A DNA stretch of 64,000 nt from Companilactobacillus formosensis (GTDB lineage: Bacteria; Bacillota; Bacilli; Lactobacillales; Lactobacillaceae), in NCBI RefSeq assembly GCF_005405305.1, contig NZ_BJDU01000002.1:186001-250000 (forward strand), read 5' to 3'. Position numbers and translations under genes: made by a program. This document shows positions 1 to 64,000 of this stretch, in pieces. Positions within the stretch are counted from its first letter, which is position 1, and every line of letters starts with the position of its first letter. The notes below the pieces were generated by a model. The model was not told where the DNA came from. It made no database searches and saw nothing but the letters and a program-made list of their open reading frames with translations.

Positions 1-180
1 AATTTGGTCGATTTTTCCAGCATAGTACTTGGAGATCAAAGAATTGTTCTCACTTTGTTTTATTTTTACAATCACCGGTGTACTCAATAATGGAATGGCA
101 AATGCGGGGTAACCATAAACTACCGCATGTTCTCCCATAATTATTGTTTTTCCGTGACTTTTTCCTATTCCTTTAAGCAC
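1..180 (-). CDS. mvk: mevalonate kinase, N-terminal part (runs off window)
   Basis: Mevalonate kinase phosphorylates mevalonate in the isoprenoid (mevalonate) pathway that lactobacilli use. Only the first 60 codons are present; the gene leaves the window at position 1. The translation contains the GHMP-kinase start with GKTIIMGEHAVVYGYPAFAI, the characteristic mevalonate kinase N-terminus. I place the start at a GTG at 180, 5 nt behind a GAGGTGA ribosome binding site; the ATG just upstream is in another frame and stops after five codons. It is divergent from rexB. The rest of the mevalonate operon would be expected to the left. Confidence 0.88.
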   Translation of the reverse strand, partial: MLKGIGKSHGKTIIMGEHAVVYGYPAFAIPLLSTPVIVKIKQSENNSLISKYYAGKIDQI

Positions 181-231
181 ATGCTCACCTCAGTTTCTCT
201 AAGTATTTATTTTATACATCTATTGTGATGA

Positions 232-259
232 TTTCCACTTTATGGCAGTTAACTATGAT
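232..259 (+). promoter_or_regulatory. candidate promoter of rexB
   Basis: TTTCCA at 232-237 and TATGAT at 254-259, spaced 16 nt, lie 24 nt before the rexB start. The -35 is weak. It sits in the 100-bp divergent gap with mvk. Confidence 0.4.
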
Positions 260-282
260 AAAATTTTTGCGGGTGAATAAAT

Positions 283-3200
283 ATGACATTAAATTTTGTA
301 TTAGGTAAGAACCAATTTGACCATCATCAAAAAATGATGGAATTATTTAATGAAGATTTTCAAAAAGATCCAGAGGGACAATTCTTTTTTCTAGTTCCCA
401 ATCACATAAAATTCGAATCTGAAGTCAACATTCTCAAATCATTTGGTAATGATGACGATGAATTGATTGCTACAAATAATGTCCAAACTTTTTCGTTCTC
501 ACGTTTAGCTTGGTATTTTTTGCGTGACAGTGGTGAGTATAACTTAGAAAGCTTAACGCAAACTAAAGCAGCAATGTTGTTAAAAGAAATCGTTCAAACA
601 CACAAGAAAGATTTGAAAATTTTTTCAGGAATGATTGATAAACCGGGCTTTCTAGAGCAAATGATTTCACAATTCAATGAGTTTATGAACGGACAGGTTC
701 AACCAGAAGATATTGAATTAGTCTTGAATGATAACGGACAAGATGTTTTTGCCGATAAAATTCAAGAATTAAATTTGATTTATACGGCCTACTTGGAACA
801 AATTCAAAATTATAATACTAACGATTTTCAATTGAATGCTTTGGCTGATTTCTTGAATACCAAGATTAAGACTAATCATTACCACTTTTATATCGAAGGA
901 TTTTCATCATTCACGGCGACAGAATTAAACTTAGTAAAATCATTGATGATCAATAGTGGCAATCTTGATGTTTCATTAGTTTTAGAAAAATCAAACACGA
1001 ATGATCCAACCGATTTTTATTACCGTGCTGAGTCGACTTACCAACAATTGACTGACTTTGCCAAACAGCAGCAAGTCGCTATTAAAGAGTACTTTGCCCA
1101 AGAACTAAGGATTAGTCCTGATTTAGCCAAATTGGAAGACTACTGGATTCAATCTAGTGGCGTAGGAAATATCAAAACTTCGATTTTTGATGACAAACGC
1201 TCAGTTCAAGTGTGGAGATGTACCGATAAACAAACTGAAATTTCTGCAGTTAGTTCATACATCCGACAAATGGTGGCTCGTCAAGGTTATCGTTACAATG
1301 ACTTTTTGATTTTAGCACGTAATTTATCAGAATATAGTTCCTTTATTGAATCGTTCATGGAAAATAACGAAGTACCTTACTTTATTGATTTACAAAAGAA
1401 AATGGCTAATCATCCTTTTAAACGCTTGATTGATCTGTTATTTGCTGTTCACAATAAGGGGATGCAAGAAGACGATGTTATTAGTTTGTTAAGAACGGAG
1501 CTATTGATTCCTGATGAATTTAACGATGATTTATCGGCTTTTAGACAAGCTCTAGATTTGACAGAAAACTATGCTTTAGCTAATGGTATAACTAAGAAAA
1601 ATTGGTTGGGCGCTGCTTTTAAGCCCGATGTTCAATTAGATGAAAAAGTCGATGCTGAAAAAATCCATGAGTATCAATTAATAAATGTCATTAAAAGTTT
1701 TATAAAATCAATTTACCAGCAATTAGACAAGTTTTTGGATCAAAAATTGTCCTCGCTTGAAAGTGCTACAGCTTTGTACGCTTTCTTAACTCGGAATCAC
1801 GTTTTTGATGTCTTGTTGACATGGCAGAAGCAGGCGACTGAAGAACAAAATCTAACGTTAGCTAATCAACCAGAACAAATTGTTAATTTATTTAACCAAA
1901 TCTTAGATGAATACGTGACTGTTTTTGGTGAAAAAGAATTTGAATCAGACGATTTTATCAGTATTTTGGATGCTGCCTTTGAAAATGCCACTTATTCACA
2001 AATTCCTTCAACCCTTGATGCTGTAAGTATTTCTGAAATAGGAATGATTCAACCCAATAATCGTAAAATAACGTTTATTTTGGGTTCAACCACTGCCAAT
2101 ATGCCGGGAGCAACAGTTTCTAATAATCTGGTAACTGATGATGAACGTGGCTTTTTGAATAATAATTTGTCAGATGGTAAGTATTTGAAAGAATCAGATG
2201 AAGTGGTCAACAATGCGGAACCATATTTGCATGACATTTCATTTACAGCTAGTTCTCAACGTTTGATTTTTACTTATCCTAATTTGACTGAAGACAATAA
2301 GAAACAAGAATTATCGAGCTATGTCAAACGAATTAAAGATCATTTTAATTTGGAAATTGAAGACAAATTGCTTAACCCGGCAACCGATGATTTAGAAGAT
2401 AATCATATTTTGCAATACATTGGTTCGAAGGCTTCAACTTTGAATTATTTGATCAGAATTTCGCGCAGTGCTTTGGATAAAAATGCTAGTTTACCAGATG
2501 CTTGGCAATACGTTCGTCAGCAATTGCTAGGTCGTGATAAAGAAAACTCTGAATTTGCTTTGAGCTCTTTGAATTATCAAAATAAGCCGGTTGATCTATC
2601 TCCTGAGACGGTCAATGCTTTGTATGGTAAAAATATCAATGTTTCAATTTCTCAATTAGAGACTTTCTACAAAAATGAATACGAGTACTTCTTGAGATAT
2701 GGTTTGCGTCTATATCCTCGACAATTATTTGAAATAACACCGGCTCAAACAGGTTCAGTATTTCACGCAGTGTTAGATAGTTTAGTCAAATATCTCAACC
2801 AGCATAATCAAAGATTGGTAGATTTTAATGATCAAGAAATAACTGAGTTAATTTCTGATTTATTTGAAGAACAAGCTAGTTCGCCGGAAAATAAAATCTT
2901 CAAATCATCCGCTCGAATGCTTTATATTTCTGACAAATTGCAAAGCACACTAGTTCAATTAGTTAAAAACATGCGCCAACAGTATCAACGCAATGGTTTT
3001 AATCCCAAACGTTCAGAAGTTACTTTTGGACGAATCAACAATCAACAAGACCTACCAGGTTTATCCTATGAACTGTCTGGTAATCATAAAATCAATGTTC
3101 GTGGAAAAATCGATCGAATTGATGAAATGCTTTTGCCAGAACAGGCGTTAGCTTATTTGACGATTATTGATTACAAGTCAAGTGGCAAAGACTTTAATTT

Positions 3201-3777
3201 CCCACAATTTTTAAATGGAATCACTATGCAAATGCCAACTTACATTCAAAGTTTGAATAACAATTTGGAACTATTTAAGATAGACGATTCTGATGTAAAA
3301 GTTGGTGGAGCCTTATATGAGCACATCAGCAATCCCTTTATTCCATTGAGTAAGAAACAAGTGCCGCTCGCTGAACAAATATTAGCTCAATTCAAATTGC
3401 AGGGGATTTTACTAAATGATGAGGATCTGCTAGATAATTTTGATACTGAAGCTAGAACTTCCAAAAACATAAGATCATCTAGGTCTCCAGTAGTCAGTTT
3501 TGGCAAAGATAACGTGATCTCTGATGATGATCTTTTTAAGATTCTTAATTACAACCGTCGTTTAATCAAAAATGCTGGTGAGAAGATTTATTCAGGAAAA
3601 TTGAATCTAAATCCTTACCGCTATAAAAAGATTACCGATTTACAATACAGTGATTTTCGTCCAATTTTTGAATTTGATGCTATGCTACCGGAAAATGAGT
3701 ATCACGATATTATCAATTACAATAAAAAAGACGTTCTAGAAAAAATCGGAGAAATTTTGGAGGAAGACAATGCCTAA
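283..3777 (+). CDS. rexB: ATP-dependent helicase/nuclease subunit B (RexB)
   Basis: RexB is the second subunit of the RexAB (AddAB-type) complex that resects double-strand breaks and degrades linear DNA. The 1164-residue length fits the family. The N-terminus (FVLGKNQFDHHQKM) lacks the Walker A motif seen in AddB of Bacillus, as is known for the RexB branch. The C-terminal RecB-type nuclease domain has its DYKS motif near residue 965. The four cysteines that hold the Fe-S cluster in AddB are missing: the first site reads YKNEYEYF and the C-terminal part contains no Cys. The GGTGAATAA-type start region gives an ATG at 283. It overlaps rexA by 8 nt, so the two are translationally coupled. Confidence 0.95.
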   Translation: MTLNFVLGKNQFDHHQKMMELFNEDFQKDPEGQFFFLVPNHIKFESEVNILKSFGNDDDELIATNNVQTFSFSRLAWYFLRDSGEYNLESLTQTKAAMLLKEIVQTHKKDLKIFSGMIDKPGFLEQMISQFNEFMNGQVQPEDIELVLNDNGQDVFADKIQELNLIYTAYLEQIQNYNTNDFQLNALADFLNTKIKTNHYHFYIEGFSSFTATELNLVKSLMINSGNLDVSLVLEKSNTNDPTDFYYRAESTYQQLTDFAKQQQVAIKEYFAQELRISPDLAKLEDYWIQSSGVGNIKTSIFDDKRSVQVWRCTDKQTEISAVSSYIRQMVARQGYRYNDFLILARNLSEYSSFIESFMENNEVPYFIDLQKKMANHPFKRLIDLLFAVHNKGMQEDDVISLLRTELLIPDEFNDDLSAFRQALDLTENYALANGITKKNWLGAAFKPDVQLDEKVDAEKIHEYQLINVIKSFIKSIYQQLDKFLDQKLSSLESATALYAFLTRNHVFDVLLTWQKQATEEQNLTLANQPEQIVNLFNQILDEYVTVFGEKEFESDDFISILDAAFENATYSQIPSTLDAVSISEIGMIQPNNRKITFILGSTTANMPGATVSNNLVTDDERGFLNNNLSDGKYLKESDEVVNNAEPYLHDISFTASSQRLIFTYPNLTEDNKKQELSSYVKRIKDHFNLEIEDKLLNPATDDLEDNHILQYIGSKASTLNYLIRISRSALDKNASLPDAWQYVRQQLLGRDKENSEFALSSLNYQNKPVDLSPETVNALYGKNINVSISQLETFYKNEYEYFLRYGLRLYPRQLFEITPAQTGSVFHAVLDSLVKYLNQHNQRLVDFNDQEITELISDLFEEQASSPENKIFKSSARMLYISDKLQSTLVQLVKNMRQQYQRNGFNPKRSEVTFGRINNQQDLPGLSYELSGNHKINVRGKIDRIDEMLLPEQALAYLTIIDYKSSGKDFNFPQFLNGITMQMPTYIQSLNNNLELFKIDDSDVKVGGALYEHISNPFIPLSKKQVPLAEQILAQFKLQGILLNDEDLLDNFDTEARTSKNIRSSRSPVVSFGKDNVISDDDLFKILNYNRRLIKNAGEKIYSGKLNLNPYRYKKITDLQYSDFRPIFEFDAMLPENEYHDIINYNKKDVLEKIGEILEEDNA

Positions 3778-6700
3778 GTGGACAAAAGATCAAGAAAAAG
3801 CAATTGAACATCGTGGACATGATATCTTGGTTTCAGCTGCGGCTGGTTCGGGGAAGACGACTATTTTAATCGAACGAATCTTGCGTGAATTGAAAAGCGA
3901 TGAAGATGTTGATAATTTGTTAGTAGCTACTTTTACTGAAGCAGCAGCACAAGAGATGAAAGATCGACTATTAAAGGCATTAAAAGAGGCTGTCAATCAA
4001 ACTGATAATGCCGATGAAAAAAGACGTCTCCAAAAACAAATTTTTCGTATTCCGATGGCCAATATCAGTACCTTGCACGCTTTTTGTTTGAGTGTAATCA
4101 AAAAGTTCTATTATGTGATCGATTTAGATCCTAATTTTCGTTTATTAAGTGATGATACTGAAAAATCAATTATCCAAGAACAGGCTTACGATAATGTACG
4201 TAATAAATATTATGGCAAGGATGATCCGGATTTCATTAAGCTAACGAATAATTTTACTAACGACAAAACCGATGATGGTTTGAAAGATATTGTTTTTAAA
4301 TTATATGATTTTGCAATCACAACTAGTGATACTAAAGCTTATTTAGATGATTTGAGTAAGACGTATCAATTTGTTGATTCGTTCAGCCAGAGCGAATTTT
4401 ATCAAAAAGAATTTTTGCCTCAAATAAAATTACGTCTGGATGAAATTCTGTTGACTGTTAAACAAGGTTTGGATTTAGCCGCTGTAGATGAGTTAGCGGG
4501 AACGTATTTAGATGTGTTCAAAGAAGCTGAGGAAAGATTACAAAAAGTCTATTCAGAATTATCGCAATTTAATTACGACCAATTGCGTGATTTCTTTTAT
4601 AACTTTAAATTTAAGAATAAAAAGCAACGAGTTACCAAGGCCGACAAAGAAGGAAAAGATCTCTCGCTCATGAATGAGGCTGGAGAGGTTAAGAAAACTT
4701 TTGATGACCAATTGAAGAATCTTGTCACTGATTATTTCTTAAAGTCAGAAATTGGCGTCAACGAGGCTTTAAAAGTTGCTCAAAGTTTAGTTCAAAAATT
4801 GGTTGAAGTTGAATATAGTTTCATTAATGAATTTCAAAAGCTTAAGACAAACAGTCACGTTTTAGATTTCAATGATCTAGAACATCGAGCAGTCGATATT
4901 TTGGAGGGCGAAGTTGACGGTCGCAAGATTGCTCAAGAGTATTATCAAAACAAGTTCCATGAGTTGATGATTGATGAGTATCAAGACGTTAACGCCATGC
5001 AGGATAAAATTATCGATTTGTTGTCATGCGAGAACAATCATCGTTTCATGGTTGGGGATATCAAGCAGTCAATTTATGGTTTCAGACAGGCAGCTCCCAG
5101 ATTATTTACCGAAAAATATGAAGCTTTCCAAAAAGATGATAATGATGATGAATTGATTCAATTATCAATGAATTTCCGTTCTTCAAAAGCGGTCGACGAC
5201 TTCGTCAATAACATCTTCACAAAAATCTTTGACAAAAAAATTGGTGACATCGATTATGATGAAAAATCAAAATTGATCACTGGAACTAATTTTCCTGACT
5301 CGGTTGATACAACTAATGAATTTGATGTTTATGTCGGCGATGAAGACGAAGAAGTTACTAAACGTCAAACCTTGATTAGTGCTGCTGCTAAGAAGATTCA
5401 GGCTTTGATGGATCAAGGCTTTGAAATATATGACAGCAAAATGAAGGCCGATACCGAAGCTGAGAAGATCCGTCCATTAAGATATTCAGATATCGCTATT
5501 TTGTCACGAGTTCGCGATAACAATACGGATATCATTTCTTATTTTTCCAAAGTAAACATTCCAGTTATGGTCAAGGATGCTCAGAACTATTTTCAGACGA
5601 CAGAATTACAAATTATGATGTCGATGTTGAAACTAGTTGATAATCCTTACGAAGATATCCCTCTAGTGGCAGTATTACGTTCACCAATCGTTGGTTTGAA
5701 TGAGGAGGAATTAGCTAAGATTCGTCTAATTGACAAACGTAATAGCTATTTCACTGCTGTAACTGAATATGCAACCTCTGAAGACAGTGAAGAACGTCTT
5801 AAAAATAAACTCAGTTCATTTCTAGTCCAATTAGATAATTATCGTGATTTTGCTAATAAAAATAGCATTGCTCGCTTGATTTGGAAGATTTATCAAGAAA
5901 CAGGTATTTTGGAGTACGTTTCAGGGATGCCCGGTGGTAAGCAACGTGCTGCCAATCTTCATGCTCTTTATCAACGTGCTAATGCATATGAAGAAAACAA
6001 TTATAAAGGTTTACATCAATTTATTAATTTTATTCAAAGAATGCAGAAGTTGGATAAAGATCTTTCACAACCAAATAGTATTGAAGCCAACGATGATACT
6101 GTCAAAGTTATGACTGTTCATGGTTCTAAAGGATTGGAATTCCCAATCGTGATTTATTTGGATATGGATAAGAAATTCAATATGATGGATGTCAATTCTG
6201 ACACAGTCTTTGATGCACAAAAGGGTATCGGGATAACAGTCGCTGACAATGAAACAAGAATCAAGTATCGGACTATTCCACGAGGAATTATCAGCTATCA
6301 AAAGAAAATTGCGACTGTTTCTGAAGAGATGCGATTATTGTATGTAGCTTTGACTAGAGCTAAGCAAAAGTTAATTATGTTAGGCTTTACTAAAGATTCA
6401 GATAAATTATTAAAAACTTGGAACAATGTTGCAATGACTAATAATTTAGTTAACGAATCAACTAGAATGAAAGCTAATAATTTCCAGAATTTGGTTGGTA
6501 TCAGTACTTTGCAAGATGCTAAAGCACCGGACTACTATGATGAAGATAGTCATTTACAATTTAAGTTGATAGAAGCTAAAGCTGAAGATGTACAAACTAC
6601 CAAAAATCAAAAAATTAAACTTTTACCTAAAGAACCTAGTCAATTATTTAAGGATGCTGTGGCAGATATTTTAGATTTAGATTACCAATATCAAGAATCG

Positions 6701-7378
6701 GTAGAGACAACAGCTTATCAATCAGTCTCTGAAATCAAAGGTTTGTTTGAAGATCCTGATGATGAAAACATGACTGACATGTTACCAGAAAAGTCCCGCT
6801 ATAATTTGGGCTCTTTTGCACAGCCTGATTTCTTGACTAAGACAAAAAAGGTCACGAATGCTGAAGTCGGAAGTGCTACTCATTTAGTTCTTCAAAAAAT
6901 CAATATTGAAAAAACACCGGGAGTCGATGATTTTAAAGAATTAGTAACGCAAATGACGAATGAAAAGTTGTTGACGCCAGAATTAGCTGAAAAAATCGAT
7001 TGTTCCAGCTTGGCTAAGTTTTATCAAAGTGATTTGGGCAAAAAAATTGTTGATAATCATCAAAATGTCAGTCGAGAATTTCCTTGTTCAATTCTGATGC
7101 CAGCTCAAAGATTGTTTAAAGATACTGCAAAAGACTATTCTATTAACGATAAAATCTTAGTTCATGGTATTATTGATGGAGTGATTGAATTAAATGAAGG
7201 CGTAATTATTTTTGACTACAAAACTGATCATGTTACTAGTCAAAATGAGGATGAACTTGTTAAGAAATATTCAGGACAAGTTAATTTATACGCAAAAGCG
7301 ATTGAAGCAATCAAGAAAAAGCCCGTCTTGGGCAAATATCTTTATTTCTTAAAGAAAGACCGAGCGGTTAGACTTTAA
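3770..7378 (+). CDS. rexA: ATP-dependent helicase/nuclease subunit A (RexA/AddA)
   Basis: UvrD-family helicase plus RecB-type nuclease, the motor subunit of RexAB double-strand break repair. Walker A is AAAGSGKT near residue 25, Walker B is MIDEYQD near 400, followed by GDIKQSIYGFRQA. The helicase C-terminal motif VMTVHGSKGLEF lies near 785 and LLYVALTRAK near 860. The nuclease motif IFDYKTDH is near 1150. Length (1202 aa) is normal. The ATG at 3770 follows a good GGAGG site inside the end of rexB. It probably forms one transcript with rexB and dinG. Confidence 0.96.
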   Translation: MPKWTKDQEKAIEHRGHDILVSAAAGSGKTTILIERILRELKSDEDVDNLLVATFTEAAAQEMKDRLLKALKEAVNQTDNADEKRRLQKQIFRIPMANISTLHAFCLSVIKKFYYVIDLDPNFRLLSDDTEKSIIQEQAYDNVRNKYYGKDDPDFIKLTNNFTNDKTDDGLKDIVFKLYDFAITTSDTKAYLDDLSKTYQFVDSFSQSEFYQKEFLPQIKLRLDEILLTVKQGLDLAAVDELAGTYLDVFKEAEERLQKVYSELSQFNYDQLRDFFYNFKFKNKKQRVTKADKEGKDLSLMNEAGEVKKTFDDQLKNLVTDYFLKSEIGVNEALKVAQSLVQKLVEVEYSFINEFQKLKTNSHVLDFNDLEHRAVDILEGEVDGRKIAQEYYQNKFHELMIDEYQDVNAMQDKIIDLLSCENNHRFMVGDIKQSIYGFRQAAPRLFTEKYEAFQKDDNDDELIQLSMNFRSSKAVDDFVNNIFTKIFDKKIGDIDYDEKSKLITGTNFPDSVDTTNEFDVYVGDEDEEVTKRQTLISAAAKKIQALMDQGFEIYDSKMKADTEAEKIRPLRYSDIAILSRVRDNNTDIISYFSKVNIPVMVKDAQNYFQTTELQIMMSMLKLVDNPYEDIPLVAVLRSPIVGLNEEELAKIRLIDKRNSYFTAVTEYATSEDSEERLKNKLSSFLVQLDNYRDFANKNSIARLIWKIYQETGILEYVSGMPGGKQRAANLHALYQRANAYEENNYKGLHQFINFIQRMQKLDKDLSQPNSIEANDDTVKVMTVHGSKGLEFPIVIYLDMDKKFNMMDVNSDTVFDAQKGIGITVADNETRIKYRTIPRGIISYQKKIATVSEEMRLLYVALTRAKQKLIMLGFTKDSDKLLKTWNNVAMTNNLVNESTRMKANNFQNLVGISTLQDAKAPDYYDEDSHLQFKLIEAKAEDVQTTKNQKIKLLPKEPSQLFKDAVADILDLDYQYQESVETTAYQSVSEIKGLFEDPDDENMTDMLPEKSRYNLGSFAQPDFLTKTKKVTNAEVGSATHLVLQKINIEKTPGVDDFKELVTQMTNEKLLTPELAEKIDCSSLAKFYQSDLGKKIVDNHQNVSREFPCSILMPAQRLFKDTAKDYSINDKILVHGIIDGVIELNEGVIIFDYKTDHVTSQNEDELVKKYSGQVNLYAKAIEAIKKKPVLGKYLYFLKKDRAVRL

Positions 7379-7402
7379 GAAAAAAGATGAGAGGTGAATG
7401 AT

Positions 7403-10213
7403 TTGAAAAACACTTACGCTGTTGTTGATTTGGAAACAACCAATTCTAATTGGCATGACAACGGGCGTATAATTCAATTCGGCTGTGCCCTTATCGAAAA
7501 TGGTGAAATTACACATATTTATGATCAAAAAATCAATCCTAAGGTACCAATTCCTAATCGGATTACGGCCTTAACTGGTTTGAGTGATGAAGATGTCAAA
7601 GATTCACCTACATTTGAAGAAGTTGCACCTGATATCTTTAAACTTTTAAAAAATCGAGTTTTTATTGCACATAATGTGAATTTTGATTTGACCTTTTTAA
7701 ATCGTGAATTTAAACGTATCGGAATGAATCAACTAAATGTCAAAGCAATCGATACTGTTGAATTATCGCAAATTCTCTTTCCAACTATCAGTAGTTATAA
7801 ATTACAAGATTTAACACGTTATTTGAGCATTGTCCATAAGAATCCACATAGTGCTAATAGCGATGCACACGTTACTGCGGAACTCTTTTTAGTTATTTTG
7901 AAACGAGTTCAACAATTGCCATTAGATACTTTGAGATTATTGGCTAAATTTGGTAAAAATACTTTGAGGGAAACAGATTTAGTTTTTAAAACTGTTTTAG
8001 AAGAGCGGGAAAAGAATGCTCGAACGGAAGTTTTACCAGCTTATTTGTATGAACGTGGCGGTCTTATTTTACGAAAAAAGGACTTCCATGTTAGTGAACA
8101 AATTGATCATTCGACTAAATATCCACGGTCTAAGGAAGCTAAGAAGGCATTGCTTGATGGAATCCTTGATTATCGAGTGAACCAATCTAATTTGATGGAT
8201 AATATTTACAAGGCTAGTCAACACCGTGATAAATATAAAAAATGGAATTTAATAGAAGCACCGACTGGAGCAGGTAAGACTCTAGGCTATTTGTTGCCAT
8301 TATCTTACCTGATCAATAGTAATCAAAAATTGGTCATAGCAACGACAACCAAAGTTTTGCAACAACAAATCGTTGAACAGTCGATTCCGTTATTGAACCA
8401 AGTAACGGGTAATAATTATCATGCTGAAATTGTCAAAAGTAGTTATAATTTTATCGACTTAGACCGCTTTTCAGAAGCTTTAGATAATTATCGTTTGCAC
8501 AGTCACACGGCTATTTTAAAGATGAAGATCATTGTTTGGTTGACGATGACCACAACTGGTGACTTGAGCGAATTGCATCTGACAAATTACAGTAGCCCTC
8601 TGTTCAGTATTATCAGACATCGTGGTGAACCAAAAGAAAATTCAATTTATAGCAACGACGACTTTTGGCTATACCAACAAAATCGTTATTTGGAATCTAA
8701 AATTTTAGTTACTAATCAGTCATTTTTAGCAAGACATCTAGATAGCCAGTTTTGGGGTGGCAATTCCTATTTAGTAATTGATGAAGCAAATCATTTTGCT
8801 GGCAGTTTGCGGGATGCTAGTTCACCTACGATTGACTTTTTGAAGTTGAATGAGTATGTCAAAAAAATCAGCGATATCCTTTATCAAAACCGGGTGACAC
8901 TACGTTATGCTTTTACCGAAGTAACAACGCAATTATGGAATTATCAAGATTTACAGACGATGGAAACCCACTTCCAGGCTGTTGATGAACTGATGGAACG
9001 AATCGAATACAATATTTTTGGTAACTATATTCGTAACAAAGTTCGTTTCAAAGATCGCCAAGAATTTGTTTCTATCTTAGATAGCAGCAATGAATTTGGT
9101 AAAGACAATGACCAATTGAGCGAACTATTGTCGGATTTAATTGTTGAATTGTCATTGATTTCTAATCGAGTTGAGACCTTATTTGATCAGTACAATTTCC
9201 AAAAGAACTTTATTTCAGTTGAATTGTCAAAGGTAATCTCCAATTTAACGATTGAAAATGCTAAATTGCGAACTGTTTTGAAAAATCTCGATGAACTATT
9301 ACAAGCCTTGCAAAGTCCAGATAACAAATTTGGCTTGCAGCTAGAGATGCGTGATTACTATGATCCTAAGACCCTGAAAATCAGCTGGCGTCAATATGAT
9401 ATTCGTGACTTGATTGCTGATACAACTGATAGATTTAGTCAGATTTTTGCCATTGGAGCTGCAATCACGATTCAAAAAGATTTTTCACACTTCATTTTGG
9501 ACACGCAACTAAACCAAAATCAGATCAATCAAATGGTTATCTTACCGGATATGAATAGTATTTCTAAGAACAGTAAAATTTATTTGCCGGCTAATTTACC
9601 GGATATTCAGTCACTCAATAGTGAAGAATATTTTGACATGGTCACAGGTTATATTGTTGATGTCCTAGATAATCTCGATCATCAAACAATGATCTTATTC
9701 AATTCGTTAAATACTTTAGCTAAAGTTTATGAACGCTTGATGGAAACCGATGTCAAAGAGAAGTGGGAGATTTTAGCTCAAGGTGTAACAGGTTCCAATG
9801 AAAAGATTAAAAAGCGCTTTGCTATTGGGCGTCGTTCCGTCTTATTAGGAGCTAACTCATTTTGGGAAGGAGTTGACTTTCCTAAAAAGGTTCTAGAAAT
9901 TTTGATTGTAACTCGAATTCCATTTGAATCTCCTGAACAACCGGATGTTAAAATCAAACAAGATATTTTGAAGCAACAAGATTTAAATGTCTTTAAAGTT
10001 GATTCTTTGCCGAATGCTATCTTACAATTACGACAAGGCTTAGGCCGATTGATTAGAACTCCTAATGATCGAGGCGTAATTTTGCTATTAGACAATCGTA
10101 TTTTAACGAAAAATTATGGTAAAACTATTTTGGACTCATTGCCTAAGGGTTTGCCAGTAATCAACGAAGATATGGATTCTATTAAAAAAGATATAAATGA
10201 CTTTTTGAATTAA
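7403..10213 (+). CDS. dinG: DinG-family helicase with N-terminal DEDDh exonuclease domain
   Basis: A 3'-5' exonuclease domain (residues about 1-165; DLET, HNVNFD and an H-x4-D motif are all present) is fused to an XPD/DinG-type helicase (Walker A APTGAGKT, DEAN box, QGLGRLIR). I prefer the TTG at 7403: AGAGGTGA lies 5 nt upstream and overlaps the alternative GTG at 7394, which would have no ribosome binding site. No cysteines occur between Walker A and DEAN, so the Fe-S cluster of E. coli DinG is absent; Staphylococcus aureus DinG also lacks it and acts mainly as a nuclease. Unlike that protein the Walker A here is intact, so helicase activity remains possible. Confidence 0.92.
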   Translation: MKNTYAVVDLETTNSNWHDNGRIIQFGCALIENGEITHIYDQKINPKVPIPNRITALTGLSDEDVKDSPTFEEVAPDIFKLLKNRVFIAHNVNFDLTFLNREFKRIGMNQLNVKAIDTVELSQILFPTISSYKLQDLTRYLSIVHKNPHSANSDAHVTAELFLVILKRVQQLPLDTLRLLAKFGKNTLRETDLVFKTVLEEREKNARTEVLPAYLYERGGLILRKKDFHVSEQIDHSTKYPRSKEAKKALLDGILDYRVNQSNLMDNIYKASQHRDKYKKWNLIEAPTGAGKTLGYLLPLSYLINSNQKLVIATTTKVLQQQIVEQSIPLLNQVTGNNYHAEIVKSSYNFIDLDRFSEALDNYRLHSHTAILKMKIIVWLTMTTTGDLSELHLTNYSSPLFSIIRHRGEPKENSIYSNDDFWLYQQNRYLESKILVTNQSFLARHLDSQFWGGNSYLVIDEANHFAGSLRDASSPTIDFLKLNEYVKKISDILYQNRVTLRYAFTEVTTQLWNYQDLQTMETHFQAVDELMERIEYNIFGNYIRNKVRFKDRQEFVSILDSSNEFGKDNDQLSELLSDLIVELSLISNRVETLFDQYNFQKNFISVELSKVISNLTIENAKLRTVLKNLDELLQALQSPDNKFGLQLEMRDYYDPKTLKISWRQYDIRDLIADTTDRFSQIFAIGAAITIQKDFSHFILDTQLNQNQINQMVILPDMNSISKNSKIYLPANLPDIQSLNSEEYFDMVTGYIVDVLDNLDHQTMILFNSLNTLAKVYERLMETDVKEKWEILAQGVTGSNEKIKKRFAIGRRSVLLGANSFWEGVDFPKKVLEILIVTRIPFESPEQPDVKIKQDILKQQDLNVFKVDSLPNAILQLRQGLGRLIRTPNDRGVILLLDNRILTKNYGKTILDSLPKGLPVINEDMDSIKKDINDFLN

Positions 10214-10222
10214 GTAAATTAT

Positions 10223-10231
10223 TGCTATACT
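10223..10231 (+). promoter_or_regulatory. extended -10 promoter for the DUF5590 gene
   Basis: TGCTATACT (TGn plus TATACT) immediately after the dinG stop codon, about 30 nt before the next start. No clear -35 box, as is usual for extended -10 promoters. Confidence 0.45.
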
Positions 10232-10260
10232 ATTTTTGTTAGTTAAAAAAAGGAAGAATT

Positions 10261-10740
10261 ATGAATAAAAGTACAAAAATCTTATTGACCATTTCTTTAA
10301 TTGCTTTAGCAATAGTTTCTGCATTGACGTATTTAAATCTTTCAACGGCACCAAATTCAAGTGCTAAATCACAAGCTAATGAAATCGCTAAGGAAAAAGC
10401 TGGTATCGTTCAACCTGATTATTTTGGTAACTATACCCGCAAGAAGCAATATTATGCGGTTGGTGGTTTAACTAAAGGTGACAAATATCGTTATATCATT
10501 ATTGATGCTAAGAGTGGTAAGACCGATACTTTTAATAAAAATAATGCGCCGGTTCGTCAAACTATTATTGATGGAGTGGCTCAACGATATGGTGCTAAGA
10601 AGATTTTGCATATAAATTTAGGAATTTATAAGAAGAAACCTACTTGGGAAGTAACTTTCCAAAAGAGTAATGGTAAAATTGGCTATAATTTAGTTGATTT
10701 TAAAACTGGTAAAAGTATCCAGATAATTAATAATATTTAA
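10261..10740 (+). CDS. YpmB-like membrane-anchored DUF5590 protein
   Basis: 159 residues with one N-terminal membrane segment (about residues 7-27) and an extracytoplasmic domain made of two PepSY-like halves, the second ending KTGKSIQIINN. It matches the YpmB/DUF5590 type found between dinG and dnaD in many Firmicutes; the position here is the same. The function is unknown. The ATG follows AAAGGAAG. In Bacillus aspB and asnS lie between ypmB and dnaD; here both are missing and a terminator follows directly. Confidence 0.75.
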   Translation: MNKSTKILLTISLIALAIVSALTYLNLSTAPNSSAKSQANEIAKEKAGIVQPDYFGNYTRKKQYYAVGGLTKGDKYRYIIIDAKSGKTDTFNKNNAPVRQTIIDGVAQRYGAKKILHINLGIYKKKPTWEVTFQKSNGKIGYNLVDFKTGKSIQIINNI

Positions 10741-10746
10741 AAAACA

Positions 10747-10779
10747 AAAAAGTCGAGATTGTCTTCTCGGGCTTTTTTT
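10747..10779 (+). terminator. Rho-independent terminator after the DUF5590 gene
   Basis: AGTCGAGA pairs with TCTCGGGCT (one bulge and a G-U pair) and is followed by seven T residues. Confidence 0.7.
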
Positions 10780-10798
10780 ATGTATTGGAGTAATTTAT

Positions 10799-11422
10799 AT
10801 GAACGATGATTTATTCAATTCATTTGTCGATAGCGGCAGTACAACTATTAATAATTTAATTATTAAAAATTTTCATAAATTAGGTATGACTGAGCGTGAT
10901 CTAGTCGTTTATTTAGCGCTATCAATGTATGCCCAAAAGGGAAATACTTTCCCAATGGCACAAGATTTAGCCAACGATACTGGAATGGATGAAGCTTCAA
11001 TTTATACGATTATTCAAGGATTGATAAAATTAGGTATTATTGAATTAAAAACAGTAGTTGACCATCATCAACAACGTGATATCTACTCTTTGACACCAAT
11101 TTTTCATCGGCTGAAGAATCTCTTACAACAAGAAAAAATGGCTAACAAACAAGATAAATTAATGTCAGATACTGAAGAATTATTCAAAAAAATTGAAGTA
11201 GAATTTGGTCGACCTATATCACCAATTGAACAAGAACAAATTCACCAATGGATCGATGATGATCATTATAGTATCGAATTGATCGATTTGGCATTGAGAG
11301 AAGCTGTTTTGAATCAAGCTTATTCATTAAAATATATGGATCGGATTTTAATTAGTTGGGAAAAGAGTAATATTAAGACAGCGGAACAACTCCAAGATCG
11401 CCGAAAGAAGCTGGGATATTAA
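10799..11422 (+). CDS. dnaD: DnaD-family primosomal replication protein
   Basis: DnaD works with DnaB and DnaI to load the replicative helicase at oriC and at restart forks. The 207-residue protein has an N-terminal winged-helix domain (TERDLVVYLALSMYAQ to KLGIIEL, about residues 25-85) and a C-terminal DnaD domain (FGRPISPIEQEQIHQWIDDD to YMDRILISW, about 140-195). The start follows TTGGAG. Its TAA overlaps the nth ATG (TAATG), which implies coupled translation; dnaD-nth adjacency is conserved in Bacillus and lactobacilli. Confidence 0.9.
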   Translation: MNDDLFNSFVDSGSTTINNLIIKNFHKLGMTERDLVVYLALSMYAQKGNTFPMAQDLANDTGMDEASIYTIIQGLIKLGIIELKTVVDHHQQRDIYSLTPIFHRLKNLLQQEKMANKQDKLMSDTEELFKKIEVEFGRPISPIEQEQIHQWIDDDHYSIELIDLALREAVLNQAYSLKYMDRILISWEKSNIKTAEQLQDRRKKLGY

Positions 11423-12078
11423 TGTTAAAAGATAAACAAATTGTCTGGGCTATTCACCAGATGGAAGAAAATATTGGGCCAGTTGGTCCTTCATTAGATT
11501 CAAGAACACCATTTCAATATTTAGTGTCGGTTATTTTGAGCGCACAGGCAACTGACGTTTCAGTCAATAAAGTTACACCAATATTGTTTGCCAAGTATCC
11601 AGAACCTAAAGACCTCATGAACGCAAATATTGAAGATGTAGAGCAAATTATTAAGAGTGTGGGACTATTTCACAATAAAGCTAAAAACATCATTAAAACG
11701 GCTCGTATCGTCCATGAAGAACTAAATGATATTGTTCCTAAAACTAGAAAGGGAATTATGGCACTTCCTGGTGCTGGTAGGAAAACAGCCAACGTAGTTT
11801 TGAGTGATGTTTTCAATCAACCAACCTTCGCAGTTGATACGCATGTGTCAGCTATTTCTAAACGACTGCATTTTGTGGATCAAAAAGCTAATCCTTTGCA
11901 AGTTGAAAAGAAAATTGTCAGCGTCTTGAAACCTGAAGAACTTCACCGTGCACACCATACAATGATTGAATATGGACGCAAATATTCGATGAAACTAGAT
12001 CCTGATAAAGAAACTAATCAATTAATTATTGCTTGTGATAAATTAAATGAGGAAAACGAAGGATTACCTCAAAAATAA
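11422..12078 (+). CDS. nth: endonuclease III lacking the Fe-S cysteine loop
   Basis: DNA glycosylase/AP lyase for oxidised pyrimidines. The helix-hairpin-helix LPGAGRKTANVV contains the catalytic Lys and AVDTHV contains the catalytic Asp. The family normally ends with a Cys-x6-Cys-x2-Cys-x5-Cys loop binding a 4Fe-4S cluster. Here that stretch reads GRKYSMKLDPDKETNQLI and only one Cys (in IIACDK) remains, so the cluster cannot form. The enzyme should still be active because the cluster is structural. It is co-transcribed with dnaD and ends at a strong terminator. Confidence 0.92.
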   Translation: MLKDKQIVWAIHQMEENIGPVGPSLDSRTPFQYLVSVILSAQATDVSVNKVTPILFAKYPEPKDLMNANIEDVEQIIKSVGLFHNKAKNIIKTARIVHEELNDIVPKTRKGIMALPGAGRKTANVVLSDVFNQPTFAVDTHVSAISKRLHFVDQKANPLQVEKKIVSVLKPEELHRAHHTMIEYGRKYSMKLDPDKETNQLIIACDKLNEENEGLPQK

Positions 12079-12124
12079 AAAATGGTTCAAAACAGAAGTT
12101 ATCTGTCTTGAACCATTTTTTTTA
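12077..12124. terminator. bidirectional terminator between nth and pbp1A
   Basis: A near-perfect stem, AAAAAATGGTTCAA...TTGAACCATTTTTT with inner ACAGA/TCTGT, lies between the two convergent stop codons with T runs in both directions. Confidence 0.9.
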
Positions 12125-14593
12125 TTGTGCATTATTATCTGCAGAACTATTAGTTGTTGCACCATTGTTAGTCGTAGCACCACTATTAGTTGTACCACCG
12201 GTATTACCAGTTGAACCGCCAGTAGTTCCACCATTGGAATCAGTAGATCCACCAGTATTACCAGTTGTACCACCGGTAGTTCCACCATTAGAATTGTTGG
12301 AGTTACCAGTATTTGAAGAATTATTATTTTCAGTAGTGTTGCCATTGCTATTGGTATTATTGTTTGTGCTATCAGTTGTGTTTGAATTGCTGTTTGATTC
12401 ACTGCTGTTATTACTATCCGCATCTGAACCAGTAATTTCTACTCGACCATCAGTATCTGTATCATTTTCTTCATCGCCAGACTCAGAAGAACTACTTGAA
12501 TGATTATTCGAAGTTACCTGATTACTACTTGAGCTTGAGGCACTGCTTGAAGTGTAATCGGAATCTTTATAAGGATTAGAAGGTGCATGTCCTTTAACGA
12601 ATAATTCTTTAGTATAAGTAGATGAACTTGAACTAGGTGAAGCAACTGTTGGTGTAGTAGAACCGTTATTCTTAATCATCATAGAAACAACAGAACTAGG
12701 TTTCTTCCAGTTTGGATTACTATCAGCTTGTTTAGCTAAATAACTCATTTCGGCCTTGTAAATCTTACCTGCAACGCTTTGATAAGTTGAAGAAATCCCG
12801 TTTTGATTTTCAGAATCATAACCTGTCCAAACACTCATTGAGTAATTCTTAGTATAGCCGTTGTACCAGGAATCTTTGGCTTTTCCATTTAACAATGAGT
12901 TTGCGGCAATAGCATCGGAAGAGTAGTTAGTAGTACCCGTCTTACCAGCTTGATGCAATCCGGAAATATTAGCATAAGTAGCATAGCTTGAAGGAACACC
13001 TTTTAGAACATCAGTGATCATATATGCTGTAGATGCCTTCATTGCACGTTTACCAGACTTGCTGTAGTTGTGGACCATACCATCGGCAGTTTCAATCTTT
13101 GAAACATAGTAAGGTTTGTAATAAGTTCCACCATTTGAGAAAGCTGCATAAGCAGAAGCTCCTTGAAGTGACGATACTGAACCACCAATACCAACGGACA
13201 AACCGTCGCTTTCTTTAATCGAATTGATTCCTAAACCTTTGGCGAAATCAATTGCATTAGATAGTCCTACAGCAGAAAGAGTTCTAATGGCAGGGACGTT
13301 TCTAGAATTGACCAAAGCTTTTCTCAAACTCATCTGGCCTTGATATTCTTCGTCCCAGTCTTTTAGTTGAATATTAGTTCCTGGGTAAGTATATTCAGTA
13401 TCTTCCAATTGATGATAAGTTGACCAATTGAGATTTTCGATAGCTGGCGCATAATCTAAGATTGGTTTCATCGTTGACCCATTACTACGAGATGTTTGTA
13501 CGGCTCGATTAAGTCCAAATTGAACGTTACCTAGATTTCTACCACCTATCATCGCTACGACTTTACCATTATTAGGGTTAACAATCGAAGCTCCGACTTG
13601 CATCTTAGAGTCAGGGAATTGAACATAACTAGATGAGTTAACGATATTGTAAAGACGTTTTTGAGCACCATAATCCATATTGACAGTGATTTTTAGATTA
13701 TCACGGTATGGATCAAAGCCTTTTTTCTTAACTTCTGTAATTGCTTCCTTAATGTATGGATCAGCAATTATTCGCTTAGTATTACTACTATTTGAAACTT
13801 TCTTGTAAGGTAAGAGACCATCACTAATTGGTGTATTGATAGCTTCTTGCGCCTGTGCCTTAGTGATCTTGTTATTATCGTACATAGCACGGATGACTAA
13901 ATCACGACGTTGTTTAGACTGAGTAGGGTGGGTATATGGATCATAATTACTTGGAGCATTAGGTAAACCAGCCAACATGGCCATTTGAGCCAAGCTTAGT
14001 TTCTTCAATGACTTGCCGTAGTAATATTTTGCCCCGGTCTCAATTCCGTAGATACCATTATTCAAGTAAACTTTATTAACGTAAAATTCCAAAATTTGTT
14101 GTTTCGAGAACTTTTGACTGACTCGCATTGCCAACCAAGCTTCCTGCATCTTACGTTTAAAAGTTTGATCTTTAGTATCGGTAGAGAAGACCGTCAATTT
14201 AACTAATTGTTGCGTTAACGTACTTCCACCTTGAAGTGTCCCTTTAGTAACATTGTTAAAAGCTGATTTAGCGATTCTTACGGGATCAATTCCGAGTGGT
14301 TCGTTATAAAAATTCTTATCCTCAATTGAAATTACGGCATCTTCCATTTGCTGCGGTACTTTATCGATGGTTACATAATTTCTTTTATTATCCCCAAGTG
14401 AAGCAATTTGTTTACCGGTTGAATCAACAATCGTTGAAGATCCACCACTTTGTAGATTTTCCTGACTAATAGACGGTGCACTAAAAGCGTAGTAAACAAA
14501 GATGAACAAAAATATTCCGGCCAAAACGGCTACGATGGCTAAAAACCATTTAAGAATATTTTTGAAGGTCAATATACTGGTATTCTTTTTCAT
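12122..14593 (-). CDS. pbp1A: class A penicillin-binding protein PBP1A
   Basis: Bifunctional peptidoglycan synthase. A membrane anchor lies at about residues 12-34. The transglycosylase domain holds EDKNFYNEPLGIDP and GGSTLTQQLVK. The transpeptidase domain has the STMK serine motif, SRN and KTGTT. The last 150 or so residues are a low-complexity Ser/Asn/Gly/Thr tail with GGTTGG-type repeats, probably extending into the wall. Its ATG overlaps the recU stop (ATGA), so the two form the recU-pbp1A operon typical of Firmicutes. The 823-residue length is slightly over average because of the tail. Confidence 0.95.
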   Translation of the reverse strand: MKKNTSILTFKNILKWFLAIVAVLAGIFLFIFVYYAFSAPSISQENLQSGGSSTIVDSTGKQIASLGDNKRNYVTIDKVPQQMEDAVISIEDKNFYNEPLGIDPVRIAKSAFNNVTKGTLQGGSTLTQQLVKLTVFSTDTKDQTFKRKMQEAWLAMRVSQKFSKQQILEFYVNKVYLNNGIYGIETGAKYYYGKSLKKLSLAQMAMLAGLPNAPSNYDPYTHPTQSKQRRDLVIRAMYDNNKITKAQAQEAINTPISDGLLPYKKVSNSSNTKRIIADPYIKEAITEVKKKGFDPYRDNLKITVNMDYGAQKRLYNIVNSSSYVQFPDSKMQVGASIVNPNNGKVVAMIGGRNLGNVQFGLNRAVQTSRSNGSTMKPILDYAPAIENLNWSTYHQLEDTEYTYPGTNIQLKDWDEEYQGQMSLRKALVNSRNVPAIRTLSAVGLSNAIDFAKGLGINSIKESDGLSVGIGGSVSSLQGASAYAAFSNGGTYYKPYYVSKIETADGMVHNYSKSGKRAMKASTAYMITDVLKGVPSSYATYANISGLHQAGKTGTTNYSSDAIAANSLLNGKAKDSWYNGYTKNYSMSVWTGYDSENQNGISSTYQSVAGKIYKAEMSYLAKQADSNPNWKKPSSVVSMMIKNNGSTTPTVASPSSSSSTYTKELFVKGHAPSNPYKDSDYTSSSASSSSSNQVTSNNHSSSSSESGDEENDTDTDGRVEITGSDADSNNSSESNSNSNTTDSTNNNTNSNGNTTENNNSSNTGNSNNSNGGTTGGTTGNTGGSTDSNGGTTGGSTGNTGGTTNSGATTNNGATTNSSADNNAQ

Positions 14594-15219
14594 TCTTTCT
14601 CCTTCCCACTTTCTATCAATTGTTGTATAGCATCAATATAAGGTAAAGTAGGATCATAATTAGCTTTGATCTCAATTGAACAATCAACGATATCCTTAAG
14701 CTGTATGGATTTTGCACCATCATGCTTTTGGGCATCCCAATGAACGAAGAGATCATCTGCTGGCATTATAAAATAGCGTTTTAAAGTTACGTATTTTATA
14801 ATAACAAAACAGATACCTCCTTGTTTTTGACACATCCTAAGATGATCAATTTGATGTTGATGAAAGTTCTTTAAAGGAAAAGTGTTTTTATTTTTAGTTT
14901 CCTTAGCTTCGAAATCAACATAGTAGCCATTGTATACGCCATTGTAATCAGTCGTAGATGCCTGACGGAAATAAGCTTCTCTAATGACAGCCTTACTTCT
15001 TTTAGGGTAGTCGACCTTGACAATTTGTATTGGCGTAGGTTTTTTGTAAATCACAGCAATATCGTGACTACGATAATACTTGTTGCTTTCATTAATTTCT
15101 TCTTCAAGTGTCATACCACGATCACCAAAAATAAGTTTCTTCTTGGCGCTAGTATTTAAAGAAGGTTTTGATGGACGATTATTATGGAAAACACGCCCAT
15201 CGGGGTAGTTTATTTTCAA
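14590..15219 (-). CDS. recU: Holliday junction resolvase RecU
   Basis: RecU resolves Holliday junctions in homologous recombination. The conserved blocks RGMTLEEEINESNKYY, KKPTPIQIVKVDYPKRS, QASTTDYNGVYNGYYVDFEAKETKN and NFHQHQIDHLR are present, including the nuclease residues of the FEAKETK motif. I choose the TTG at 15219 (MKINYPDGRVFH): an AGGAG site lies 7 nt upstream and the protein then starts where Bacillus RecU starts. A longer reading back to 15309 would run through the promoter and the divergent ypsA start. Length 209 aa. Confidence 0.93.
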   Translation of the reverse strand: MKINYPDGRVFHNNRPSKPSLNTSAKKKLIFGDRGMTLEEEINESNKYYRSHDIAVIYKKPTPIQIVKVDYPKRSKAVIREAYFRQASTTDYNGVYNGYYVDFEAKETKNKNTFPLKNFHQHQIDHLRMCQKQGGICFVIIKYVTLKRYFIMPADDLFVHWDAQKHDGAKSIQLKDIVDCSIEIKANYDPTLPYIDAIQQLIESGKEKE

Positions 15220-15241
15220 AATATCAACTCCTACTCTGCAA

Positions 15242-15250
15242 ATTATACCA
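15242..15250 (-). promoter_or_regulatory. extended -10 promoter of recU-pbp1A
   Basis: On the minus strand TGGTATAAT, a perfect TGn-TATAAT, ends 22 nt before the TTG start of recU. It supports the shorter recU start. Confidence 0.65.
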
Positions 15251-15286
15251 TGATGGTAAAAATAATAATTATTGGAGGGATTCTTT

Positions 15287-15838
15287 ATGATTAAAAATTT
15301 ATGGATCACCGGTTATCGTTCTTACGAGTTAGGTATTTTTAAAGATGATGACCCAAAAGCCAAAGTAATTCAAGACTTTTTTAGTCAAAGAATTACCGAT
15401 TATGCTGAAGATGGGATGGAATGGGTCATTACCGGAGCTCAGTTAGGTACGGAACAAATAGTTGGAAAAGCCGTTCAAGAAGTGAAGAAAAAGGGCTATA
15501 ATATTAGACATGCAGTAATGCTACCGTTTTCAGAATTTGGCAATCAATGGAATGAAAAAAATCAGCTATTGTTAAATGTTTTTTTAAGAAATGCTGACTA
15601 TGTCAACAAAGTTTCCGATATGAGTTATCATAATCCTAGACAATTGAGAGTATGGCAAGAGTTCATGCTCAAGCATACTGATGGTGCTTTGATTTTTTAT
15701 GATCCAGATAGTGGTGGCAAACCTAAATATGATTATGAAGCCATCAAAGCTTATCAGGATCGAGGAATCGACTATCAGTTGGAATTAATTGATTTTGATT
15801 CTATGCAGGACTTTGCTAATATGTTATATGATAGTTAA
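15287..15838 (+). CDS. ypsA: YpsA-like SLOG-family protein (DUF1273)
   Basis: 183 residues, matching YpsA/DUF1273, a Rossmann-like SLOG-superfamily protein that in Bacillus lies next to gpsB and affects cell division; its ligand is not firmly known. Visible are the N-terminal LWITGYRSYELGIF, the WVITGAQLGTEQ loop and FYDPDSGGKPKY near the end. The ATG at 15287 follows GGAGGG at 15274; an upstream in-frame TTG lies inside that site. It is divergent from recU and upstream of gpsB, as in Bacillus. Confidence 0.9.
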   Translation: MIKNLWITGYRSYELGIFKDDDPKAKVIQDFFSQRITDYAEDGMEWVITGAQLGTEQIVGKAVQEVKKKGYNIRHAVMLPFSEFGNQWNEKNQLLLNVFLRNADYVNKVSDMSYHNPRQLRVWQEFMLKHTDGALIFYDPDSGGKPKYDYEAIKAYQDRGIDYQLELIDFDSMQDFANMLYDS

Positions 15839-15883
15839 AAGTACAAGATAAATTGACAATAATTAACACTGGGGTGTTTTATA

Positions 15884-16534
15884 ATGAATAATATGAATGG
15901 AATGAATCCACAAACAAACAACAATGATCTTTCATTAAATTATCAACCAAATGACATTCTTCAAAAAGAATTCAAAACTAAAATGCGTGGTTATGATCCA
16001 ACCGAGGTTGATCAATTTTTGGATGGCATCATTAAAGATTACGAGACATTTGCTAATGAGATCGATCAACTTAAGAGTGAAAACGACCGTTTAATGCAAG
16101 CACGTAATGCTGGTTCTGGAAATAATAATCCTAATCCAAATTTTCAACAACGTCCACAAAATAATCGAATGAGACCTCAACCAAAGAGTTCTACTGCTGA
16201 AGCTTCAACTAACTATGATATTTTGAGACGTCTCTCTAATCTTGAAAAGCGTGTCTTCGGCCATGACTTCAGCAATGGTTTACCAGATGAAAATAACGAT
16301 ACAAAACAATTTGCATCGGCTGTTGTTCCTAATAATATGAGTCACAACGGCGTTGAGAGCGGTCATCAGGAAATTAACCCTAGAATGAACCGTCCCATGA
16401 ATAATAACTTTAACAATCCTAACCCTAATGCTAATAACAATTTCCAAGCTAATCGTCCAATGAACAATCCAAATCCTGGACAAAACAATTTTAATGGAAA
16501 TATGAATAATAACAATAACTTCAATCAATTTTAA
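15884..16534 (+). CDS. gpsB: GpsB cell-division adaptor with a long Asn-rich tail
   Basis: GpsB is a small DivIVA-like coiled-coil protein that links PBP1-type enzymes to the division site. The DivIVA N-terminal domain (EFKTKMRGYDPTEVDQFLDG) and coiled coil cover about residues 25-75. The conserved C-terminal trimerisation helix (YDILRRLSNLEKRVFG) is near 105-120. Typical GpsB ends there at about 110 residues. This one has about 90 more residues, rich in Asn, Pro and Met, and an Asn-rich linker between the domains. The start follows GGGGTG. Its gene context (pbp1A, recU, ypsA) is the conserved one. Confidence 0.92.
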   Translation: MNNMNGMNPQTNNNDLSLNYQPNDILQKEFKTKMRGYDPTEVDQFLDGIIKDYETFANEIDQLKSENDRLMQARNAGSGNNNPNPNFQQRPQNNRMRPQPKSSTAEASTNYDILRRLSNLEKRVFGHDFSNGLPDENNDTKQFASAVVPNNMSHNGVESGHQEINPRMNRPMNNNFNNPNPNANNNFQANRPMNNPNPGQNNFNGNMNNNNNFNQF

Positions 16535-16575
16535 GCATTGATAAATTATTTTATGACTAATCAGTAATATCGGGT

Positions 16576-16603
16576 TTGAATTTAATTGAATTTAGTGTAT
16601 ACT
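16576..16603 (+). promoter_or_regulatory. rnpB promoter
   Basis: TTGAAT at 16576-16581 and TATACT at 16598-16603, spaced 16 nt, place transcription start at about 16610, the first paired base of the RNase P RNA P1 helix. Confidence 0.7.
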
Positions 16604-16609
16604 GTTCAA

Positions 16610-16995
16610 GTCGGTAAATTACGAGTAATCGCGGTCTAGTTATCTAGGCTGAGGAAGGTCCACGCCCGCGCGAACTGAGATGTTTGCAGTGTTTGTGCTT
16701 GGCCCAATAAGCCAAGGTACCTTCGGGTAACGGCAGCGAAAGCACTAAGGTCAGTGAGACTATGTGTTAATAGCTTGAAAGTGCCACAGAGACGTATTAC
16801 TGTGAGAAATTGCAGTGGTGGAACGAGGTAAACCCCGCAAGCGGGCAACCCAAACTTTGGTAGGGGCGCTTCATAACGAGAAATGAATCTACTGTGAAGG
16901 CTTAATTGTAGATAGATGATTACTAACTGTATTAGGTTTGCCAACCTAATACATGAACAGAACGTGGCCTATAGGAGTTTATCGAGGCAGAGGGA
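16610..16995 (+). ncRNA. rnpB: RNase P RNA, Bacillus type
   Basis: Catalytic RNA of ribonuclease P, which matures tRNA 5' ends. The conserved core is recognisable: GAGGAAGGTCCACGC near the 5' end, GAAAGTGCCACAGAGACG, GGTAAACCCC, CCCAAACTTTGGTAGGGGC, GATAGATGATTACT and ACAGAACGTGGCCTATAG near the 3' end. The ends pair as P1 (TCGGTAAA with TTTATCGA). Order and sequence fit the B-type RNA of Firmicutes. The gene lies between gpsB and the ypsC-like methyltransferase, as in Bacillus. Exact ends are inferred. Confidence 0.95.
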
Positions 16996-17018
16996 CGACT
17001 TGTTCGTCCTTTTTTTAT
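16992..17018 (+). terminator. rnpB terminator
   Basis: GGACGA-CTTGT-TCGTCC followed by seven T residues directly after the P1 3' strand. Confidence 0.85.
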
Positions 17019-17054
17019 ACAAAAAATTAAATAATAAAAAACAAGAGGGGCAAT

Positions 17055-18170
17055 ATGAAATTAATTGCGACTATGTCAAGCGGCTTTGAATCTGTAACCG
17101 CAAAGGAATTACAAAATTTGGGATACGATACAAAGACTGAGAATGGTAAAGTCTATTTTGATGGTGAATATGAGGATATCGCCAGAGCTAATCTTTGGTT
17201 ACGCAGTGCCGATAGAATCAAGATCTTGATCGATAGTTTTAAAGCAGTAACATTTGAAGAGCTATTTGACAAGGTTTACGCAATTGACTGGGATAACTGG
17301 TTACCTTTGAATGCAGCATTCCCAATCAAAGCGAGAACTGTTAAATCTCAATTGCATTCTGAAAGAGATATTCAAGCGATTACTAAAAAAGCCATCGTTA
17401 ATAAAATGGCTGATGTTTTCATGCGTCGTGGTAGATTGCCAGAGACTGGTGCAAAATTTCAAATCGAAACTCGGATCCACAAAGATATGGTTGAAGTAAC
17501 GCTTGATACGACTGGTGACTCATTGTATAAACGTGGTTATCGTGTTGAACATGGTGCTGCTCCGTTGAAGGAAAACTTTGCTGCAGCGATGATTCTTCTA
17601 ACAGTTTGGCATCCCGAAGAAGATCCTTTTATCGATCCAACAACTGGTTCTGGTACTATTGCAATTGAAGCAGCTCGTTTAGCAAGAAACATTGCTCCTG
17701 GTATTCAACGTCATTTCTTATTTGAAGATTTCGATTGGTTTGATCCCAAAATTTTGGCCAATTTGAAAGAAGAGGCTAAAGCTGGCGAAAAAAAGGTTGA
17801 TTTAAATATCTTCGCTAGTGATATAGATGGTTCAATGATTGATATTGCAAAATTAAATGCTCATGATGCTGGTGTTTTGCATGATATTCAATTCAAGCAA
17901 ATCGCTGTTAAAGATTTAAAGATTGAAGGGGAATACGGTACGATCATCACTAATCCTCCTTATGGTCAACGTATGAGTGATATGGAAAACGTCCGTAAAC
18001 TATATAAAGAAATGGGAGAAGTCTTTGCGACCGCCCCCACTTGGAATAAATATATTTTAACTAGTGATACTGAATTTGAAAAATATTACGGTCAACAAGC
18101 AACCAAAAAACGTAAATTGTATAATGGTTCAATTAGAACTGATTTTTATCAATACTGGGCTAAACATTAA
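17055..18170 (+). CDS. THUMP-domain 23S rRNA (guanine-N2) methyltransferase, RlmL/YpsC type
   Basis: SAM-dependent methyltransferase of the YpsC/RlmL-N family, thought to modify G2445-equivalent in 23S rRNA. The THUMP domain covers about residues 45-155. The methyltransferase fold shows the SAM loop DPTTGSGTIAIEA and the catalytic NPPYGQR motif near 297. Length 371 aa is typical of Firmicutes single-domain members. The ATG follows GAGGGG. Location behind rnpB is conserved. It overlaps the convergent corA stop by 4 nt with no separate terminator visible. Confidence 0.9.
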   Translation: MKLIATMSSGFESVTAKELQNLGYDTKTENGKVYFDGEYEDIARANLWLRSADRIKILIDSFKAVTFEELFDKVYAIDWDNWLPLNAAFPIKARTVKSQLHSERDIQAITKKAIVNKMADVFMRRGRLPETGAKFQIETRIHKDMVEVTLDTTGDSLYKRGYRVEHGAAPLKENFAAAMILLTVWHPEEDPFIDPTTGSGTIAIEAARLARNIAPGIQRHFLFEDFDWFDPKILANLKEEAKAGEKKVDLNIFASDIDGSMIDIAKLNAHDAGVLHDIQFKQIAVKDLKIEGEYGTIITNPPYGQRMSDMENVRKLYKEMGEVFATAPTWNKYILTSDTEFEKYYGQQATKKRKLYNGSIRTDFYQYWAKH

Positions 18171-19111
18171 AGACTATTTCTGCGATGTAAATCCCAAAGA
18201 ATAATTAGAATAATAGCTACGGTAATGATCAATGAAAATACCCAAGACCATTTTTGGTCAGCAATAGGTAATTTCATATTCATACCGTAAAAACCCGATA
18301 CGATCGTGGGGATACTGAGAATAATGGTGTAAACCGTTAGTATCTTCATGGTCGTATTTGTTCTATTATTGAGAATATTATTATAAGTGTTAGAAATTCG
18401 ATCGATGATGTCAGAACTTAGGTCAACCTGATTTTTGATTTGTTCAATTTCAACTAAAGAGTCGTGTAAATGTTCTTTGCTGACCTTATTTAGATGAATC
18501 ACTTGCGAATTGCCACTAGAAACCATCTGGAGCTGTTTTACGACAGAATAGTTGTCATTGATGGCTGTATTTAAATAAGTCGTTAAATCCTCTAAATCAG
18601 ATAATTCAAGAATTTGGTTTTCTGATGAATGATGGCGACGAATTAAAGATTGGATTTTATTTCTTTGTAAGTCTATTTCACTAATTTGATCACTATAATC
18701 ACTAGAAATTTGATCAAAAGTATTAAAAATGAATTCCCAAATTTGTTTTTGATACTTTTGATTTAAATGGTTTTTAACATTGATTATATAGTCCTTGATG
18801 TAGTGGGTAGCATCATTCGTAAAAAGAAATAGTTGTTGATTTTTGATAGCAAACGAAAATGGTAAGACACGCTGCGATAAATCATCGGTTTGATCGTTTT
18901 CATTTTGAATATTGTAAACAATTAAGTAAGTCTCACTCAATTCGTCATATTCAAAACGGGCACGCTCATTTTCGTCATCTGCATAATCTAAAACTTCATT
19001 AGTCAGTCGATATTCTTCAATCAATTTCATACGGTCGGTATCGTTTAAATTATTTGTAGAATGAACGTCAATTAACTTTACTGAATCATTTAAAACAATT
19101 TCATTAATCAT
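18167..19111 (-). CDS. CorA-family divalent cation transporter
   Basis: 314 residues with a long cytoplasmic, largely helical N-terminal domain and two C-terminal membrane segments. The signature GMN sits in GFYGMNMKLP at the end of the first segment (near residue 280). The protein ends with RRNSL on the cytoplasmic side. It most likely moves Mg2+ (or Co2+/Ni2+). It is monocistronic, starting downstream of the lplA terminator. Confidence 0.88.
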   Translation of the reverse strand: MINEIVLNDSVKLIDVHSTNNLNDTDRMKLIEEYRLTNEVLDYADDENERARFEYDELSETYLIVYNIQNENDQTDDLSQRVLPFSFAIKNQQLFLFTNDATHYIKDYIINVKNHLNQKYQKQIWEFIFNTFDQISSDYSDQISEIDLQRNKIQSLIRRHHSSENQILELSDLEDLTTYLNTAINDNYSVVKQLQMVSSGNSQVIHLNKVSKEHLHDSLVEIEQIKNQVDLSSDIIDRISNTYNNILNNRTNTTMKILTVYTIILSIPTIVSGFYGMNMKLPIADQKWSWVFSLIITVAIILIILWDLHRRNSL

Positions 19112-19147
19112 CTTTTAACCCCTTATTAAAGATAATCATAACAAAAA

Positions 19148-19190
19148 TAAAAAACGAGTCGAGAATTATTTTTCCCGACTCGTTTTGGGT
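19148..19190 (-). terminator. terminator of lplA
   Basis: AAAACGAGTCG pairs with CGACTCGTTTT across a 14-nt loop; on the minus strand the stem is followed by a T-rich tract. It separates lplA from corA. Confidence 0.8.
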
Positions 19191-19211
19191 TATAGAGAAG
19201 GCCAATTTTTG

Positions 19212-20225
19212 TTATGGAGTAAAGAGCTTTCCTAATTCTTGTTCAGGAATTCCCTTAAAATAATCATCCAAATTAAATTGATTGAGAACTTTTAAAATTT
19301 CATCACGATCAAATTTAACATTTAATAATTTTTGTTTAATATCATTAACATCTTTCATACCAAAGAAATCACCGTAGATTTCCACGTTTTCAACGACACC
19401 GTTTTCGACATTATAGCGAATATCAACTGTTCCCATATCGAAATGTTTTCTTTGTTTAACGCTGAAAGCAGGGGATTTTCCGTAAACCCAATCCCAGTTG
19501 TAGTAGTATTGTTCTTTGATTTTATCAATAGCTTGTTGATCTTCAGGAGTTACGATATATTCTCGATCTTTAATCTCATCAAGACTATTAGCGTGGAATA
19601 ATTCTAATAGCAAGCGATCACGGAATTGTTCCGTAGTTAAATTTTGATACTCAGGAGCTAAATAAGGACGAAGGTTAGTTACTCGACTTCTGATCGATTT
19701 AATTCCTTTAGAAGCGATTTTATCTTTTTGAACATGCAAAGCTTTAGTCAAAACATCTAAATCAACGTCCAAAGACAAAGTACCGTGTGAAAAAGTTTTG
19801 CCGTTTCTAGAATACATGGCATTTCCAGAGAATTTTTTGCCATCGACTAACAAATCGTTGCGACCAGAAACCTCAGCGGTAGTAGCGCCCATTTGATGTA
19901 AAGCGTCAATGATTGGTTGGGTGAACGACTTGAAATCACCAAAATTCTTGTCATTGGAATCTACAACGAAACTAAAGCATAGGTTGCCTAAATCTTGGTA
20001 GACAGCACCACCACCAGAAATACGACGAGTAACCGTGATGTTATTGTCTTTGATGTAATCGCTGTTGATCTCTTCAAGCGTGTTTTGATTACGACCAACA
20101 ATGATACAAGGTTTTTCAATGTAAAATAGGACTAATGGTTCATCAAATTTTACGTTATTCATTAAATATTGCTCAGTAGCAAGATTATCGCGGATGTCAC
20201 GATCTTTCATAACAACGTAGTACAT
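19212..20225 (-). CDS. lplA: lipoate-protein ligase A
   Basis: Attaches scavenged lipoate to E2 subunits of 2-oxoacid dehydrogenases or to GcvH. The BPL/LplA catalytic domain shows GRNQNTLEEINSDYI, the RRISGGGAVYQDLGN loop and KFSGNAMYSRNGKTFSHGTL. The C-terminal accessory domain of bacterial LplA follows (KSPAFSVKQRKHFDMGTVDI). Length 337 aa is normal. Start ATG at 20225 follows GAGGGGG. It is a single gene between a possible cre-like site and its own terminator. Confidence 0.92.
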   Translation of the reverse strand: MYYVVMKDRDIRDNLATEQYLMNNVKFDEPLVLFYIEKPCIIVGRNQNTLEEINSDYIKDNNITVTRRISGGGAVYQDLGNLCFSFVVDSNDKNFGDFKSFTQPIIDALHQMGATTAEVSGRNDLLVDGKKFSGNAMYSRNGKTFSHGTLSLDVDLDVLTKALHVQKDKIASKGIKSIRSRVTNLRPYLAPEYQNLTTEQFRDRLLLELFHANSLDEIKDREYIVTPEDQQAIDKIKEQYYYNWDWVYGKSPAFSVKQRKHFDMGTVDIRYNVENGVVENVEIYGDFFGMKDVNDIKQKLLNVKFDRDEILKVLNQFNLDDYFKGIPEQELGKLFTP

Positions 20226-20249
20226 AAGGAAATCCCCCTCAATATTAAT

Positions 20250-20263
20250 TGAAAACGGTTTAA
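20250..20263. promoter_or_regulatory. weak cre-like palindrome upstream of lplA
   Basis: TGAAAACGGTTTAA matches the CcpA consensus TGWAARCGYTWNCW at 12 of 14 positions and is nearly palindromic. It lies 25 nt before the lplA start on the minus strand. Suggestive only. Confidence 0.3.
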
Positions 20264-20291
20264 TCGTAGCATAGTTTCCATTTTCTAAAAA

Positions 20292-20696
20292 CTATTTGGA
20301 CCTATGTTTACGAATGTTTAACATTTTTTGATGAACTTGTGCGTGAGCAGCACTGTTTTCCTTATCTGAGACGTGTTTAGCAAAGTAAAATGGAAACGAT
20401 TCCAGCTCGATTAAGATTTCATTTAATATCGGTTGATAGTGTTTTGAGTATTTTTTGTTCAGACTATCAATCACAATTTGACTGTCTGAGTGAATTTGAA
20501 TAGGATCAGTATTCCAATTATTTTCTATAATTTTTTTCAAAGCAACTTTTAATGCTAAAAATTCCAGATAATGATTGTCGTTAAAATCTTGTTCAAACGC
20601 CTCACTATAAAATTTGTTATTTTGCTTTATTACATACGCAACGACACCAAGATTTAAATTAGTATTTAATCCGGCATCGGTGTACAATTTAATCAT
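20292..20696 (-). CDS. RNase HI-family protein
   Basis: 134 residues with the RNase H fold. The catalytic Asp7 (LYTDAGL), Glu45 (HYLEFLAL) and Asp71 (HSDSQIVID) are present. The fourth acidic residue of RNase HI, usually in N-x-x-A-D, is His118 here (NSAAHAQ). It may therefore be weakly active or a lactobacillus-specific variant. The family would degrade RNA in RNA-DNA hybrids. It is divergent from ebsA, an arrangement common in lactobacilli. Confidence 0.78.
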   Translation of the reverse strand: MIKLYTDAGLNTNLNLGVVAYVIKQNNKFYSEAFEQDFNDNHYLEFLALKVALKKIIENNWNTDPIQIHSDSQIVIDSLNKKYSKHYQPILNEILIELESFPFYFAKHVSDKENSAAHAQVHQKMLNIRKHRSK

Positions 20697-20723
20697 ATTA
20701 TTTAGAACCTTTCAGGAGAAATT

Positions 20724-21122
20724 ATGTCAAAGAAACATTTTGTTCAACCAACTGGCGCATGGGGCGTGATTATGTGGTCCATTGCATTAAGTCTAGCTTG
20801 TTTAGGTATTATTTTACAACTAGAGATCATGGCGTTTAGTTTTATTCCATTTATAGTTTGGATCATAGATGGTATTTATATTTTTTATATTATTGCCAAT
20901 TCTTGGATAAGAATCTCGAAAAACGAGGTCATTATTAAAGAACCATACTATAAGGCACGTGTATTTAAGCATGAAGATGTTAACATAAGGGCGGACAATA
21001 ATTGGACAATGGAATTCCATTTTAGTAATCGGGATTTCTTTCCATTCAAGATTATTTCTACAAAGGGAATTTTAAATATAATCAAAAAAGAAGCAGGTGA
21101 AAGCAATGTCATTTCCAAGTGA
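20724..21122 (+). CDS. ebsA: EbsA-family membrane protein
   Basis: 132 residues with two hydrophobic segments (about 12-32 and 36-56) followed by a cytoplasmic PH-like domain ([20 protein letters not shown]). This matches the EbsA family named from Enterococcus, where it neighbours an RNase H-type gene as here. The name refers to aggregation substance expression; the molecular role is unknown. The start follows TTTCAGGAG. Its last 17 nt overlap fhs. Confidence 0.7.
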
Positions 21123-22791
21123 TATCGAAATTGCTCAAATTAATGAGCATGACAATATGAAAAATATTAACGAAATTGCTAAAAAAGTCGGTTTAACACC
21201 AGATGATATTGAACCATACGGTCACTATAAGGCTAAATTTTCTGGTCGTAGTATTAAAAAAACTATGGAAGGAAAAGATGATGGCAAGCTGATTTTAGTA
21301 ACTTCCATTAATCCTACTCCAGCTGGAGAAGGTAAGTCGACCGTAGCTATTGGTTTGGCTGATTCTTTACAATCACTAGGCAAGAAAACTGTTTTAGCAC
21401 TTCGTGAACCATCTTTGGGTCCTGTTATGGGAATGAAAGGTGGAGCTACTGGTGGTGGATATGCTCAAGTAGTGCCAATGGAAGATATTAATCTTCATTT
21501 TACAGGCGACATGCATGCCTTAACTAGTGCGGTCAATACTTTAGCTGCTTTGATTGATAATCATATTCACCAAGGTAACACCTTGAATATTGATCCTAGA
21601 AGAATCGTCTGGAAGCGAGCTTTAGACATCAATGATCGTGCGCTTAGAAATATCGTTGTTGGTCTTGGTGGTCCATTCAATTCAGTTCCACGTGAGGAAC
21701 ATTTTGAAATCACCGTTGCCAGTGAACTAATGGCAGTATTGTGTTTGGCACAAGATATCGATGATTTAAAAGAACGTATTTCGAGTATTTTAATCGCTTA
21801 TACTTACGATAAGAAACCAGTTTTCGTCCGAGATTTGCACGTTGAAGGAGCAATCACAGTTCTTCTAAAAGATGCTTTGAAACCAAATCTAGTTCAAACA
21901 TTGGAAAATACACCAGCTATTATTCATGGTGGACCTTTTGCTAATATTGCTCACGGATGCAATAGTATCCTTGCTACAAAATTAGCTATGAAACTCGGTG
22001 ACTACGCTGTTACCGAAGCTGGATTTGGAGCTGATCTTGGTGGTGAGAAATTCTTGGATATTGTAACACCAAGATTGAATCACGCACCAAATGCTATCGT
22101 CATCGTGGCTACAGTTCGTGCTTTGAAGTACAACGGTGGTCAAAAATTAGCTGATATTCAAAACGAAGACTTGAATGCTTTAAATCTTGGCTTCAAGAAC
22201 TTGAAACGTCATATTCATAATATGCGTTATTATCATATTCCAGTGGTTGTTGCTATCAATAAGTTTGCGACTGACACTGACAACGAGATCAAGCTTTTGA
22301 CTAGTTTGTGTGACGAAGTAGGCGTCGACGTGCAATTGGCTGAAATTCATCATAACGGTAGTAAAGGTGGTCAAGCCTTAGCAAAAGCAGTCGTTAAAGC
22401 TACTGAAAAAGCTGCCAATTATACTCGTTTGTATGAAGATGAAGAAACAACAGAAGCTAAAATTGCAACGATTGCTTCAGAAGTTTACGGTGCTAACAAT
22501 GTTGAATACACCAAAAAAGCTCGTAACCAACTACAAGTACTAAAAGATAATGCTTGGGATGATCTTCCAGTATGTATCGCTAAAACTCAATATTCACTCA
22601 GTGATGATCCTAAGAGACTCGGCTCACCAAGAGACTTTACGCTTCATGTAACTGACATTATTCCAAAATTAGGTGCCGGATTCGTGGTTGTTTTGACTGG
22701 TAACGTAATGACCATGCCAGGACTTCCTAAGAAACCAGCGGCTTTGAACATGGATGTTGATAATGAAGGTACCATCGGGGGCTTGTTCTAG
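21106..22791 (+). CDS. fhs: formate-tetrahydrofolate ligase
   Basis: Makes 10-formyl-tetrahydrofolate from formate, ATP and THF for purine and fMet-tRNA synthesis. The nucleotide loop [14 protein letters not shown] and the conserved [36 protein letters not shown] and [16 protein letters not shown] blocks are present. I choose ATG 21106 ([10 protein letters not shown]), 5 nt after AGGTGA; the upstream GTG at 21097 overlaps that site. 561 aa, normal length. Stop and lspA start overlap by one base. Confidence 0.96.
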
Positions 22792-23255
22792 TGCAGTTAG
22801 TTTATTGGCTACTGTTTGCAGTATTAGTGGTTGGTGATCAAGCTCTTAAATCCTATGTAACGCTAAACATTGCTCCTATGAGTGTACATGACTTCATTCC
22901 CGGGTTACTATCAATTACTCATATTACTAACACTGGGGCTGCGTGGAGTATGTTAGAAGGTAAAATGATGTTCTTTTACTTGGTAACTATCATTGCTGTA
23001 GTCGTTTTAGCATATTTATTTATTAAAGCTGATAAAAAAGATTATCTTTATCGCTTTTCTCTGATATTCTTATTAGCGGGCACAGTTGGTAATGCTATTG
23101 ATCGTTTTACCAGACACTTTGTTGTCGATATGTTTAACTTGGACTTTATCAACTTTCCAATCTTTAATCTAGCCGATACTTATATCACTATTGGAGTGAT
23201 TTTAATTATTGGTTCCTTGATTATTCAACTAGCAGGTGAGAAAAATAATAAGTAA
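22791..23255 (+). CDS. lspA: lipoprotein signal peptidase II
   Basis: Cleaves prolipoprotein signal peptides before the lipid-modified Cys. Four membrane segments are visible. The family blocks are present: NTGAAWSML, GNAIDRF with one catalytic Asp region and FNLADTYI with the second catalytic Asp. 154 aa is typical. The start is a GTG overlapping the fhs TAG, so it relies on coupled translation; it probably belongs to the ebsA-fhs-lspA-rluD transcript. Confidence 0.95.
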   Translation: MQLVYWLLFAVLVVGDQALKSYVTLNIAPMSVHDFIPGLLSITHITNTGAAWSMLEGKMMFFYLVTIIAVVVLAYLFIKADKKDYLYRFSLIFLLAGTVGNAIDRFTRHFVVDMFNLDFINFPIFNLADTYITIGVILIIGSLIIQLAGEKNNK

Positions 23256-24150
23256 GTCTTTTAACTTAGAATACAATGAAACAAAAAAGGGCCGTTTAGA
23301 TGCCTTTATTAATGATGAAATTTCTGAATTAACGCGCTCGCAAATTCAAAAATTTATCAAAGACCAAAATATTACCGTCAATGGACAAGCAGTATCAAAA
23401 AACGGCTTTAAATTGACAAATGGTGATAAAATTTTGGTCAATGTTCCAGAAGAAGAACCAATCGAAGCGATTCCAGAAAATATTCCTATCGATGTCGTTT
23501 ACGAGGATGATGATGTTTTAGTAGTCAATAAACCCCAAGGAATGGTCGTACATCCCGCTGCTGGACATCCCGATAAAACTTTGGTCAATGCAATTTTGTA
23601 TCATTGTCAAATCAACGATGATGATATGATCAGACCAGGTATCGTTCATCGAATCGATAAAGATACTTCAGGTTTATTGATGATAGCGAAAAATAATTTA
23701 GCTAAGCAATCATTGATGAAACAGCTCAAGGAAAAGAGTAATCTTCGTGAATATGTAGCTATCGTTCATGGTAATTTTAAAGAAAAAACAGGTAAGATCA
23801 ATGCTCCATTAGGCCGTTCAAAGACTGATCGCAAGAAGCAGGCGGTAGTCGAAAATGGTCGAAATGCTGTAACTCATTTTACTGTTTTGGAACAATTTGA
23901 AAATTATTCGCTTCTCAAATTAAAATTAGAAACTGGTCGTACGCACCAGATCAGAGTACATATGCAATACATCGGCCATCCCGTTGCTGGAGATCCTTTG
24001 TATGGTCCAAAAAATACTCTAAAAGGTAATGGTCAATTTTTACATGCCAAGACTTTAGGCTTCGTTCATCCAAGAACTAAAAAATGGATGGAATTTTCAG
24101 TTGAGCCCCCAAAGATTTTCTTGGACACTTTAATGCAATTACGTCATTGA
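23236..24150 (+). CDS. rluD: RluD-type pseudouridine synthase
   Basis: Isomerises uridines in 23S rRNA. An S4 RNA-binding domain (about residues 18-80) precedes the RluA/RluD catalytic domain with the HRIDKDTSGLL motif containing the catalytic Asp, and GRTHQIRVHM. It overlaps lspA by 20 nt. The start is awkward: GTG 23236 has no ribosome binding site, while AGGTGAG at 23234 would suit an AUA codon at 23245 or 23248; no in-frame ATG or TTG exists nearby. lspA-rluD order is conserved in Firmicutes. Confidence 0.9.
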   Translation: MRKIISKSFNLEYNETKKGRLDAFINDEISELTRSQIQKFIKDQNITVNGQAVSKNGFKLTNGDKILVNVPEEEPIEAIPENIPIDVVYEDDDVLVVNKPQGMVVHPAAGHPDKTLVNAILYHCQINDDDMIRPGIVHRIDKDTSGLLMIAKNNLAKQSLMKQLKEKSNLREYVAIVHGNFKEKTGKINAPLGRSKTDRKKQAVVENGRNAVTHFTVLEQFENYSLLKLKLETGRTHQIRVHMQYIGHPVAGDPLYGPKNTLKGNGQFLHAKTLGFVHPRTKKWMEFSVEPPKIFLDTLMQLRH

Positions 24151-24173
24151 CAGTGAAAGCGTCGTGCTATAAT
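24147..24173 (+). promoter_or_regulatory. strong promoter in front of pyrR
   Basis: TTGACA at 24147-24152 overlaps the rluD stop; TGCTATAAT (extended -10, hexamer 24168-24173) follows with a 15-nt spacer. Start of transcription is expected near 24180. Confidence 0.75.
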
Positions 24174-24208
24174 GTAAAAATAGAATTGTGTGCGATTATA
24201 AATAAATT

Positions 24209-24238
24209 AAAGCACTCACTTTGTGGGTGCTTTTTTTT
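24209..24238 (+). terminator. terminator/attenuator in the pyrR leader
   Basis: AGCACTCAC pairs with GTGGGTGCT (one G-U) and is followed by eight T residues. It lies between the promoter at 24147 and the pyrR start, so the operon needs read-through. No PyrR-type binding loop is visible in the roughly 30-nt leader ahead of it. Confidence 0.8.
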
Positions 24239-24246
24239 GAAAGTAG

Positions 24247-24783
<537 letters not shown>

Positions 24784-24804
24784 ACATTTGAGGAGTTGCT
24801 TTGA

Positions 24805-25893
24805 ATGAAACGTTATTTAATTTTAGAAGATGGAACAGTTTTTCCTGGAGATGGTTTCGGTTCTTCTATTATTACTACTGGTCAATTAGTGATATCAAAT
24901 AATCGTACAGGAATTGAGCAGTCCGTAACTGATCCTAATACCGAGGGTCAAATCATTGCTTTTACAATTCCTTCTGTGGGTAACTCAGGAATTAATCGTG
25001 ATTTTTATGAATCAATCAATTCACAATGTAAGGGAGTCGTAATTGGCTCCTCTAGTTTGTCGACGGTCAATAACTCTATTTCATTTGAAGAGTGGATTAC
25101 TAGTTTGAAAATACCTGGTATTAAGAACGTTGACGTGCGAGCTTTGTCAAAGCATATTGCTGAACATGGCGAAATGAAAGCCAGTATCATGGATACGCAT
25201 GATGAACACGCAATCGATCAAATCAAAGCCTTAGTGTTACCACCAGATTTGGTCAAAAGAGTCTCAACTCGGCAATCATATCCTAATCCCAATATGGGGC
25301 TAAAAATCGTTATTATCGATCTTGGTTTAAAATATTCAATTTTGAGACAGTTATCTTATCGAGATTGTAATTCGATTATTGTAAATTATAATGCAACGAT
25401 TGAAGAAATCGAAAATCTACACCCAGACGGAATTATTTTTTCCAACGGTCCTGGGGACCCCAAAGATTTGCCCAAAACAATCGAACGGATTCAAATTCTG
25501 CAAAAGGATTATCCAATTTTAGGAATCGGTTTAGGTAGTTTATTGATAGCCTTAGCTAACGATTGTCAAATAACTCATTTACCACAGCCACATCATGAAT
25601 CTTCATTGGCAGTGAAAGAAGTGGCCAGTGGCAAAATTGATTTTGTTAATCATAATCATTCTTATACGTTAGATCAGAAGTATATTGGTAGTTCTGATTT
25701 TATTGTGACTAATATTTGTGTTGCGGACGGTACTATCGAAGGAATTCGTCATGAGTATTTGCCAATCATGGGAGTTTTATTTGAACCAGAGGCTGCTCCC
25801 GGACCAACTGATGGCTATTACGTATTTGATGAATTTATCGATTTGATCGAATCAGTCAAGCAACAGGAGGGAATTAGAAGTCAATGGAATTAG
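24805..25893 (+). CDS. CarA-like protein with inactive glutaminase site
   Basis: The fold and length (362 aa) are those of the small subunit of carbamoyl-phosphate synthase. The N-terminal RTGIEQSVTDPNTEGQI and the class I amidotransferase domain from about residue 167 (SNGPGDPKDLP) are recognisable. The nucleophile loop, GICLGHQ in active enzymes, reads GIGLGSL: the Cys is Gly242. The catalytic His of the FHPEA motif is Glu327 (LFEPEA). Ammonia cannot be released from glutamine by the normal route. The frame is intact, with a GAGGAG ribosome binding site. It sits between pyrR and a degenerate carB, which suggests a retained non-catalytic or regulatory role. Automatic annotation would probably call it carA. 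Confidence 0.85.
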   Translation: MKRYLILEDGTVFPGDGFGSSIITTGQLVISNNRTGIEQSVTDPNTEGQIIAFTIPSVGNSGINRDFYESINSQCKGVVIGSSSLSTVNNSISFEEWITSLKIPGIKNVDVRALSKHIAEHGEMKASIMDTHDEHAIDQIKALVLPPDLVKRVSTRQSYPNPNMGLKIVIIDLGLKYSILRQLSYRDCNSIIVNYNATIEEIENLHPDGIIFSNGPGDPKDLPKTIERIQILQKDYPILGIGLGSLLIALANDCQITHLPQPHHESSLAVKEVASGKIDFVNHNHSYTLDQKYIGSSDFIVTNICVADGTIEGIRHEYLPIMGVLFEPEAAPGPTDGYYVFDEFIDLIESVKQQEGIRSQWN

Positions 25894-28286
25894 ACGATGT
25901 ACATACAATCTTAATTATCGGACCTACGAGCAGTGATAAAAACGTTGATTTGTCGACTGCTCTTTATGATACCGTTGACATCTTGCATCAACTCGGTTAC
26001 AAACTTTCTATTATTGTTGAAAATCCAACATCGTTGTTATCGTCCGGTGTTTTTTACGATAAGACTGTAGTGGAAAAGGTTACTGGCGATAATGTTTTAA
26101 AGTACGTTCAAAAATATCATCCTGATTCAATTTTGCCAATTGTCGGAGATAGAAATGCTTTAGGAATTGTATCTAGTTTGAACGGCAAGATTGGTGAGAC
26201 GAAAATTTTAGGCCCAAGTTTTGCGGCTTCTTTGGCTACATTTAAACGAGAATTATTTATTAAAAAATTAACGCATGCGAATTTACCAGTCATTAAATTT
26301 GTATCTTCTGATGATGAAAAAGAGATATACAGTTTTATCCGTTCAATCGGTTTTCCTATCATTGCTAGAAGACGTTATTCTAACCGGCATTCAAGTGGCT
26401 GGACTAATATTAACAATTTGTTTGAATTAGATAATTTTATGGCAATGGAAGATATTTCAGACACCAAAATTGAAATTGAACGTAGTATTCGTGGATTCAG
26501 TGAATATTCTTTTACGATTTTGCGTGATCGTTATGACAATTCTTCACTAGTTGGAACGATTGAAGATATTGAACCGATCGGTATTCATCATTTGGATTCT
26601 AACTTGATTTCACCAGCAATTTCTTTAAATGATTCTAAATTGCAACGTTTAAGAAACTTTTCAATTAAATTAGCAAGAACCTTTAATGTCATTGGTGTTT
26701 GTACGGTTCACTTTGCTTATAATCATGCGACTAACGAATCTTATATTACAGAATTTATCCCTCGTTTAAGTGAGGAAACTAAGTTTTTGGAATATGCGAC
26801 AAGTTATCCAGTGGCTACGGCGGTGGCTCAATTGTGTTTAGGATATCATCTTGATAAATTGCAATTGGATGCTGGAAACTACTTTAACGGCGCTACTGAA
26901 CCCTTTGTGGATCACATTACATCACGCTTTCCACAATGGTCGACTAATGACCAACGATATTTGGGACCTAGCAAAACTTCTAATTCAAGTATAGTCGTTA
27001 ATGGATTTAGCTTAGAAGAAGTTTTGAACAAAGGTGCATTGAATGATAAATTAAATAATAATTTCAATCGTTACAATGAATTACGAAAATTGGACGATGA
27101 TGAGTTATTTGAAAAGATCATTCACCCTACTAATTGGATGCTAGACGTCCTATCAGAAGCTTTGAGAAGAAAATTTGAAAAGCCTGTCTTGTCAGAGATT
27201 ACCGGTATCAATATGCCTTATTTGACTGCTTTACAAAATATCATTGATAACAGTTTGATCATCCGTGAAGGTGAAATCGATGGCAAGAATGTCGAGCATA
27301 TGGTCAATATGGGTGTTAAAGGTGTGGGCCATTCGAAGTTATTGCTTGATAGTTCAGATATTGTTACAAAAACTGTAGTCAAAAATAAGCAAGCAGTTTC
27401 TGTAGCCAATAATGATTTTATCAATCATAATTACTTTGTGACGAGTGGTATCAGTAATGAATTACAATTGAGTGATCGAATGAAGATAATTGTTAGAACG
27501 CCTATTATTACTTCAAAAACTGATATTATGATTCGCCAGTTTGTTTTATTCCAATTAGCTAAGTCAATCGATCAAAATGGATTAGAGCCAATTATTATTG
27601 GTCGTGAACCCTGGAATGCTCCATTATCGATGCGGCGAAAAGTAGTAGAGATCGATGATCCACATATGGAAATGAAGAATCTTGGCTTGATTTCAAATGA
27701 CAGCGTGTTAAATATTATTGACCTTTCAAAAAATTTAATTGAGACAGATGATAAAAGAGTCTTTCAATTCAGTGCTCAGGAATTAAAGAATTGGAAATTA
27801 AAAGCAAATACTTCGGTTCGTGTAATGGTAGTCAGCGATGGTGAAAATTATTTGGCTCCATCAGTGATTTATCAGGCAAAACGTGATGGCCATTTGTATG
27901 AGATAAGTTCCGTCAATAATTTCATGACGATTGAAGATAGAGCTAATATTTCACGACTCATCAAGCATGAATTAGAAGATGATCAGAAAGTTGATATTTA
28001 TAACTTTGAATTAGTAAAGAGCAACGATCACTGGTTGATGACGAAAAAATATCGTGGTATGACTAACGATATTATTCGCCACGAATTGGCTAGTTCTGTC
28101 CATGTGATTGATACTTTAGTTAAGTTGTTGCTAGGAAATAAAATTGGCAATGATTTGACCTTAGAGGAGATTTTTGACAATTTCGACGATAAATATTTGT
28201 TGACGATTGATTCAAAGCGTTATCAATTATTAGATGAAGAAGAAACAAAAGCTGAATTATCTAAATTAAGAAAAAATGAAAAATAA
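25884..28286 (+). CDS. CarB-like protein, shortened and lacking catalytic residues
   Basis: Resembles the large subunit of carbamoyl-phosphate synthase but is 800 aa instead of about 1060. The first half aligns through RSIRGFSEYSFTILRDR, GIHHLDSNLISPA and FIPRLSEETKFLEYATSYPVA. The glycine-rich ATP loop is RRYSNRHSSG, the metal-ligand Gln of N-V-Q-F-A is His276 and the Asn of E-x-N-P-R is Ile292. The second half is compressed; where VIEVNPR is expected it has LMTKKYR. Both ATP-grasp sites look dead. The gene overlaps the carA-like gene by 10 nt after AGGAGGGA and has a clean terminator, so it is kept as an intact operon. Confidence 0.82.
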   Translation: MELDDVHTILIIGPTSSDKNVDLSTALYDTVDILHQLGYKLSIIVENPTSLLSSGVFYDKTVVEKVTGDNVLKYVQKYHPDSILPIVGDRNALGIVSSLNGKIGETKILGPSFAASLATFKRELFIKKLTHANLPVIKFVSSDDEKEIYSFIRSIGFPIIARRRYSNRHSSGWTNINNLFELDNFMAMEDISDTKIEIERSIRGFSEYSFTILRDRYDNSSLVGTIEDIEPIGIHHLDSNLISPAISLNDSKLQRLRNFSIKLARTFNVIGVCTVHFAYNHATNESYITEFIPRLSEETKFLEYATSYPVATAVAQLCLGYHLDKLQLDAGNYFNGATEPFVDHITSRFPQWSTNDQRYLGPSKTSNSSIVVNGFSLEEVLNKGALNDKLNNNFNRYNELRKLDDDELFEKIIHPTNWMLDVLSEALRRKFEKPVLSEITGINMPYLTALQNIIDNSLIIREGEIDGKNVEHMVNMGVKGVGHSKLLLDSSDIVTKTVVKNKQAVSVANNDFINHNYFVTSGISNELQLSDRMKIIVRTPIITSKTDIMIRQFVLFQLAKSIDQNGLEPIIIGREPWNAPLSMRRKVVEIDDPHMEMKNLGLISNDSVLNIIDLSKNLIETDDKRVFQFSAQELKNWKLKANTSVRVMVVSDGENYLAPSVIYQAKRDGHLYEISSVNNFMTIEDRANISRLIKHELEDDQKVDIYNFELVKSNDHWLMTKKYRGMTNDIIRHELASSVHVIDTLVKLLLGNKIGNDLTLEEIFDNFDDKYLLTIDSKRYQLLDEEETKAELSKLRKNEK

Positions 28287-28332
28287 AAAGACAATGATTT
28301 CTATTTTTAAAATGAAATCATTGTCTTTTTTA
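28284..28332. terminator. bidirectional terminator between carB-like and rqcH
   Basis: AAAAAGACAATGATTTC pairs perfectly with GAAATCATTGTCTTTTT over a 12-nt loop; T runs on both sides serve both convergent genes. Confidence 0.9.
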
Positions 28333-29991
28333 GTTTTCTTTTAATGATTCAACTAACTTACGATCAGGGTCTACTAAAATAGTTTTTTGACCTTCAAAAA
28401 TTACAAATCCAGGTTTAGCGCCATTAGGCTTTCTGATATGTTTAATTTGAACATAGTCTACTGGAACTTTGCTAGATTCACGAGCCTTTGAATAGTATGC
28501 GGCGATAACGGCAGCCTGAGTAATAGAATCTTCATCAGGGGTGCTGGTCTTTAAAATAACGTGAGAACCAGGGATGTTCTTAACGTGGAACCAATAATGA
28601 TTCTTTTGTGCCAGTTTCATCGTTAATTGGTCATTTTCCAAATTGTTTTTACCGACAGTAATTTCAATGCCGTTAGTAGTTTGGAAATTTTCACCAATCT
28701 TTTTCTTACGTTTTTTTCGAGCGTTCTTGCGCTTTTTCTTAATATAACCAGAAGAAATCAATTCTTCAACAATGCCGTCAACATCCTCAATATCAACGTA
28801 TTCGAGGGAAGCCAACACAGATTCTAGGTAATTAACTTCATTAGTAGTAATTTCTAATTGTTCATTGATATGAGGAATAGAATTTTGTAGCTTACGATAT
28901 TTCTTATAATAACTTTGAGCATTCATTGAAGGAGAATACTCAGGATTAAGCTTAATCGTGACATCCTCGTTATTGTAATAATTAGTTAAAGTTATTGAAC
29001 TACTACCGTGCTTGATTTTTGACATATAAGTCGTTAACAATTCACCGTAAAGATTGTATTTGCTCATAACATCGGTTTTTTTCAATTGTTGATTGAGCTT
29101 TTTGATCTTGGATTTATCCTTTTTCAAAATAATATCTAAACGATGAGTGATACTCTTAGTTTGCTGTTCGATTCGATCCAATCGAGCCTTGTCCAAGTAA
29201 AAATTATCTAGTAATTCACTTAGGCTAGAGTATGTCGTCACCTCAGTAGTAGTATTTGTAAAACTAATAGGGAAGAAACCTAACTTATTTTTATCGTTAG
29301 ACTTTGCGGTATTTGGGTGGATTTGATTTTGATAAAGGTCTGTAAAATCAGCTAAATTATGACCTGCTGCAAGAAATTCAGCTAATTCTTTTGAAGTATC
29401 CAAACCAATCCCTTCAAATTTTGCTCGTAAATCACTGGCAGATAATCCAGTACCAGTTTCACTAGTAGCAAATGGATTGACCTTATTTTGAGCGGGTGGT
29501 AATTTATAATCGTCTCCTGGCAATAGACCTCGATAGCTGTTGTTTTCAGGTGAAACACGTTTGATCAAATCAACGATTTTACCAGTTTCTTTGCTGACCA
29601 AGAAGATATTACTGTGACGAGCCATAATTTCAGTGATCAAAGTATAATCATGGATATCGCCTAGTTCATTTTTGGCTGATAGATCGATCATGACTACACG
29701 GTCATTATTTAATTGATGAAAATCTTGTACAATTGCACTCGTAATATACTTACGTAAAGACATTACAAAAGTGGAGGGTTTAGCTGGATTAGCAAAAGGT
29801 TGATCAGTAATTTGAACTCGAGCATAACTAGGGTGTGCTGATAACAAAAGCTGACGATTTTTCCGATTGCTACGTACTGTTAGAATCAATTCGTTAGCGA
29901 ATGGTTGTTGGATTTTACTGATACGACCACCGCGAAGATTCTGATTTAATTCGTTTACCATCGCATGGGTAAACATTCCGTCAAAAGACAT
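28330..29991 (-). CDS. rqcH: RqcH/FbpA NFACT-family ribosome quality-control protein
   Basis: Bacterial Rqc2 homologue that adds C-terminal Ala tails to nascent chains on stalled 50S subunits; older names are FbpA or PavA (fibronectin-binding). The NFACT-N domain starts at Met1 (MSFDGMFTHAMVNEL). The Asp97-Arg98 pair needed for tailing in Bacillus RqcH is present (NNDR). A long coiled coil covers about residues 270-420, and a basic KKKRKNARKKRKKK stretch precedes the NFACT-R domain (HYWFHVKNIPGSHVILK). 553 aa, normal. It is monocistronic. Confidence 0.93.
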   Translation of the reverse strand: MSFDGMFTHAMVNELNQNLRGGRISKIQQPFANELILTVRSNRKNRQLLLSAHPSYARVQITDQPFANPAKPSTFVMSLRKYITSAIVQDFHQLNNDRVVMIDLSAKNELGDIHDYTLITEIMARHSNIFLVSKETGKIVDLIKRVSPENNSYRGLLPGDDYKLPPAQNKVNPFATSETGTGLSASDLRAKFEGIGLDTSKELAEFLAAGHNLADFTDLYQNQIHPNTAKSNDKNKLGFFPISFTNTTTEVTTYSSLSELLDNFYLDKARLDRIEQQTKSITHRLDIILKKDKSKIKKLNQQLKKTDVMSKYNLYGELLTTYMSKIKHGSSSITLTNYYNNEDVTIKLNPEYSPSMNAQSYYKKYRKLQNSIPHINEQLEITTNEVNYLESVLASLEYVDIEDVDGIVEELISSGYIKKKRKNARKKRKKKIGENFQTTNGIEITVGKNNLENDQLTMKLAQKNHYWFHVKNIPGSHVILKTSTPDEDSITQAAVIAAYYSKARESSKVPVDYVQIKHIRKPNGAKPGFVIFEGQKTILVDPDRKLVESLKEN

Positions 29992-30069
29992 ATATATAAT
30001 TTCCTTTCTAAAAATACTTGAGAATTTCTGAAACTTTTATGTTGTAACAAATATAAAAGTGAATGAGTA

Positions 30070-30078
30070 TGATATAAT
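30070..30078 (+). promoter_or_regulatory. extended -10 promoter of degV
   Basis: TGATATAAT (TGn-TATAAT) puts the transcription start near 30085. This rules out the in-frame ATG at 30082 as the degV start. An imperfect palindrome GGTTATAC...TACGTAACC follows at 30084-30108 and could be an operator. Confidence 0.65.
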
Positions 30079-30129
30079 CTAATGGTTATACAATCATTAT
30101 ACGTAACCAAACAAGGAATTGATAAATTT

Positions 30130-30996
30130 ATGAAAATAGCCATTGTAACTGATAGTACATCTTATTTACCACAAGAAATAGTCGATAAATATCATATAAC
30201 AGTTGTACCGATTGAGGTAGTATTTAATACTAAAACGTATCGAGAAGACATCGATATTACTACATCTGAATTTTATGATTTATTACAAGAATCACCAGAA
30301 TTACCTTCAACGGCTCAACCTTCTCTTGGTGAAATGATGAACGTATACGATAAATTGGCTAAAGAAGGCTATGATACCGTAATTTCGATTCATTTAGCAA
30401 GTACTATTTCCGGATTTGTTAATAATCTAAAAAGTGCTGCTCAAACTATCGACAACATTAATGTCGTAGTTTACGATTCACATATCACCGTTCGTTTAAT
30501 GGGTTATTTGGCCCAAGAAGCTGCCAGAATGGCTCAAGAAGACAAACCATTGGATGAGATCATTGCTCGTTTAGACTCATTGAGAGCATCAATTGGCGAG
30601 TCATTTGTTGTAGATGATTTAAAAAACTTAGTTAAAGGTGGCAGACTTTCCAATGCTTCTGCGGTAATTGGTACTGTCTTAAATATTAAACCTTTATTGG
30701 AATTTGACAACCAAACTCATGCAATTGTGGCTTATGATAAGGTTCGATCCATGAAAAAAGCTAAATTAAAAGCTGAAGAAAAACTGGCTAATGCTATGCA
30801 AGAAGCTGATTATCCGTTGAGATTATTAGTTATCGATGCTGATGATAAAGAAGCTGGTGACCGTTGGGCAAAAGAGTTAAGGGAGAAATATCCTGATAAT
30901 ACTTTGGAACGGTCATACTTTGGACCTGTTATCGGAGCACATCTCGGTAAGGGAGCGCTTGCAATAGCTTGGATTAAGGATTTCGATAAATCATAA
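30130..30996 (+). CDS. DegV-family fatty-acid-binding protein
   Basis: FakB-like proteins present fatty acids to the FakA kinase for phospholipid synthesis. The N-terminal MKIAIVTDSTSYLP, STAQPSLGEM, SIHLASTISGFVN and the C-terminal GPVIGAHLGKGALAIAW are the family blocks, including the Ser/Thr and HxGxGA residues that bind the carboxylate. 288 aa is typical. I choose ATG 30130: it follows AAGGA and gives the normal N-terminus; the longer reading starts at the transcription start. Confidence 0.9.
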   Translation: MKIAIVTDSTSYLPQEIVDKYHITVVPIEVVFNTKTYREDIDITTSEFYDLLQESPELPSTAQPSLGEMMNVYDKLAKEGYDTVISIHLASTISGFVNNLKSAAQTIDNINVVVYDSHITVRLMGYLAQEAARMAQEDKPLDEIIARLDSLRASIGESFVVDDLKNLVKGGRLSNASAVIGTVLNIKPLLEFDNQTHAIVAYDKVRSMKKAKLKAEEKLANAMQEADYPLRLLVIDADDKEAGDRWAKELREKYPDNTLERSYFGPVIGAHLGKGALAIAWIKDFDKS

Positions 30997-31000
30997 TTTG

Positions 31001-31019
31001 AGGCCGAAAGGCTTTTTTA
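31001..31019 (+). terminator. short terminator after degV
   Basis: AGGCC-GAAA-GGCTT stem with tetraloop and six T residues. Confidence 0.6.
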
Positions 31020-31126
31020 TTTTGTCGAAATAATATAAAATATTTATTATAAGTAATGCTTTATTAATAACTTTAATGAGTTAAAATGAATGTAACCATT
31101 ATCTACACAGTGAAAAGGGGAGTATC

Positions 31127-32383
31127 ATGTTTTCGAAAACAAAGAAAACGGCTATTCTACTAGCCGCCAGCGCACTTCTTGCAACAAGTTTAGGAGGGAA
31201 TCTTGCTTATGCAGATACCACCGCTACGACAAATCCCACAGTATCAAATACTACCAAGAATAGCGATAATTCCAGTGTAGCCACTGCCACAAACGACAAT
31301 GACCAAGAGAACGTTGTCCAAAATAGTACTGCTAAAGATAATCAAACGACTTCAACAGATAGTTCTGACACTACAAGTAATAATACTGCCACTACTCAAG
31401 CAGGATATCAAAAGATCGATACAGCTGCCGTTCGAGTAGCCATGCTTTCAGAATTGAATCGTTTACGTGCTCAAAACAATCTACAACCATTAACTTCAGT
31501 AAATACTTTAAACAGTTACGCTCAAAGTAGAACTGACAGTTTCCTTGGTTCTGGTGGCGTTGATAATCATGCGGGCTGGAATTCAGCTAATATGTATCCA
31601 TACAATTTAACGGCTGAAGAGAATATTGCTCAAATGCCATATTCAATGCTGGGCACTACTGATCCAACTGTTATTGCTCAAAAAATCACCAATGAATTTT
31701 ATAGTGAAATGTATGATCCCGAACCAAATTATGGTCACAGAAAGAATATGCTAAATCCTTACGTGAACTTTGTTGGTATTGGGGTAAGTGTTGCTAATAA
31801 CGGAATGATTTACTTCTCACAAGAAATGGGAAATAATCAAGAAACTTACAGCAAATATGACGCTAGTGATGTATATGCTTATTATTTAACTAACGATAAC
31901 GACTACGCTAATGTTTCTCAGTACGACATTGCTGATGCTAAAAAGACTAATGCTGACTATCAAAACAGAGATAATTATAAAACTGCTGATTTGCGTGGTG
32001 GTGTAACAACTAAGAATCAAGTAACACATCTATATGACCGTTATGGAAATCAAAGAACTGATTTAGCTCTTGCTCCAAACAGTGAATGGATTTCTGATAT
32101 GATTGCAATTATTGATGGAAACTTCTATTACCATGTTTCTACTAATGGCTTTGTGGCAGCTGATGATGCTTTGCCATGGGCTACATTCTTAGCTGGTTCA
32201 ACTGTTAGAACAACTGCCAATGCCAAAGTTTATGATAATGCCGGTAATTATACTGGTAATACCGTGGGCAATGGTACGGAATGGATTGTTGATCGTCGTG
32301 CAGTTAACCCATTGACTAATGTTAAGATGTATCGTATTGGTACTAATGCTTGGATTCAACAAAATCAATTACAACAATTATAA
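31127..32383 (+). CDS. secreted CAP-domain protein with C-terminal SLAP-type wall domain
   Basis: 418 residues. The signal peptide (FSKTKKTAILLAASALLATS) ends at about residue 30 (NLAYADT). A Ser/Thr/Asn-rich linker follows to about residue 90, then a CAP/SCP domain (MLSELNRLRAQNNLQPL, EENIAQ, GHRKNMLNP) up to about 240. Two lactobacillar surface-layer-associated (SLAP-like) repeats follow (VTHLYDRYGNQ and AKVYDNAGNYTGN), each ending in an NSEW/GTEW-type motif. These bind the cell wall. CAP proteins in lactobacilli are of unknown enzymatic role. It is monocistronic and ends at a terminator. Confidence 0.87.
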   Translation: MFSKTKKTAILLAASALLATSLGGNLAYADTTATTNPTVSNTTKNSDNSSVATATNDNDQENVVQNSTAKDNQTTSTDSSDTTSNNTATTQAGYQKIDTAAVRVAMLSELNRLRAQNNLQPLTSVNTLNSYAQSRTDSFLGSGGVDNHAGWNSANMYPYNLTAEENIAQMPYSMLGTTDPTVIAQKITNEFYSEMYDPEPNYGHRKNMLNPYVNFVGIGVSVANNGMIYFSQEMGNNQETYSKYDASDVYAYYLTNDNDYANVSQYDIADAKKTNADYQNRDNYKTADLRGGVTTKNQVTHLYDRYGNQRTDLALAPNSEWISDMIAIIDGNFYYHVSTNGFVAADDALPWATFLAGSTVRTTANAKVYDNAGNYTGNTVGNGTEWIVDRRAVNPLTNVKMYRIGTNAWIQQNQLQQL

Positions 32384-32384
32384 A

Positions 32385-32421
32385 AAATAAGGAAGCCTTA
32401 ATCGGTTTCCTTATTTTTTTG
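32385..32421 (+). terminator. terminator after the CAP gene
   Basis: AAATAAGGAA and TTCCTTATTT form the stem, followed by a T run. Confidence 0.8.
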
Positions 32422-32452
32422 ACTAATTTGAGAATCATTTTGGCGGTAACAT

Positions 32453-32470
32453 AACTGTAACTATACAGTT
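32453..32470. promoter_or_regulatory. perfect inverted repeat, possible operator of the uvrA2-type gene
   Basis: AACTGTA-ACTA-TACAGTT (7-bp arms, 4-nt spacer) lies just upstream of a TATAAT at 32482-32487, over the expected -35 region, 60 bp before the start codon. No regulator gene is adjacent. Confidence 0.45.
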
Positions 32471-32530
32471 TACAATGTTATTATAATTATTGCTAAATTA
32501 ATATTCATAAAAAGGAAGTACTGTGGTTAT

Positions 32531-35041
32531 ATGGATAAAAAAATTGAGGTCCGAGGAGGGAAAGTCAACAACTTAAAGAATATCGATGTTGATATCCCTT
32601 TGAATAAATTTGTGGCTATCTCTGGACCATCCGGATCTGGGAAAAGTTCGTTAGCTATGGGTATCTTGTATGCTGAGGGTTCAAGAAGATACCTAGAAGC
32701 TTTATCGACATACACGAGAAGACGAATTAGTCAAAGTAAGCGTTCAGACGTCCAAGAAGTTAAACATATTCCTTCAGCAATTGCTCTTCGTCAGCGTCCT
32801 GGAGTTCCTTCAGAAAGATCGACCGTTGGCTCAATGAGTGAAATTTTTAATGTCGTTCGATTGATTTTTTCTCGCTTAGGCTCAACCGTCTGTCCAAATG
32901 GTCACCGAATAGAGCCTAGTCTTAAAATAGCCCAAGCGATGGATTTACCAGGAGATCGTATGGGAGTAATTACTTGTCCCGTCTGTGGTGTTCAATTCAT
33001 GGCCAAGTCAGCCGAAGATTTCGCCTTTAATTCTGGTGGTGCCTGTGTTCAATGTCATGGTACAGGTAAAATCCGTGAATTAGATGAAAGTAAATTAATT
33101 GGCGATGAGTCATTAACCCTTGATCAAGGAGTGGTCGCTTCATGGCATCTTCCTGGAAGAAATTTCATGCCAACAGTTGCAGCAACTCTAGGAGTTCGGA
33201 CTGATGTTCCTTATAAAGATTTGACTGACAAAGAAAAGAATATCGTTTTACATGGTGAAAAGAAACAATATTCAGTCGATTTCAGAACCTCAACTGGTCG
33301 TGTTTTTCACACTGATAAAACATTGTATGAGAATGCTTATGAAGCGGTTTATGATTCTTTAAAGACTGTCAAAAGTGAACGCTCCATCAATAAGATCAAT
33401 CAATTCTTTCATTTTTCAGTATGTCCAACTTGTCATGGCACACGCTTGAATCCTGAATTATTAACACAAATCGTGGGTCAAAAGAATATCGCTGAGGTTT
33501 CCGACCTAACTTTGGGTAAACTTGCTGATTGGGAAAAGATAACTAAAGAAGAACTTCCACAAGAATTACAGGCCATGGCTAGAGTACTTTTCAAGAATTT
33601 ACATGATACTTTACAGCCACTGCTTGATTTAGGGTTAGATTATTTGACCTTATCTAGAAATGGCAATACTTTGTCGACTGGAGAACTACAACGAATCCAA
33701 TTGGCAAAGACCTTAAGAACTGAAACAACTGGCGTACTTTACGTTTTGGATGAACCTTCAATTGGTCTTCATCCTGATAATGTTAAAGGCTTGATCAATA
33801 TTTTTCATAAATTGATTGATCAAGGAAATTCTCTAGTAGTTGTTGATCACGAAGTTGATATTATCAGTGCTGCTGACTGGGTAATTGAAATTGGTCCTGG
33901 TTCTGGTGATGCTGGAGGCAATGTTATCGCTCAAGGTACGCCACAAGAATTAGTTCATGATAAGAATTCATTAATCGGTCCGTTTATTTCTGGAAAAGCC
34001 AATATTATGCATGAAAAGGTACCATCTAAGAAAAATGCCACAGATTTATCAACAAATTTCGAAGTTAAAGATTATTTCAATTTACATGATATATCAGCTT
34101 CGATACCCGGAAATAAAATAACTGCTATTACTGGTTTTTCAGGAGCCGGCAAGACTAGTTTGATTTTAGACAGTCTAGTACCAGCTATCGAGAGTAAAAA
34201 GAACAAGCAAGCATTGCCAAAACAAGTCACAAAACTAGATACCAAATTAACTAATGTTGTCAGCATCGATGCTAAACCAGTTGGTAAAAATACGCGATCG
34301 AGTTTAGCAACTTATACGACGATCATGGATAATTTGAGGCATATGTTTGCTGATTTACCCGAATCTAAAGCTAGAAAATATACTATTTCGAATTTTTCCT
34401 ACAATAATAAGCAAGGTGCTTGTGAACACTGTGGTGGTATCGGGAAAATTTCCTTAGATATTCAATATCTTCCGGATATGGTAGAAGTTTGTCCATACTG
34501 TCATGGGAATCGTTTCAAGGATGAAATTCAACAAATCCGTTGGCATGGTTATTCGATCGTTGATTTGCTTAATTTATCAGTTAAAGATGCGTTGAAGGTT
34601 TTTGAATCAGTTCCCAAAATTGAAAAGCAATTAAAACTATTGGACGAAATTGGCTTAAACTATCTTCATCTCGGCGAAAGTACACCAGAGTTGTCAGGCG
34701 GGGAAGCTCAACGTTTGAAACTAGTTAATCATTTGACAGGCAAACAAGATAAAACGATGTTTGTTTTCGATGAACCATCTGTCGGGTTGCATCCAATCGA
34801 TGTTCAAACCCTGCTCGGTGTTATGAATAAATTAAAATCAAAAGGAGCAACGATTATTATTATTACTCACGATTTGGATTTGATGACTAACGCTGATTAC
34901 TTAATTGATTTAGGTCCAAAGGGTGGTGCTGCTGGTGGTAAATTAATGGCAGCCGGTGATCCAAGTGAATTGGTCAAGCATGCATCAAGTTTAACCCTAG
35001 ATTATTTAAAAGAACATTTTCAAAAATTCGGTTTAGAGTAG
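32531..35041 (+). CDS. UvrA2-type ABC ATPase (UvrA paralogue without full UvrB-binding domain)
   Basis: 836 residues, about 100 shorter than UvrA. Two ABC modules are present: Walker A SGPSGSGKSSLA near residue 35 and TGFSGAGKTSLI near 537, signatures LSTGELQRIQLAK and LSGGEAQRLKLVN, and Walker B VLDEPSIGLHP and VFDEPSVGLHP. Zinc-binding CxxC pairs occur (CPVC/CVQC, CPTC, CEHC/CPYC). The region between Walker A and the first zinc site is short, which fits UvrA2 or DrrC-like proteins. These bind DNA or intercalating drugs and are linked to tolerance of damage rather than to UvrB. The start follows AAAGGAAG. A palindrome lies over its promoter. Confidence 0.85.
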   Translation: MDKKIEVRGGKVNNLKNIDVDIPLNKFVAISGPSGSGKSSLAMGILYAEGSRRYLEALSTYTRRRISQSKRSDVQEVKHIPSAIALRQRPGVPSERSTVGSMSEIFNVVRLIFSRLGSTVCPNGHRIEPSLKIAQAMDLPGDRMGVITCPVCGVQFMAKSAEDFAFNSGGACVQCHGTGKIRELDESKLIGDESLTLDQGVVASWHLPGRNFMPTVAATLGVRTDVPYKDLTDKEKNIVLHGEKKQYSVDFRTSTGRVFHTDKTLYENAYEAVYDSLKTVKSERSINKINQFFHFSVCPTCHGTRLNPELLTQIVGQKNIAEVSDLTLGKLADWEKITKEELPQELQAMARVLFKNLHDTLQPLLDLGLDYLTLSRNGNTLSTGELQRIQLAKTLRTETTGVLYVLDEPSIGLHPDNVKGLINIFHKLIDQGNSLVVVDHEVDIISAADWVIEIGPGSGDAGGNVIAQGTPQELVHDKNSLIGPFISGKANIMHEKVPSKKNATDLSTNFEVKDYFNLHDISASIPGNKITAITGFSGAGKTSLILDSLVPAIESKKNKQALPKQVTKLDTKLTNVVSIDAKPVGKNTRSSLATYTTIMDNLRHMFADLPESKARKYTISNFSYNNKQGACEHCGGIGKISLDIQYLPDMVEVCPYCHGNRFKDEIQQIRWHGYSIVDLLNLSVKDALKVFESVPKIEKQLKLLDEIGLNYLHLGESTPELSGGEAQRLKLVNHLTGKQDKTMFVFDEPSVGLHPIDVQTLLGVMNKLKSKGATIIIITHDLDLMTNADYLIDLGPKGGAAGGKLMAAGDPSELVKHASSLTLDYLKEHFQKFGLE

Positions 35042-35063
35042 CAAATATAATATATAGTTAGTT

Positions 35064-35107
35064 AAAAAGACAGACCTAACAAATTACTGTTGGGTCTGTC
35101 TTTTTGC
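35064..35107. terminator. bidirectional terminator between the uvrA2-type gene and the recombinase gene
   Basis: AAAAAGACAGACCTAACA pairs with TGTTGGGTCTGTCTTTTT; convergent genes on both sides. Confidence 0.88.
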
Positions 35108-35113
35108 GTTTAA

Positions 35114-35701
35114 TTAACCGAAGTCAACTTGATCAAGCATTTGTTCACGGGATTCTTGATCTAGTCCTAAATAAGCCAAAGTCATCTGTTGACTACTGTG
35201 ATTGAGAAGTCTCATGACTAAAGCGATATTGTAATTAGATTGGATATAGACACGATAAGCTCCAGTTTTTCTCATCGTATGCGTACCCAAATAATTGATT
35301 CCCAATAAATCTCCAGTCTTTGCCATAATCTTATAAAATTGCTTTTCCGAAATATGTCGATTAGGACGTTGCATTGAAGGGAAAAGCCATTCGGAATTAA
35401 TGTGATTTTCCAAAAGCCATTTTTGATAAATCAATAAGTCACGTTTAATTGGTCGCAAATACAAAGTATTCGGTTTACCAGTTTTTTTATCGTGAATATA
35501 AGCGTTCTTTCGTAGTTCATCATACTCGTCAAAAACGTCACTGTATTTTAAAGACATGACATCGGAAACTCGAAGTAGGGTCGCTTTGCCAGTTTGAAAA
35601 ATTGTGTAGTTACGACGACCATATTTGAAATTCCTTAAAAGTGTATTTTTAACTTCATTTAGGATATTTGTATCTTTTATAGGTAAAACTAGCTGTTTCA
35701 T
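35114..35701 (-). CDS. small tyrosine recombinase (FimB/FimE size)
   Basis: 195 residues covering only the catalytic domain of the phage integrase family. The catalytic set is complete: Arg in LLRVSDVMSL, Lys in KKTGKPNT, His-x-x-Arg in GTHTMRKTGAY, His in LLNHSSQQMT and Tyr in LAYLGL. The middle segment (WLFPSMQRPNRHISEKQFYKIM) has the same layout as FimB/FimE, the 200-aa invertases of E. coli, and no N-terminal core-binding domain. The start follows GGAGGAG. Its promoter lies between two palindromic elements, suggesting self-control or DNA inversion. Confidence 0.85.
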   Translation of the reverse strand: MKQLVLPIKDTNILNEVKNTLLRNFKYGRRNYTIFQTGKATLLRVSDVMSLKYSDVFDEYDELRKNAYIHDKKTGKPNTLYLRPIKRDLLIYQKWLLENHINSEWLFPSMQRPNRHISEKQFYKIMAKTGDLLGINYLGTHTMRKTGAYRVYIQSNYNIALVMRLLNHSSQQMTLAYLGLDQESREQMLDQVDFG

Positions 35702-35715
35702 AGCTCCTCCATTGT

Positions 35716-35752
35716 GGGGACTATTATTTAGTTATATTAATAAATAACCCCT
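35716..35752. repeat. palindromic element A in the recombinase leader
   Basis: GGGGACTATTATTTA, a 10-bp AT-rich spacer, then TAAATAACCCCT. The right arm is the inverse of the left arm apart from three extra bases. It lies between the -10 box and the ribosome binding site of the recombinase gene. Confidence 0.8.
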
Positions 35753-35760
35753 ATCATTTT

Positions 35761-35789
35761 ATTGTAGTTTTTAAGTGCTGATACGTCAA
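35761..35789 (-). promoter_or_regulatory. promoter of the recombinase gene, between two palindromes
   Basis: On the minus strand TTGACG (35789-35784), a 17-nt spacer and TACAAT (35766-35761). Transcription would start near 35754, at the edge of element A. Confidence 0.75.
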
Positions 35790-35797
35790 CATTTTAC

Positions 35798-35825
35798 AGG
35801 GGCTATTATTTACAAATAACCCCCG
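35798..35825. repeat. palindromic element B upstream of the recombinase promoter
   Basis: AGGGGCTATTATTTA, one base, then AAATAACCCCC. Its left arm is the inverted counterpart of the right arm of element A, so the 45-bp promoter segment is flanked by inverted repeats. Confidence 0.8.
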
Positions 35826-36295
35826 TTTTTGACAAAAAAAGGCTATTTTTAAGAATGTTGATTCTACGGCTCAGTTCGCTTTTTAGACCACCACTCGTAC
35901 ACATATGGTTCATAGAATTCGTCTCTCAGACATAGGGGATTTTTCTCTTTTGGAACATAAGATTTGAGAAAAATTGTTCACAAATTGTTGCTTTTATATT
36001 AGGGAACAGCAATTTGTACAATATTAATGAAGATGATTTTTTCTGTGCGTTCATTATTAGATCCACTGTTAATATTTCGCCTTTTAAAAGAAAAAATTGA
36101 TAAAAATGAGTTTAAAAAGCTCCATATTGTGAAACAATTAATTTGCAAGAAACAAAATATATTTTTTGTCTCAATCAATACCAATCATTTTCAATCATCG
36201 ATAAATTACTTAAATATAGTGGTTTCAAGATGGTTATACCAATTACAACGTTCAAAAAGAGTCAAAAAAATTTTGATGAAAAAACATAAAATAGG
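35826..36295. other. AT-rich gap with no supported gene
   Basis: About 470 bp between element B and the pps promoter. A 90-codon open frame at 36027-36299 encodes a basic, unrecognised peptide with no ribosome binding site and reads like random AT-rich sequence. No RNA gene or repeat is seen here. Confidence 0.5.
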
Positions 36296-36325
36296 GTAAC
36301 ATTTTGTTACAAAGTGAACTATAAT
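36296..36325 (+). promoter_or_regulatory. pps promoter region with GTAAC palindrome
   Basis: GTAAC-ATTTT-GTTAC (36296-36310) overlaps the -35 position of a perfect TATAAT at 36320-36325. The lack of a good -35 box and the palindrome suggest control by an activator or repressor. Confidence 0.5.
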
Positions 36326-36336
36326 GAACTTGTGGT

Positions 36337-36350
36337 TGAAAGCGGTTACA
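36337..36350 (+). promoter_or_regulatory. cre site (CcpA) in the pps leader
   Basis: TGAAAGCGGTTACA matches TGWAARCGYTWNCW at 13 of 14 positions. It lies just downstream of the predicted transcription start, where CcpA blocks elongation or initiation. Confidence 0.75.
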
Positions 36351-36400
36351 TTTCAACTCTCGGAAAGATTCAAGGTAAAAATCAAAAGGAGGTAATATTT

Positions 36401-38794
36401 ATGAGTAGTCGTGATACTGCTAATGTTTTATGGTTTGATGAGTTACATCGTGAGGATGTTAATTTAGTAGGAGGAAAGTCTTCTTCACTGGGAGAAATGA
36501 CTTCTTCGATGGATGTACCTGTGCCTTATGGCTTTGCGACAACCGCACGTGCATATCAACACTTTATGGCTCAAACAGGTTTAAACGATAAGGTTAACGC
36601 ATTGCTAGAGGGTATCAAGGACTACGAAAATTCAGATGAGCTACATGCAACATGTGAAAAGATCAGAAATTTGATCGTTGGTGCAAAGATGCCTGATGAT
36701 TTAGCTAATGATATCGAAAAAGCATATGCTGATTTATCTGAAAAAGTTGGACAGGACAATCCATTTGTTGCTATCAGATCTTCTGCTACAGCTGAGGATT
36801 TGCCAAATGCATCATTTGCTGGTCAACAAGAATCTTATTTGAATATTAAGGGAGCTGCCGATGTAGTTAACCGTGTACAACAATGTTATTCTTCACTATT
36901 TACAGATCGTGCAACATATTACAGACACAAGCAACACTTCCCACATGAAAAAGTTGCTTTGTCAGCTGCAGTTCAAATGATGGTCTTCTCAAAGGCTTCA
37001 GGTATTATGTTCTCAGTTAACGTTGCTAACGGGGATGCATCTAAGATCGTTATCGATTCAATTTATGGTTTAGGTGAATATATTGTTTTAGGTAAAGTTA
37101 CACCAAACCACTTCGTTGTCGATAAACAATCAATGAAAATCGATGAGAAGAACGTTGTTAAACAAACAATCCAATTGGAAAGAAATCCTGATGAAGGTAC
37201 TGTTGAAAAAGCAGTTCCTGAAGAGCTACAAGAAAAACAAGTTCTTACTGACGAACAAGTTATTGAATTAGCTGGATATGCTAAGGAAATTGAACGTCAC
37301 TATGGCTGTTACATGGATATGGAATTTGCTTTGGATAAGAACACAAATCGTCTTTGGATCGTTCAAGCTCGTCCAGAAACAGTTTGGTCACAAAAGAAGA
37401 AGAAAGCTAAGACTGATGATGAAAATGCTGTATCTGAATCAGACGCTAAAGTAGTAGTTCGTGGTTTGCCTGCTAGTCCTGGTGTTGCTAGTGGTGTCGT
37501 TCACGTAATTGATTCTCCTGACGACATTGATAAATTCAAGAAGGGTGAAGTCTTAGTTACTTTGATGACATCTCCTGATTGGGTTCCAGCTATGAAGAAA
37601 GCTGCTGCTATCGTAACTAATAATGGTGGTATGACTTGTCACGCTGCTATCGTTTCTAGAGAAATGCAAATTCCTTGTATCGTTGGTACTAAGAGTAAAG
37701 GTCAAGCCGCTACAGAATCATTTAAGACTGGCGATGTTATCACAGTTGATGCTACAAACGGTATTGTTTATGCCGGTAAAGTGGAAGGAATCGCTAAGAA
37801 AGCTGAAAGCAATGCACCTGCTGGCCAAGTAGTAGCTGCTGAAACATTTGCTCCAACAGCAACTGGTGTCATGATGAATTTGGGTGATCCAGATTTAGCT
37901 GAAAAGTACTCAACATTACCCGCTGATGGTATTGGTCTAATGAGAGAAGAGTTCTTATGGACTACATTTATTCATGAGCACCCACTATATTTGATCGAAC
38001 AAGGTCATCCAGAAAAAGTCATCAACATGTTGGCTGATGGTATTTCTAAAGTTGCCCGTGCTATGGCTCCAAGACCAGTTGTCTTACGTCTATCAGACTT
38101 CAAGTCTAGTGAATATCGTAACCTCAAGGGTGGAGACAAGTATGAGCCACATGAACCAGCTGATTTGTTAGGTTGGCGTGGTGCTTCTCGTTACTACGAT
38201 CCTAAGTACATTGAAGCCTTCAAACTAGAACTTGGTGCTGTTAAGAAAGTTCGTAACGAATTCGGTTTGAAGAACTTGAATATCATGATTCCATTTGTCA
38301 GAACTGTTGACGAAGCTAGAAAAGTTACCGATATTATCAGAGATGAAGGCTTAGTTCGTGGCGATGACTTCAAGATCTACATGATGGCTGAAATTCCTTC
38401 AAATATCATTTTGGCCGATCAATTTAATAAGTACGTTGATGGTTACTCAATCGGATCAAATGACTTAGCAATGTTGATTCTAGGCTGCGATAGAAACAAC
38501 GATACTGTTTCAAGATTGTTTGACGAACGTAACTTAGCTGTAAAACGTGCTATTAATCACCTAATCAAGACAGCTCATAAAGATGGCAAGACAGTTTCAA
38601 TCTGTGGACAAGCTCCATCAGAATACCCAGACTTTACTAACTTCTTGATTCAATGTGGTATTGATTATGTATCAGTTAACCCTGACATGGTCAAAGCTAC
38701 AAAACGTAATGTTGCTCACTTTGAACAAAGAATTATGCTTGACAAGGCAACAGGACGTGGATTAAATGATCCAACCGACTACGATTGGGAATAA
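36401..38794 (+). CDS. ppsA: phosphoenolpyruvate synthase (pyruvate, water dikinase)
   Basis: Converts pyruvate plus ATP to PEP, AMP and phosphate, a gluconeogenic step. The N-terminal ATP-binding domain has GGKSSSLGEM and RSSATAEDLPNASFAGQQES. The swivelling phosphohistidine domain has GGMTCHAAIVSREMQIPC. The C-terminal PEP/pyruvate barrel has GIGLMREEF and GSNDLAMLILG. Length 797 aa is normal. The ATG at 36401 follows AAAGGAGGT; an in-frame ATG at 36314 overlaps the promoter and is rejected. The cre site in the leader predicts repression on glucose, which fits the role. Confidence 0.94.
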   Translation: MSSRDTANVLWFDELHREDVNLVGGKSSSLGEMTSSMDVPVPYGFATTARAYQHFMAQTGLNDKVNALLEGIKDYENSDELHATCEKIRNLIVGAKMPDDLANDIEKAYADLSEKVGQDNPFVAIRSSATAEDLPNASFAGQQESYLNIKGAADVVNRVQQCYSSLFTDRATYYRHKQHFPHEKVALSAAVQMMVFSKASGIMFSVNVANGDASKIVIDSIYGLGEYIVLGKVTPNHFVVDKQSMKIDEKNVVKQTIQLERNPDEGTVEKAVPEELQEKQVLTDEQVIELAGYAKEIERHYGCYMDMEFALDKNTNRLWIVQARPETVWSQKKKKAKTDDENAVSESDAKVVVRGLPASPGVASGVVHVIDSPDDIDKFKKGEVLVTLMTSPDWVPAMKKAAAIVTNNGGMTCHAAIVSREMQIPCIVGTKSKGQAATESFKTGDVITVDATNGIVYAGKVEGIAKKAESNAPAGQVVAAETFAPTATGVMMNLGDPDLAEKYSTLPADGIGLMREEFLWTTFIHEHPLYLIEQGHPEKVINMLADGISKVARAMAPRPVVLRLSDFKSSEYRNLKGGDKYEPHEPADLLGWRGASRYYDPKYIEAFKLELGAVKKVRNEFGLKNLNIMIPFVRTVDEARKVTDIIRDEGLVRGDDFKIYMMAEIPSNIILADQFNKYVDGYSIGSNDLAMLILGCDRNNDTVSRLFDERNLAVKRAINHLIKTAHKDGKTVSICGQAPSEYPDFTNFLIQCGIDYVSVNPDMVKATKRNVAHFEQRIMLDKATGRGLNDPTDYDWE

Positions 38795-38798
38795 AATA

Positions 38799-38849
38799 AA
38801 TAGTCAAAAAAGATACCTCCATGATTTGGGGGTATTTTTTTTGACTATT
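38799..38849. terminator. bidirectional terminator between ppsA and a LysR gene
   Basis: Long stem AATAGTCAAAAAA...TTTTTTTGACTATT with inner ATACCTCC/GGGGGTAT. Confidence 0.88.
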
Positions 38850-39723
38850 CTTGTAATGAAGCTTTTAAACGTTTGATAAATAATTGTGAAACTTTAGATA
38901 GAACAGTATTCTTTTTCCAAACTACAGTAATTGGTTCGATTATTTGTGGAGATAAAGGACGAAAGACTAAATGTTGAATATTATTTTGATTCAACAAATG
39001 ATCGAACGTCAGCATATAAGAATGACTACTCTGTACTAGCAATTCGGCATTATAAGAGAGGGTGAAAGTCCCAGTAATGTTCATCTCTGGACCAAGATTG
39101 CCCCACCAATTGTCAAAATGATGACTGGCTAGTCCTTGGGATGATATTAATAATGGTAGATTTAGGAGATCTTTAGGTTCGATGAATTCTTTGTCAGCTA
39201 ACAATGCATCTTCTCGCATGATGACACCCCAATGGTCAGTTTCAGGCATCTGTAAATAATTAAAGTCATTCAAATTTCTTTCACCCATAAAGACAGCAAA
39301 ATCCAAAATCCCGTTATTAAGACTTCGTTCCATCTCATTGGCATCCCCACTGATCAAGTGAGTTTTGACATCAGAATAGTCTTGACTAATATTACCCAAG
39401 ACATCAAGAATGCGTTTCATTCCGATACTTTCACCGGCACCAATCGTTAAGTCACCACTGATAATTTGATTGCTTTGGATATTAGCACTGATCTTATCAG
39501 CCAGTTCAACCATTTCTTTAGCCTTGGCATTGAGGTATTGGCCCTCAGAAGTTAAAGTTATTTGCCGATGTCCACGAATAAACAATTTTGTCCCTAGCTC
39601 GTCTTCTAAATCTGACAATTGTTTAGATAGAGCAGGCTGTGAGATCAACAGTTTTTCGGAGGCTTTCGTGATATTTTTTTCTTGAACGACAGCTAGAAAA
39701 TAACGCAAAACTCGTAATTCCAT
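38845..39723 (-). CDS. LysR-family transcriptional regulator 1
   Basis: 292 residues with an N-terminal helix-turn-helix (LRYFLAVVQEKNITKASEKLLISQPALSKQ) and a periplasmic-binding-like effector domain from about residue 90. I choose ATG 39723, 7 nt after GGAAGGAA; a longer reading to 39762 has no ribosome binding site. It is divergent from the six-gene oxidoreductase operon at 39834-44373, which it probably controls. The effector is unknown. Confidence 0.88.
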   Translation of the reverse strand: MELRVLRYFLAVVQEKNITKASEKLLISQPALSKQLSDLEDELGTKLFIRGHRQITLTSEGQYLNAKAKEMVELADKISANIQSNQIISGDLTIGAGESIGMKRILDVLGNISQDYSDVKTHLISGDANEMERSLNNGILDFAVFMGERNLNDFNYLQMPETDHWGVIMREDALLADKEFIEPKDLLNLPLLISSQGLASHHFDNWWGNLGPEMNITGTFTLSYNAELLVQSSHSYMLTFDHLLNQNNIQHLVFRPLSPQIIEPITVVWKKNTVLSKVSQLFIKRLKASLQE

Positions 39724-39749
39724 AATCGATTCCTTCCATAACTTATAAT

Positions 39750-39804
39750 TATGCTTATGCATATTTTAGAAGTATTTCACATATTTGGCAAATGATTTTA
39801 TACT
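39750..39804 (+). promoter_or_regulatory. LysR box and promoter of the 39.8-44.4 kb operon
   Basis: The palindrome TATGC-TTAT-GCATA (39750-39763) precedes TTCACA (39776-39781), a 17-nt spacer and TATACT (39799-39804). A dyad just upstream of -35 is the usual position of a LysR activation site. Confidence 0.6.
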
Positions 39805-39833
39805 ATGGTCATTCAGTTGAAAGGAGCAATCAA

Positions 39834-40340
39834 ATGACTTGTCAATCAGAACTGTTTAATGTTGACGAACGTTTAGTTGAACAGAATCAACGCTTGCTAC
39901 AACATTTAAATACTAGTCGAGTTTGTTCCCAAGAAAGCAATCAACTATTGAGTGAAATACTTGGTTATCAATTGGATTCAACTGACGAGATTAGATTACC
40001 GTTTCATACCGACTATGGTCGTAACATCAAATTTGGTAAAAACATTTTTATTAATTGTAATGTCACGATGGTCGATATAGGCAAGATAGTAATTGAAGAT
40101 AACGTAATTATTGGACCGAACACAACGCTTTTAACGACTAATTATCAAACTAAAAATAAGGCTCCAATCACTATCAAGCAAAAAGCTAATGTGGGAGCAA
40201 ACGTTACGATCATGCCAGGCGTCACAGTTGGCAAAGGAGCAGTTGTTTTGGCAGGTTCTGTAGTAACGAAGAATGTTTTAGCAAACACAGTCGTCATGGG
40301 GAATCCGGCCCAAGAAATCAAAAAAGGAGAGGTTTTTTAA
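39834..40340 (+). CDS. hexapeptide-repeat sugar O-acetyltransferase
   Basis: 168-residue left-handed beta-helix acetyltransferase of the maltose/galactoside O-acetyltransferase family. The C-terminal hexapeptide repeats (VGANVTIMPGVTVGKGAVVLAG, split over about residues 120-145) and the final VVMGNPAQEI are typical. ATG 39834 follows AAAGGAG; the upstream frame overlaps the promoter. First gene of the operon, with its stop overlapping the next start (TAATG). It acetylates an unknown acceptor using acetyl-CoA. A paralogue lies at 46388. Confidence 0.83.
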   Translation: MTCQSELFNVDERLVEQNQRLLQHLNTSRVCSQESNQLLSEILGYQLDSTDEIRLPFHTDYGRNIKFGKNIFINCNVTMVDIGKIVIEDNVIIGPNTTLLTTNYQTKNKAPITIKQKANVGANVTIMPGVTVGKGAVVLAGSVVTKNVLANTVVMGNPAQEIKKGEVF

Positions 40341-41071
40341 TGAATAAAGAAAAAGTCGTCGTCATTACTGGTGCTTCCAGCGGAATTGGAGCTGCTACTA
40401 CTAGAGAATTAGCCAGACAACATGCAAAATTGGTCATTGGTGCCAGAAGATTAGATCGTCTAAATGAACTAAAAGCAGAATTTCCAGATGAGGATATCAT
40501 TGCTCAAAAAGTCGATGTAACTAATTTTGATGAAGTACAAGCCTTGATCGACACTGCTAAAAAAGAATTCGGTCGAGTAGATGTTCTATACAATAACGCC
40601 GGTGTCATGCCAGTTAATGCTTTGGCAAATCGTGCTCGTGATGAATGGCAAAGAATTTTAGATGTTAACGTCATGGGAGTTTTGAACGGTATCGCTGCAG
40701 TGTTGCCAACGATGATTGAGCAAAAATCTGGTCACATTATTGCCACCGATTCAGTTGCCGGTCACGTAGTTGTCCCAAATTTGGCAGTTTACAATGGTTC
40801 TAAATTTGCTGTTCGTGCCATCATGGAAGGACTTCGCCAAGAACAACACAACAACAATATTAGAACAACTATCGTTTCACCAGGTTCAGTAGCAACCGAA
40901 TTGTATAAATCAATTGGCAATGCTGATAATCAAAAAGCTGAAATCGAAGTTGAAAAGCAAATTGGTCTATCTGCCGAAAACATTGCTAAATCAGTAGTTT
41001 TCGCTATCAATGCACCAGAAAATATGGACTTGAATGAAATGATCATTCGTCCAATCAAACAAGACGTTTAA
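40340..41071 (+). CDS. short-chain dehydrogenase/reductase 1
   Basis: NAD(P)-dependent classical SDR of 243 aa. TGASSGIG cofactor loop near residue 12, NNAG near 88, Ser in ATDSVAG near 137 and the Y-x-x-x-K pair in YNGSKFAV near 150. Arg residues after the second strand (GARRLDR) suggest NADPH preference. The substrate is unknown. Paralogues are at 52797 and 60172. It is translationally coupled to the acetyltransferase. Confidence 0.9.
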   Translation: MNKEKVVVITGASSGIGAATTRELARQHAKLVIGARRLDRLNELKAEFPDEDIIAQKVDVTNFDEVQALIDTAKKEFGRVDVLYNNAGVMPVNALANRARDEWQRILDVNVMGVLNGIAAVLPTMIEQKSGHIIATDSVAGHVVVPNLAVYNGSKFAVRAIMEGLRQEQHNNNIRTTIVSPGSVATELYKSIGNADNQKAEIEVEKQIGLSAENIAKSVVFAINAPENMDLNEMIIRPIKQDV

Positions 41072-41095
41072 TAAAGAAAAAAGAGGAAAATATTT

Positions 41096-42103
41096 ATGAG
41101 TAAATTAGCAAATGATACAAGAGTATTTAAAATCAATCCTGAAATCGACGTTCAAAATGTCCGTTTCAAAAACCGTTTTGGCTTTATTTTAGCCGGCCAC
41201 ATGTATTTACCTTTGAACTTCGATAGTTCTAAGAAATATCCAGCCATTGTAATTTCTGGACCATTCGGTGCCGTAAAGGAACAATCTAGTGGTCTATATG
41301 CACAAACTATGGCAGAAAATGGCTTTGTGACAGTCGCTTTTGATCAATCAACAACTGGCGAAAGTTCTGGTAGTGTTAGAGATGTCGCTTCACCAGATAT
41401 TTTTGTTGAAGATTTCTCAGCCGCCGTTGACTTCATCGGTTTACAAAAATTCGTTGACCGTGAAAGAATTGGTGCTATCGGTATTTGTGGTTTGGGTAGT
41501 CACGTTTTAACTGCCGCTTCAATCGATGTACGTATTAAAGCAGTTGCTACATCAGTTATGTATGATATGTCCGATTCAATGTGGATGGGCATGAATAATT
41601 CTAAGACTGAGAAGCAACGTGAAATCGAAAAACAAACTTTGGCACAACAACGTTGGGAAGATGCTGAAAATGGTACTCCTGCTAGAGGATTACATGAATT
41701 ACCATTTGATGAAAATGATAAGCCTATGCAATCAAGCGTACTATTCCCAGAAGATCTACCCGAAGATGCTGATTCAGTCACAAAAGAATTCTTCAATTAC
41801 TATCGTGGTCGCGCTTTCCATCCTCGTTCAGTAAACTCTGCTAGTGCCTGGACTGCAACAACTCCATGGAGTTACTACAATTTCCATCTTCAATCACATA
41901 TCGAAACTATTTCACCACGCCCAACTCTAATTGTTACTGGTGAAAAAGCTCATTCACGTTATATGGCTGAAGAATCATACGAACGCTTGAATGATCCTAA
42001 GGAATTAGTTATCGTTCCTGGAGCTACTCATACTGATTTATATGACCAAATCGATTTGATTCCATTTGATAAGTTCGACAGTTTCTTTAAAGAAAATCTA
42101 TAA
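41096..42103 (+). CDS. alpha/beta hydrolase with a Cys nucleophile elbow
   Basis: 335 residues, similar to YcjY-type or dienelactone-hydrolase-like proteins. The nucleophile elbow is GICGLGSH near residue 130, so Cys replaces the more common Ser. The His is in PGATHTDLYD near 317. The acid residue of the triad is probably in TGEKAHSRYM. Substrate unknown. It has an AGAGGAA site, 24 nt behind the SDR gene. Confidence 0.8.
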   Translation: MSKLANDTRVFKINPEIDVQNVRFKNRFGFILAGHMYLPLNFDSSKKYPAIVISGPFGAVKEQSSGLYAQTMAENGFVTVAFDQSTTGESSGSVRDVASPDIFVEDFSAAVDFIGLQKFVDRERIGAIGICGLGSHVLTAASIDVRIKAVATSVMYDMSDSMWMGMNNSKTEKQREIEKQTLAQQRWEDAENGTPARGLHELPFDENDKPMQSSVLFPEDLPEDADSVTKEFFNYYRGRAFHPRSVNSASAWTATTPWSYYNFHLQSHIETISPRPTLIVTGEKAHSRYMAEESYERLNDPKELVIVPGATHTDLYDQIDLIPFDKFDSFFKENL

Positions 42104-42129
42104 AAAAAATCTATAAGGAGTTTTATTAT

Positions 42130-42987
42130 ATGGAATATTCTCAATTAAATAACAGCCTTCAAATGCCAAAATTAGGATTCGGCGTTTTCCAAATTGATGA
42201 TTCAACTGAATGTGAACGAATTGTTAGTGATGCAATTAGTGTAGGTTATCGATTATTTGATACAGCAGCTATTTACGGTAATGAAGAAGCTGTGGGTCGT
42301 GCAATTAAGAAAAGTGGCATCGACCGTGATCAATTTTTTGTAACGTCAAAACTTTGGATAAAAGATGCTAGTTATGAAGCCGCAAAGAAAGCTATTGATG
42401 TTTCTTTACAAAAATTAGATATGGACTATTTAGACTTGTACTTAATTCATCAACCATATGGTGATCTCTTTGGTGCTTGGAAAGCAATGGAAGAAGCTTA
42501 TCAAGCTGGAAAAATAAAGGCCATTGGAGTTTCTAATTTTTATAGTGATCAGGTGAAGAATTTAGAATTATTCAATAAGGTTAAACCTGCTGTAAATCAA
42601 TTAGAAGTCAATCCTTGGAATCAACAGCTTTCTGAAGTAGATTTCAATCAAAATGAAGATATCCACGTTGAAGCTTGGGCTCCATTTGCTGAAGGAAAGC
42701 ATCATATTTTTACTAATCAAATCATTAAAGATATTGGTTCAAAATACAATAAATCTAATGGCCAAATAATTTTAAGATGGTTAATTCAAAGGGGTATTAC
42801 AGTCATTCCTAAGAGTTCTCATTTAGAACGTATGAAAGAAAATTTTGATGTTTTTGATTTTGAATTATCAACTGATGATATGAAAACAATCACTCAATTA
42901 GATAAAAATGAAAGTCAATTCTTCGACCGTCGTGATCCAGTGAGCATTGAAAAGATCGTTAATGGTGAACGTTTAGGTACTAATTAA
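42130..42987 (+). CDS. aldo/keto reductase 1
   Basis: 285-residue (beta/alpha)8 NADPH-dependent reductase. The catalytic tetrad is visible: Asp and Tyr in FDTAAIYGNE, Lys in VTSKLW, His in LIHQPYG. The cofactor region IPKSSHLERMKEN lies near residue 235. It resembles the 2,5-diketo-gluconate/glyoxal reductase type. Fourth gene of the operon after AAGGAG. A paralogue with the same motifs is at 46914. Confidence 0.9.
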   Translation: MEYSQLNNSLQMPKLGFGVFQIDDSTECERIVSDAISVGYRLFDTAAIYGNEEAVGRAIKKSGIDRDQFFVTSKLWIKDASYEAAKKAIDVSLQKLDMDYLDLYLIHQPYGDLFGAWKAMEEAYQAGKIKAIGVSNFYSDQVKNLELFNKVKPAVNQLEVNPWNQQLSEVDFNQNEDIHVEAWAPFAEGKHHIFTNQIIKDIGSKYNKSNGQIILRWLIQRGITVIPKSSHLERMKENFDVFDFELSTDDMKTITQLDKNESQFFDRRDPVSIEKIVNGERLGTN

Positions 42988-43026
42988 TAAGGACATCAAA
43001 ACAAATAGCAAATTGAGGTTAAATAA

Positions 43027-43665
43027 ATGAAAAAAATCTTAGTAATTGGTGCTCATGGACAAACTGGTCAACAAGTGATTAAGAGTTTAGAACAATCAGA
43101 GATGATTCCAGTAGCTGGGGTTAGGCGCGCTGAACAAATTGAAGAATTTCAAAGACATGGCGTAGAGGCACGGCTAGTTGATGTTAGAAAAAGAGTCAGT
43201 GATATTGCCACTCAACTAAAGGAAATAGATGCAATTGTCTTTACAGCTGGTGGTGGAATGATGATTGATCTGGACGGCAAAGTTAAGGCTGCTCAAGCAG
43301 CAGAAAAAGCAGGTGTTAAGCGATTCGTTTTAGTCAGCGCAGGTGGCATCGAACATTTTCATGATGAAAATCGACTAGAATGGATGAATCAATACGAAGA
43401 ATACAGTGCAGCCATGTATTATGGAGATATGTTTGTTTTGAATTCTAATTTGGATTATACAATCATCCATCCGGAACAATTAACAAATGAACCAGCTAAG
43501 GGGCAAATCAGTATTGGTCATAACTTGCCACATAATAATATCACACGTGCTGATGTAGCAAATGTAGTAGTTGCTTCACTGGAAAATAATCAAACAATTA
43601 AACAAGCTTTCGATATTGGTGATGGAACTATATCAATAAATGAAGCTTTAAAAGAGTTAAAATAA
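43027..43665 (+). CDS. NAD(P)-binding NmrA/YwnB-like protein 1
   Basis: 212 residues with an N-terminal GAHGQTGQQV Rossmann loop and a truncated SDR-like fold without the Y-x-x-x-K catalytic pair in the usual place (an EEYSAAMYYGDM region replaces it). Members of this family act as quinone/flavin reductases or redox sensors. Function here unknown; it lies in the oxidoreductase operon. Confidence 0.78.
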   Translation: MKKILVIGAHGQTGQQVIKSLEQSEMIPVAGVRRAEQIEEFQRHGVEARLVDVRKRVSDIATQLKEIDAIVFTAGGGMMIDLDGKVKAAQAAEKAGVKRFVLVSAGGIEHFHDENRLEWMNQYEEYSAAMYYGDMFVLNSNLDYTIIHPEQLTNEPAKGQISIGHNLPHNNITRADVANVVVASLENNQTIKQAFDIGDGTISINEALKELK

Positions 43666-43677
43666 AGGAATGTAATT

Positions 43678-44373
43678 ATGGATAGGGCAAAAGTTATCGT
43701 TCATATGCATACATCGATTGATAGTAAAATTGATGGTGCTTATGGTAAACAAGCAGGAGACAAAATTTCAGGAGCTTTTTATTCGGAAGAATTATTTAGA
43801 CTAAGTAATGCCAATGCTAATGGTTCAACTACAGTTGCCATGTATGCTGCCAAAGGTAATCCTGATTTATCAAAGTTCAAAACAACGGGTATTGATTATC
43901 AAGATTGGATTCCAGATATTCAATCAGAAACATGGGATATTAGTTTTGATCGTAAAGGAAGAATGGGATGGGAAACCAACTATTTTGAATATGGTGGCCA
44001 TAAGAATCGGGCAATCGAAGTTTTGACGGAACAAGCTTCAAAATCTTATTTGGCTTTCTTGCAATCAATGGAAATACCATATATCATTTGTGGTACTGAA
44101 GATTTAGACTTGAATCAAGCTCTAACAAAATTGAAGAAACACTTTGGTATTACAGCTATTTCTTTAGCCGGTGGCGCGATAATCAATGGAGCCTTCTTAA
44201 AAGCCCATTTAGTTGATGAAATATCATTGGTCGTATCTCCATATGTCAGTGGTGATCAAAATATAAAATCGGCTTTTGACACTTTAGGAACATTTGTAGA
44301 TGATAAGTTTACGATTAAAACGACTAAACCATTAGGTGATGGCGGAGTTCATTTATTATACGTTAAAGATTAA
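43678..44373 (+). CDS. RibD C-terminal/DHFR-like reductase
   Basis: 231 residues of the RibD_C/dihydrofolate-reductase-like fold: VHMHTSIDSKIDG at the N-terminus and the NADPH-binding SLAGGAIINGAFLKAHLVDEI near residue 165. No deaminase domain, so it is not a full RibD; a role in riboflavin synthesis is not supported by the context. Last gene of the operon, before a terminator. Confidence 0.82.
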   Translation: MDRAKVIVHMHTSIDSKIDGAYGKQAGDKISGAFYSEELFRLSNANANGSTTVAMYAAKGNPDLSKFKTTGIDYQDWIPDIQSETWDISFDRKGRMGWETNYFEYGGHKNRAIEVLTEQASKSYLAFLQSMEIPYIICGTEDLDLNQALTKLKKHFGITAISLAGGAIINGAFLKAHLVDEISLVVSPYVSGDQNIKSAFDTLGTFVDDKFTIKTTKPLGDGGVHLLYVKD

Positions 44374-44429
44374 AAAACAACTCGCAATAATTTACTACGC
44401 TTGGCGTACAAATATTTGCAAGTTGTTTT
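44374..44429. terminator. bidirectional terminator between the RibD-like gene and rarA
   Basis: AAAACAACTCGCAA pairs with TTGCAAGTTGTTTT; the inner arm TACTACGC/GCGTACAA extends the stem. Confidence 0.85.
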
Positions 44430-45690
44430 ATTTTTTATAATCTTCATGGTAAATGAATTTATGTAGTTTTAAGTATTGCTCGCCAAACTTTTTCTCACTC
44501 TCATTATTTTTAGGATAATAATAACGCTTACCAGTAAAACCTTCTGGCATGTAGTTTTGAGAAGCAATTTGAAACGGCTGAGCGAAGGGACTTTTGAACA
44601 GACCTCCACCAGTGACCTCTTCTGAATGCTTGTAGTGAGCATCCCGCAAACCTTTTGGCATTGGATGTAAGTTAGGATGTTCAGTGTCTTTGTCTAATAA
44701 TTCCCAAGTTTCATCAAAAGAACCGGACTTTGGTGATAAACACATCAACATCGTCGCAAACATCAGAGGGTACTTAGCCTTAGGCATGCCAATTTTTTCA
44801 GCTTGATTGGCTGCAATCACTATTTGGGTAGCTTGTTGTGGGTTAGCCAAACCGATGTAAGTATAAGGAATTTCCCGTAATCTTCTAACGACAGAAGGTA
44901 AATCGTTGTTTTTGAGAAGGACAGTCAAATAGTACAAAGCAGCGTCAGTCTCGGAACCGGCCATCGAGTCAGAATAAGCTGACAAATAATCATAATGTTT
45001 AGTAGCTTTTTTGTCATAGCTAAAGTGTTGCTGTTTGGCAAAACGTTTGACATCTTTGACAGTTATTTGGTCAGGATTGATGGCGTGAATCGTTTCTAAA
45101 ATGTTCAAGGCAATTCTTAAATCTCCACCAGAAGAAATAGCAATTAACTTTAAAGAATCAGCTTCAATTTGATCTTCTTTTAATTCAAAAATTTCATCAG
45201 TAGCTCGCTTCAAAGTTTTGGTAATATCTTCAGTATCTAGCGGTTTAAATTCAAAAATCTGACATCTTGAACGAATGGCGGGAACGATTGACATGATAGG
45301 GTTCTCAGTCGTTGAGCCAATCAACATGATGTGACCATTTTCTAAATATGGCAACAGAAAATCTTGCAGTGTTTTGTTCATGCGATGAATTTCATCAATC
45401 AATAGAACAAAAGACTGATAAGGGTAGGTGTCGATTGATTGCGTTAGTTGGGCTTTATTGTCAGTTGAGGCGTTGAATGAAACGAAGGGATATTTGTATT
45501 TTTTGGCGATAATTCTTGCCAAACTAGTTTTCCCTGTCCCAGGAGGTCCCCAGAGGATCAAAGGGATGTTAACAGTTTTATCGATTATCTGGCGAAGTGG
45601 TTGACCAGTTTTTAAGAGATCTTGTTGACCGACCATTTGTTCCAACTTAGTAGGACGCATTTGGTCAGCTAAAGGTGTTTTGAATGCCAA
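44428..45690 (-). CDS. rarA: replication-associated recombination protein RarA (MgsA)
   Basis: AAA+ ATPase of the clamp-loader clade that acts at stalled forks and gaps. Walker A is GPPGTGKTSLA near residue 50, Walker B is LLIDEIHRMN and sensor 1 GSTTENP. The C-terminal tetramerisation domain (HYDYLSAYSDSMAGSETDAALYYL, within 20-residue reach of residue 225) is present. 420 aa is normal. It follows the conserved family closely and is monocistronic. Confidence 0.93.
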   Translation of the reverse strand: MAFKTPLADQMRPTKLEQMVGQQDLLKTGQPLRQIIDKTVNIPLILWGPPGTGKTSLARIIAKKYKYPFVSFNASTDNKAQLTQSIDTYPYQSFVLLIDEIHRMNKTLQDFLLPYLENGHIMLIGSTTENPIMSIVPAIRSRCQIFEFKPLDTEDITKTLKRATDEIFELKEDQIEADSLKLIAISSGGDLRIALNILETIHAINPDQITVKDVKRFAKQQHFSYDKKATKHYDYLSAYSDSMAGSETDAALYYLTVLLKNNDLPSVVRRLREIPYTYIGLANPQQATQIVIAANQAEKIGMPKAKYPLMFATMLMCLSPKSGSFDETWELLDKDTEHPNLHPMPKGLRDAHYKHSEEVTGGGLFKSPFAQPFQIASQNYMPEGFTGKRYYYPKNNESEKKFGEQYLKLHKFIYHEDYKK

Positions 45691-45732
45691 GGTTAATTTC
45701 CTTTCATTAATTGTTGATATAAAAATTGTAAC

Positions 45733-46197
45733 TCAAAAAGAAATTATGGTAAAAGCGTTTGTTGTTTGACGTAATTCTGGTTCGGATACGAGAATATTTT
45801 TGGCATCTTTAACTTGTTTTAAACCGCTGACGTGATCGCAGTGTAAATGACTCAATAATAAGTAATCGATATCTGAAGGTTTGTAACCTAAAGTAGCTAA
45901 TCTTTCATCAACTGACCAACCCATTGGTAAATATCCAGTATTGATTTGAATTTGTGGACCGAGTTCTTTCCAATTGCTTTGTCTTACTAATTTATTCCAG
46001 CTAGTATCGATTAAAATTAACCCATGGGGATGTTCAATTAAATAACTGGAAACAGGTAAAATCACTTGATTTTTTTCTGAACGAAATAGATCAGTAAATG
46101 CTAAGGGATTACGATATTCGCCATGGAAGGGTAGTGCTCTATCTACTTTTACCAAGCCAGTGTGTAGAATGTGAATTTTGATTTTTTGATTAGTCAT
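45733..46197 (-). pseudogene. truncated metallo-beta-lactamase-fold (lactonase-like) gene
   Basis: The 154-residue product is the N-terminal half of an N-acyl-homoserine-lactonase-type hydrolase. The first metal motif HLHCDH is intact near residue 117. The remaining ligands (a His, an Asp and a final His about 50, 70 and 115 residues later) are missing because the frame ends at TTNAFTIISF, 42 nt before rarA. A deletion between this gene and rarA is the simplest explanation. It cannot bind the normal two metals, so it is likely inactive. Its ATG has only a weak ribosome binding site. Confidence 0.75.
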
Positions 46198-46353
46198 TTG
46201 TTTGCCTCGACTTCTTAATTGATGGTTTTATCATACGGGGAAAATAGACTAATTCCTAGAATCAAAAAAATACTGTTTGTAAGATATGGGACCGATTGAA
46301 TCAATTTGTTTCGTATCAGACTATTTGACGTAAATAGGTTCTGTAAGCTTGCA

Positions 46354-46389
46354 AAAAAAGTCAAGTCCATTTTGAAGACTTGGCTTTTT
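46354..46389 (-). terminator. terminator of the acetyltransferase 2 operon
   Basis: On the minus strand AAGCCAAGTC pairs with GACTTGACTT (one G-U) and a T run follows. Confidence 0.8.
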
Positions 46390-46912
46390 ATTTAAGATTT
46401 TTAATCAATTTAGCTGGATTACCACCAACGACAGTATATGGTTCAACATCCTTCGTCACGACAGCACCAGCGCCAACGATAGCGTGTTCACCAATTGTTA
46501 CACCTGGTAAAAGAACTGCCCGAGCGCCAATCCAAGCACCTTCTTTAATATGGATTGGCGCTGTTTTTAAGATATTCATGTGCTCGATATCATGATTAGC
46601 CGTCAGCATCGTTACTCCTGGAGCAATCTGAACATTATCTTCAATTGTAATACCACCTAATGCTACCGTAGTTAAACTATGATTGATAAAGACATTGTTA
46701 CCAATTTTAATTTTATTAGCACGATCAATTTGTGTAGGCGTCCAAATAGTGCTATTTTCAGGCAATCGGTTTTCAAATAATTGATCTAAATACTTTCTAA
46801 GTTCGGGATCATTGGGATCGATATTATTAATTTTGAAACAAAGTGATTTACTGCGTTGACTTTCTTTCACGCCTTCAAGATATTCTTGAGAATTCATATC
46901 ATAAATTTTCAT
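46388..46912 (-). CDS. maltose/galactoside O-acetyltransferase-type protein
   Basis: 174 residues. An N-terminal Mac domain (NSQEYLEGVKESQRSKSLCF) is followed by hexapeptide repeats (GAWIGARAVLLPGVTIGEHA) and the terminal VVGGNPAKLIK. The His in LTANHDIEH is the expected catalytic base. I choose ATG 46912 (MKIYDMNSQ), 1 nt after the AKR stop and following AAAGG; the longer reading starts inside the preceding gene. It forms an operon with aldo/keto reductase 2. Confidence 0.87.
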   Translation of the reverse strand: MKIYDMNSQEYLEGVKESQRSKSLCFKINNIDPNDPELRKYLDQLFENRLPENSTIWTPTQIDRANKIKIGNNVFINHSLTTVALGGITIEDNVQIAPGVTMLTANHDIEHMNILKTAPIHIKEGAWIGARAVLLPGVTIGEHAIVGAGAVVTKDVEPYTVVGGNPAKLIKNLK

Positions 46913-46913
46913 A

Positions 46914-47747
46914 TTAGTTAACCTTTGAAAGAAATTCAGCACCTTCAGCGGTCAAATGATCGATAAAAGTTGATTCTTTTGTATCAAGTTGTTTGATATT
47001 ATCCATTTCTTGACTAGTTAAATCGAAATCAAAAATATCAATATTTTCCTTTAAATGATCGATGCTGCTGGAACTAGGAATTGCAACGACATTTCTTTGC
47101 ATCAACCAACGTAAAATAACTTGAGCAACTGTTTTATGATGATTATCGGCAATTGCTTTCAAAGTAGGTAGCTTACTTAAAACTTTGATAGTTTCGCCGA
47201 ATGGTGCCCAAGATTCTGGTTGAATATCATTTTGCAAAGCATAGTTGGCTTCTGAAGTTTCCTGGAAGAAAGGATGCATTTCAATTTGATTGACCATTGG
47301 TTTGATATCACTGTGCATTGTCAAATCGATTAATTGGAATGGAGCAAAATTAGATACACCGATGGCTTTGATTTTACCGTCTTGATAAAGTTTCTCCATT
47401 GCACGCCATTCACCGAGAATATCTCCGTAAGGTTGATGAATCAAGTAAAGATCTAAATAATCTAGACCTAGTTTTTCTAAGGATTCATTGAATGCTTTAA
47501 TTGTTCCATTGTAGCCATCTGACTGGATTTTTAATTTAGAAGTTACGAATAAATCTTTTCGATCAATATTACTATTTTTGATTCCTTGACCAACTTCAAT
47601 TTCGTTGTCGTAGTTCGCTGCTGTATCAATTAATCGATATCCCAAGTCGATAGCTTGTGGTAATACTTGGGGTAAATTTTTGACATTCATTGTACCTAAA
47701 CCCAATTGTGGCATAGATAATTTGTTATTTAAAATTACGTTTCGCAT
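46914..47747 (-). CDS. aldo/keto reductase 2
   Basis: 277 residues, paralogous to the protein at 42130. Tetrad: Asp and Tyr in IDTAANYDNE, Lys in VTSKLKI, His in LIHQPYG. ATG 47747 (MRNVILNNKLSMPQLG) follows GAGGAG by 8 nt. It is divergent from LysR regulator 2, so control by that protein is likely. Substrate unknown. Confidence 0.9.
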   Translation of the reverse strand: MRNVILNNKLSMPQLGLGTMNVKNLPQVLPQAIDLGYRLIDTAANYDNEIEVGQGIKNSNIDRKDLFVTSKLKIQSDGYNGTIKAFNESLEKLGLDYLDLYLIHQPYGDILGEWRAMEKLYQDGKIKAIGVSNFAPFQLIDLTMHSDIKPMVNQIEMHPFFQETSEANYALQNDIQPESWAPFGETIKVLSKLPTLKAIADNHHKTVAQVILRWLMQRNVVAIPSSSSIDHLKENIDIFDFDLTSQEMDNIKQLDTKESTFIDHLTAEGAEFLSKVN

Positions 47748-47854
47748 ATTTTCACTCCTCATTTATTAGCTAAATTCATCATAAGAGAGTATTGTAAGTA
47801 TGTAAAATACCTATATTAAAAGATAAACTATCCATTTATTGAATAGGGGGAAAT

Positions 47855-48745
47855 ATGGAAACTAGATTATTAAAATACTTTTTAACAATTGCCCAAACAG
47901 GTACTATTTCTCAGGCTTCACGAGAACTACACGTTACGCAACCAACCTTGAGTAGACAGTTAAAGACACTCGAAGATGAATTGGGAACGGAACTGTTTAT
48001 CCGAAAACAACGCCAGATGGTTTTGACCAATGCTGGAGTTCAATTACAAACGGATGCTAAACAAATTTTATCGATGCTTACTCAAGCCAAAACGCGTGTA
48101 CAAGAAACTGATAATAAAATAGTAGGAACAATTGCCATTGGGTGTATTGAATCTAACGCTGCCAATCTACTGGCACAAACTATTAAGCGCTACCATAAAC
48201 AATTTCCTGGTGTAAAAATCGAATTGTACGACTTAGATAGTACCGATATTCAAGAACGTTTGGATCAAGGCTTGTTGGATTTAGGAATTGTATTAAAGCC
48301 GAGTGAAACTGCTAAATATTATGTGAATGATTTACAACTAAAAGATTCTTGGGGATTGGTGGTTTCAAAATCAGCATTCTTAAAAAAAGAAGATATTTCA
48401 AAAGCCGAATTACGAAATGTTCCTATCTTTATAACTCGTAACAATTTAATTCAGGCTGAAATGACTACTTTGTTGGGAATTCCGTTATCAGAATTGCATA
48501 TCATCGGTAAACAAAATCTTGTTTCCAATTCTTTGTATTTAGCCAAGAATCAGACTGCTTATCCTTTATGTGCTAAAGGTGCTTTTATTGGCGATACTAA
48601 TGATCTGAAATTTTTACCGTTGAAAGATGTAAGTTTAATTGAACAACAAGTGATTTGGAGTAAACAGCGTAAAGTTTCAGACATTATTCAAAGATTTATT
48701 GATCTATTGGTTAATGAGGATCTAAAAAATTCTTGGAATAGCTAA
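47855..48745 (+). CDS. LysR-family transcriptional regulator 2
   Basis: 296 residues with the HTH LKYFLTIAQTGTISQASREL and LHVTQPTLSRQLKTLE, then an effector domain (IVGTIAIGCIESNAANL). The 107-bp divergent gap to aldo/keto reductase 2 holds GTATT...AATAC dyads that could be its site. It ends at a terminator directly before the group II intron. Confidence 0.88.
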   Translation: METRLLKYFLTIAQTGTISQASRELHVTQPTLSRQLKTLEDELGTELFIRKQRQMVLTNAGVQLQTDAKQILSMLTQAKTRVQETDNKIVGTIAIGCIESNAANLLAQTIKRYHKQFPGVKIELYDLDSTDIQERLDQGLLDLGIVLKPSETAKYYVNDLQLKDSWGLVVSKSAFLKKEDISKAELRNVPIFITRNNLIQAEMTTLLGIPLSELHIIGKQNLVSNSLYLAKNQTAYPLCAKGAFIGDTNDLKFLPLKDVSLIEQQVIWSKQRKVSDIIQRFIDLLVNEDLKNSWNS

Positions 48746-48762
48746 AAAATTTATGACAAAAC

Positions 48763-48797
48763 AAAGGACCTTTCCTAACATTGGAAAAGTCCTTTTT
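48763..48797 (+). terminator. terminator of LysR 2 and insertion target of the group II intron
   Basis: AAAGGAC-ctTTCC...GGAAaaGTCCTTTTT. The intron starts 3 nt after its T run. Confidence 0.85.
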
Positions 48798-48800
48798 GTA

Positions 48801-50694
48801 GTGCGCCCGGCATGGGCGCTAACTTGGTGGCGAAAGTCCACTGTGAGCCGTAGTAGTCGGAATCACTAGCCGAGGGCAAGGGTGTCCACCGTGAGGTGAA
48901 ATCTGAAGGAAGCCTAAAGCAAAATACTGAGCTGATGAACAAAAATCGACTATAAGGCTAGAAATACTGGATAAACCTGCGACCCAAGAAAAAGTCCTAT
49001 ACTACTCGAAAGTATTCCTAGTAAAGTCGGCAGCTACATGGTACGAAAGTTAGCGTTCTTACCCGGGGAGGTCTGTACCATATGTTTGGCAAGAAAACGA
49101 AATGTATTCTACAAACAAACCAACCAGTGATGTTTGGCTGAATGATACAGAAGTCAGCCGAGGTCATAGTAGTCACTAGTGACGAAGGACCGAACATTAA
49201 TAATTCTTTTCGATATTGGAGGTGGAAGCGGTGCGACAATCGCAGAAAACAGAACAAAAAGCTGACCATCTGAGGATGATAGATTTGGAAAATCAAAAGC
49301 AATCAGAGGCGCGTAGTACCGCCTCTGGTGAGAATACGAACAAGAATGGCATTTCATTTAAAGAAATAGTTTTAAACAGAACCAATCTTAACTTGGCTTA
49401 CCAACGAGTGTATAGAAATAAAGGTGCACAAGGAATAGATGGAATGACTGTCTATGAGCTGTTTGACTATATCAAAGAGAATAAAACCCAATTGATAGAA
49501 TCACTAAGCAACCTTACCTATAAGCCTAAACCTGTCAGAAGAGTAGAGATACCTAAGCCCGATGGGTCGAAACGTAAGTTAGGTGTACCAACGGTCGTTG
49601 ACCGCTTAGTACAACAGGCCATTGCACAAGCAATGACGCCTGTGTTTGAGAATGTGTTTTCTGATAATAGTTTTGGATTTAGACCAAATCGAAGTGCCCA
49701 TGATGCCATAAAACGTGTCACAGAATTTTATAATCAAGGCTATCACTTTGTGATAGACCTTGACCTAAAATCGTACTTCGATACAGTCAATCATGACTTA
49801 CTAATGAAATTCATCAAGCAGTATATTGACGATGAATGGTTATTGAGAATGATTCGTAAATTTTTGACTAGTGGTGTAATGGATGGACAATTATTCCAAA
49901 AGTCCGAAAAAGGAACGCCACAAGGTGGTAACCTTTCGCCATTATTGGCTAATATCTATTTAAATGAACTCGATAAATTACTCGTGTCCCGTGGACATAA
50001 ATTTGTTCGCTATGCCGATGACTGTAATATTTATGTCAAAAGTAAACGAGCTGGATATCGGGTTCTTGAAAGTATTTCAAAATTTCTTGAGAAAGACTTG
50101 AAATTAACCATCAATCGAAAGAAAACCAAAGTTGGTTCTCCGTTAAGATTGAAATTTCTAGGATTTTCTCTCGGTATGTCTGCCAAGGGTGTTTATATAA
50201 GACCCAGCGGACAAGCTAAAAAGAGAGTCAAAAAATCACTCAAGTTAATGACAAAGAGGAATCGAGGCAGGAGCCTCGATGTTCTCTTTAAAGAGATACA
50301 TCAAAAGATGATAGGTTGGCTCAACTATTATGGAATTGGAAGTATGAAAACATTCATTAAAGATTTAGATGAATGGCTTCGTTCAAGAATCAGACAATAT
50401 ATCTGGAAATCATGGAAGAAAGTCAAAACCAGAATTAGAAACCTAGTAAAACTTGGTATGACAAAGAATCAGGCTCGCACCTTCGCTAACACCCGCAAGG
50501 GGTATTGGCGAACTGCGCATAGTAAGACCTTGTTATACACTTTAACGAATAGAAAACTCGAGTCCCTTGGGCTATTAAATATGTCCAAGAAACTCGAGTC
50601 TATTCAAAATGCTTAAATTAATGAACCGCCGTATACGGAACCGTACGTACGGTGGTGTGAGAGGTCGGTGACTAATTGTCACCTCCTACTCGAT
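48801..50694 (+). mobile_element. group IIC intron
   Basis: Self-splicing retroelement of 1894 nt. The 5' end GTGCGCCCGGCATGGGCG, the GGGTGTCCACCG and AATCTGAAGGAAGC blocks, TTCTTACCCGGGGAGGTCTG, and the domain V stem GAACCGCCGTATACGG/CCGTACGTACGGTGGT (50623-50656) match the well-known Oceanobacillus iheyensis group IIC intron closely. Domain VI is GGTGAC-TAATT-GTCACC and the 3' end is CTACTCGAT. It is inserted directly after a Rho-independent terminator, the target preference of class IIC. It looks complete: 5' ribozyme domains, an intact open reading frame in domain IV, and domains V-VI. Confidence 0.93.
49231..50616 (+). CDS. ltrA: group II intron reverse transcriptase/maturase
   Basis: 461 residues. 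Reverse transcriptase blocks RT1-7 include SFGFRPNRSAHDAIK, KGTPQGGNLSPLLANIYL and the active site YADD. The maturase X domain carries GWLNYYGIGSMKTF and WKSWKKVKTRIRNL, ending with RKGYWRTAHSKTLL. There is no HNH endonuclease domain, as expected for class IIC, which relies on single-stranded or fork DNA for insertion. I choose GTG 49231, 8 nt after GGAGG; an in-frame TTG at 49216 overlaps that site. No frameshift is visible, so the intron may be mobile. Confidence 0.95.
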   Translation: MRQSQKTEQKADHLRMIDLENQKQSEARSTASGENTNKNGISFKEIVLNRTNLNLAYQRVYRNKGAQGIDGMTVYELFDYIKENKTQLIESLSNLTYKPKPVRRVEIPKPDGSKRKLGVPTVVDRLVQQAIAQAMTPVFENVFSDNSFGFRPNRSAHDAIKRVTEFYNQGYHFVIDLDLKSYFDTVNHDLLMKFIKQYIDDEWLLRMIRKFLTSGVMDGQLFQKSEKGTPQGGNLSPLLANIYLNELDKLLVSRGHKFVRYADDCNIYVKSKRAGYRVLESISKFLEKDLKLTINRKKTKVGSPLRLKFLGFSLGMSAKGVYIRPSGQAKKRVKKSLKLMTKRNRGRSLDVLFKEIHQKMIGWLNYYGIGSMKTFIKDLDEWLRSRIRQYIWKSWKKVKTRIRNLVKLGMTKNQARTFANTRKGYWRTAHSKTLLYTLTNRKLESLGLLNMSKKLESIQNA

Positions 50695-50704
50695 TCTCGA
50701 AATA

Positions 50705-51598
50705 TTATGATTTGAGTACCTTTGATAGCTCTAATAAGAAATTATCAACCTTACTACCGGGAAATTTAGTCGTCAAAATCCCGTAGGATACATGAATATC
50801 AGTTTTCAATGGTATAGAGACCAAATTAGGATGAATCCTCTTCCAAGGGGTCAAAGTAATCAAAGGGATGTTCTCTTCAACTGCTTGATTAAAAGTATTC
50901 ATATCATAACGTCCAGTAGTTTCTACTATTTTAATAGTGGGGTATTTATCATGAATAATTTTTCTTAATTGATCGTTTTTCTCACTGATTTCCATAGGAA
51001 CGCTCAATAATTCTTGGTTATCTAAATCTTCAAAACTAATTTGACTAAGTTTGGCCAAGGGATTGTCACTTCTAACGGCAACGCCAAAGTCGTACTGACC
51101 TAAAGTAATTGCATCAAATGATTGTTTTAAAGTCGTATTATCAAAAGTTCCTACTATTATGTCACAACTTTTTCCTAACATTGCATATTCACGATTTTTT
51201 GAACGTAAATCTTCTTGTAACTGCACAATACGGATCTGATAATCCGGCATTTGTGTGGTTATTTTTTTCCAGATTTCCATGAACGGATCGGCCGGATGCA
51301 AAATAGAAGTTCCAATATTAATGATATTTTTTCCTGAAAGACCAGCTTTTCTAGTCTCTTCGATTGCAGTATCTAATAAACTCAAGATTTGATTTACATA
51401 GGGGAGAAACTTTTCACCTTCAGCCGTTAATTTAGTCCCGGTAGCTGTTCTAACAAAAAGTTTAAGGTTTAATTCACTTTCTAATCTGTTGATTTGTTTC
51501 ATAACTGCCGTTCCCGAAATGAAACTCTGCTCGCCAGCTTTAGTGAAGCTACCGTATTGACTAACACGGACAAAGGTTTGCAACTGTGTTATATCCAT
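50705..51598 (-). CDS. LysR-family transcriptional regulator 3
   Basis: 297 residues with the HTH in TFVRVSQYGSFTKAGEQSFI and MKQINRLESEL, then an effector domain starting near NIINIGTSILHPADPF. The start follows AAGGAGGAT. It is divergent from the 51727 operon; a dyad AGTATTAAC...GTTTATACT sits in the gap. Its 3' end lies 10 nt beyond the intron. Confidence 0.88.
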   Translation of the reverse strand: MDITQLQTFVRVSQYGSFTKAGEQSFISGTAVMKQINRLESELNLKLFVRTATGTKLTAEGEKFLPYVNQILSLLDTAIEETRKAGLSGKNIINIGTSILHPADPFMEIWKKITTQMPDYQIRIVQLQEDLRSKNREYAMLGKSCDIIVGTFDNTTLKQSFDAITLGQYDFGVAVRSDNPLAKLSQISFEDLDNQELLSVPMEISEKNDQLRKIIHDKYPTIKIVETTGRYDMNTFNQAVEENIPLITLTPWKRIHPNLVSIPLKTDIHVSYGILTTKFPGSKVDNFLLELSKVLKS

Positions 51599-51615
51599 GA
51601 TTCATCCTCCTTTAT

Positions 51616-51638
51616 AGTATTAACTTTTAGTTTATACT
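51616..51638. promoter_or_regulatory. LysR-type dyad between regulator 3 and the 51.7-kb operon
   Basis: AGTATTAAC-TTTTA-GTTTATACT, arms matching at 8 of 9 positions. Almost the same half-sites occur at 60034 and 63421. Confidence 0.6.
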
Positions 51639-51726
51639 GATTAAATCATTGGATTCTTCAAATATTCTTTAAAGCTATTATACTAGTATTTGTAATCAAG
51701 AGCGAGTTAAGAAAAAGGAGTGTGAC

Positions 51727-52119
51727 ATGAACAAAGAGTTTAAAGGAATTTTATCAACAATCATCTTTGTTGGAATCTTAATGTTTATTAGTTTCCGCTT
51801 TGGACCTAGTGATGACTCTTTAGCTGCTAAGAACACAAACCATGTTTCAACGGTTAAACAAATTAGGGACAAAGATGTAGTTGGCGTTTGGATCAATCAT
51901 CATAACAAAAACCTTCATCAAAAGATAACTTTCCATAAGAATCATAAATGGAATGAGAACCAACACGGTGTTAAAAATATTTATTCTGGGACGTGGAAGA
52001 TCGTTGGTAAGAGAACTATCAGTCTCTCACCATATGGAGAAAAAATTGTTTTTAACAAACACAATATTAAAAAAATCAATGTGGTCAATTATCATCACAT
52101 TTTGAATAAAAAAAGATAG
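51727..52119 (+). CDS. secreted or membrane-anchored small protein, unknown
   Basis: 130 residues. A hydrophobic segment at about 8-24 (GILSTIIFVGILMFISF) acts as anchor or signal. The exported part (DVVGVWINHHNKNLHQKITF to YSGTWKIVGKRTISLSP) looks like a small lipocalin-like barrel with W-containing strands. It is rich in His, Lys and Asn. I do not recognise a function. It starts after AAAGGAG and is first in an operon with NmrA-like 2 and SDR 2. Confidence 0.75.
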   Translation: MNKEFKGILSTIIFVGILMFISFRFGPSDDSLAAKNTNHVSTVKQIRDKDVVGVWINHHNKNLHQKITFHKNHKWNENQHGVKNIYSGTWKIVGKRTISLSPYGEKIVFNKHNIKKINVVNYHHILNKKR

Positions 52120-52128
52120 GAGAATTAC

Positions 52129-52767
52129 ATGAAAAAAATCGTTTTATTAGGTGCTACAAGTAATATTTCGAAATATTTAATTCCAATGTTACTAAAAAAA
52201 TCTGATAACGAAATCACGTTGTTTGCTAGACGTGCTAATCAAAGGTTATCTGAATATAAAGAAAATTCGAGAATTACTTTAGTCGATGGAGATTGGAATA
52301 ATGTCTCAGATTTAGAAAGTGCTATTAGTAATCAAGATATCGTCTATATGGCAACGGGTCATTTTATTGAAGCTAATCAAAATGTTGTTAAAGTTATGAA
52401 AGAAGAAAACGTTAAACGTTTAATCGTTGCTGGTGGACTAGGAATCTATGACGAAGTTGCTGGTAAATTTGGTAAGTGGAACGCCAGAATGATGGGTGAT
52501 TATACTAATATCAAAAAAGCAGCCGCAGTCATTGATAATAGTGGTCTAGATTATACCTTCCTAAGAATGAGTTGGTTATACAATCAAGACGGCAATTATA
52601 ATTATGACACCGTTCCTCAAGGTCAACCTATGAAGGGAACTCAGGTCACTCGGCAAGCAGTTGCTAAATTGATCAGTAATATTGTTGCCAAACCAGATTT
52701 ATATAAGTCACAAAGTATCGGTGTAGTTGAACCAAATACAGAATGGGATAAACCATCGTTTTACTAA
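52129..52767 (+). CDS. NAD(P)-binding NmrA-like protein 2
   Basis: 212 residues with the loop LLGATSNISKYLI (G-x-x-x-x-I variant), and YNQDGNYNYDTVPQGQPMKG near residue 165. Members bind NAD(P)H and act as reductases or sensors. A homologous gene, frameshifted, follows at 53923. Start follows AGGAG. Confidence 0.8.
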   Translation: MKKIVLLGATSNISKYLIPMLLKKSDNEITLFARRANQRLSEYKENSRITLVDGDWNNVSDLESAISNQDIVYMATGHFIEANQNVVKVMKEENVKRLIVAGGLGIYDEVAGKFGKWNARMMGDYTNIKKAAAVIDNSGLDYTFLRMSWLYNQDGNYNYDTVPQGQPMKGTQVTRQAVAKLISNIVAKPDLYKSQSIGVVEPNTEWDKPSFY

Positions 52768-52796
52768 TTAAATAAAATAATAGGAGAGTATTAAAT

Positions 52797-53540
52797 ATGT
52801 CAGTTGAAAATAAAGTAGTTGTAATTACAGGAGCATCATCAGGTATTGGAGAAGCAACAGCTAAGTCGTTAGCAAAAAATGGTGCTAAAGTCGTTTTAGG
52901 AGCTAGACGTGAGAATCGTTTACAAGAAATCAGTCAAGATATCAAAGATGCAGGTGGTCAAGCCGCATATAGAGTTACTGATGTTACTAATCCTGATGAT
53001 TTAAAGGCTTTAGTTACTTTAGCTAAAAAAGAATTCGGCGCTATCGACGTTATCTACAACAATGCCGGAATCATGCCAACCTCACCAATTAGTGCTTTAA
53101 AGACCGACGAATGGAACATGATGATCGATGTTAATTTGAAAGGAGTTTTGAACGGTGTAGCTGCAGTTATGCCAGATTTCACTACTCAAAAACATGGTCA
53201 AATCATTACAACTTCTTCAGTTGCAGGATTAAAGAGTTTTATTGGTTCAGGTGTTTATGGAGCAACTAAGTTTGCAGTTAGAAACTTGATGGAAGTCATT
53301 CGTATGGAAAGTGCTAAAGAACAAACTAACATCAGAACGGCTACTATCTATCCTGCGGCTATCAATACTGAATTGTTACAACACATCACCGACGAAAACT
53401 CTAAAGAAGGAATGGATAAATTGTATAAGTCAGTTGGTATCACACCAGATGCTATTGCCCGTGTCGTTAACTTTGCTATCGATCAACCAGAAGATGTTAA
53501 CGTTAATGAATTTACTGTTTATCCTACAAAACAAGGCTAA
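52797..53540 (+). CDS. short-chain dehydrogenase/reductase 2
   Basis: 247 aa classical SDR: TGASSGIG near residue 12, GARRENR suggests NADPH, NNAG near 90, Ser in TTSSVAG, YGATKFAV with Tyr and Lys. Closely similar to SDR 3 at 60172 over the full length. Start follows AGGAGAG. Substrate unknown. Confidence 0.9.
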   Translation: MSVENKVVVITGASSGIGEATAKSLAKNGAKVVLGARRENRLQEISQDIKDAGGQAAYRVTDVTNPDDLKALVTLAKKEFGAIDVIYNNAGIMPTSPISALKTDEWNMMIDVNLKGVLNGVAAVMPDFTTQKHGQIITTSSVAGLKSFIGSGVYGATKFAVRNLMEVIRMESAKEQTNIRTATIYPAAINTELLQHITDENSKEGMDKLYKSVGITPDAIARVVNFAIDQPEDVNVNEFTVYPTKQG

Positions 53541-53558
53541 TAATACAGGAGAAAATAA

Positions 53559-53909
53559 ATGACAAAAGTAAAATTAACTATTAATGATCAGGAATTAACT
53601 GCAGACTTTGACGATAATGATACATCGAGAGCAATCATGGCTCAATTTCCATTAAAAGTATCAATGATGAATCTCTACTCACGTGAAATGACTTATCGTT
53701 TTAAAGAAGCTTTGCCCGCCAAGAAGGCTAAAACTAGCGGTTATGAAGTAGGCGATATTGCCTATTGGGCACCACGTCATAGTTTTGTTATCTTTTACAA
53801 ACAAACCGATGAAGTAATTGGTGATCTACAGAAGATTGGCCATATTAAAGATGATATCTCCTTTTTTAATCAATTAGGGGACACCAATATAGAATTCTCT
53901 ATAGAATAG
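53559..53909 (+). CDS. cyclophilin-like fold protein
   Basis: 116 residues matching the cyclophilin-like domain (PF18050 type): KVKLTINDQELTADFDDND, LYSREMTYRF, YEVGDIAYWAPRHSFVIFY and a final DTNIEFSIE. These small proteins often lie beside SDR or flavodoxin genes; no enzymatic role is proved and they lack the peptidyl-prolyl isomerase residues. Start follows ACAGGAG; 18 nt behind SDR 2. Confidence 0.8.
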   Translation: MTKVKLTINDQELTADFDDNDTSRAIMAQFPLKVSMMNLYSREMTYRFKEALPAKKAKTSGYEVGDIAYWAPRHSFVIFYKQTDEVIGDLQKIGHIKDDISFFNQLGDTNIEFSIE

Positions 53910-53922
53910 GAGAGAACATCAT

Positions 53923-54587
53923 ATGAAAAAAGTATTGATCTTAGGAGCCTACGGAAAGATTGCTCGTATCGTTGAGAAAAGACTTCTGGATAACTCCGAT
54001 TATCAATTAACTCTGGTTTTAAGACATGCTAGTCGATTAGATTCCTTAAAAAAAAAAATCACAATAATGTGACTGTAATCGAAGGGGATGTCAGCGACAA
54101 AGAATTTTTGACAAAGGTAATTGCTAATCAAGATGTAGTTTACGCTAATCTCAATGGACAAATGGAACGCTGGGCACAAAACATAGTCTTTTCGATGCAA
54201 CAAAATTCAGTAGCACAGTTGATCTGGATAACTGGTTCGGGACTTTATCATGAAGTGCCTGATCCCTTTGGCTCATGGGTTGAGAATTATGTTGGGCATG
54301 CTTCAAAAAAAGATACTAGACGCGCCGCTAGAATTATTGAAAGTAGTCAATTATCATATACCATTATCCGGGCTGCCTATATGACCGATGATGCCGAAAT
54401 TGATTACGAACTAACCAAAAAAGGTGAAACCTTTAAAGGAACTATGATTTCTAGAAGTAGTATCGCTGACTTTGTTATTAAGATCATCAATGACCCTAAT
54501 AAGTATCAACGTGAAAGCTTTGGAATCAGTAAGCCTGATACAGACAATAAGCTTCATCATATTAGAGAGATTGAACACGATCTCTAA
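53923..54587 (+). pseudogene. NmrA-like protein 3, frameshifted at an A11 run
   Basis: The frame starts at ATG 53923 after AGGAGAG (MKKVLILGAYGKIARIVEK) and runs to LDSLKKK, where an 11-A run (54048-54058) shifts it into a stop at 54070. The rest continues in another frame (NHNNVTVIEGDVSDKEFL onward) to 54587, ending with FGISKPDTDN. One extra A would restore a 221-residue protein like that at 52129. Slippage in transcription or translation on the A run could still make some full-length product. A sequencing error is also possible. Confidence 0.8.
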
Positions 54588-54589
54588 TC

Positions 54590-54630
54590 ATCAAAAAATC
54601 CTTGCAGAAAAATTGTAAGGATTTTTTGAT
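54590..54630 (+). terminator. terminator of the 51.7-54.6 kb operon
   Basis: ATCAAAAAATCCTT pairs perfectly with AAGGATTTTTTGAT. Confidence 0.88.
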
Positions 54631-54650
54631 TCCATTTATCTGTTGTTTCT

Positions 54651-55036
54651 TTTTCAATTCATTTGAGAAATATACCTGATAATGCAAAGTGTCTGGCTGT
54701 GACTTTAATTGATTATGATGCAGTTACAAGGACAGGAGCTCCATTCATTGGTTGGTTTCAGATATTCCTGTTCAAAACAATATACCAGAAGATTTTAGTC
54801 GTAATTTTTCTGGTCCACAGGGGAAGAATACTTGGTATTCTCGGTTTTATACGTTAAATGACGATTACGTGATAAATCATTATGCTGGACCAGTTCCACC
54901 AGATAAGCCACATGCATATACACTTACTGTTTATGCATTAAATCAATTGACAGAATTGGAAAGTGGATTCTTCTACAACCAATTTAGAGATTCACTAAAA
55001 AATAAGATTATTGATCAACAGGAAATAAAAAAATAG
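54651..55036 (+). pseudogene. remnant of a PEBP/YbhB-family gene
   Basis: Two frames together give a Raf-kinase-inhibitor-like (PEBP) protein: NIPDNAKCLAVTLIDYDAV then, after a shift near 54750, VSDIPVQNNIPEDFSRNF, GPVPPDKPHAYTLTVYAL and a C-terminal end at 55036. About 40 N-terminal residues and any start codon or ribosome binding site are missing; the sequence begins right after the previous terminator. It is therefore a 5'-truncated and frameshifted pseudogene. Confidence 0.75.
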
Positions 55037-55070
55037 ATTTCCTCAACATTGAAGAAATCTATTTTTTTAC
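55034..55070. terminator. terminator between the PEBP remnant and the nitronate monooxygenase-like gene
   Basis: ATAGATTTC and GAAATCTAT form the stem with T runs on either side. Confidence 0.8.
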
Positions 55071-55081
55071 TCTTATTGTAA

Positions 55082-56038
55082 TTAAGCCATTAATTGCTCA
55101 ATTAGATTAGTAACTGAAGGTATTGTAGTGATAGATCCGATACCGGTATTAACACTGACGATTCCATTTTTAAAATCGCCCATTAACATTCCAGGTCTTA
55201 AACCACCATTTTTACTAATTTCTCTGTCCAATTCGTTATTGAAAGGATCTTTAGCCAATTCTGATGAATATTCCAAAGCCTTTCCAAGTTCAATTGCTCG
55301 TTGTGTAGGGGATACACGGATTACATCATGAGAATCAGACTTTAATATTAAATCTTTAGCTTTACTATTTAATGGGGACTCTTCAGTCATTAGAAAACGA
55401 CTACCAACATATACTCCTTGTGCTCCTAAAGAAAATGCAGCTTTCACACTACGATTGTCATTAATTCCTCCAGCTGCCAAAACAGGGATGTTCACTGCAT
55501 CAACCATTGAAGGAACAATTGTAAAAGTACCAAATTCTTGATTTGGTAAAATTCCGCCTTCATCAGAACCAGTAGCCACAGCTATATCCGCGCCATATGA
55601 TTCACCCAATTTCATCTGTTCTACGGTAGGAGTTAATGGTCGGAAAATTATTTTACCATTGTGTTGTTTTATTTGTTCAAATACCTCTTTATGAGCTGTT
55701 CCGACTACTGCAAAGTATTGTATTCCTTCATCAAAAGCCATTTGGAGTAGTTCATTAGTAAAAGTAGATTCGGATAAACTTTCATTAGGTCTAGGTGTCA
55801 AAATATTAAGTCCAAAAGGTTTATTAGTTAATGCCTTAGTCTTATGTATTTCATCTCTCATTCTGCTAGCAGTTTCTTTAGGATCAGAGGTGACCTCAGT
55901 CTGTCCCGCATTAGGTCCCAATATTCCTAAACCACCAGCATTACTAACGGAAGCAACCAATCTGGCATTAGTCATCCATGACATCGGTGCCTGAATAATA
56001 GGGTATTTGATACTTAAAGTTTTTGTAACGTTGTTCAT
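55082..56038 (-). CDS. nitronate monooxygenase-family FMN protein
   Basis: 318-residue TIM-barrel flavoprotein. YPIIQAPMSWMTNARLVASV at the start, ATGSDEGG in the middle (the usual A-x-G-x-E-A-G-G-H block lacks the catalytic His), PVLAAGGINDNRSVKAAFSLGA and VGSRFLMTEESP for FMN phosphate binding. It may be a nitronate monooxygenase or an enoyl-reductase-like protein (FabK type); the missing His argues for a non-classical substrate. Start follows AAGGAG. It stands alone. Confidence 0.85.
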   Translation of the reverse strand: MNNVTKTLSIKYPIIQAPMSWMTNARLVASVSNAGGLGILGPNAGQTEVTSDPKETASRMRDEIHKTKALTNKPFGLNILTPRPNESLSESTFTNELLQMAFDEGIQYFAVVGTAHKEVFEQIKQHNGKIIFRPLTPTVEQMKLGESYGADIAVATGSDEGGILPNQEFGTFTIVPSMVDAVNIPVLAAGGINDNRSVKAAFSLGAQGVYVGSRFLMTEESPLNSKAKDLILKSDSHDVIRVSPTQRAIELGKALEYSSELAKDPFNNELDREISKNGGLRPGMLMGDFKNGIVSVNTGIGSITTIPSVTNLIEQLMA

Positions 56039-56111
56039 AATAATCTCCTTATATTTATATATCGGTAATTGTGAATATATATGTCAAAAAATAAATGCCT
56101 GAGGCATCTAA

Positions 56112-56966
56112 TTAATCAAAAATGGCTAATTTTGATAATCCATTGTGTAAATTAATATCATCCCAAGGCATGTGTTCGGCTATCGAAAGACCAACTAAAT
56201 CGGTATTATTTTCAACATCTTCTAATAGACGAACCATTTCAGCAAGTTTCATTTCTCCGATGGCAGCACCAAATTTACTACGATCAAGACCAATCTTGGC
56301 AGGAAGAATCGCTCTAAAATCGTCTGGATCTAAAACGTCAAGATCAAGATGGATAGCAATGTGTTTGATATTATTGTTCTTTATCCAATCTAAAACAGGT
56401 GAGCTGTCTTTTTTAAGTTCTTCTGGAGTGATATAAGACATGTTTAAATCTTTGACTAAATTATCCATTGGACGTAAATCATTATATTTTAATCCAGCGA
56501 ATAAAACTTTTTTAGGATCAATCGGATTTTTAACTTGTTCATTAAAATTCTTTGCGCCTTTATGAATCAAGTTTGCGACCACCATTTCGTGAATGTGACT
56601 GGAAGTAGTAGGGTTAGAAATATCTGGATGAGCATCTAACCAGATCATTCCAAAATCATCTGGGTACTTACCATGTAGGTAATCAAAAGGAGCTTCAGAA
56701 ATTGAACAATCTCCGCCAAGAGTGATTACTTTATCTGGATTTTTTATAGTGAGTGTATCAAAAGTTGTTTTCATTTGATTTAACAAAATTTTTTCTTCAT
56801 CTACAACTCCGTTAGTTTGATGTTCTTCTTTAGAAATAGGGATTTCCAATGTTTCTGTTTGATTACTTTCTGGAACTAGTGCATTTAATAGTTTGGCTCC
56901 TAAGCGATAGTTAGGATTCATTCCACCTTGCCATTGTGGTAAAACTATTCTTAATTTATTAGACAT
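56112..56966 (-). CDS. arginase/agmatinase-family hydrolase
   Basis: 284-residue ureohydrolase fold. The manganese ligands are present in GGDCS (the usual GGDHS has Cys instead of His here), DAHPD, and DLDVLDP. The altered first ligand makes true arginase activity uncertain. Lactobacillar relatives are annotated as arginase family and not proven. The start follows AGGAG. Next to an ArsR regulator on the same strand. Confidence 0.83.
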   Translation of the reverse strand: MSNKLRIVLPQWQGGMNPNYRLGAKLLNALVPESNQTETLEIPISKEEHQTNGVVDEEKILLNQMKTTFDTLTIKNPDKVITLGGDCSISEAPFDYLHGKYPDDFGMIWLDAHPDISNPTTSSHIHEMVVANLIHKGAKNFNEQVKNPIDPKKVLFAGLKYNDLRPMDNLVKDLNMSYITPEELKKDSSPVLDWIKNNNIKHIAIHLDLDVLDPDDFRAILPAKIGLDRSKFGAAIGEMKLAEMVRLLEDVENNTDLVGLSIAEHMPWDDINLHNGLSKLAIFD

Positions 56967-57045
56967 AAAGCTCTCCTTAATCTTATAAATCTAGTTTTGT
57001 CGATATGAATGCTTAAATAAAAGAAATTCTAATTAGAGCCTCTTC

Positions 57046-57366
57046 TTAAAGTTTATTAGCAATATATTTTGATAGTTCTTGAATATTTTCTTCGTTCCGA
57101 CGATAGTAGGTCCATTTACCATGACGTTCAGAGATTAAAAGGCCACAATTTTGAAGATCACTCAAATATTTAGAAACAGTTGACTGTGCTAAGCCGGCAC
57201 GTTTAACAATATCAGCTACACAAATACCTCCTTTTTCATTCATCATGTAGCGAACTGTTTCACAGGATACTGAAGTGATTTCTTTTTCTGGATCTTTTAA
57301 CCATTGTAAAATATCTAATCTTGTTTGGTTGGATAGAGCCATAAATAATTTTGCATTAACATTCAT
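57046..57366 (-). CDS. ArsR-family transcriptional repressor
   Basis: 106 residues with a winged HTH (ICVADIVKRAGLAQSTVSKYLSDLQNCGLL) and wing SERHGKWTYYR. Cys in VSCETVR and GGICVAD lie near but do not form the usual ELCVCDL metal site, so the signal may not be a metal. The ATG is 7 nt downstream of the -10 box with no ribosome binding site: the mRNA seems leaderless. It precedes the arginase-family gene on the same strand and may regulate it and itself. Confidence 0.85.
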   Translation of the reverse strand: MNVNAKLFMALSNQTRLDILQWLKDPEKEITSVSCETVRYMMNEKGGICVADIVKRAGLAQSTVSKYLSDLQNCGLLISERHGKWTYYRRNEENIQELSKYIANKL

Positions 57367-57372
57367 GAATAC

Positions 57373-57400
57373 ATCATATCGCGATTTATCGAAATGTCAA
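57373..57400 (-). promoter_or_regulatory. arsR promoter with ATCGCGAT operator
   Basis: On the minus strand TTGACA (57400-57395), 16 nt, TATGAT (57378-57373). The spacer contains the palindrome ATCGCGAT and a further ATCG half, a likely self-repression site. Confidence 0.65.
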
Positions 57401-57407
57401 TAATTAA

Positions 57408-57551
57408 TCACTTATTTATTTTCCAATAGTTTAATCCAACCAACAAAAACATTGTTAAAAATAGTAAAATATTAGAAGTTGCCTTAAACCAATCCGGTGC
57501 GGATTTGAAGTGTATTAATATGTTCAATTCTCTTCTTGCAAAGTCGTTATA
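57408..57551 (-). other. possible remnant or tiny membrane protein
   Basis: A minus-strand frame without ATG encodes about 38 residues from a TTG (MNILIHFKSAPDWFKATS then a membrane segment LLFLTMFLLVGLNYW). It has a poor ribosome binding site. It could be the end of a lost membrane gene. Weak evidence. Confidence 0.2.
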
Positions 57552-57566
57552 TCACAAAATGTGATA
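57550..57566. promoter_or_regulatory. inverted repeat upstream of the EamA leader
   Basis: TATCACA-AAA-TGTGATA, perfect 7-bp arms, 21 bp before the -35 box of the EamA promoter. Operator of an unidentified regulator. Confidence 0.5.
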
Positions 57567-57586
57567 ACTTGTGGGAAGATGGTTAT

Positions 57587-57615
57587 TTGTAATTACCCCA
57601 ATATAAACATATAAT
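57587..57615 (+). promoter_or_regulatory. promoter of the EamA leader transcript
   Basis: TTGTAA (57587-57592), 17 nt, TATAAT (57610-57615). Transcription start near 57622, leaving about 139 nt of leader. Confidence 0.7.
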
Positions 57616-57650
57616 AAAAGTTATATTTCCTTCAAAAGGAGGCTTTCATT

Positions 57651-57698
57651 TTGTTATATTCACCATTATTTGAATGTGATGTACCTTCATACCACTAA
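57651..57698 (+). CDS. 15-residue leader peptide
   Basis: A strong AAAGGAGG site (57635-57642) is followed 8 nt later by a TTG and the frame MLYSPLFECDVPSYH, ending at TAA 57696-57698. The stop lies inside the first hairpin of the leader. The gene after it, the EamA transporter, also begins with TTG. The arrangement matches translational attenuators of the ermC/cat type. The amino-acid sequence is not a known arrest peptide to me. Confidence 0.6.
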   Translation: MLYSPLFECDVPSYH

Positions 57699-57755
57699 TC
57701 AGTGGTGTGAATCCGCTGATTTCTTAACTAATTAAGTAAATAAAGCGGAGGTTTC
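57687..57755 (+). promoter_or_regulatory. putative translational attenuator, four pairing segments
   Basis: Segments 1 and 2, TCATACCACT (57687-57696) and AGTGGTGTGA (57701-57710), form a 10-bp stem. Segments 3 and 4, TCCGC (57712-57716) and GCGGA (57745-57749), with inner CTTAA/TTAAG, hide the GCGGAGG ribosome binding site of the transporter. Segment 2 can alternatively pair with segment 3 (AGTGG with CCGCT), which would free segment 4. A ribosome stalled on the leader peptide would cover segment 1 and trigger this switch. Confidence 0.6.
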
Positions 57756-57760
57756 ATATT

Positions 57761-58636
57761 TTGAACAAGCACAAAATAATAGGTAGCATATATTTAACAT
57801 TAGCAGCATGTATTTGGGGTGGGATGTTTGTCGTCGTCAAATCAGTCGTCAGTGAAGTTCCCCCAATTCAATTGGTTTGGTTACGGTATCTGATTGGTGC
57901 AGTTGCCTTATTAGTAATCGCCTTAGTCGCAAAAATTCAGTGGCACTGGGATAAAAGAAATTTATTATTGATTTTCTTAATCGGATTAATTGGTGATACG
58001 ATTTCTATTGTTGCTCAAGAAACAGGCACGATGTTTTCTTCAGCTCAATTAGGCTCAGTTGTGACAACAGCAACACCAGCATTCATGATCATCTTCAGTT
58101 GGCCATTATTAAAAATCAGACCAACCAAGGGTAAGTGGATCAGTTTATTTCTAGCAATATTAGGTGTTGTCTCAATTGTCGGTTTCCATTTTAACGGAAA
58201 GAATCTATTACTAGGAGTAATCTTCTTGTTGATTGCTGGTCTTACTTGGGCCTTGATGTCAGTCTTGATTGAATTAGTTGATAAGAAATACAGCATCATC
58301 CAAGTTACTTTTTTAGGTACTTTGGTTGCTATTGTTTGTTTAACACCTGTTATTTTCATACAAAAGAGAACCTTATTAAATATCTCCTGGGGTAGCGTGC
58401 ACATTTGGTTAAGTCTTTTATACTTAGGAATCGTTTCTACTGCAATTGCATTTTTCCTTTGGAATAAAGGATTAATCTTATTTCACAGTCCAACATCAGG
58501 ATTGTTCTTTTTGTTTCAACCAATCGTTGGGACATTGTTAGGATGGATATTTTTAAATGAATCAATCAAAGTTGGATTTTTTGTCGGCTTAGGATTGATT
58601 TTAGTAAGTATCGTCGTATCTATTAGAAACGAATAA
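57761..58636 (+). CDS. EamA-family (DMT superfamily) transporter
   Basis: 291 residues with ten membrane segments and two EamA halves (LAACIWGGMFVVVKS near the start; SPTSGLFFLFQPIVGTLLG in the second). DMT transporters move amino acids, metabolites or drugs, mostly outward. The start is a TTG 9 nt after GGAGGT, which is buried in a leader hairpin. A leader peptide precedes it, hinting at induction by a compound or starvation that stalls ribosomes. It is a single gene ending at a terminator. Confidence 0.88.
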   Translation: MNKHKIIGSIYLTLAACIWGGMFVVVKSVVSEVPPIQLVWLRYLIGAVALLVIALVAKIQWHWDKRNLLLIFLIGLIGDTISIVAQETGTMFSSAQLGSVVTTATPAFMIIFSWPLLKIRPTKGKWISLFLAILGVVSIVGFHFNGKNLLLGVIFLLIAGLTWALMSVLIELVDKKYSIIQVTFLGTLVAIVCLTPVIFIQKRTLLNISWGSVHIWLSLLYLGIVSTAIAFFLWNKGLILFHSPTSGLFFLFQPIVGTLLGWIFLNESIKVGFFVGLGLILVSIVVSIRNE

Positions 58637-58641
58637 TAAAA

Positions 58642-58688
58642 ATAAAGCCAGTTAACTCATTTTATATTGTGAGTTGACTGGCTTTTTA
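58642..58688. terminator. bidirectional terminator after the EamA gene
   Basis: AAAGCCAGTTAACTCA pairs with TGAGTTGACTGGCTTT (one G-U) with T runs. The 3' end of the phd frame reads through it. Confidence 0.88.
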
Positions 58689-58905
58689 ATTGATTTAAAG
58701 ATTCATCTAAATTTTTACGGTTAGCTTCTGTACCAAGTAAGTACATGGTTTCTTGCCAAGATTGGAATTCTTTTTCTGAGATAATAACCACATTACGATT
58801 CTTAGGCTTTGTAATAATTACATGATCATCAAAATCTGCTACATCATCAGTTATTTTTTTTAGATTTTTTCTTGCTTCAGAGAGAGTAGTTGCAGTTGTT
58901 GTCAT
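58657..58905 (-). CDS. orphan Phd/YefM-type antitoxin
   Basis: 82 residues with the Phd N-terminus (TTTATTLSEARKNLKKITDDV) and IITKPKNRNVVIISEKEFQSWQETMYLLG, the usual YefM block. ATG 58905 follows AAAGGAG by 8 nt; a TTG at 58911 is too close. The last six residues (STHNIK) come from the terminator hairpin, so the original end is lost. No RelE/YoeB toxin follows. It may be a remnant, or act on a toxin encoded elsewhere. Confidence 0.82.
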   Translation of the reverse strand: MTTTATTLSEARKNLKKITDDVADFDDHVIITKPKNRNVVIISEKEFQSWQETMYLLGTEANRKNLDESLNQLKSQSTHNIK

Positions 58906-58939
58906 AATCAAGACTCCTTTTTATTATCTTTTCTTGAAA

Positions 58940-59098
58940 TTAGAAGAAAATCAAAGCTAAGCCACCAACTAGTAGAAAAATATAAAAATATAATCTATCC
59001 GACATAATCTTCCTACCGAACTGTTTTGAATTGCTAATATTCCCAACGATAGCAAAAATTGCCAAAATTATTAGTCCTATACCTAAAAGTATCGTCAT
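58940..59098 (-). CDS. 52-residue membrane protein, unknown
   Basis: A small frame with a strong GGGGGA ribosome binding site 7 nt before ATG 59098. Two hydrophobic helices (LLGIGLIILAIFAIVGN and LYFYIFLLVGGLALIFF) flank a basic loop (SNSKQFGRKIMSDR). This layout and the site argue for a real gene. It lies between LysR 4 and the phd gene on the same strand. Confidence 0.65.
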   Translation of the reverse strand: MTILLGIGLIILAIFAIVGNISNSKQFGRKIMSDRLYFYIFLLVGGLALIFF

Positions 59099-59154
59099 GC
59101 AAGATCCCCCATATCCTTAAATGTTCAGTAATTATATTATCTTACTTTTTAAAT

Positions 59155-60021
59155 TTAAAAATCAACTGTTGACCATTGATCTTGTGTCTTTTGAATCAAA
59201 GATTTCAATCGATTTTGATTGCGTTTTAAAAAACTAATATAAAAATTTTGTGTTGCCAATTTGTCCGTTAATGGCTTTAATACACGATTCTTAGGAAGAT
59301 TCTTTCCCCAGTTTGGATCTAGTTTAGTCAAATTAGTAGTAAAGAAGGGCAGACTAGAGAAACTAAGCAATTCTTTATACTCAGTTGATTGATTTTGATA
59401 AATAAATTTACCATTAGGAATTTGTGATTCATAAATATCTTGCCAAAATCCTATTTCTTGAGGACATAGGAATGTATTACCCGCTAAATCAGCAAATTTC
59501 AAAGAATCTACCTTCGACAAAGGACTTTCAGAAGGGATGTTGATGGCCATACTTTCACTGCCAAGAAATGCTGAAGTTATATGATCAGTTTCTATATCTT
59601 CATTAGTCAGTAGGCAAGTCAATTGCTCTTCGTTTAGTATCGTTTCAAAATCCTGTTGAACGTGTTCATCTTGTACAACGAGGTTATCTAAGTGTAAGGA
59701 GCGAATAACTATCAAAGGTCCTGGGGCATTAGCGCCAATAGTAATGATTGATTGATTTTGTTCAAAGAGTTTAACTTTGTCCGTAAATTTGTAGTTGTCT
59801 TCAAGGACTTTTTTTGCTTGCTTAACGGCATATTTGCCAGTATCAGTTAAATAGAGCCGATTGGGTCTGCGGTCAAACAATTTAACATCTAAATTTTCTT
59901 CAAGATTCTTTAATGAATGGGTCAAAGCCGGCTGAGTTACGCCTAAATGATTAGCAGCTTTAGAAAGAGTTCCATATTCATCAAATGCTACTAAAGCCTC
60001 CAATAAGTAAAAATCAATCAT
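59155..60021 (-). CDS. LysR-family transcriptional regulator 4
   Basis: 288 residues, HTH in FDEYGTLSKAANHLGVTQPALTHSL (start MIDFYLLEALVAF). The effector domain is divergent and somewhat short. ATG 60021 follows GGAGGTG. It is divergent from SDR 3; the gap carries a dyad repeated upstream of the MFS gene, so this regulator probably controls both. Confidence 0.87.
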   Translation of the reverse strand: MIDFYLLEALVAFDEYGTLSKAANHLGVTQPALTHSLKNLEENLDVKLFDRRPNRLYLTDTGKYAVKQAKKVLEDNYKFTDKVKLFEQNQSIITIGANAPGPLIVIRSLHLDNLVVQDEHVQQDFETILNEEQLTCLLTNEDIETDHITSAFLGSESMAINIPSESPLSKVDSLKFADLAGNTFLCPQEIGFWQDIYESQIPNGKFIYQNQSTEYKELLSFSSLPFFTTNLTKLDPNWGKNLPKNRVLKPLTDKLATQNFYISFLKRNQNRLKSLIQKTQDQWSTVDF

Positions 60022-60033
60022 CACTACACCTCC

Positions 60034-60101
60034 AGTATTAATTGTGTTTATACTAGCATTCACAATAGTAAATTTTCAAGTCCCAATTTGCGCCCTATAC
60101 T
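60034..60101 (+). promoter_or_regulatory. LysR dyad and promoter of the SDR 3 operon, copy 1 of a repeat
   Basis: AGTATTAATTGTGTTTATACT dyad (60034-60054), then AATTTTCAAGT and CCCTATACT. Promoter TTTTCA (60073-60078), 17 nt, TATACT (60096-60101). The whole block is nearly repeated at 63421. Confidence 0.65.
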
Positions 60102-60171
60102 TATGTCATTGATTAGGACATGACACAGTTAGTCAAGGTCCAAAATAATAATACATAGGAGATAACAAAAT

Positions 60172-60915
60172 ATGATTAAAGACAAAGTAGTAATTATTAC
60201 TGGGGCATCAAGTGGTATTGGAGCATCAACAGCCATGTTATTGGCAAGTAAAGGAGCCAAATTAGTTTTGGGTGCTCGTCGTGAAGATAAACTCCAACAA
60301 ATCGTTAATAAAATTAAGGAAAACGGTGGCGAAGCAATTTACAAAACTACTGATGTTGTAAATCCCGATGACAATAAGGCCTTAGTTGAAGCAGCCAAAC
60401 AAGAATTCGGCAAAGTTGATGTAATTTTCTTAAATGCTGGTTTAATGCCTAGTTCAGAAATTGATAAGTTGAAGACTGATGAATGGAACCGTACAGTCGA
60501 TGTAAATATTAAAGGTGTATTAAACGGTATCGCTGCGATTATGCCTACCTTCAAAGAACAAAACGGTGGACATATCATTACAACTTCTTCAGTCGCCGGT
60601 TTGAAACCATATCCTGGTGTCGGTGTTTACGGAGCAACTAAACATGCAGTTCGTGACTTAATGGAAGTTTTGAGAATGGAATCTGCACAAGCTAACAGCA
60701 ATATTCGTACAGCTACCATTTATCCAGCCGCAATTCATACCGAATTATTGGATACAATTACAGATCCAGAAGCTGCTAAAGCTATGCAAGCAAATTACGA
60801 TAAATATCAAATCAGTCCTTCACGAGTCGCTAACGTGGTAGCATTTGCAATCGATCAACCAGAAGATACTAATGTTAGTGAATTTACTGTTGGACCAACA
60901 AATCAACCTTGGTAA
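60172..60915 (+). CDS. short-chain dehydrogenase/reductase 3
   Basis: 247 aa: TGASSGIG near residue 12, LNAG instead of NNAG near 90, Ser in TTSSVAG and YGATKHAV. Very similar to SDR 2. Starts after AGGAG; followed 14 nt later by a DUF2255 gene. Divergent from LysR 4. Confidence 0.9.
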   Translation: MIKDKVVIITGASSGIGASTAMLLASKGAKLVLGARREDKLQQIVNKIKENGGEAIYKTTDVVNPDDNKALVEAAKQEFGKVDVIFLNAGLMPSSEIDKLKTDEWNRTVDVNIKGVLNGIAAIMPTFKEQNGGHIITTSSVAGLKPYPGVGVYGATKHAVRDLMEVLRMESAQANSNIRTATIYPAAIHTELLDTITDPEAAKAMQANYDKYQISPSRVANVVAFAIDQPEDTNVSEFTVGPTNQPW

Positions 60916-60929
60916 TAGGAAGGAACAAT

Positions 60930-61310
60930 ATGACTGAAAAAACATGGACCACTGAACAACTCAAAAATTTTGCAAAAACGGACGATTTTCAAGTGTCACC
61001 ATTTTATGATGATGGGAAAACTTACGGAACACCTACTTGGATTTGGTCGGTAGTTGCTGATGGAAGATTATTTATTCGCGCTTGGAATGGACAAAATTCG
61101 CGCTGGTATAATTCTGCAATCAAACAAAAAGCCGGCAGGATCTTTCTCGATGGATCAAACCATGAAGTTGTCTTTAAGAAACTCAACGATGACAAAATTA
61201 ATGATTTAATCGATCGAGGTTATGAAGAAAAGTATCAGGGCAGCACATATTTGCCACCAATGATCGCAAAAGGACCTCGCAGTTCAACTGTTGAAGTTAT
61301 TCCAAGATAG
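60930..61310 (+). CDS. DUF2255-family protein
   Basis: 126 residues with WTTEQLKNFAKTDDFQVSP, WIWSVVADGRLFIRAWNGQ and SRWYNSAIKQKAGRI. This is the DUF2255 pattern, a split-barrel-like fold that may bind a flavin or deazaflavin; function unknown. I choose ATG 60930, behind AGGAAGGA; the upstream frame overlaps SDR 3. Co-transcribed with it. Confidence 0.8.
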   Translation: MTEKTWTTEQLKNFAKTDDFQVSPFYDDGKTYGTPTWIWSVVADGRLFIRAWNGQNSRWYNSAIKQKAGRIFLDGSNHEVVFKKLNDDKINDLIDRGYEEKYQGSTYLPPMIAKGPRSSTVEVIPR

Positions 61311-61328
61311 AAATAAATACATATCTTT

Positions 61329-61369
61329 AAAGTCAATGAAAAGGTTCCATAAGTTCATTGGCTTTTTTT
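61329..61369 (+). terminator. terminator of the SDR 3 operon
   Basis: AAAGTCAATGAA and TTCATTGGCTTT form the stem; seven T residues follow. Confidence 0.8.
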
Positions 61370-61393
61370 ATAAAATTAAAAGTGAGGACAATT

Positions 61394-62068
61394 ATGAAAC
61401 ATACAAAAAGGGTCAAATTGATTGGTATTCTAACTACGGTCTTAGTTGTATTGGGGGTCGTTTTAGGAATCATCTATTCAAAATCTAATCTACAAAGCAA
61501 CAAATCTACTTCAAATCAAGCAATCAAAGAGACTTCCCAAGGCTCCACTAAAAAGTCGAACGGAAAAACTCTCATTATTTATTTTTCACATTCGGGTGCT
61601 AATTATGAAGGCTATCGAAAAGTAGGGAATACACAAGTAATTGCCAATTACATCAAGTCAAAAACTAATGCCGATATTTATCGAGTAATTCCCGCAAAGG
61701 CTTATCCTGACAAGAGTCTCTCAAAACTCGAAGACATTGCGACAGAAGAAAAAGATAATAACGCTAGACCTAGTATCAAGGGAACATTACCAAACGTCGA
61801 TAATTATAAAAATATTTTTATTGGTTCACCAATTTGGTATAGTGAGTATCCAATGATAATGAGAACTCTGTTTGACAAAATTGATCTCAATAATAAAACT
61901 ATAATTCCCTTTGTGACTGATGGAGGTTCTGGATTCAGTAGTACTCAAGAAATACTACAAGATCAATATCCTAAAGCTACAATCTTAAAAGGTTTCCAAG
62001 TCCAAGGATCTGACGTTCAAGATGCTAAGGGTGATGTCAATCAATGGCTAACAAAATTAGGATATTAA
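61394..62068 (+). CDS. membrane-anchored extracytoplasmic flavodoxin
   Basis: 224 residues. A positive N-terminus and one membrane segment (residues about 9-28, LIGILTTVLVVLGVVLGIIY) are followed by a Ser/Lys/Asn linker and a flavodoxin domain from about residue 57 (LIIYFSHSGANYEGYRKVGNTQ, within the FMN-phosphate loop; IGSPIWYSEYP; FVTDGGSG). By the positive-inside rule the domain faces outward. ATG 61394 follows GTGAGGA. It is 12 nt upstream of a ferric-reductase-like gene, suggesting that it takes electrons from it. Confidence 0.87.
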   Translation: MKHTKRVKLIGILTTVLVVLGVVLGIIYSKSNLQSNKSTSNQAIKETSQGSTKKSNGKTLIIYFSHSGANYEGYRKVGNTQVIANYIKSKTNADIYRVIPAKAYPDKSLSKLEDIATEEKDNNARPSIKGTLPNVDNYKNIFIGSPIWYSEYPMIMRTLFDKIDLNNKTIIPFVTDGGSGFSSTQEILQDQYPKATILKGFQVQGSDVQDAKGDVNQWLTKLGY

Positions 62069-62080
62069 TAAGGTGGGAAA

Positions 62081-63370
62081 ATGAGAAGAAAAAGGGTTGT
62101 ATTAAATATTCTTTGGCTAATTATACTTTTCTTAATTCCAATGCCTTTAATTGTTATTTTAAATACGCAATTGGTGGCTTCAGTCAGGGACTTAAGCGTG
62201 TATGACTTTGGTATTGTTGCTTATATTTGGTGGTTAGTAATTACTTATTTGTCAACAAGACCAAGTTGGTTGGACCGTTTAATTGGTTTACCTTCAATGT
62301 ATCTAGTTCATGGACTTTTAGGAACGATTGCTTTGATTGCTGCTACTATTCATAAATTTTTAAGTTTTAGTTTTGATAAAAATGTTAAAAACACTGGTAA
62401 TATTGCTTGGTATTTAGCTTTATTTGGATTTTTCTACGCCGTTTTCTTCATGTCAGGCTGGTTGATCAATTACTTTAAAATTGCCGACACGCTCAAGAAG
62501 AAGTTCAATCATATTTTTAAACATCAAGTTTCTATCTGGGTCCATCGCTTAAATTTAGTGGTAATCGCCTTGATTTTCTTCCATGTCCAATTAATCGTTA
62601 GAATTAGATCTATCACCGAATTCATGGTTATTTTTGATACCTATACAGCTGTGATACTGGGATTGTATTTTTTTAATAAAATAAGATTATTAACTATGAA
62701 TAATGGAACAGTAATTTCTAACGAATCCTTGAATTCGGATACTCAAGAACTGGTTATTCAGATAAAAAGCCAGAAAAAATATCATCCAGGTGACTTTTAC
62801 TTTGTATCCTTCAAAGGTCTCAAAAAGCTCGGTATTGAATCACATCCATTTTCTGTCACTTCAGCTCCTACAAATAGTCCACGATCTGTTACTTTTACTA
62901 TTCAAAATGTTGGAGACTTTACTAATGAGATCTCCAAGGTTCCTACAGGTACTAAGGTAAAACTAGAAGGACCCTTTGGATTGTTTGATAAATCAATTAG
63001 GCTGGAAAATGTTGAGACACCAATTATTCTTTATGGCTTAGGGACGGGGATTGCTCCTTTGTTAAGTATTGCTGCCGAATATGCAGGAAAGCGACCTATC
63101 CATGTATTGTGGACGGTTCAATCACAAGACAAATTATATTATTCCGATAAATTTAGAAATTTTGAATCTAAATATCCGAATTTCAAGTATTATGAGCAAA
63201 TTCATCGAATTAAGAAACAACAATTAAAAAATCTTCTTTCAGAGAGCGAAATTTTAAAAGGACAATTTTATATTGTAGGACCAGCGACTGCGATAATTGA
63301 AATTGAAGATAACTTGAATTCCATTGGTGTAAGTAGAAATAGATTAAATGATGAAAGATTAACATTATAA
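62081..63370 (+). CDS. ferric-reductase-like transmembrane oxidoreductase
   Basis: 429 residues. Six membrane helices in the first 200 residues carry two His pairs (HGLLGTIALIAATIHKF and HRLNLVVIALIFFHVQL) at the 13/14-residue spacing that binds two b-type hemes in ferric reductases and NADPH oxidases. An FAD-binding domain (HPFSVTSAP) and an NAD(P)-binding domain (GLGTGIAPLLSIA) follow in the cytosol. It should pass electrons from NAD(P)H across the membrane. It forms an operon with the exported flavodoxin. Heme would have to be taken up, as lactobacilli do not make it. Confidence 0.9.
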   Translation: MRRKRVVLNILWLIILFLIPMPLIVILNTQLVASVRDLSVYDFGIVAYIWWLVITYLSTRPSWLDRLIGLPSMYLVHGLLGTIALIAATIHKFLSFSFDKNVKNTGNIAWYLALFGFFYAVFFMSGWLINYFKIADTLKKKFNHIFKHQVSIWVHRLNLVVIALIFFHVQLIVRIRSITEFMVIFDTYTAVILGLYFFNKIRLLTMNNGTVISNESLNSDTQELVIQIKSQKKYHPGDFYFVSFKGLKKLGIESHPFSVTSAPTNSPRSVTFTIQNVGDFTNEISKVPTGTKVKLEGPFGLFDKSIRLENVETPIILYGLGTGIAPLLSIAAEYAGKRPIHVLWTVQSQDKLYYSDKFRNFESKYPNFKYYEQIHRIKKQQLKNLLSESEILKGQFYIVGPATAIIEIEDNLNSIGVSRNRLNDERLTL

Positions 63371-63371
63371 A

Positions 63372-63413
63372 AAGCAGAGATACTAGTAAATCAACTAAGA
63401 TCTCTGTTTTTTT
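63372..63413 (+). terminator. terminator of the flavodoxin operon
   Basis: GCAGAGAT...ATCTCTGTTTTTTT. Confidence 0.7.
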
Positions 63414-63420
63414 ATGGCTA

Positions 63421-63488
63421 AGTATTAATTCAATTTATACTAGGATTCAAAAGACTGAATTTTCAAGTGACTAATATCCCTATACAAT
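63421..63488 (+). promoter_or_regulatory. LysR dyad and promoter of the MFS gene, copy 2 of a repeat
   Basis: AGTATTAATTCAATTTATACT (63421-63441), then AATTTTCAAGT and CCCTATACAAT. Promoter TTTTCA (63460-63465), 17 nt, TACAAT (63483-63488). It matches the block at 60034 over about 65 bp, including non-operator bases. Confidence 0.65.
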
Positions 63489-63545
63489 AATTGATGTTGA
63501 TAAGGCAAGAAGTTATTTATATAAAAAATAGAATTGAGGTTTCAA

Positions 63546-64000
63546 ATGAAAAATAAAAAATTATTGATCTTCACATTAGCAGCGGGTACTTTCAGTATTC
63601 TAAACACAGAAGTTGGAATATTGGGAATTTTACCTATAATTGCTAACCGTTTTAATGTCTCAACAGCTACGTCAGGATTATTCGTCAGTTTGTTTGCAAT
63701 AATAATTGCTATTTTTGGTTCAATAATGCCAATTATCTTAAAACACGTTGACCGTAGAAAAATCATGTTGTTGACATTATCCTTATTCGTTGTTTCCAAC
63801 GTATTAGGAGGCTTGGTAACTAGCTTTGTACCTGCGCTGATCTTTAGATTGTTGCCAGCAGTTTTACATCCGGTTTACTGTTCTTTAGCATTTACGATTG
63901 CTGCAGAAATTGCTGACAAAGGACAATCTTCAAAATCAGTATCACGAGTTATGATTGGCGTTAGTGCTGGGACAGTTTTGGGTACGCCGTTAACTACCTT
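63546..64000 (+). CDS. MFS transporter, N-terminal part (runs off window)
   Basis: The first 151 codons of a major facilitator of the AraJ/PbuE drug-efflux type. MKNKKLLIFTLAAGTFSILN is helix 1, followed by TEVGILGILPIIANRF, DRRKIMLL after helix 3 (the motif A loop) and a GVSAGTVLGTPL segment near the edge, which is motif C of helix 5 (G-x-x-x-G-x-x-x-G-P). Antiporter motif C suggests export of a drug or metabolite. The start follows TGAGGT. Its promoter is a copy of the SDR 3 promoter. Confidence 0.87.
   Translation, partial: MKNKKLLIFTLAAGTFSILNTEVGILGILPIIANRFNVSTATSGLFVSLFAIIIAIFGSIMPIILKHVDRRKIMLLTLSLFVVSNVLGGLVTSFVPALIFRLLPAVLHPVYCSLAFTIAAEIADKGQSSKSVSRVMIGVSAGTVLGTPLTT

What the first reader, a model, noticed from the sequence alone, without database searches (positions are those of the whole stretch)
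57587..57765. ermC-like translational attenuator with a new leader peptide in front of an EamA transporter
Seen: a promoter, a 15-codon frame (MLYSPLFECDVPSYH) with its own AAAGGAGG site, a 10-bp hairpin at its stop codon, and a second hairpin that hides the ribosome binding site of the transporter. Segment 2 can pair with segment 3 instead, which would open the site. Known: erm and cat genes are induced by ribosome stalling in leader peptides with exactly this 1:2/3:4 versus 2:3 layout. Inferred: stalling on this peptide by an antibiotic or by starvation for a particular aminoacyl-tRNA would switch on export. I know of no described attenuator of this kind for EamA genes.
Basis: partly seen in the sequence, partly recalled or inferred. 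Interest (0 to 1): 0.85.

Follow-up and report, generated by a model that had tools for sequence, protein, structure and literature searches.

The report
Conserved ribosome-stalling peptide switching detox genes
A tiny peptide encoded just before a transporter gene, and found before exporter, tRNA-proofreading and acetyltransferase genes in many relatives of lactic acid bacteria and bacilli, looks like a built-in ribosome-stalling sensor that unlocks these genes when an unknown toxic compound appears.

Summary
The 15-codon leader, the 1:2 and 3:4 stems and the competing 2:3 pairing are all at the stated place. The peptide core, M..PLxE(C/N)DVP, recurs in Lactobacillaceae, Enterococcus, Bacillaceae plasmids, other Bacilli families and one genome outside the class, almost always at the same codon, behind its own Shine-Dalgarno (SD) site, immediately before a gene. 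Of 64 distinct leaders, 52 precede EamA transporters, 10 precede B3/4 proteins (relatives of the canavanyl-tRNA deacylase CtdA) and 2 precede GNAT acetyltransferases. The pairings covary between species. A modelled parked ribosome opens the hidden SD best with Asp10 or Val11 in the P site, on the conserved motif.

I conclude it is a translational attenuator with a new arrest-peptide family, probably sensing a toxic amino acid or a translation poison. Stalling and inducer are not shown; the literature searches run found no described leader with this sequence. One result is against it: the window's own RNA, and its closest relatives, keep the SD mostly closed at equilibrium with a ribosome at Asp10/Val11. 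There, opening would need 2:3 to form before segment 4 is made.

The parts
57587..57615 (+). promoter-like TTGTAA-17-TATAAT
   Evidence: consensus match only, not above the shuffled expectation for the region
57634..57642 (+). Shine-Dalgarno site of the leader (AAAAGGAGG)
   Evidence: read directly; SD-like sequence is seen before the leaders listed and was required of the 69 catalogued
57651..57698 (+). leader ORF MLYSPLFECDVPSYH*, TTG start
57672..57686 (+). conserved core codons E8-C9-D10-V11-P12, proposed arrest motif
   Evidence: conservation; stall-position model
57686..57696 (+). segment 1, 5' arm of hairpin 1:2
   Evidence: covariation
57697..57711 (+). segment 2: pairs with 1 as 57701-57711 or with 3 as 57697-57705
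   Evidence: covariation
57712..57721 (+). segment 3: pairs with 4 as 57712-57717 or with 2 as 57713-57721
   Evidence: covariation
57744..57749 (+). segment 4 (AGCGGA), overlaps the transporter SD
   Evidence: covariation
57747..57752 (+). Shine-Dalgarno site of the transporter (GGAGGT), sequestered in 3:4
57761..58636 (+). EamA (DMT superfamily) transporter, 291 aa, TTG start

Best explanation
It is a translational attenuator. Shown by sequence and comparison: a short leader peptide with its own ribosome-binding site precedes the gene, and the gene's SD is predicted to be hidden in a stem whose alternative pairings covary. Inferred: the nascent peptide M..PLxE(C/N)DVP, together with a small molecule bound to the ribosome (or acting on the tRNA in it), halts the ribosome with Asp10 or Val11 in the P site and Val11 or Pro12 in the A site. 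The halted ribosome covers segment 1, segment 2 is freed to pair with segment 3, segment 4 with the SD is released, and the transporter is translated. In the short form the ribosome simply covers the strand that pairs with the SD. Inferred from the regulated genes (exporter, misacylated-tRNA deacylase relative, acetyltransferase): the inducer is a toxic amino acid or another translation poison that these proteins remove. Confidence is for 'translational attenuator with a conserved arrest peptide'; for the amino-acid-type inducer I give about 0.35.
For: Of 64 distinct leaders with a downstream frame, 52 precede EamA, 10 B3/4 and 2 GNAT genes (Pfam on all 10 B3/4, both GNAT and 4 EamA). 46 of 47 pattern places have ATG or TTG exactly four codons before the PL codons; the other is a chance hit. 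The pattern matches 38 of 397 Lactobacillaceae genomes, the reversed control 1; 37 of the 38 are leaders. Walking by orthologous protein, 20 of 25 genomes outside the genus carry it, one being the query's own. Own-versus-swapped pairing in 29 non-redundant long forms: 1:2 -13.1 vs -7.3, 2:3 -14.5 vs -10.4, 3:4 -11.3 vs -10.0 kcal/mol; permutations as good 0, 0 and 1 of 5000; 14 short forms -8.1 vs -5.7, 0 of 5000. SD unpaired probability: median 0.07 free, 0.42 with the P site at D10, 0.40 at V11 (63 leaders). The mean rise at D10, 0.276, exceeds all 12 shuffle replicates (0.086-0.148) and the own shuffled mean in 46 of 63. The best P site is D10 or V11 in 33 of 63, out of 11 positions tried.
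Against: No stalling, inducer or expression data exist here. In the window's own RNA the equilibrium structure with a ribosome at D10 or V11 keeps 3:4 (-19.8 against -15.1 kcal/mol with 2:3 forced); 2:3 wins only in the nascent RNA before segment 4 is made. In the six leaders of the window's clade the mean SD unpaired probability is 0.16 free, 0.14 at D10 and 0.20 at V11, with the highest value (0.38) at codon 14. Seven of 63 leaders, three of them in that clade, show a rise below 0.05 at D10/V11, and 18 of 63 a rise below 0.2. 14 of 63 lack room for the three-stem form. Five of 25 non-genus genomes and the type B/C paralogues have the transporter without a visible leader. Much of the catalogue was found with a pattern that fixes the core residues, so their invariance there is by construction. 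The looser class-wide pattern also has 7 control matches against 17, so those hits count only after reading.
Confidence: 0.77

Rival explanations
1. Starvation attenuator: the ribosome pauses because one aminoacyl-tRNA (Pro, Asp, Val or Cys) is short or mischarged, with no special nascent-chain arrest.
For: P12 and D10 sit at the modelled stall site and do not vary in the leaders read; a deacylase-like gene is among the targets.
Against: No codon is repeated near the site; only Pro occurs twice in the conserved part, and P5 would stall the ribosome too early (inference); position 9 is Cys or Asn and position 11 Val or, in two leaders, Gln; residues away from the decoding site are kept too: P5 in 34 and L6 in 36 of 37 leaders whose gene came up in a protein search.
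Confidence: 0.12
2. The RNA alone is the switch (riboswitch or thermometer); the leader ORF is decorative or is only needed to keep ribosomes passing.
For: The stems are well conserved, and the V11-P12 codons have an exact complement at the SD in 15 of 63 against a permutation mean of 5.5, which constrains some codons as RNA.
Against: No Rfam match (for the window, for five loci); the RNA layout changes (long and short forms) while the peptide core stays; variation in codons 8-12 is synonymous apart from Cys/Asn at 9 (partly by construction) while codons 13-15 change residue.
Confidence: 0.08
3. The leader is a plain translational coupler that gives low constitutive expression, with no inducer.
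For: B. subtilis EamA exporters are described as very poorly expressed and typically triggered by mutations in regulator genes (PMC11005379, section 20 and find passages).
Against: Coupling needs no conserved peptide sequence or competing 2:3 helix.
Confidence: 0.05

Closest known systems
erm translational attenuators (ErmCL, ErmBL; recalled, and PMC8274638, start of abstract seen in a search listing)
   Same: Short leader with its own SD; 1:2/3:4 versus 2:3 pairing; gene SD hidden in 3:4 (recalled for erm); ErmBL stalling is placed at its tenth codon, Asp, in that abstract.
   Different: Different peptide; target genes are not rRNA methylases; inducer unknown; short forms exist; three unrelated gene families share one leader.
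cat-type attenuators (recalled)
   Same: In the short forms the end of the leader pairs with the SD region directly.
   Different: Different peptide and targets; the same peptide occurs in both layouts.
CtdA / B3/4 proteins under guanidine riboswitches (PMC10018355: abstract, sections 19 and 22 read)
   Same: A relative of the same deacylase is switched on by a sensor in its 5' leader; solved CtdA 9f7e matches the L110 protein, E 1.1e-5.
   Different: Here the sensor is a leader peptide, not a guanidine riboswitch; substrate of these B3/4 proteins unknown; Arg is not in the conserved core.
B. subtilis 'sleeping beauty' EamA amino-acid exporters such as AexA (PMC11005379: section 20 and find passages, some of them from the abstract)
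   Same: EamA-family exporters, very poorly expressed, linked to toxic amino acids.
   Different: AexA is controlled by a transcription factor (AerA); the word 'leader' does not occur in the text held.
ykkC subtype 2d orphan riboswitches (PMC7266159, two passages seen)
   Same: A 5' leader element with an unknown ligand controls EamA transporters.
   Different: A structured RNA of the ykkC group, with no leader peptide described in the passages seen; the element here has no Rfam match.

Membership tests
erm/cat-type translational attenuator | short leader frame with its own SD before the gene | tested here: met
   start codon at the same place in 46 of 47 pattern places (the other a chance hit), SD-like sequence before it; one search required both
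erm/cat-type translational attenuator | gene's SD sequestered in the free RNA | tested here: met
   median SD unpaired probability 0.07; base at most 0.25 in 51 of 63; predicted, not probed
erm/cat-type translational attenuator | competing 2:3 helix (erm) or direct arm-SD pairing (cat), with covariation | tested here: met
   49 long forms (29 non-redundant) and 14 short forms (not made non-redundant)
erm/cat-type translational attenuator | a stalled ribosome opens the SD | tested here: inconclusive
   model: rise of at least 0.2 at D10 or V11 in 45 of 63, but not at equilibrium for the window itself
erm/cat-type translational attenuator | drug-dependent ribosome stalling in the leader and induction | not testable with these tools
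   needs toeprinting or reporters
erm/cat leader peptides as sequence families | peptide sequence of a described leader | tested here: not met
   eight core strings searched, one unrelated hit for ECDVP, none for the rest, in the library held
amino-acid biosynthetic attenuator (trp/his type) | run of regulatory codons | tested here: not met
amino-acid biosynthetic attenuator (trp/his type) | intrinsic terminator before the gene | tested here: not met
   no site between 57643 and 57761 in the window; relatives not scanned
known riboswitch or Rfam RNA | match to an Rfam family | tested here: not met
   window, gathering; 5 loci, E up to 1

The most novel reading that the evidence does not exclude
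A Bacilli-wide class of ligand-dependent arrest peptides, E(C/N)DVP, that has been put in front of three unrelated detoxification functions (export, tRNA proofreading, acetylation). It would define a previously unrecognised antimetabolite regulon whose natural inducer, perhaps a plant or microbial toxic amino acid or an aminoacyl-type translation inhibitor, is unknown and could be found by using the leader itself as a biosensor.
Probability: 0.45. Interest if true: 0.92.

Novelty: new variant of a known kind. Interest (0 to 1): 0.82.

Why it matters
Leader peptides known to sense small molecules are few and mostly tied to clinical antibiotic resistance (recalled). This one is shared by Lactobacillales and Bacillales, has long and short RNA layouts and stands before three unrelated gene families, which lets the peptide part be separated from the RNA part. 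It offers a testable reason why EamA exporters can look silent in the laboratory: their inducer has not been given. The shared core predicts a common signal for export, tRNA editing and acetylation, so a single reporter could reveal both the inducer and the substrates of these poorly understood proteins.

Tried and rejected
Rejected: transcription attenuation (no terminator in the window); Rfam riboswitch; phage-borne leaders (viral scan for PLFENDVP: 3 exact matches, all inside longer frames without a leader start; 0 for a stricter ECDVP form); canavanine sensed through the common Arg15 codon (7 of the 10 B3/4-linked leaders do not end in Arg, nor do most ENDVP leaders; the codon can be explained by pairing). 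Chance pattern hits dropped after reading: L096/L113 (same place), L160, L162, L163, L170-L172. Of 69 catalogued leaders 4 had no downstream frame of the length asked (L052, L060, L098, L159); of the other 65, L104 (transporter cut off at contig end) and L126 (frame broken) were dropped before folding, leaving 63. L146, whose tail is longer than the catalogue allowed, is not in it. L116 (B3/4) and the transporters of G091 (two read), G154, G164, G206 and G319 had no visible leader; for G206 the match lacks its start, so that is unsure. The V11-P12/SD pairing is supported only in a subset (15 of 63). The output (structures one by one) was cut, so not every structure was looked at. EamA against solved structures: no match at 0.001. 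Plasmid relatives: upstream DNA was read for 4 of 10 EamA records (all 4 have the leader) and for the one GNAT record (none seen), not for the 4 B3/4 records.

Full report
WHAT IS THERE. The window holds, on the + strand, an SD site (57634-57642), a 15-codon frame from TTG 57651 to TAA 57698 (MLYSPLFECDVPSYH), and a transporter starting at TTG 57761. The transporter is an EamA/DMT protein (PF00892, E 1.5e-41; best NCBIfam hit 2A78 carboxylate/amino acid/amine transporter, below its cut-off). The RNA 57622-57775 folds at -42.9 kcal/mol, z -4.94, 0 of 200 shuffles as stable. Its two stems are 1:2 (57686-57696/57701-57711, 11 bp) and 3:4 (57712-57717/57744-57749), the latter covering part of the transporter's SD. 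A 9-bp 2:3 pairing (57697-57705/57713-57721) is possible. The upstream promoter is only a consensus match and not above chance for the region. There is no terminator-like site between leader and gene.

CONSERVATION OF THE PEPTIDE. Relatives were searched with the transporter protein (60 genomes, 42 with a match at E 0.001). I read upstream of 48 places (47 with E below 1e-80 and the first piece of one broken gene) and found the same leader in 15 genomes of the genus, with the last codons changed but YSPLxECDVP kept (YYPL in one). An exact scan for YSPLxECDVP over the collection of 84,980 species gave 14 stretches, all in Lactobacillales by name: 9 Companilactobacillus, 2 Lentilactobacillus, 1 Fructobacillus, 2 Enterococcus. 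Each is a small frame behind an SD-like sequence directly before a gene. The looser PLxECDVP matched 38 of 397 Lactobacillaceae genomes in 13 of 40 genera, with 1 match of the reversed control pattern; 37 of the 38 are leaders. In 395 genomes of the order it matched 13, control 0; 12 are leaders and the five new ones lie in one other family, that of Enterococcus (two are identical to the named E. mundtii and E. plantarum loci). Over the first 47 distinct pattern places the start codon stands exactly four codons before PL in 46, the other being the chance hit.

TWO FLAVOURS. Walking by protein instead of by pattern gave variants. The EamA query, itself from a leader locus, matched 33 of 301 Lactobacillaceae genomes at E 1e-45. 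Outside the genus 20 of 25 carry a leader, one of them the query's own genome. Among them are MIAPLFENDVPFACR, MLYAPLFENDVPAVA, one with ATQFENDVP and a longer tail, and two with ENDQP. The B3/4 query matched 3 of 295 genomes at E 1e-30; besides the query's own genome one has a leader, MFFAPLFENDVPNAL, and one has none. With the second core codon loosened to include Asn, 17 of 279 Bacilli genomes matched, with 7 control matches, so reading had to decide. 14 genomes (15 of 18 places, the window included) have true leaders, and the 14 places other than the window all precede EamA genes in other families of the class. In one further order 7 of 39 genomes matched, 5 of them already seen, all leaders. 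Across the phylum 2 of 129 matched: the window and one genome outside the class, with MFLAPLFENDVPDALLS before EamA. Named carriers are plasmids of Priestia megaterium QM B1551 (pBM500), P. aryabhattai, Niallia taxi and Bacillus badius, all Bacillales. For 37 leaders whose gene came up in a protein search (two of them the queries), 34 were extracted by script, one was typed in and two (ENDQP) were read by eye. Variation in codons 8-12 of the 35 tabulated is synonymous except Cys/Asn at 9, while codons 13-15 change residue freely. The caution is that the extraction itself looks for E(C/N)D(V/Q)P, so only the fixed distance from the start, the SD and the flanking residues are independent.

WHAT IT CONTROLS. 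Among 64 distinct leader sequences with a downstream frame, some from close relatives, 52 precede EamA, 10 precede B3/4-domain proteins and 2 precede GNAT acetyltransferases. Pfam confirms all 10 B3/4 and both GNAT; EamA was checked by Pfam in four and otherwise assigned by a shared N-terminal motif. B3/4 proteins are relatives of the canavanyl-tRNA deacylase CtdA (PDB 9f7e, E 1.1e-5 with the L110 protein). PMC10018355 (abstract, sections 19 and 22 read) shows that CtdA removes canavanine from tRNA-Arg and reports that it is frequently under guanidine riboswitches. PMC11005379 (section 20 and passages) describes EamA exporters of B. [quoted passage not shown] Export, tRNA proofreading and acetylation are three ways to deal with a toxic amino acid, which is the reason for the inducer guess. 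That guess is inference.

RNA EVIDENCE. Of 63 leaders usable for folding, 49 have the long form and 14 a short form (SD less than 40 nt after the stop). In 29 long forms less than 80% identical, a sequence pairs better with its own partner than with a swapped one: 1:2 -13.1 vs -7.3, 2:3 -14.5 vs -10.4, 3:4 -11.3 vs -10.0 kcal/mol (0, 0 and 1 of 5000 permutations as good). For short forms, where the end of the leader was paired with the SD region, it is -8.1 vs -5.7, 0 of 5000; these include two near-identical pairs. In 15 of 63 the Val11-Pro12 codons GTNCC also have an exact complement at the SD, permutation mean 5.5, maximum 12 of 2000 (11 of 45 against 3.7 after removing repeats). I then parked a model ribosome (14 nt before to 15 nt after the first P-site base) at each codon. 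The SD's median unpaired probability rises from 0.07 to 0.42 with D10 in the P site and 0.40 with V11, and falls on either side. The best position is D10 or V11 in 33 of 63 leaders over 11 positions tried. Shuffling the intergenic part gives a mean base of 0.226 and a rise of 0.122 (12 replicates, 0.086-0.148) against 0.128 and 0.276 observed; the base is below its shuffled mean in 51 and the rise above it in 46 of 63. So the peptide's conserved core sits where a stalled ribosome would open the gene: two lines of evidence, one from protein sequence and one from RNA folding.

WHAT SPEAKS AGAINST. The window's own sequence is one of the poorer cases. At equilibrium a ribosome at D10 or V11 leaves 3:4 closed (-19.8 against -15.1 kcal/mol for 2:3), through an extra pairing near the start codon. 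Only in the nascent transcript, before segment 4 exists, is 2:3 the best fold. In the six leaders of its clade the model gives no opening at D10 (0.14 against 0.16 free), little at V11 (0.20) and most at codon 14 (0.38). Seven of 63 leaders, including three of that clade, rise by less than 0.05 at D10/V11, and 18 of 63 by less than 0.2. Some orthologues lack the leader. In a tree of 64 EamA proteins, 12 of the 14 leaderless rows fall with 7 leader-bearing rows in one supported group of 19, which suggests later loss or replacement.

NOVELTY. The peptide strings are in no relevant paper of the searched library, and no paper there holds EamA, leader peptide and translational attenuation together. 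Four further listings, judged by titles and abstract starts, show no description of such an element; subscription journals are mostly not held. The mechanism class is known (erm, cat; recalled); the peptide family, its spread over Bacilli and the exporter-deacylase-acetyltransferase set appear new. Hence: new variant of a known kind.

MECHANISM, STEP BY STEP. Leader translated: inferred from SD, start and conservation. SD hidden: predicted and supported by covariation. Arrest at D10/V11: inferred from the conserved core and the model. 2:3 forms or the short hairpin opens: predicted, covariation-supported, doubtful at equilibrium for the window. Inducer a toxic amino acid or translation poison: a guess from the target genes.

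Noticed in passing
G000:C4:50208 (L036), also L017, L018, L019, L021, L032, L039, L041, L043-L046, L049 before the gene: A second EamA paralogue in the genus has a different, strongly conserved leader of about 110 nt that seems non-coding: predicted junction with the SD region paired to an upstream strand. 10 of 31 predicted pairs have a two-sided change among 14 aligned sequences, but one of the 14 (L031) is of another type and may account for several of these. No Rfam match at E 1 in the loci tested. Candidate unclassified regulatory RNA, possibly derived from the ECDVP leader.
   Followed up: partly
G000:C4:52153 (L036), L020, L016, L033: A third EamA paralogue type has yet another short leader with possible small hairpins and no peptide that I could recognise.
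   Followed up: no
L056 (Companilactobacillus paralimentarius): The leader keeps its peptide but lacks most of segments 2 and 3, leaving the leader end able to pair directly with the SD: it looks like a natural long-to-short conversion.
   Followed up: partly
L060, L121, L098, L159: Transporter copies behind intact leaders that are interrupted by stops or frameshifts.
   Followed up: no
window 57046-57366 (-): ArsR-family regulator divergent from the attenuator; a TTGACA-16-TATGAT promoter-like site (57400-57373) points towards it.
   Followed up: no
window 58657-58911 (-): YefM-type antitoxin gene; I did not look for a partner toxin.
   Followed up: no
window 48885-50694 (+): Group II intron (three Rfam matches).
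   Followed up: no
L176 (Staphylococcus capitis plasmid NZ_CP110786.1): The one plasmid relative of the leader-linked GNAT found (47% identity) lies beside a cyclodipeptide-synthase-associated P450 gene; no leader peptide seen before it.
   Followed up: no
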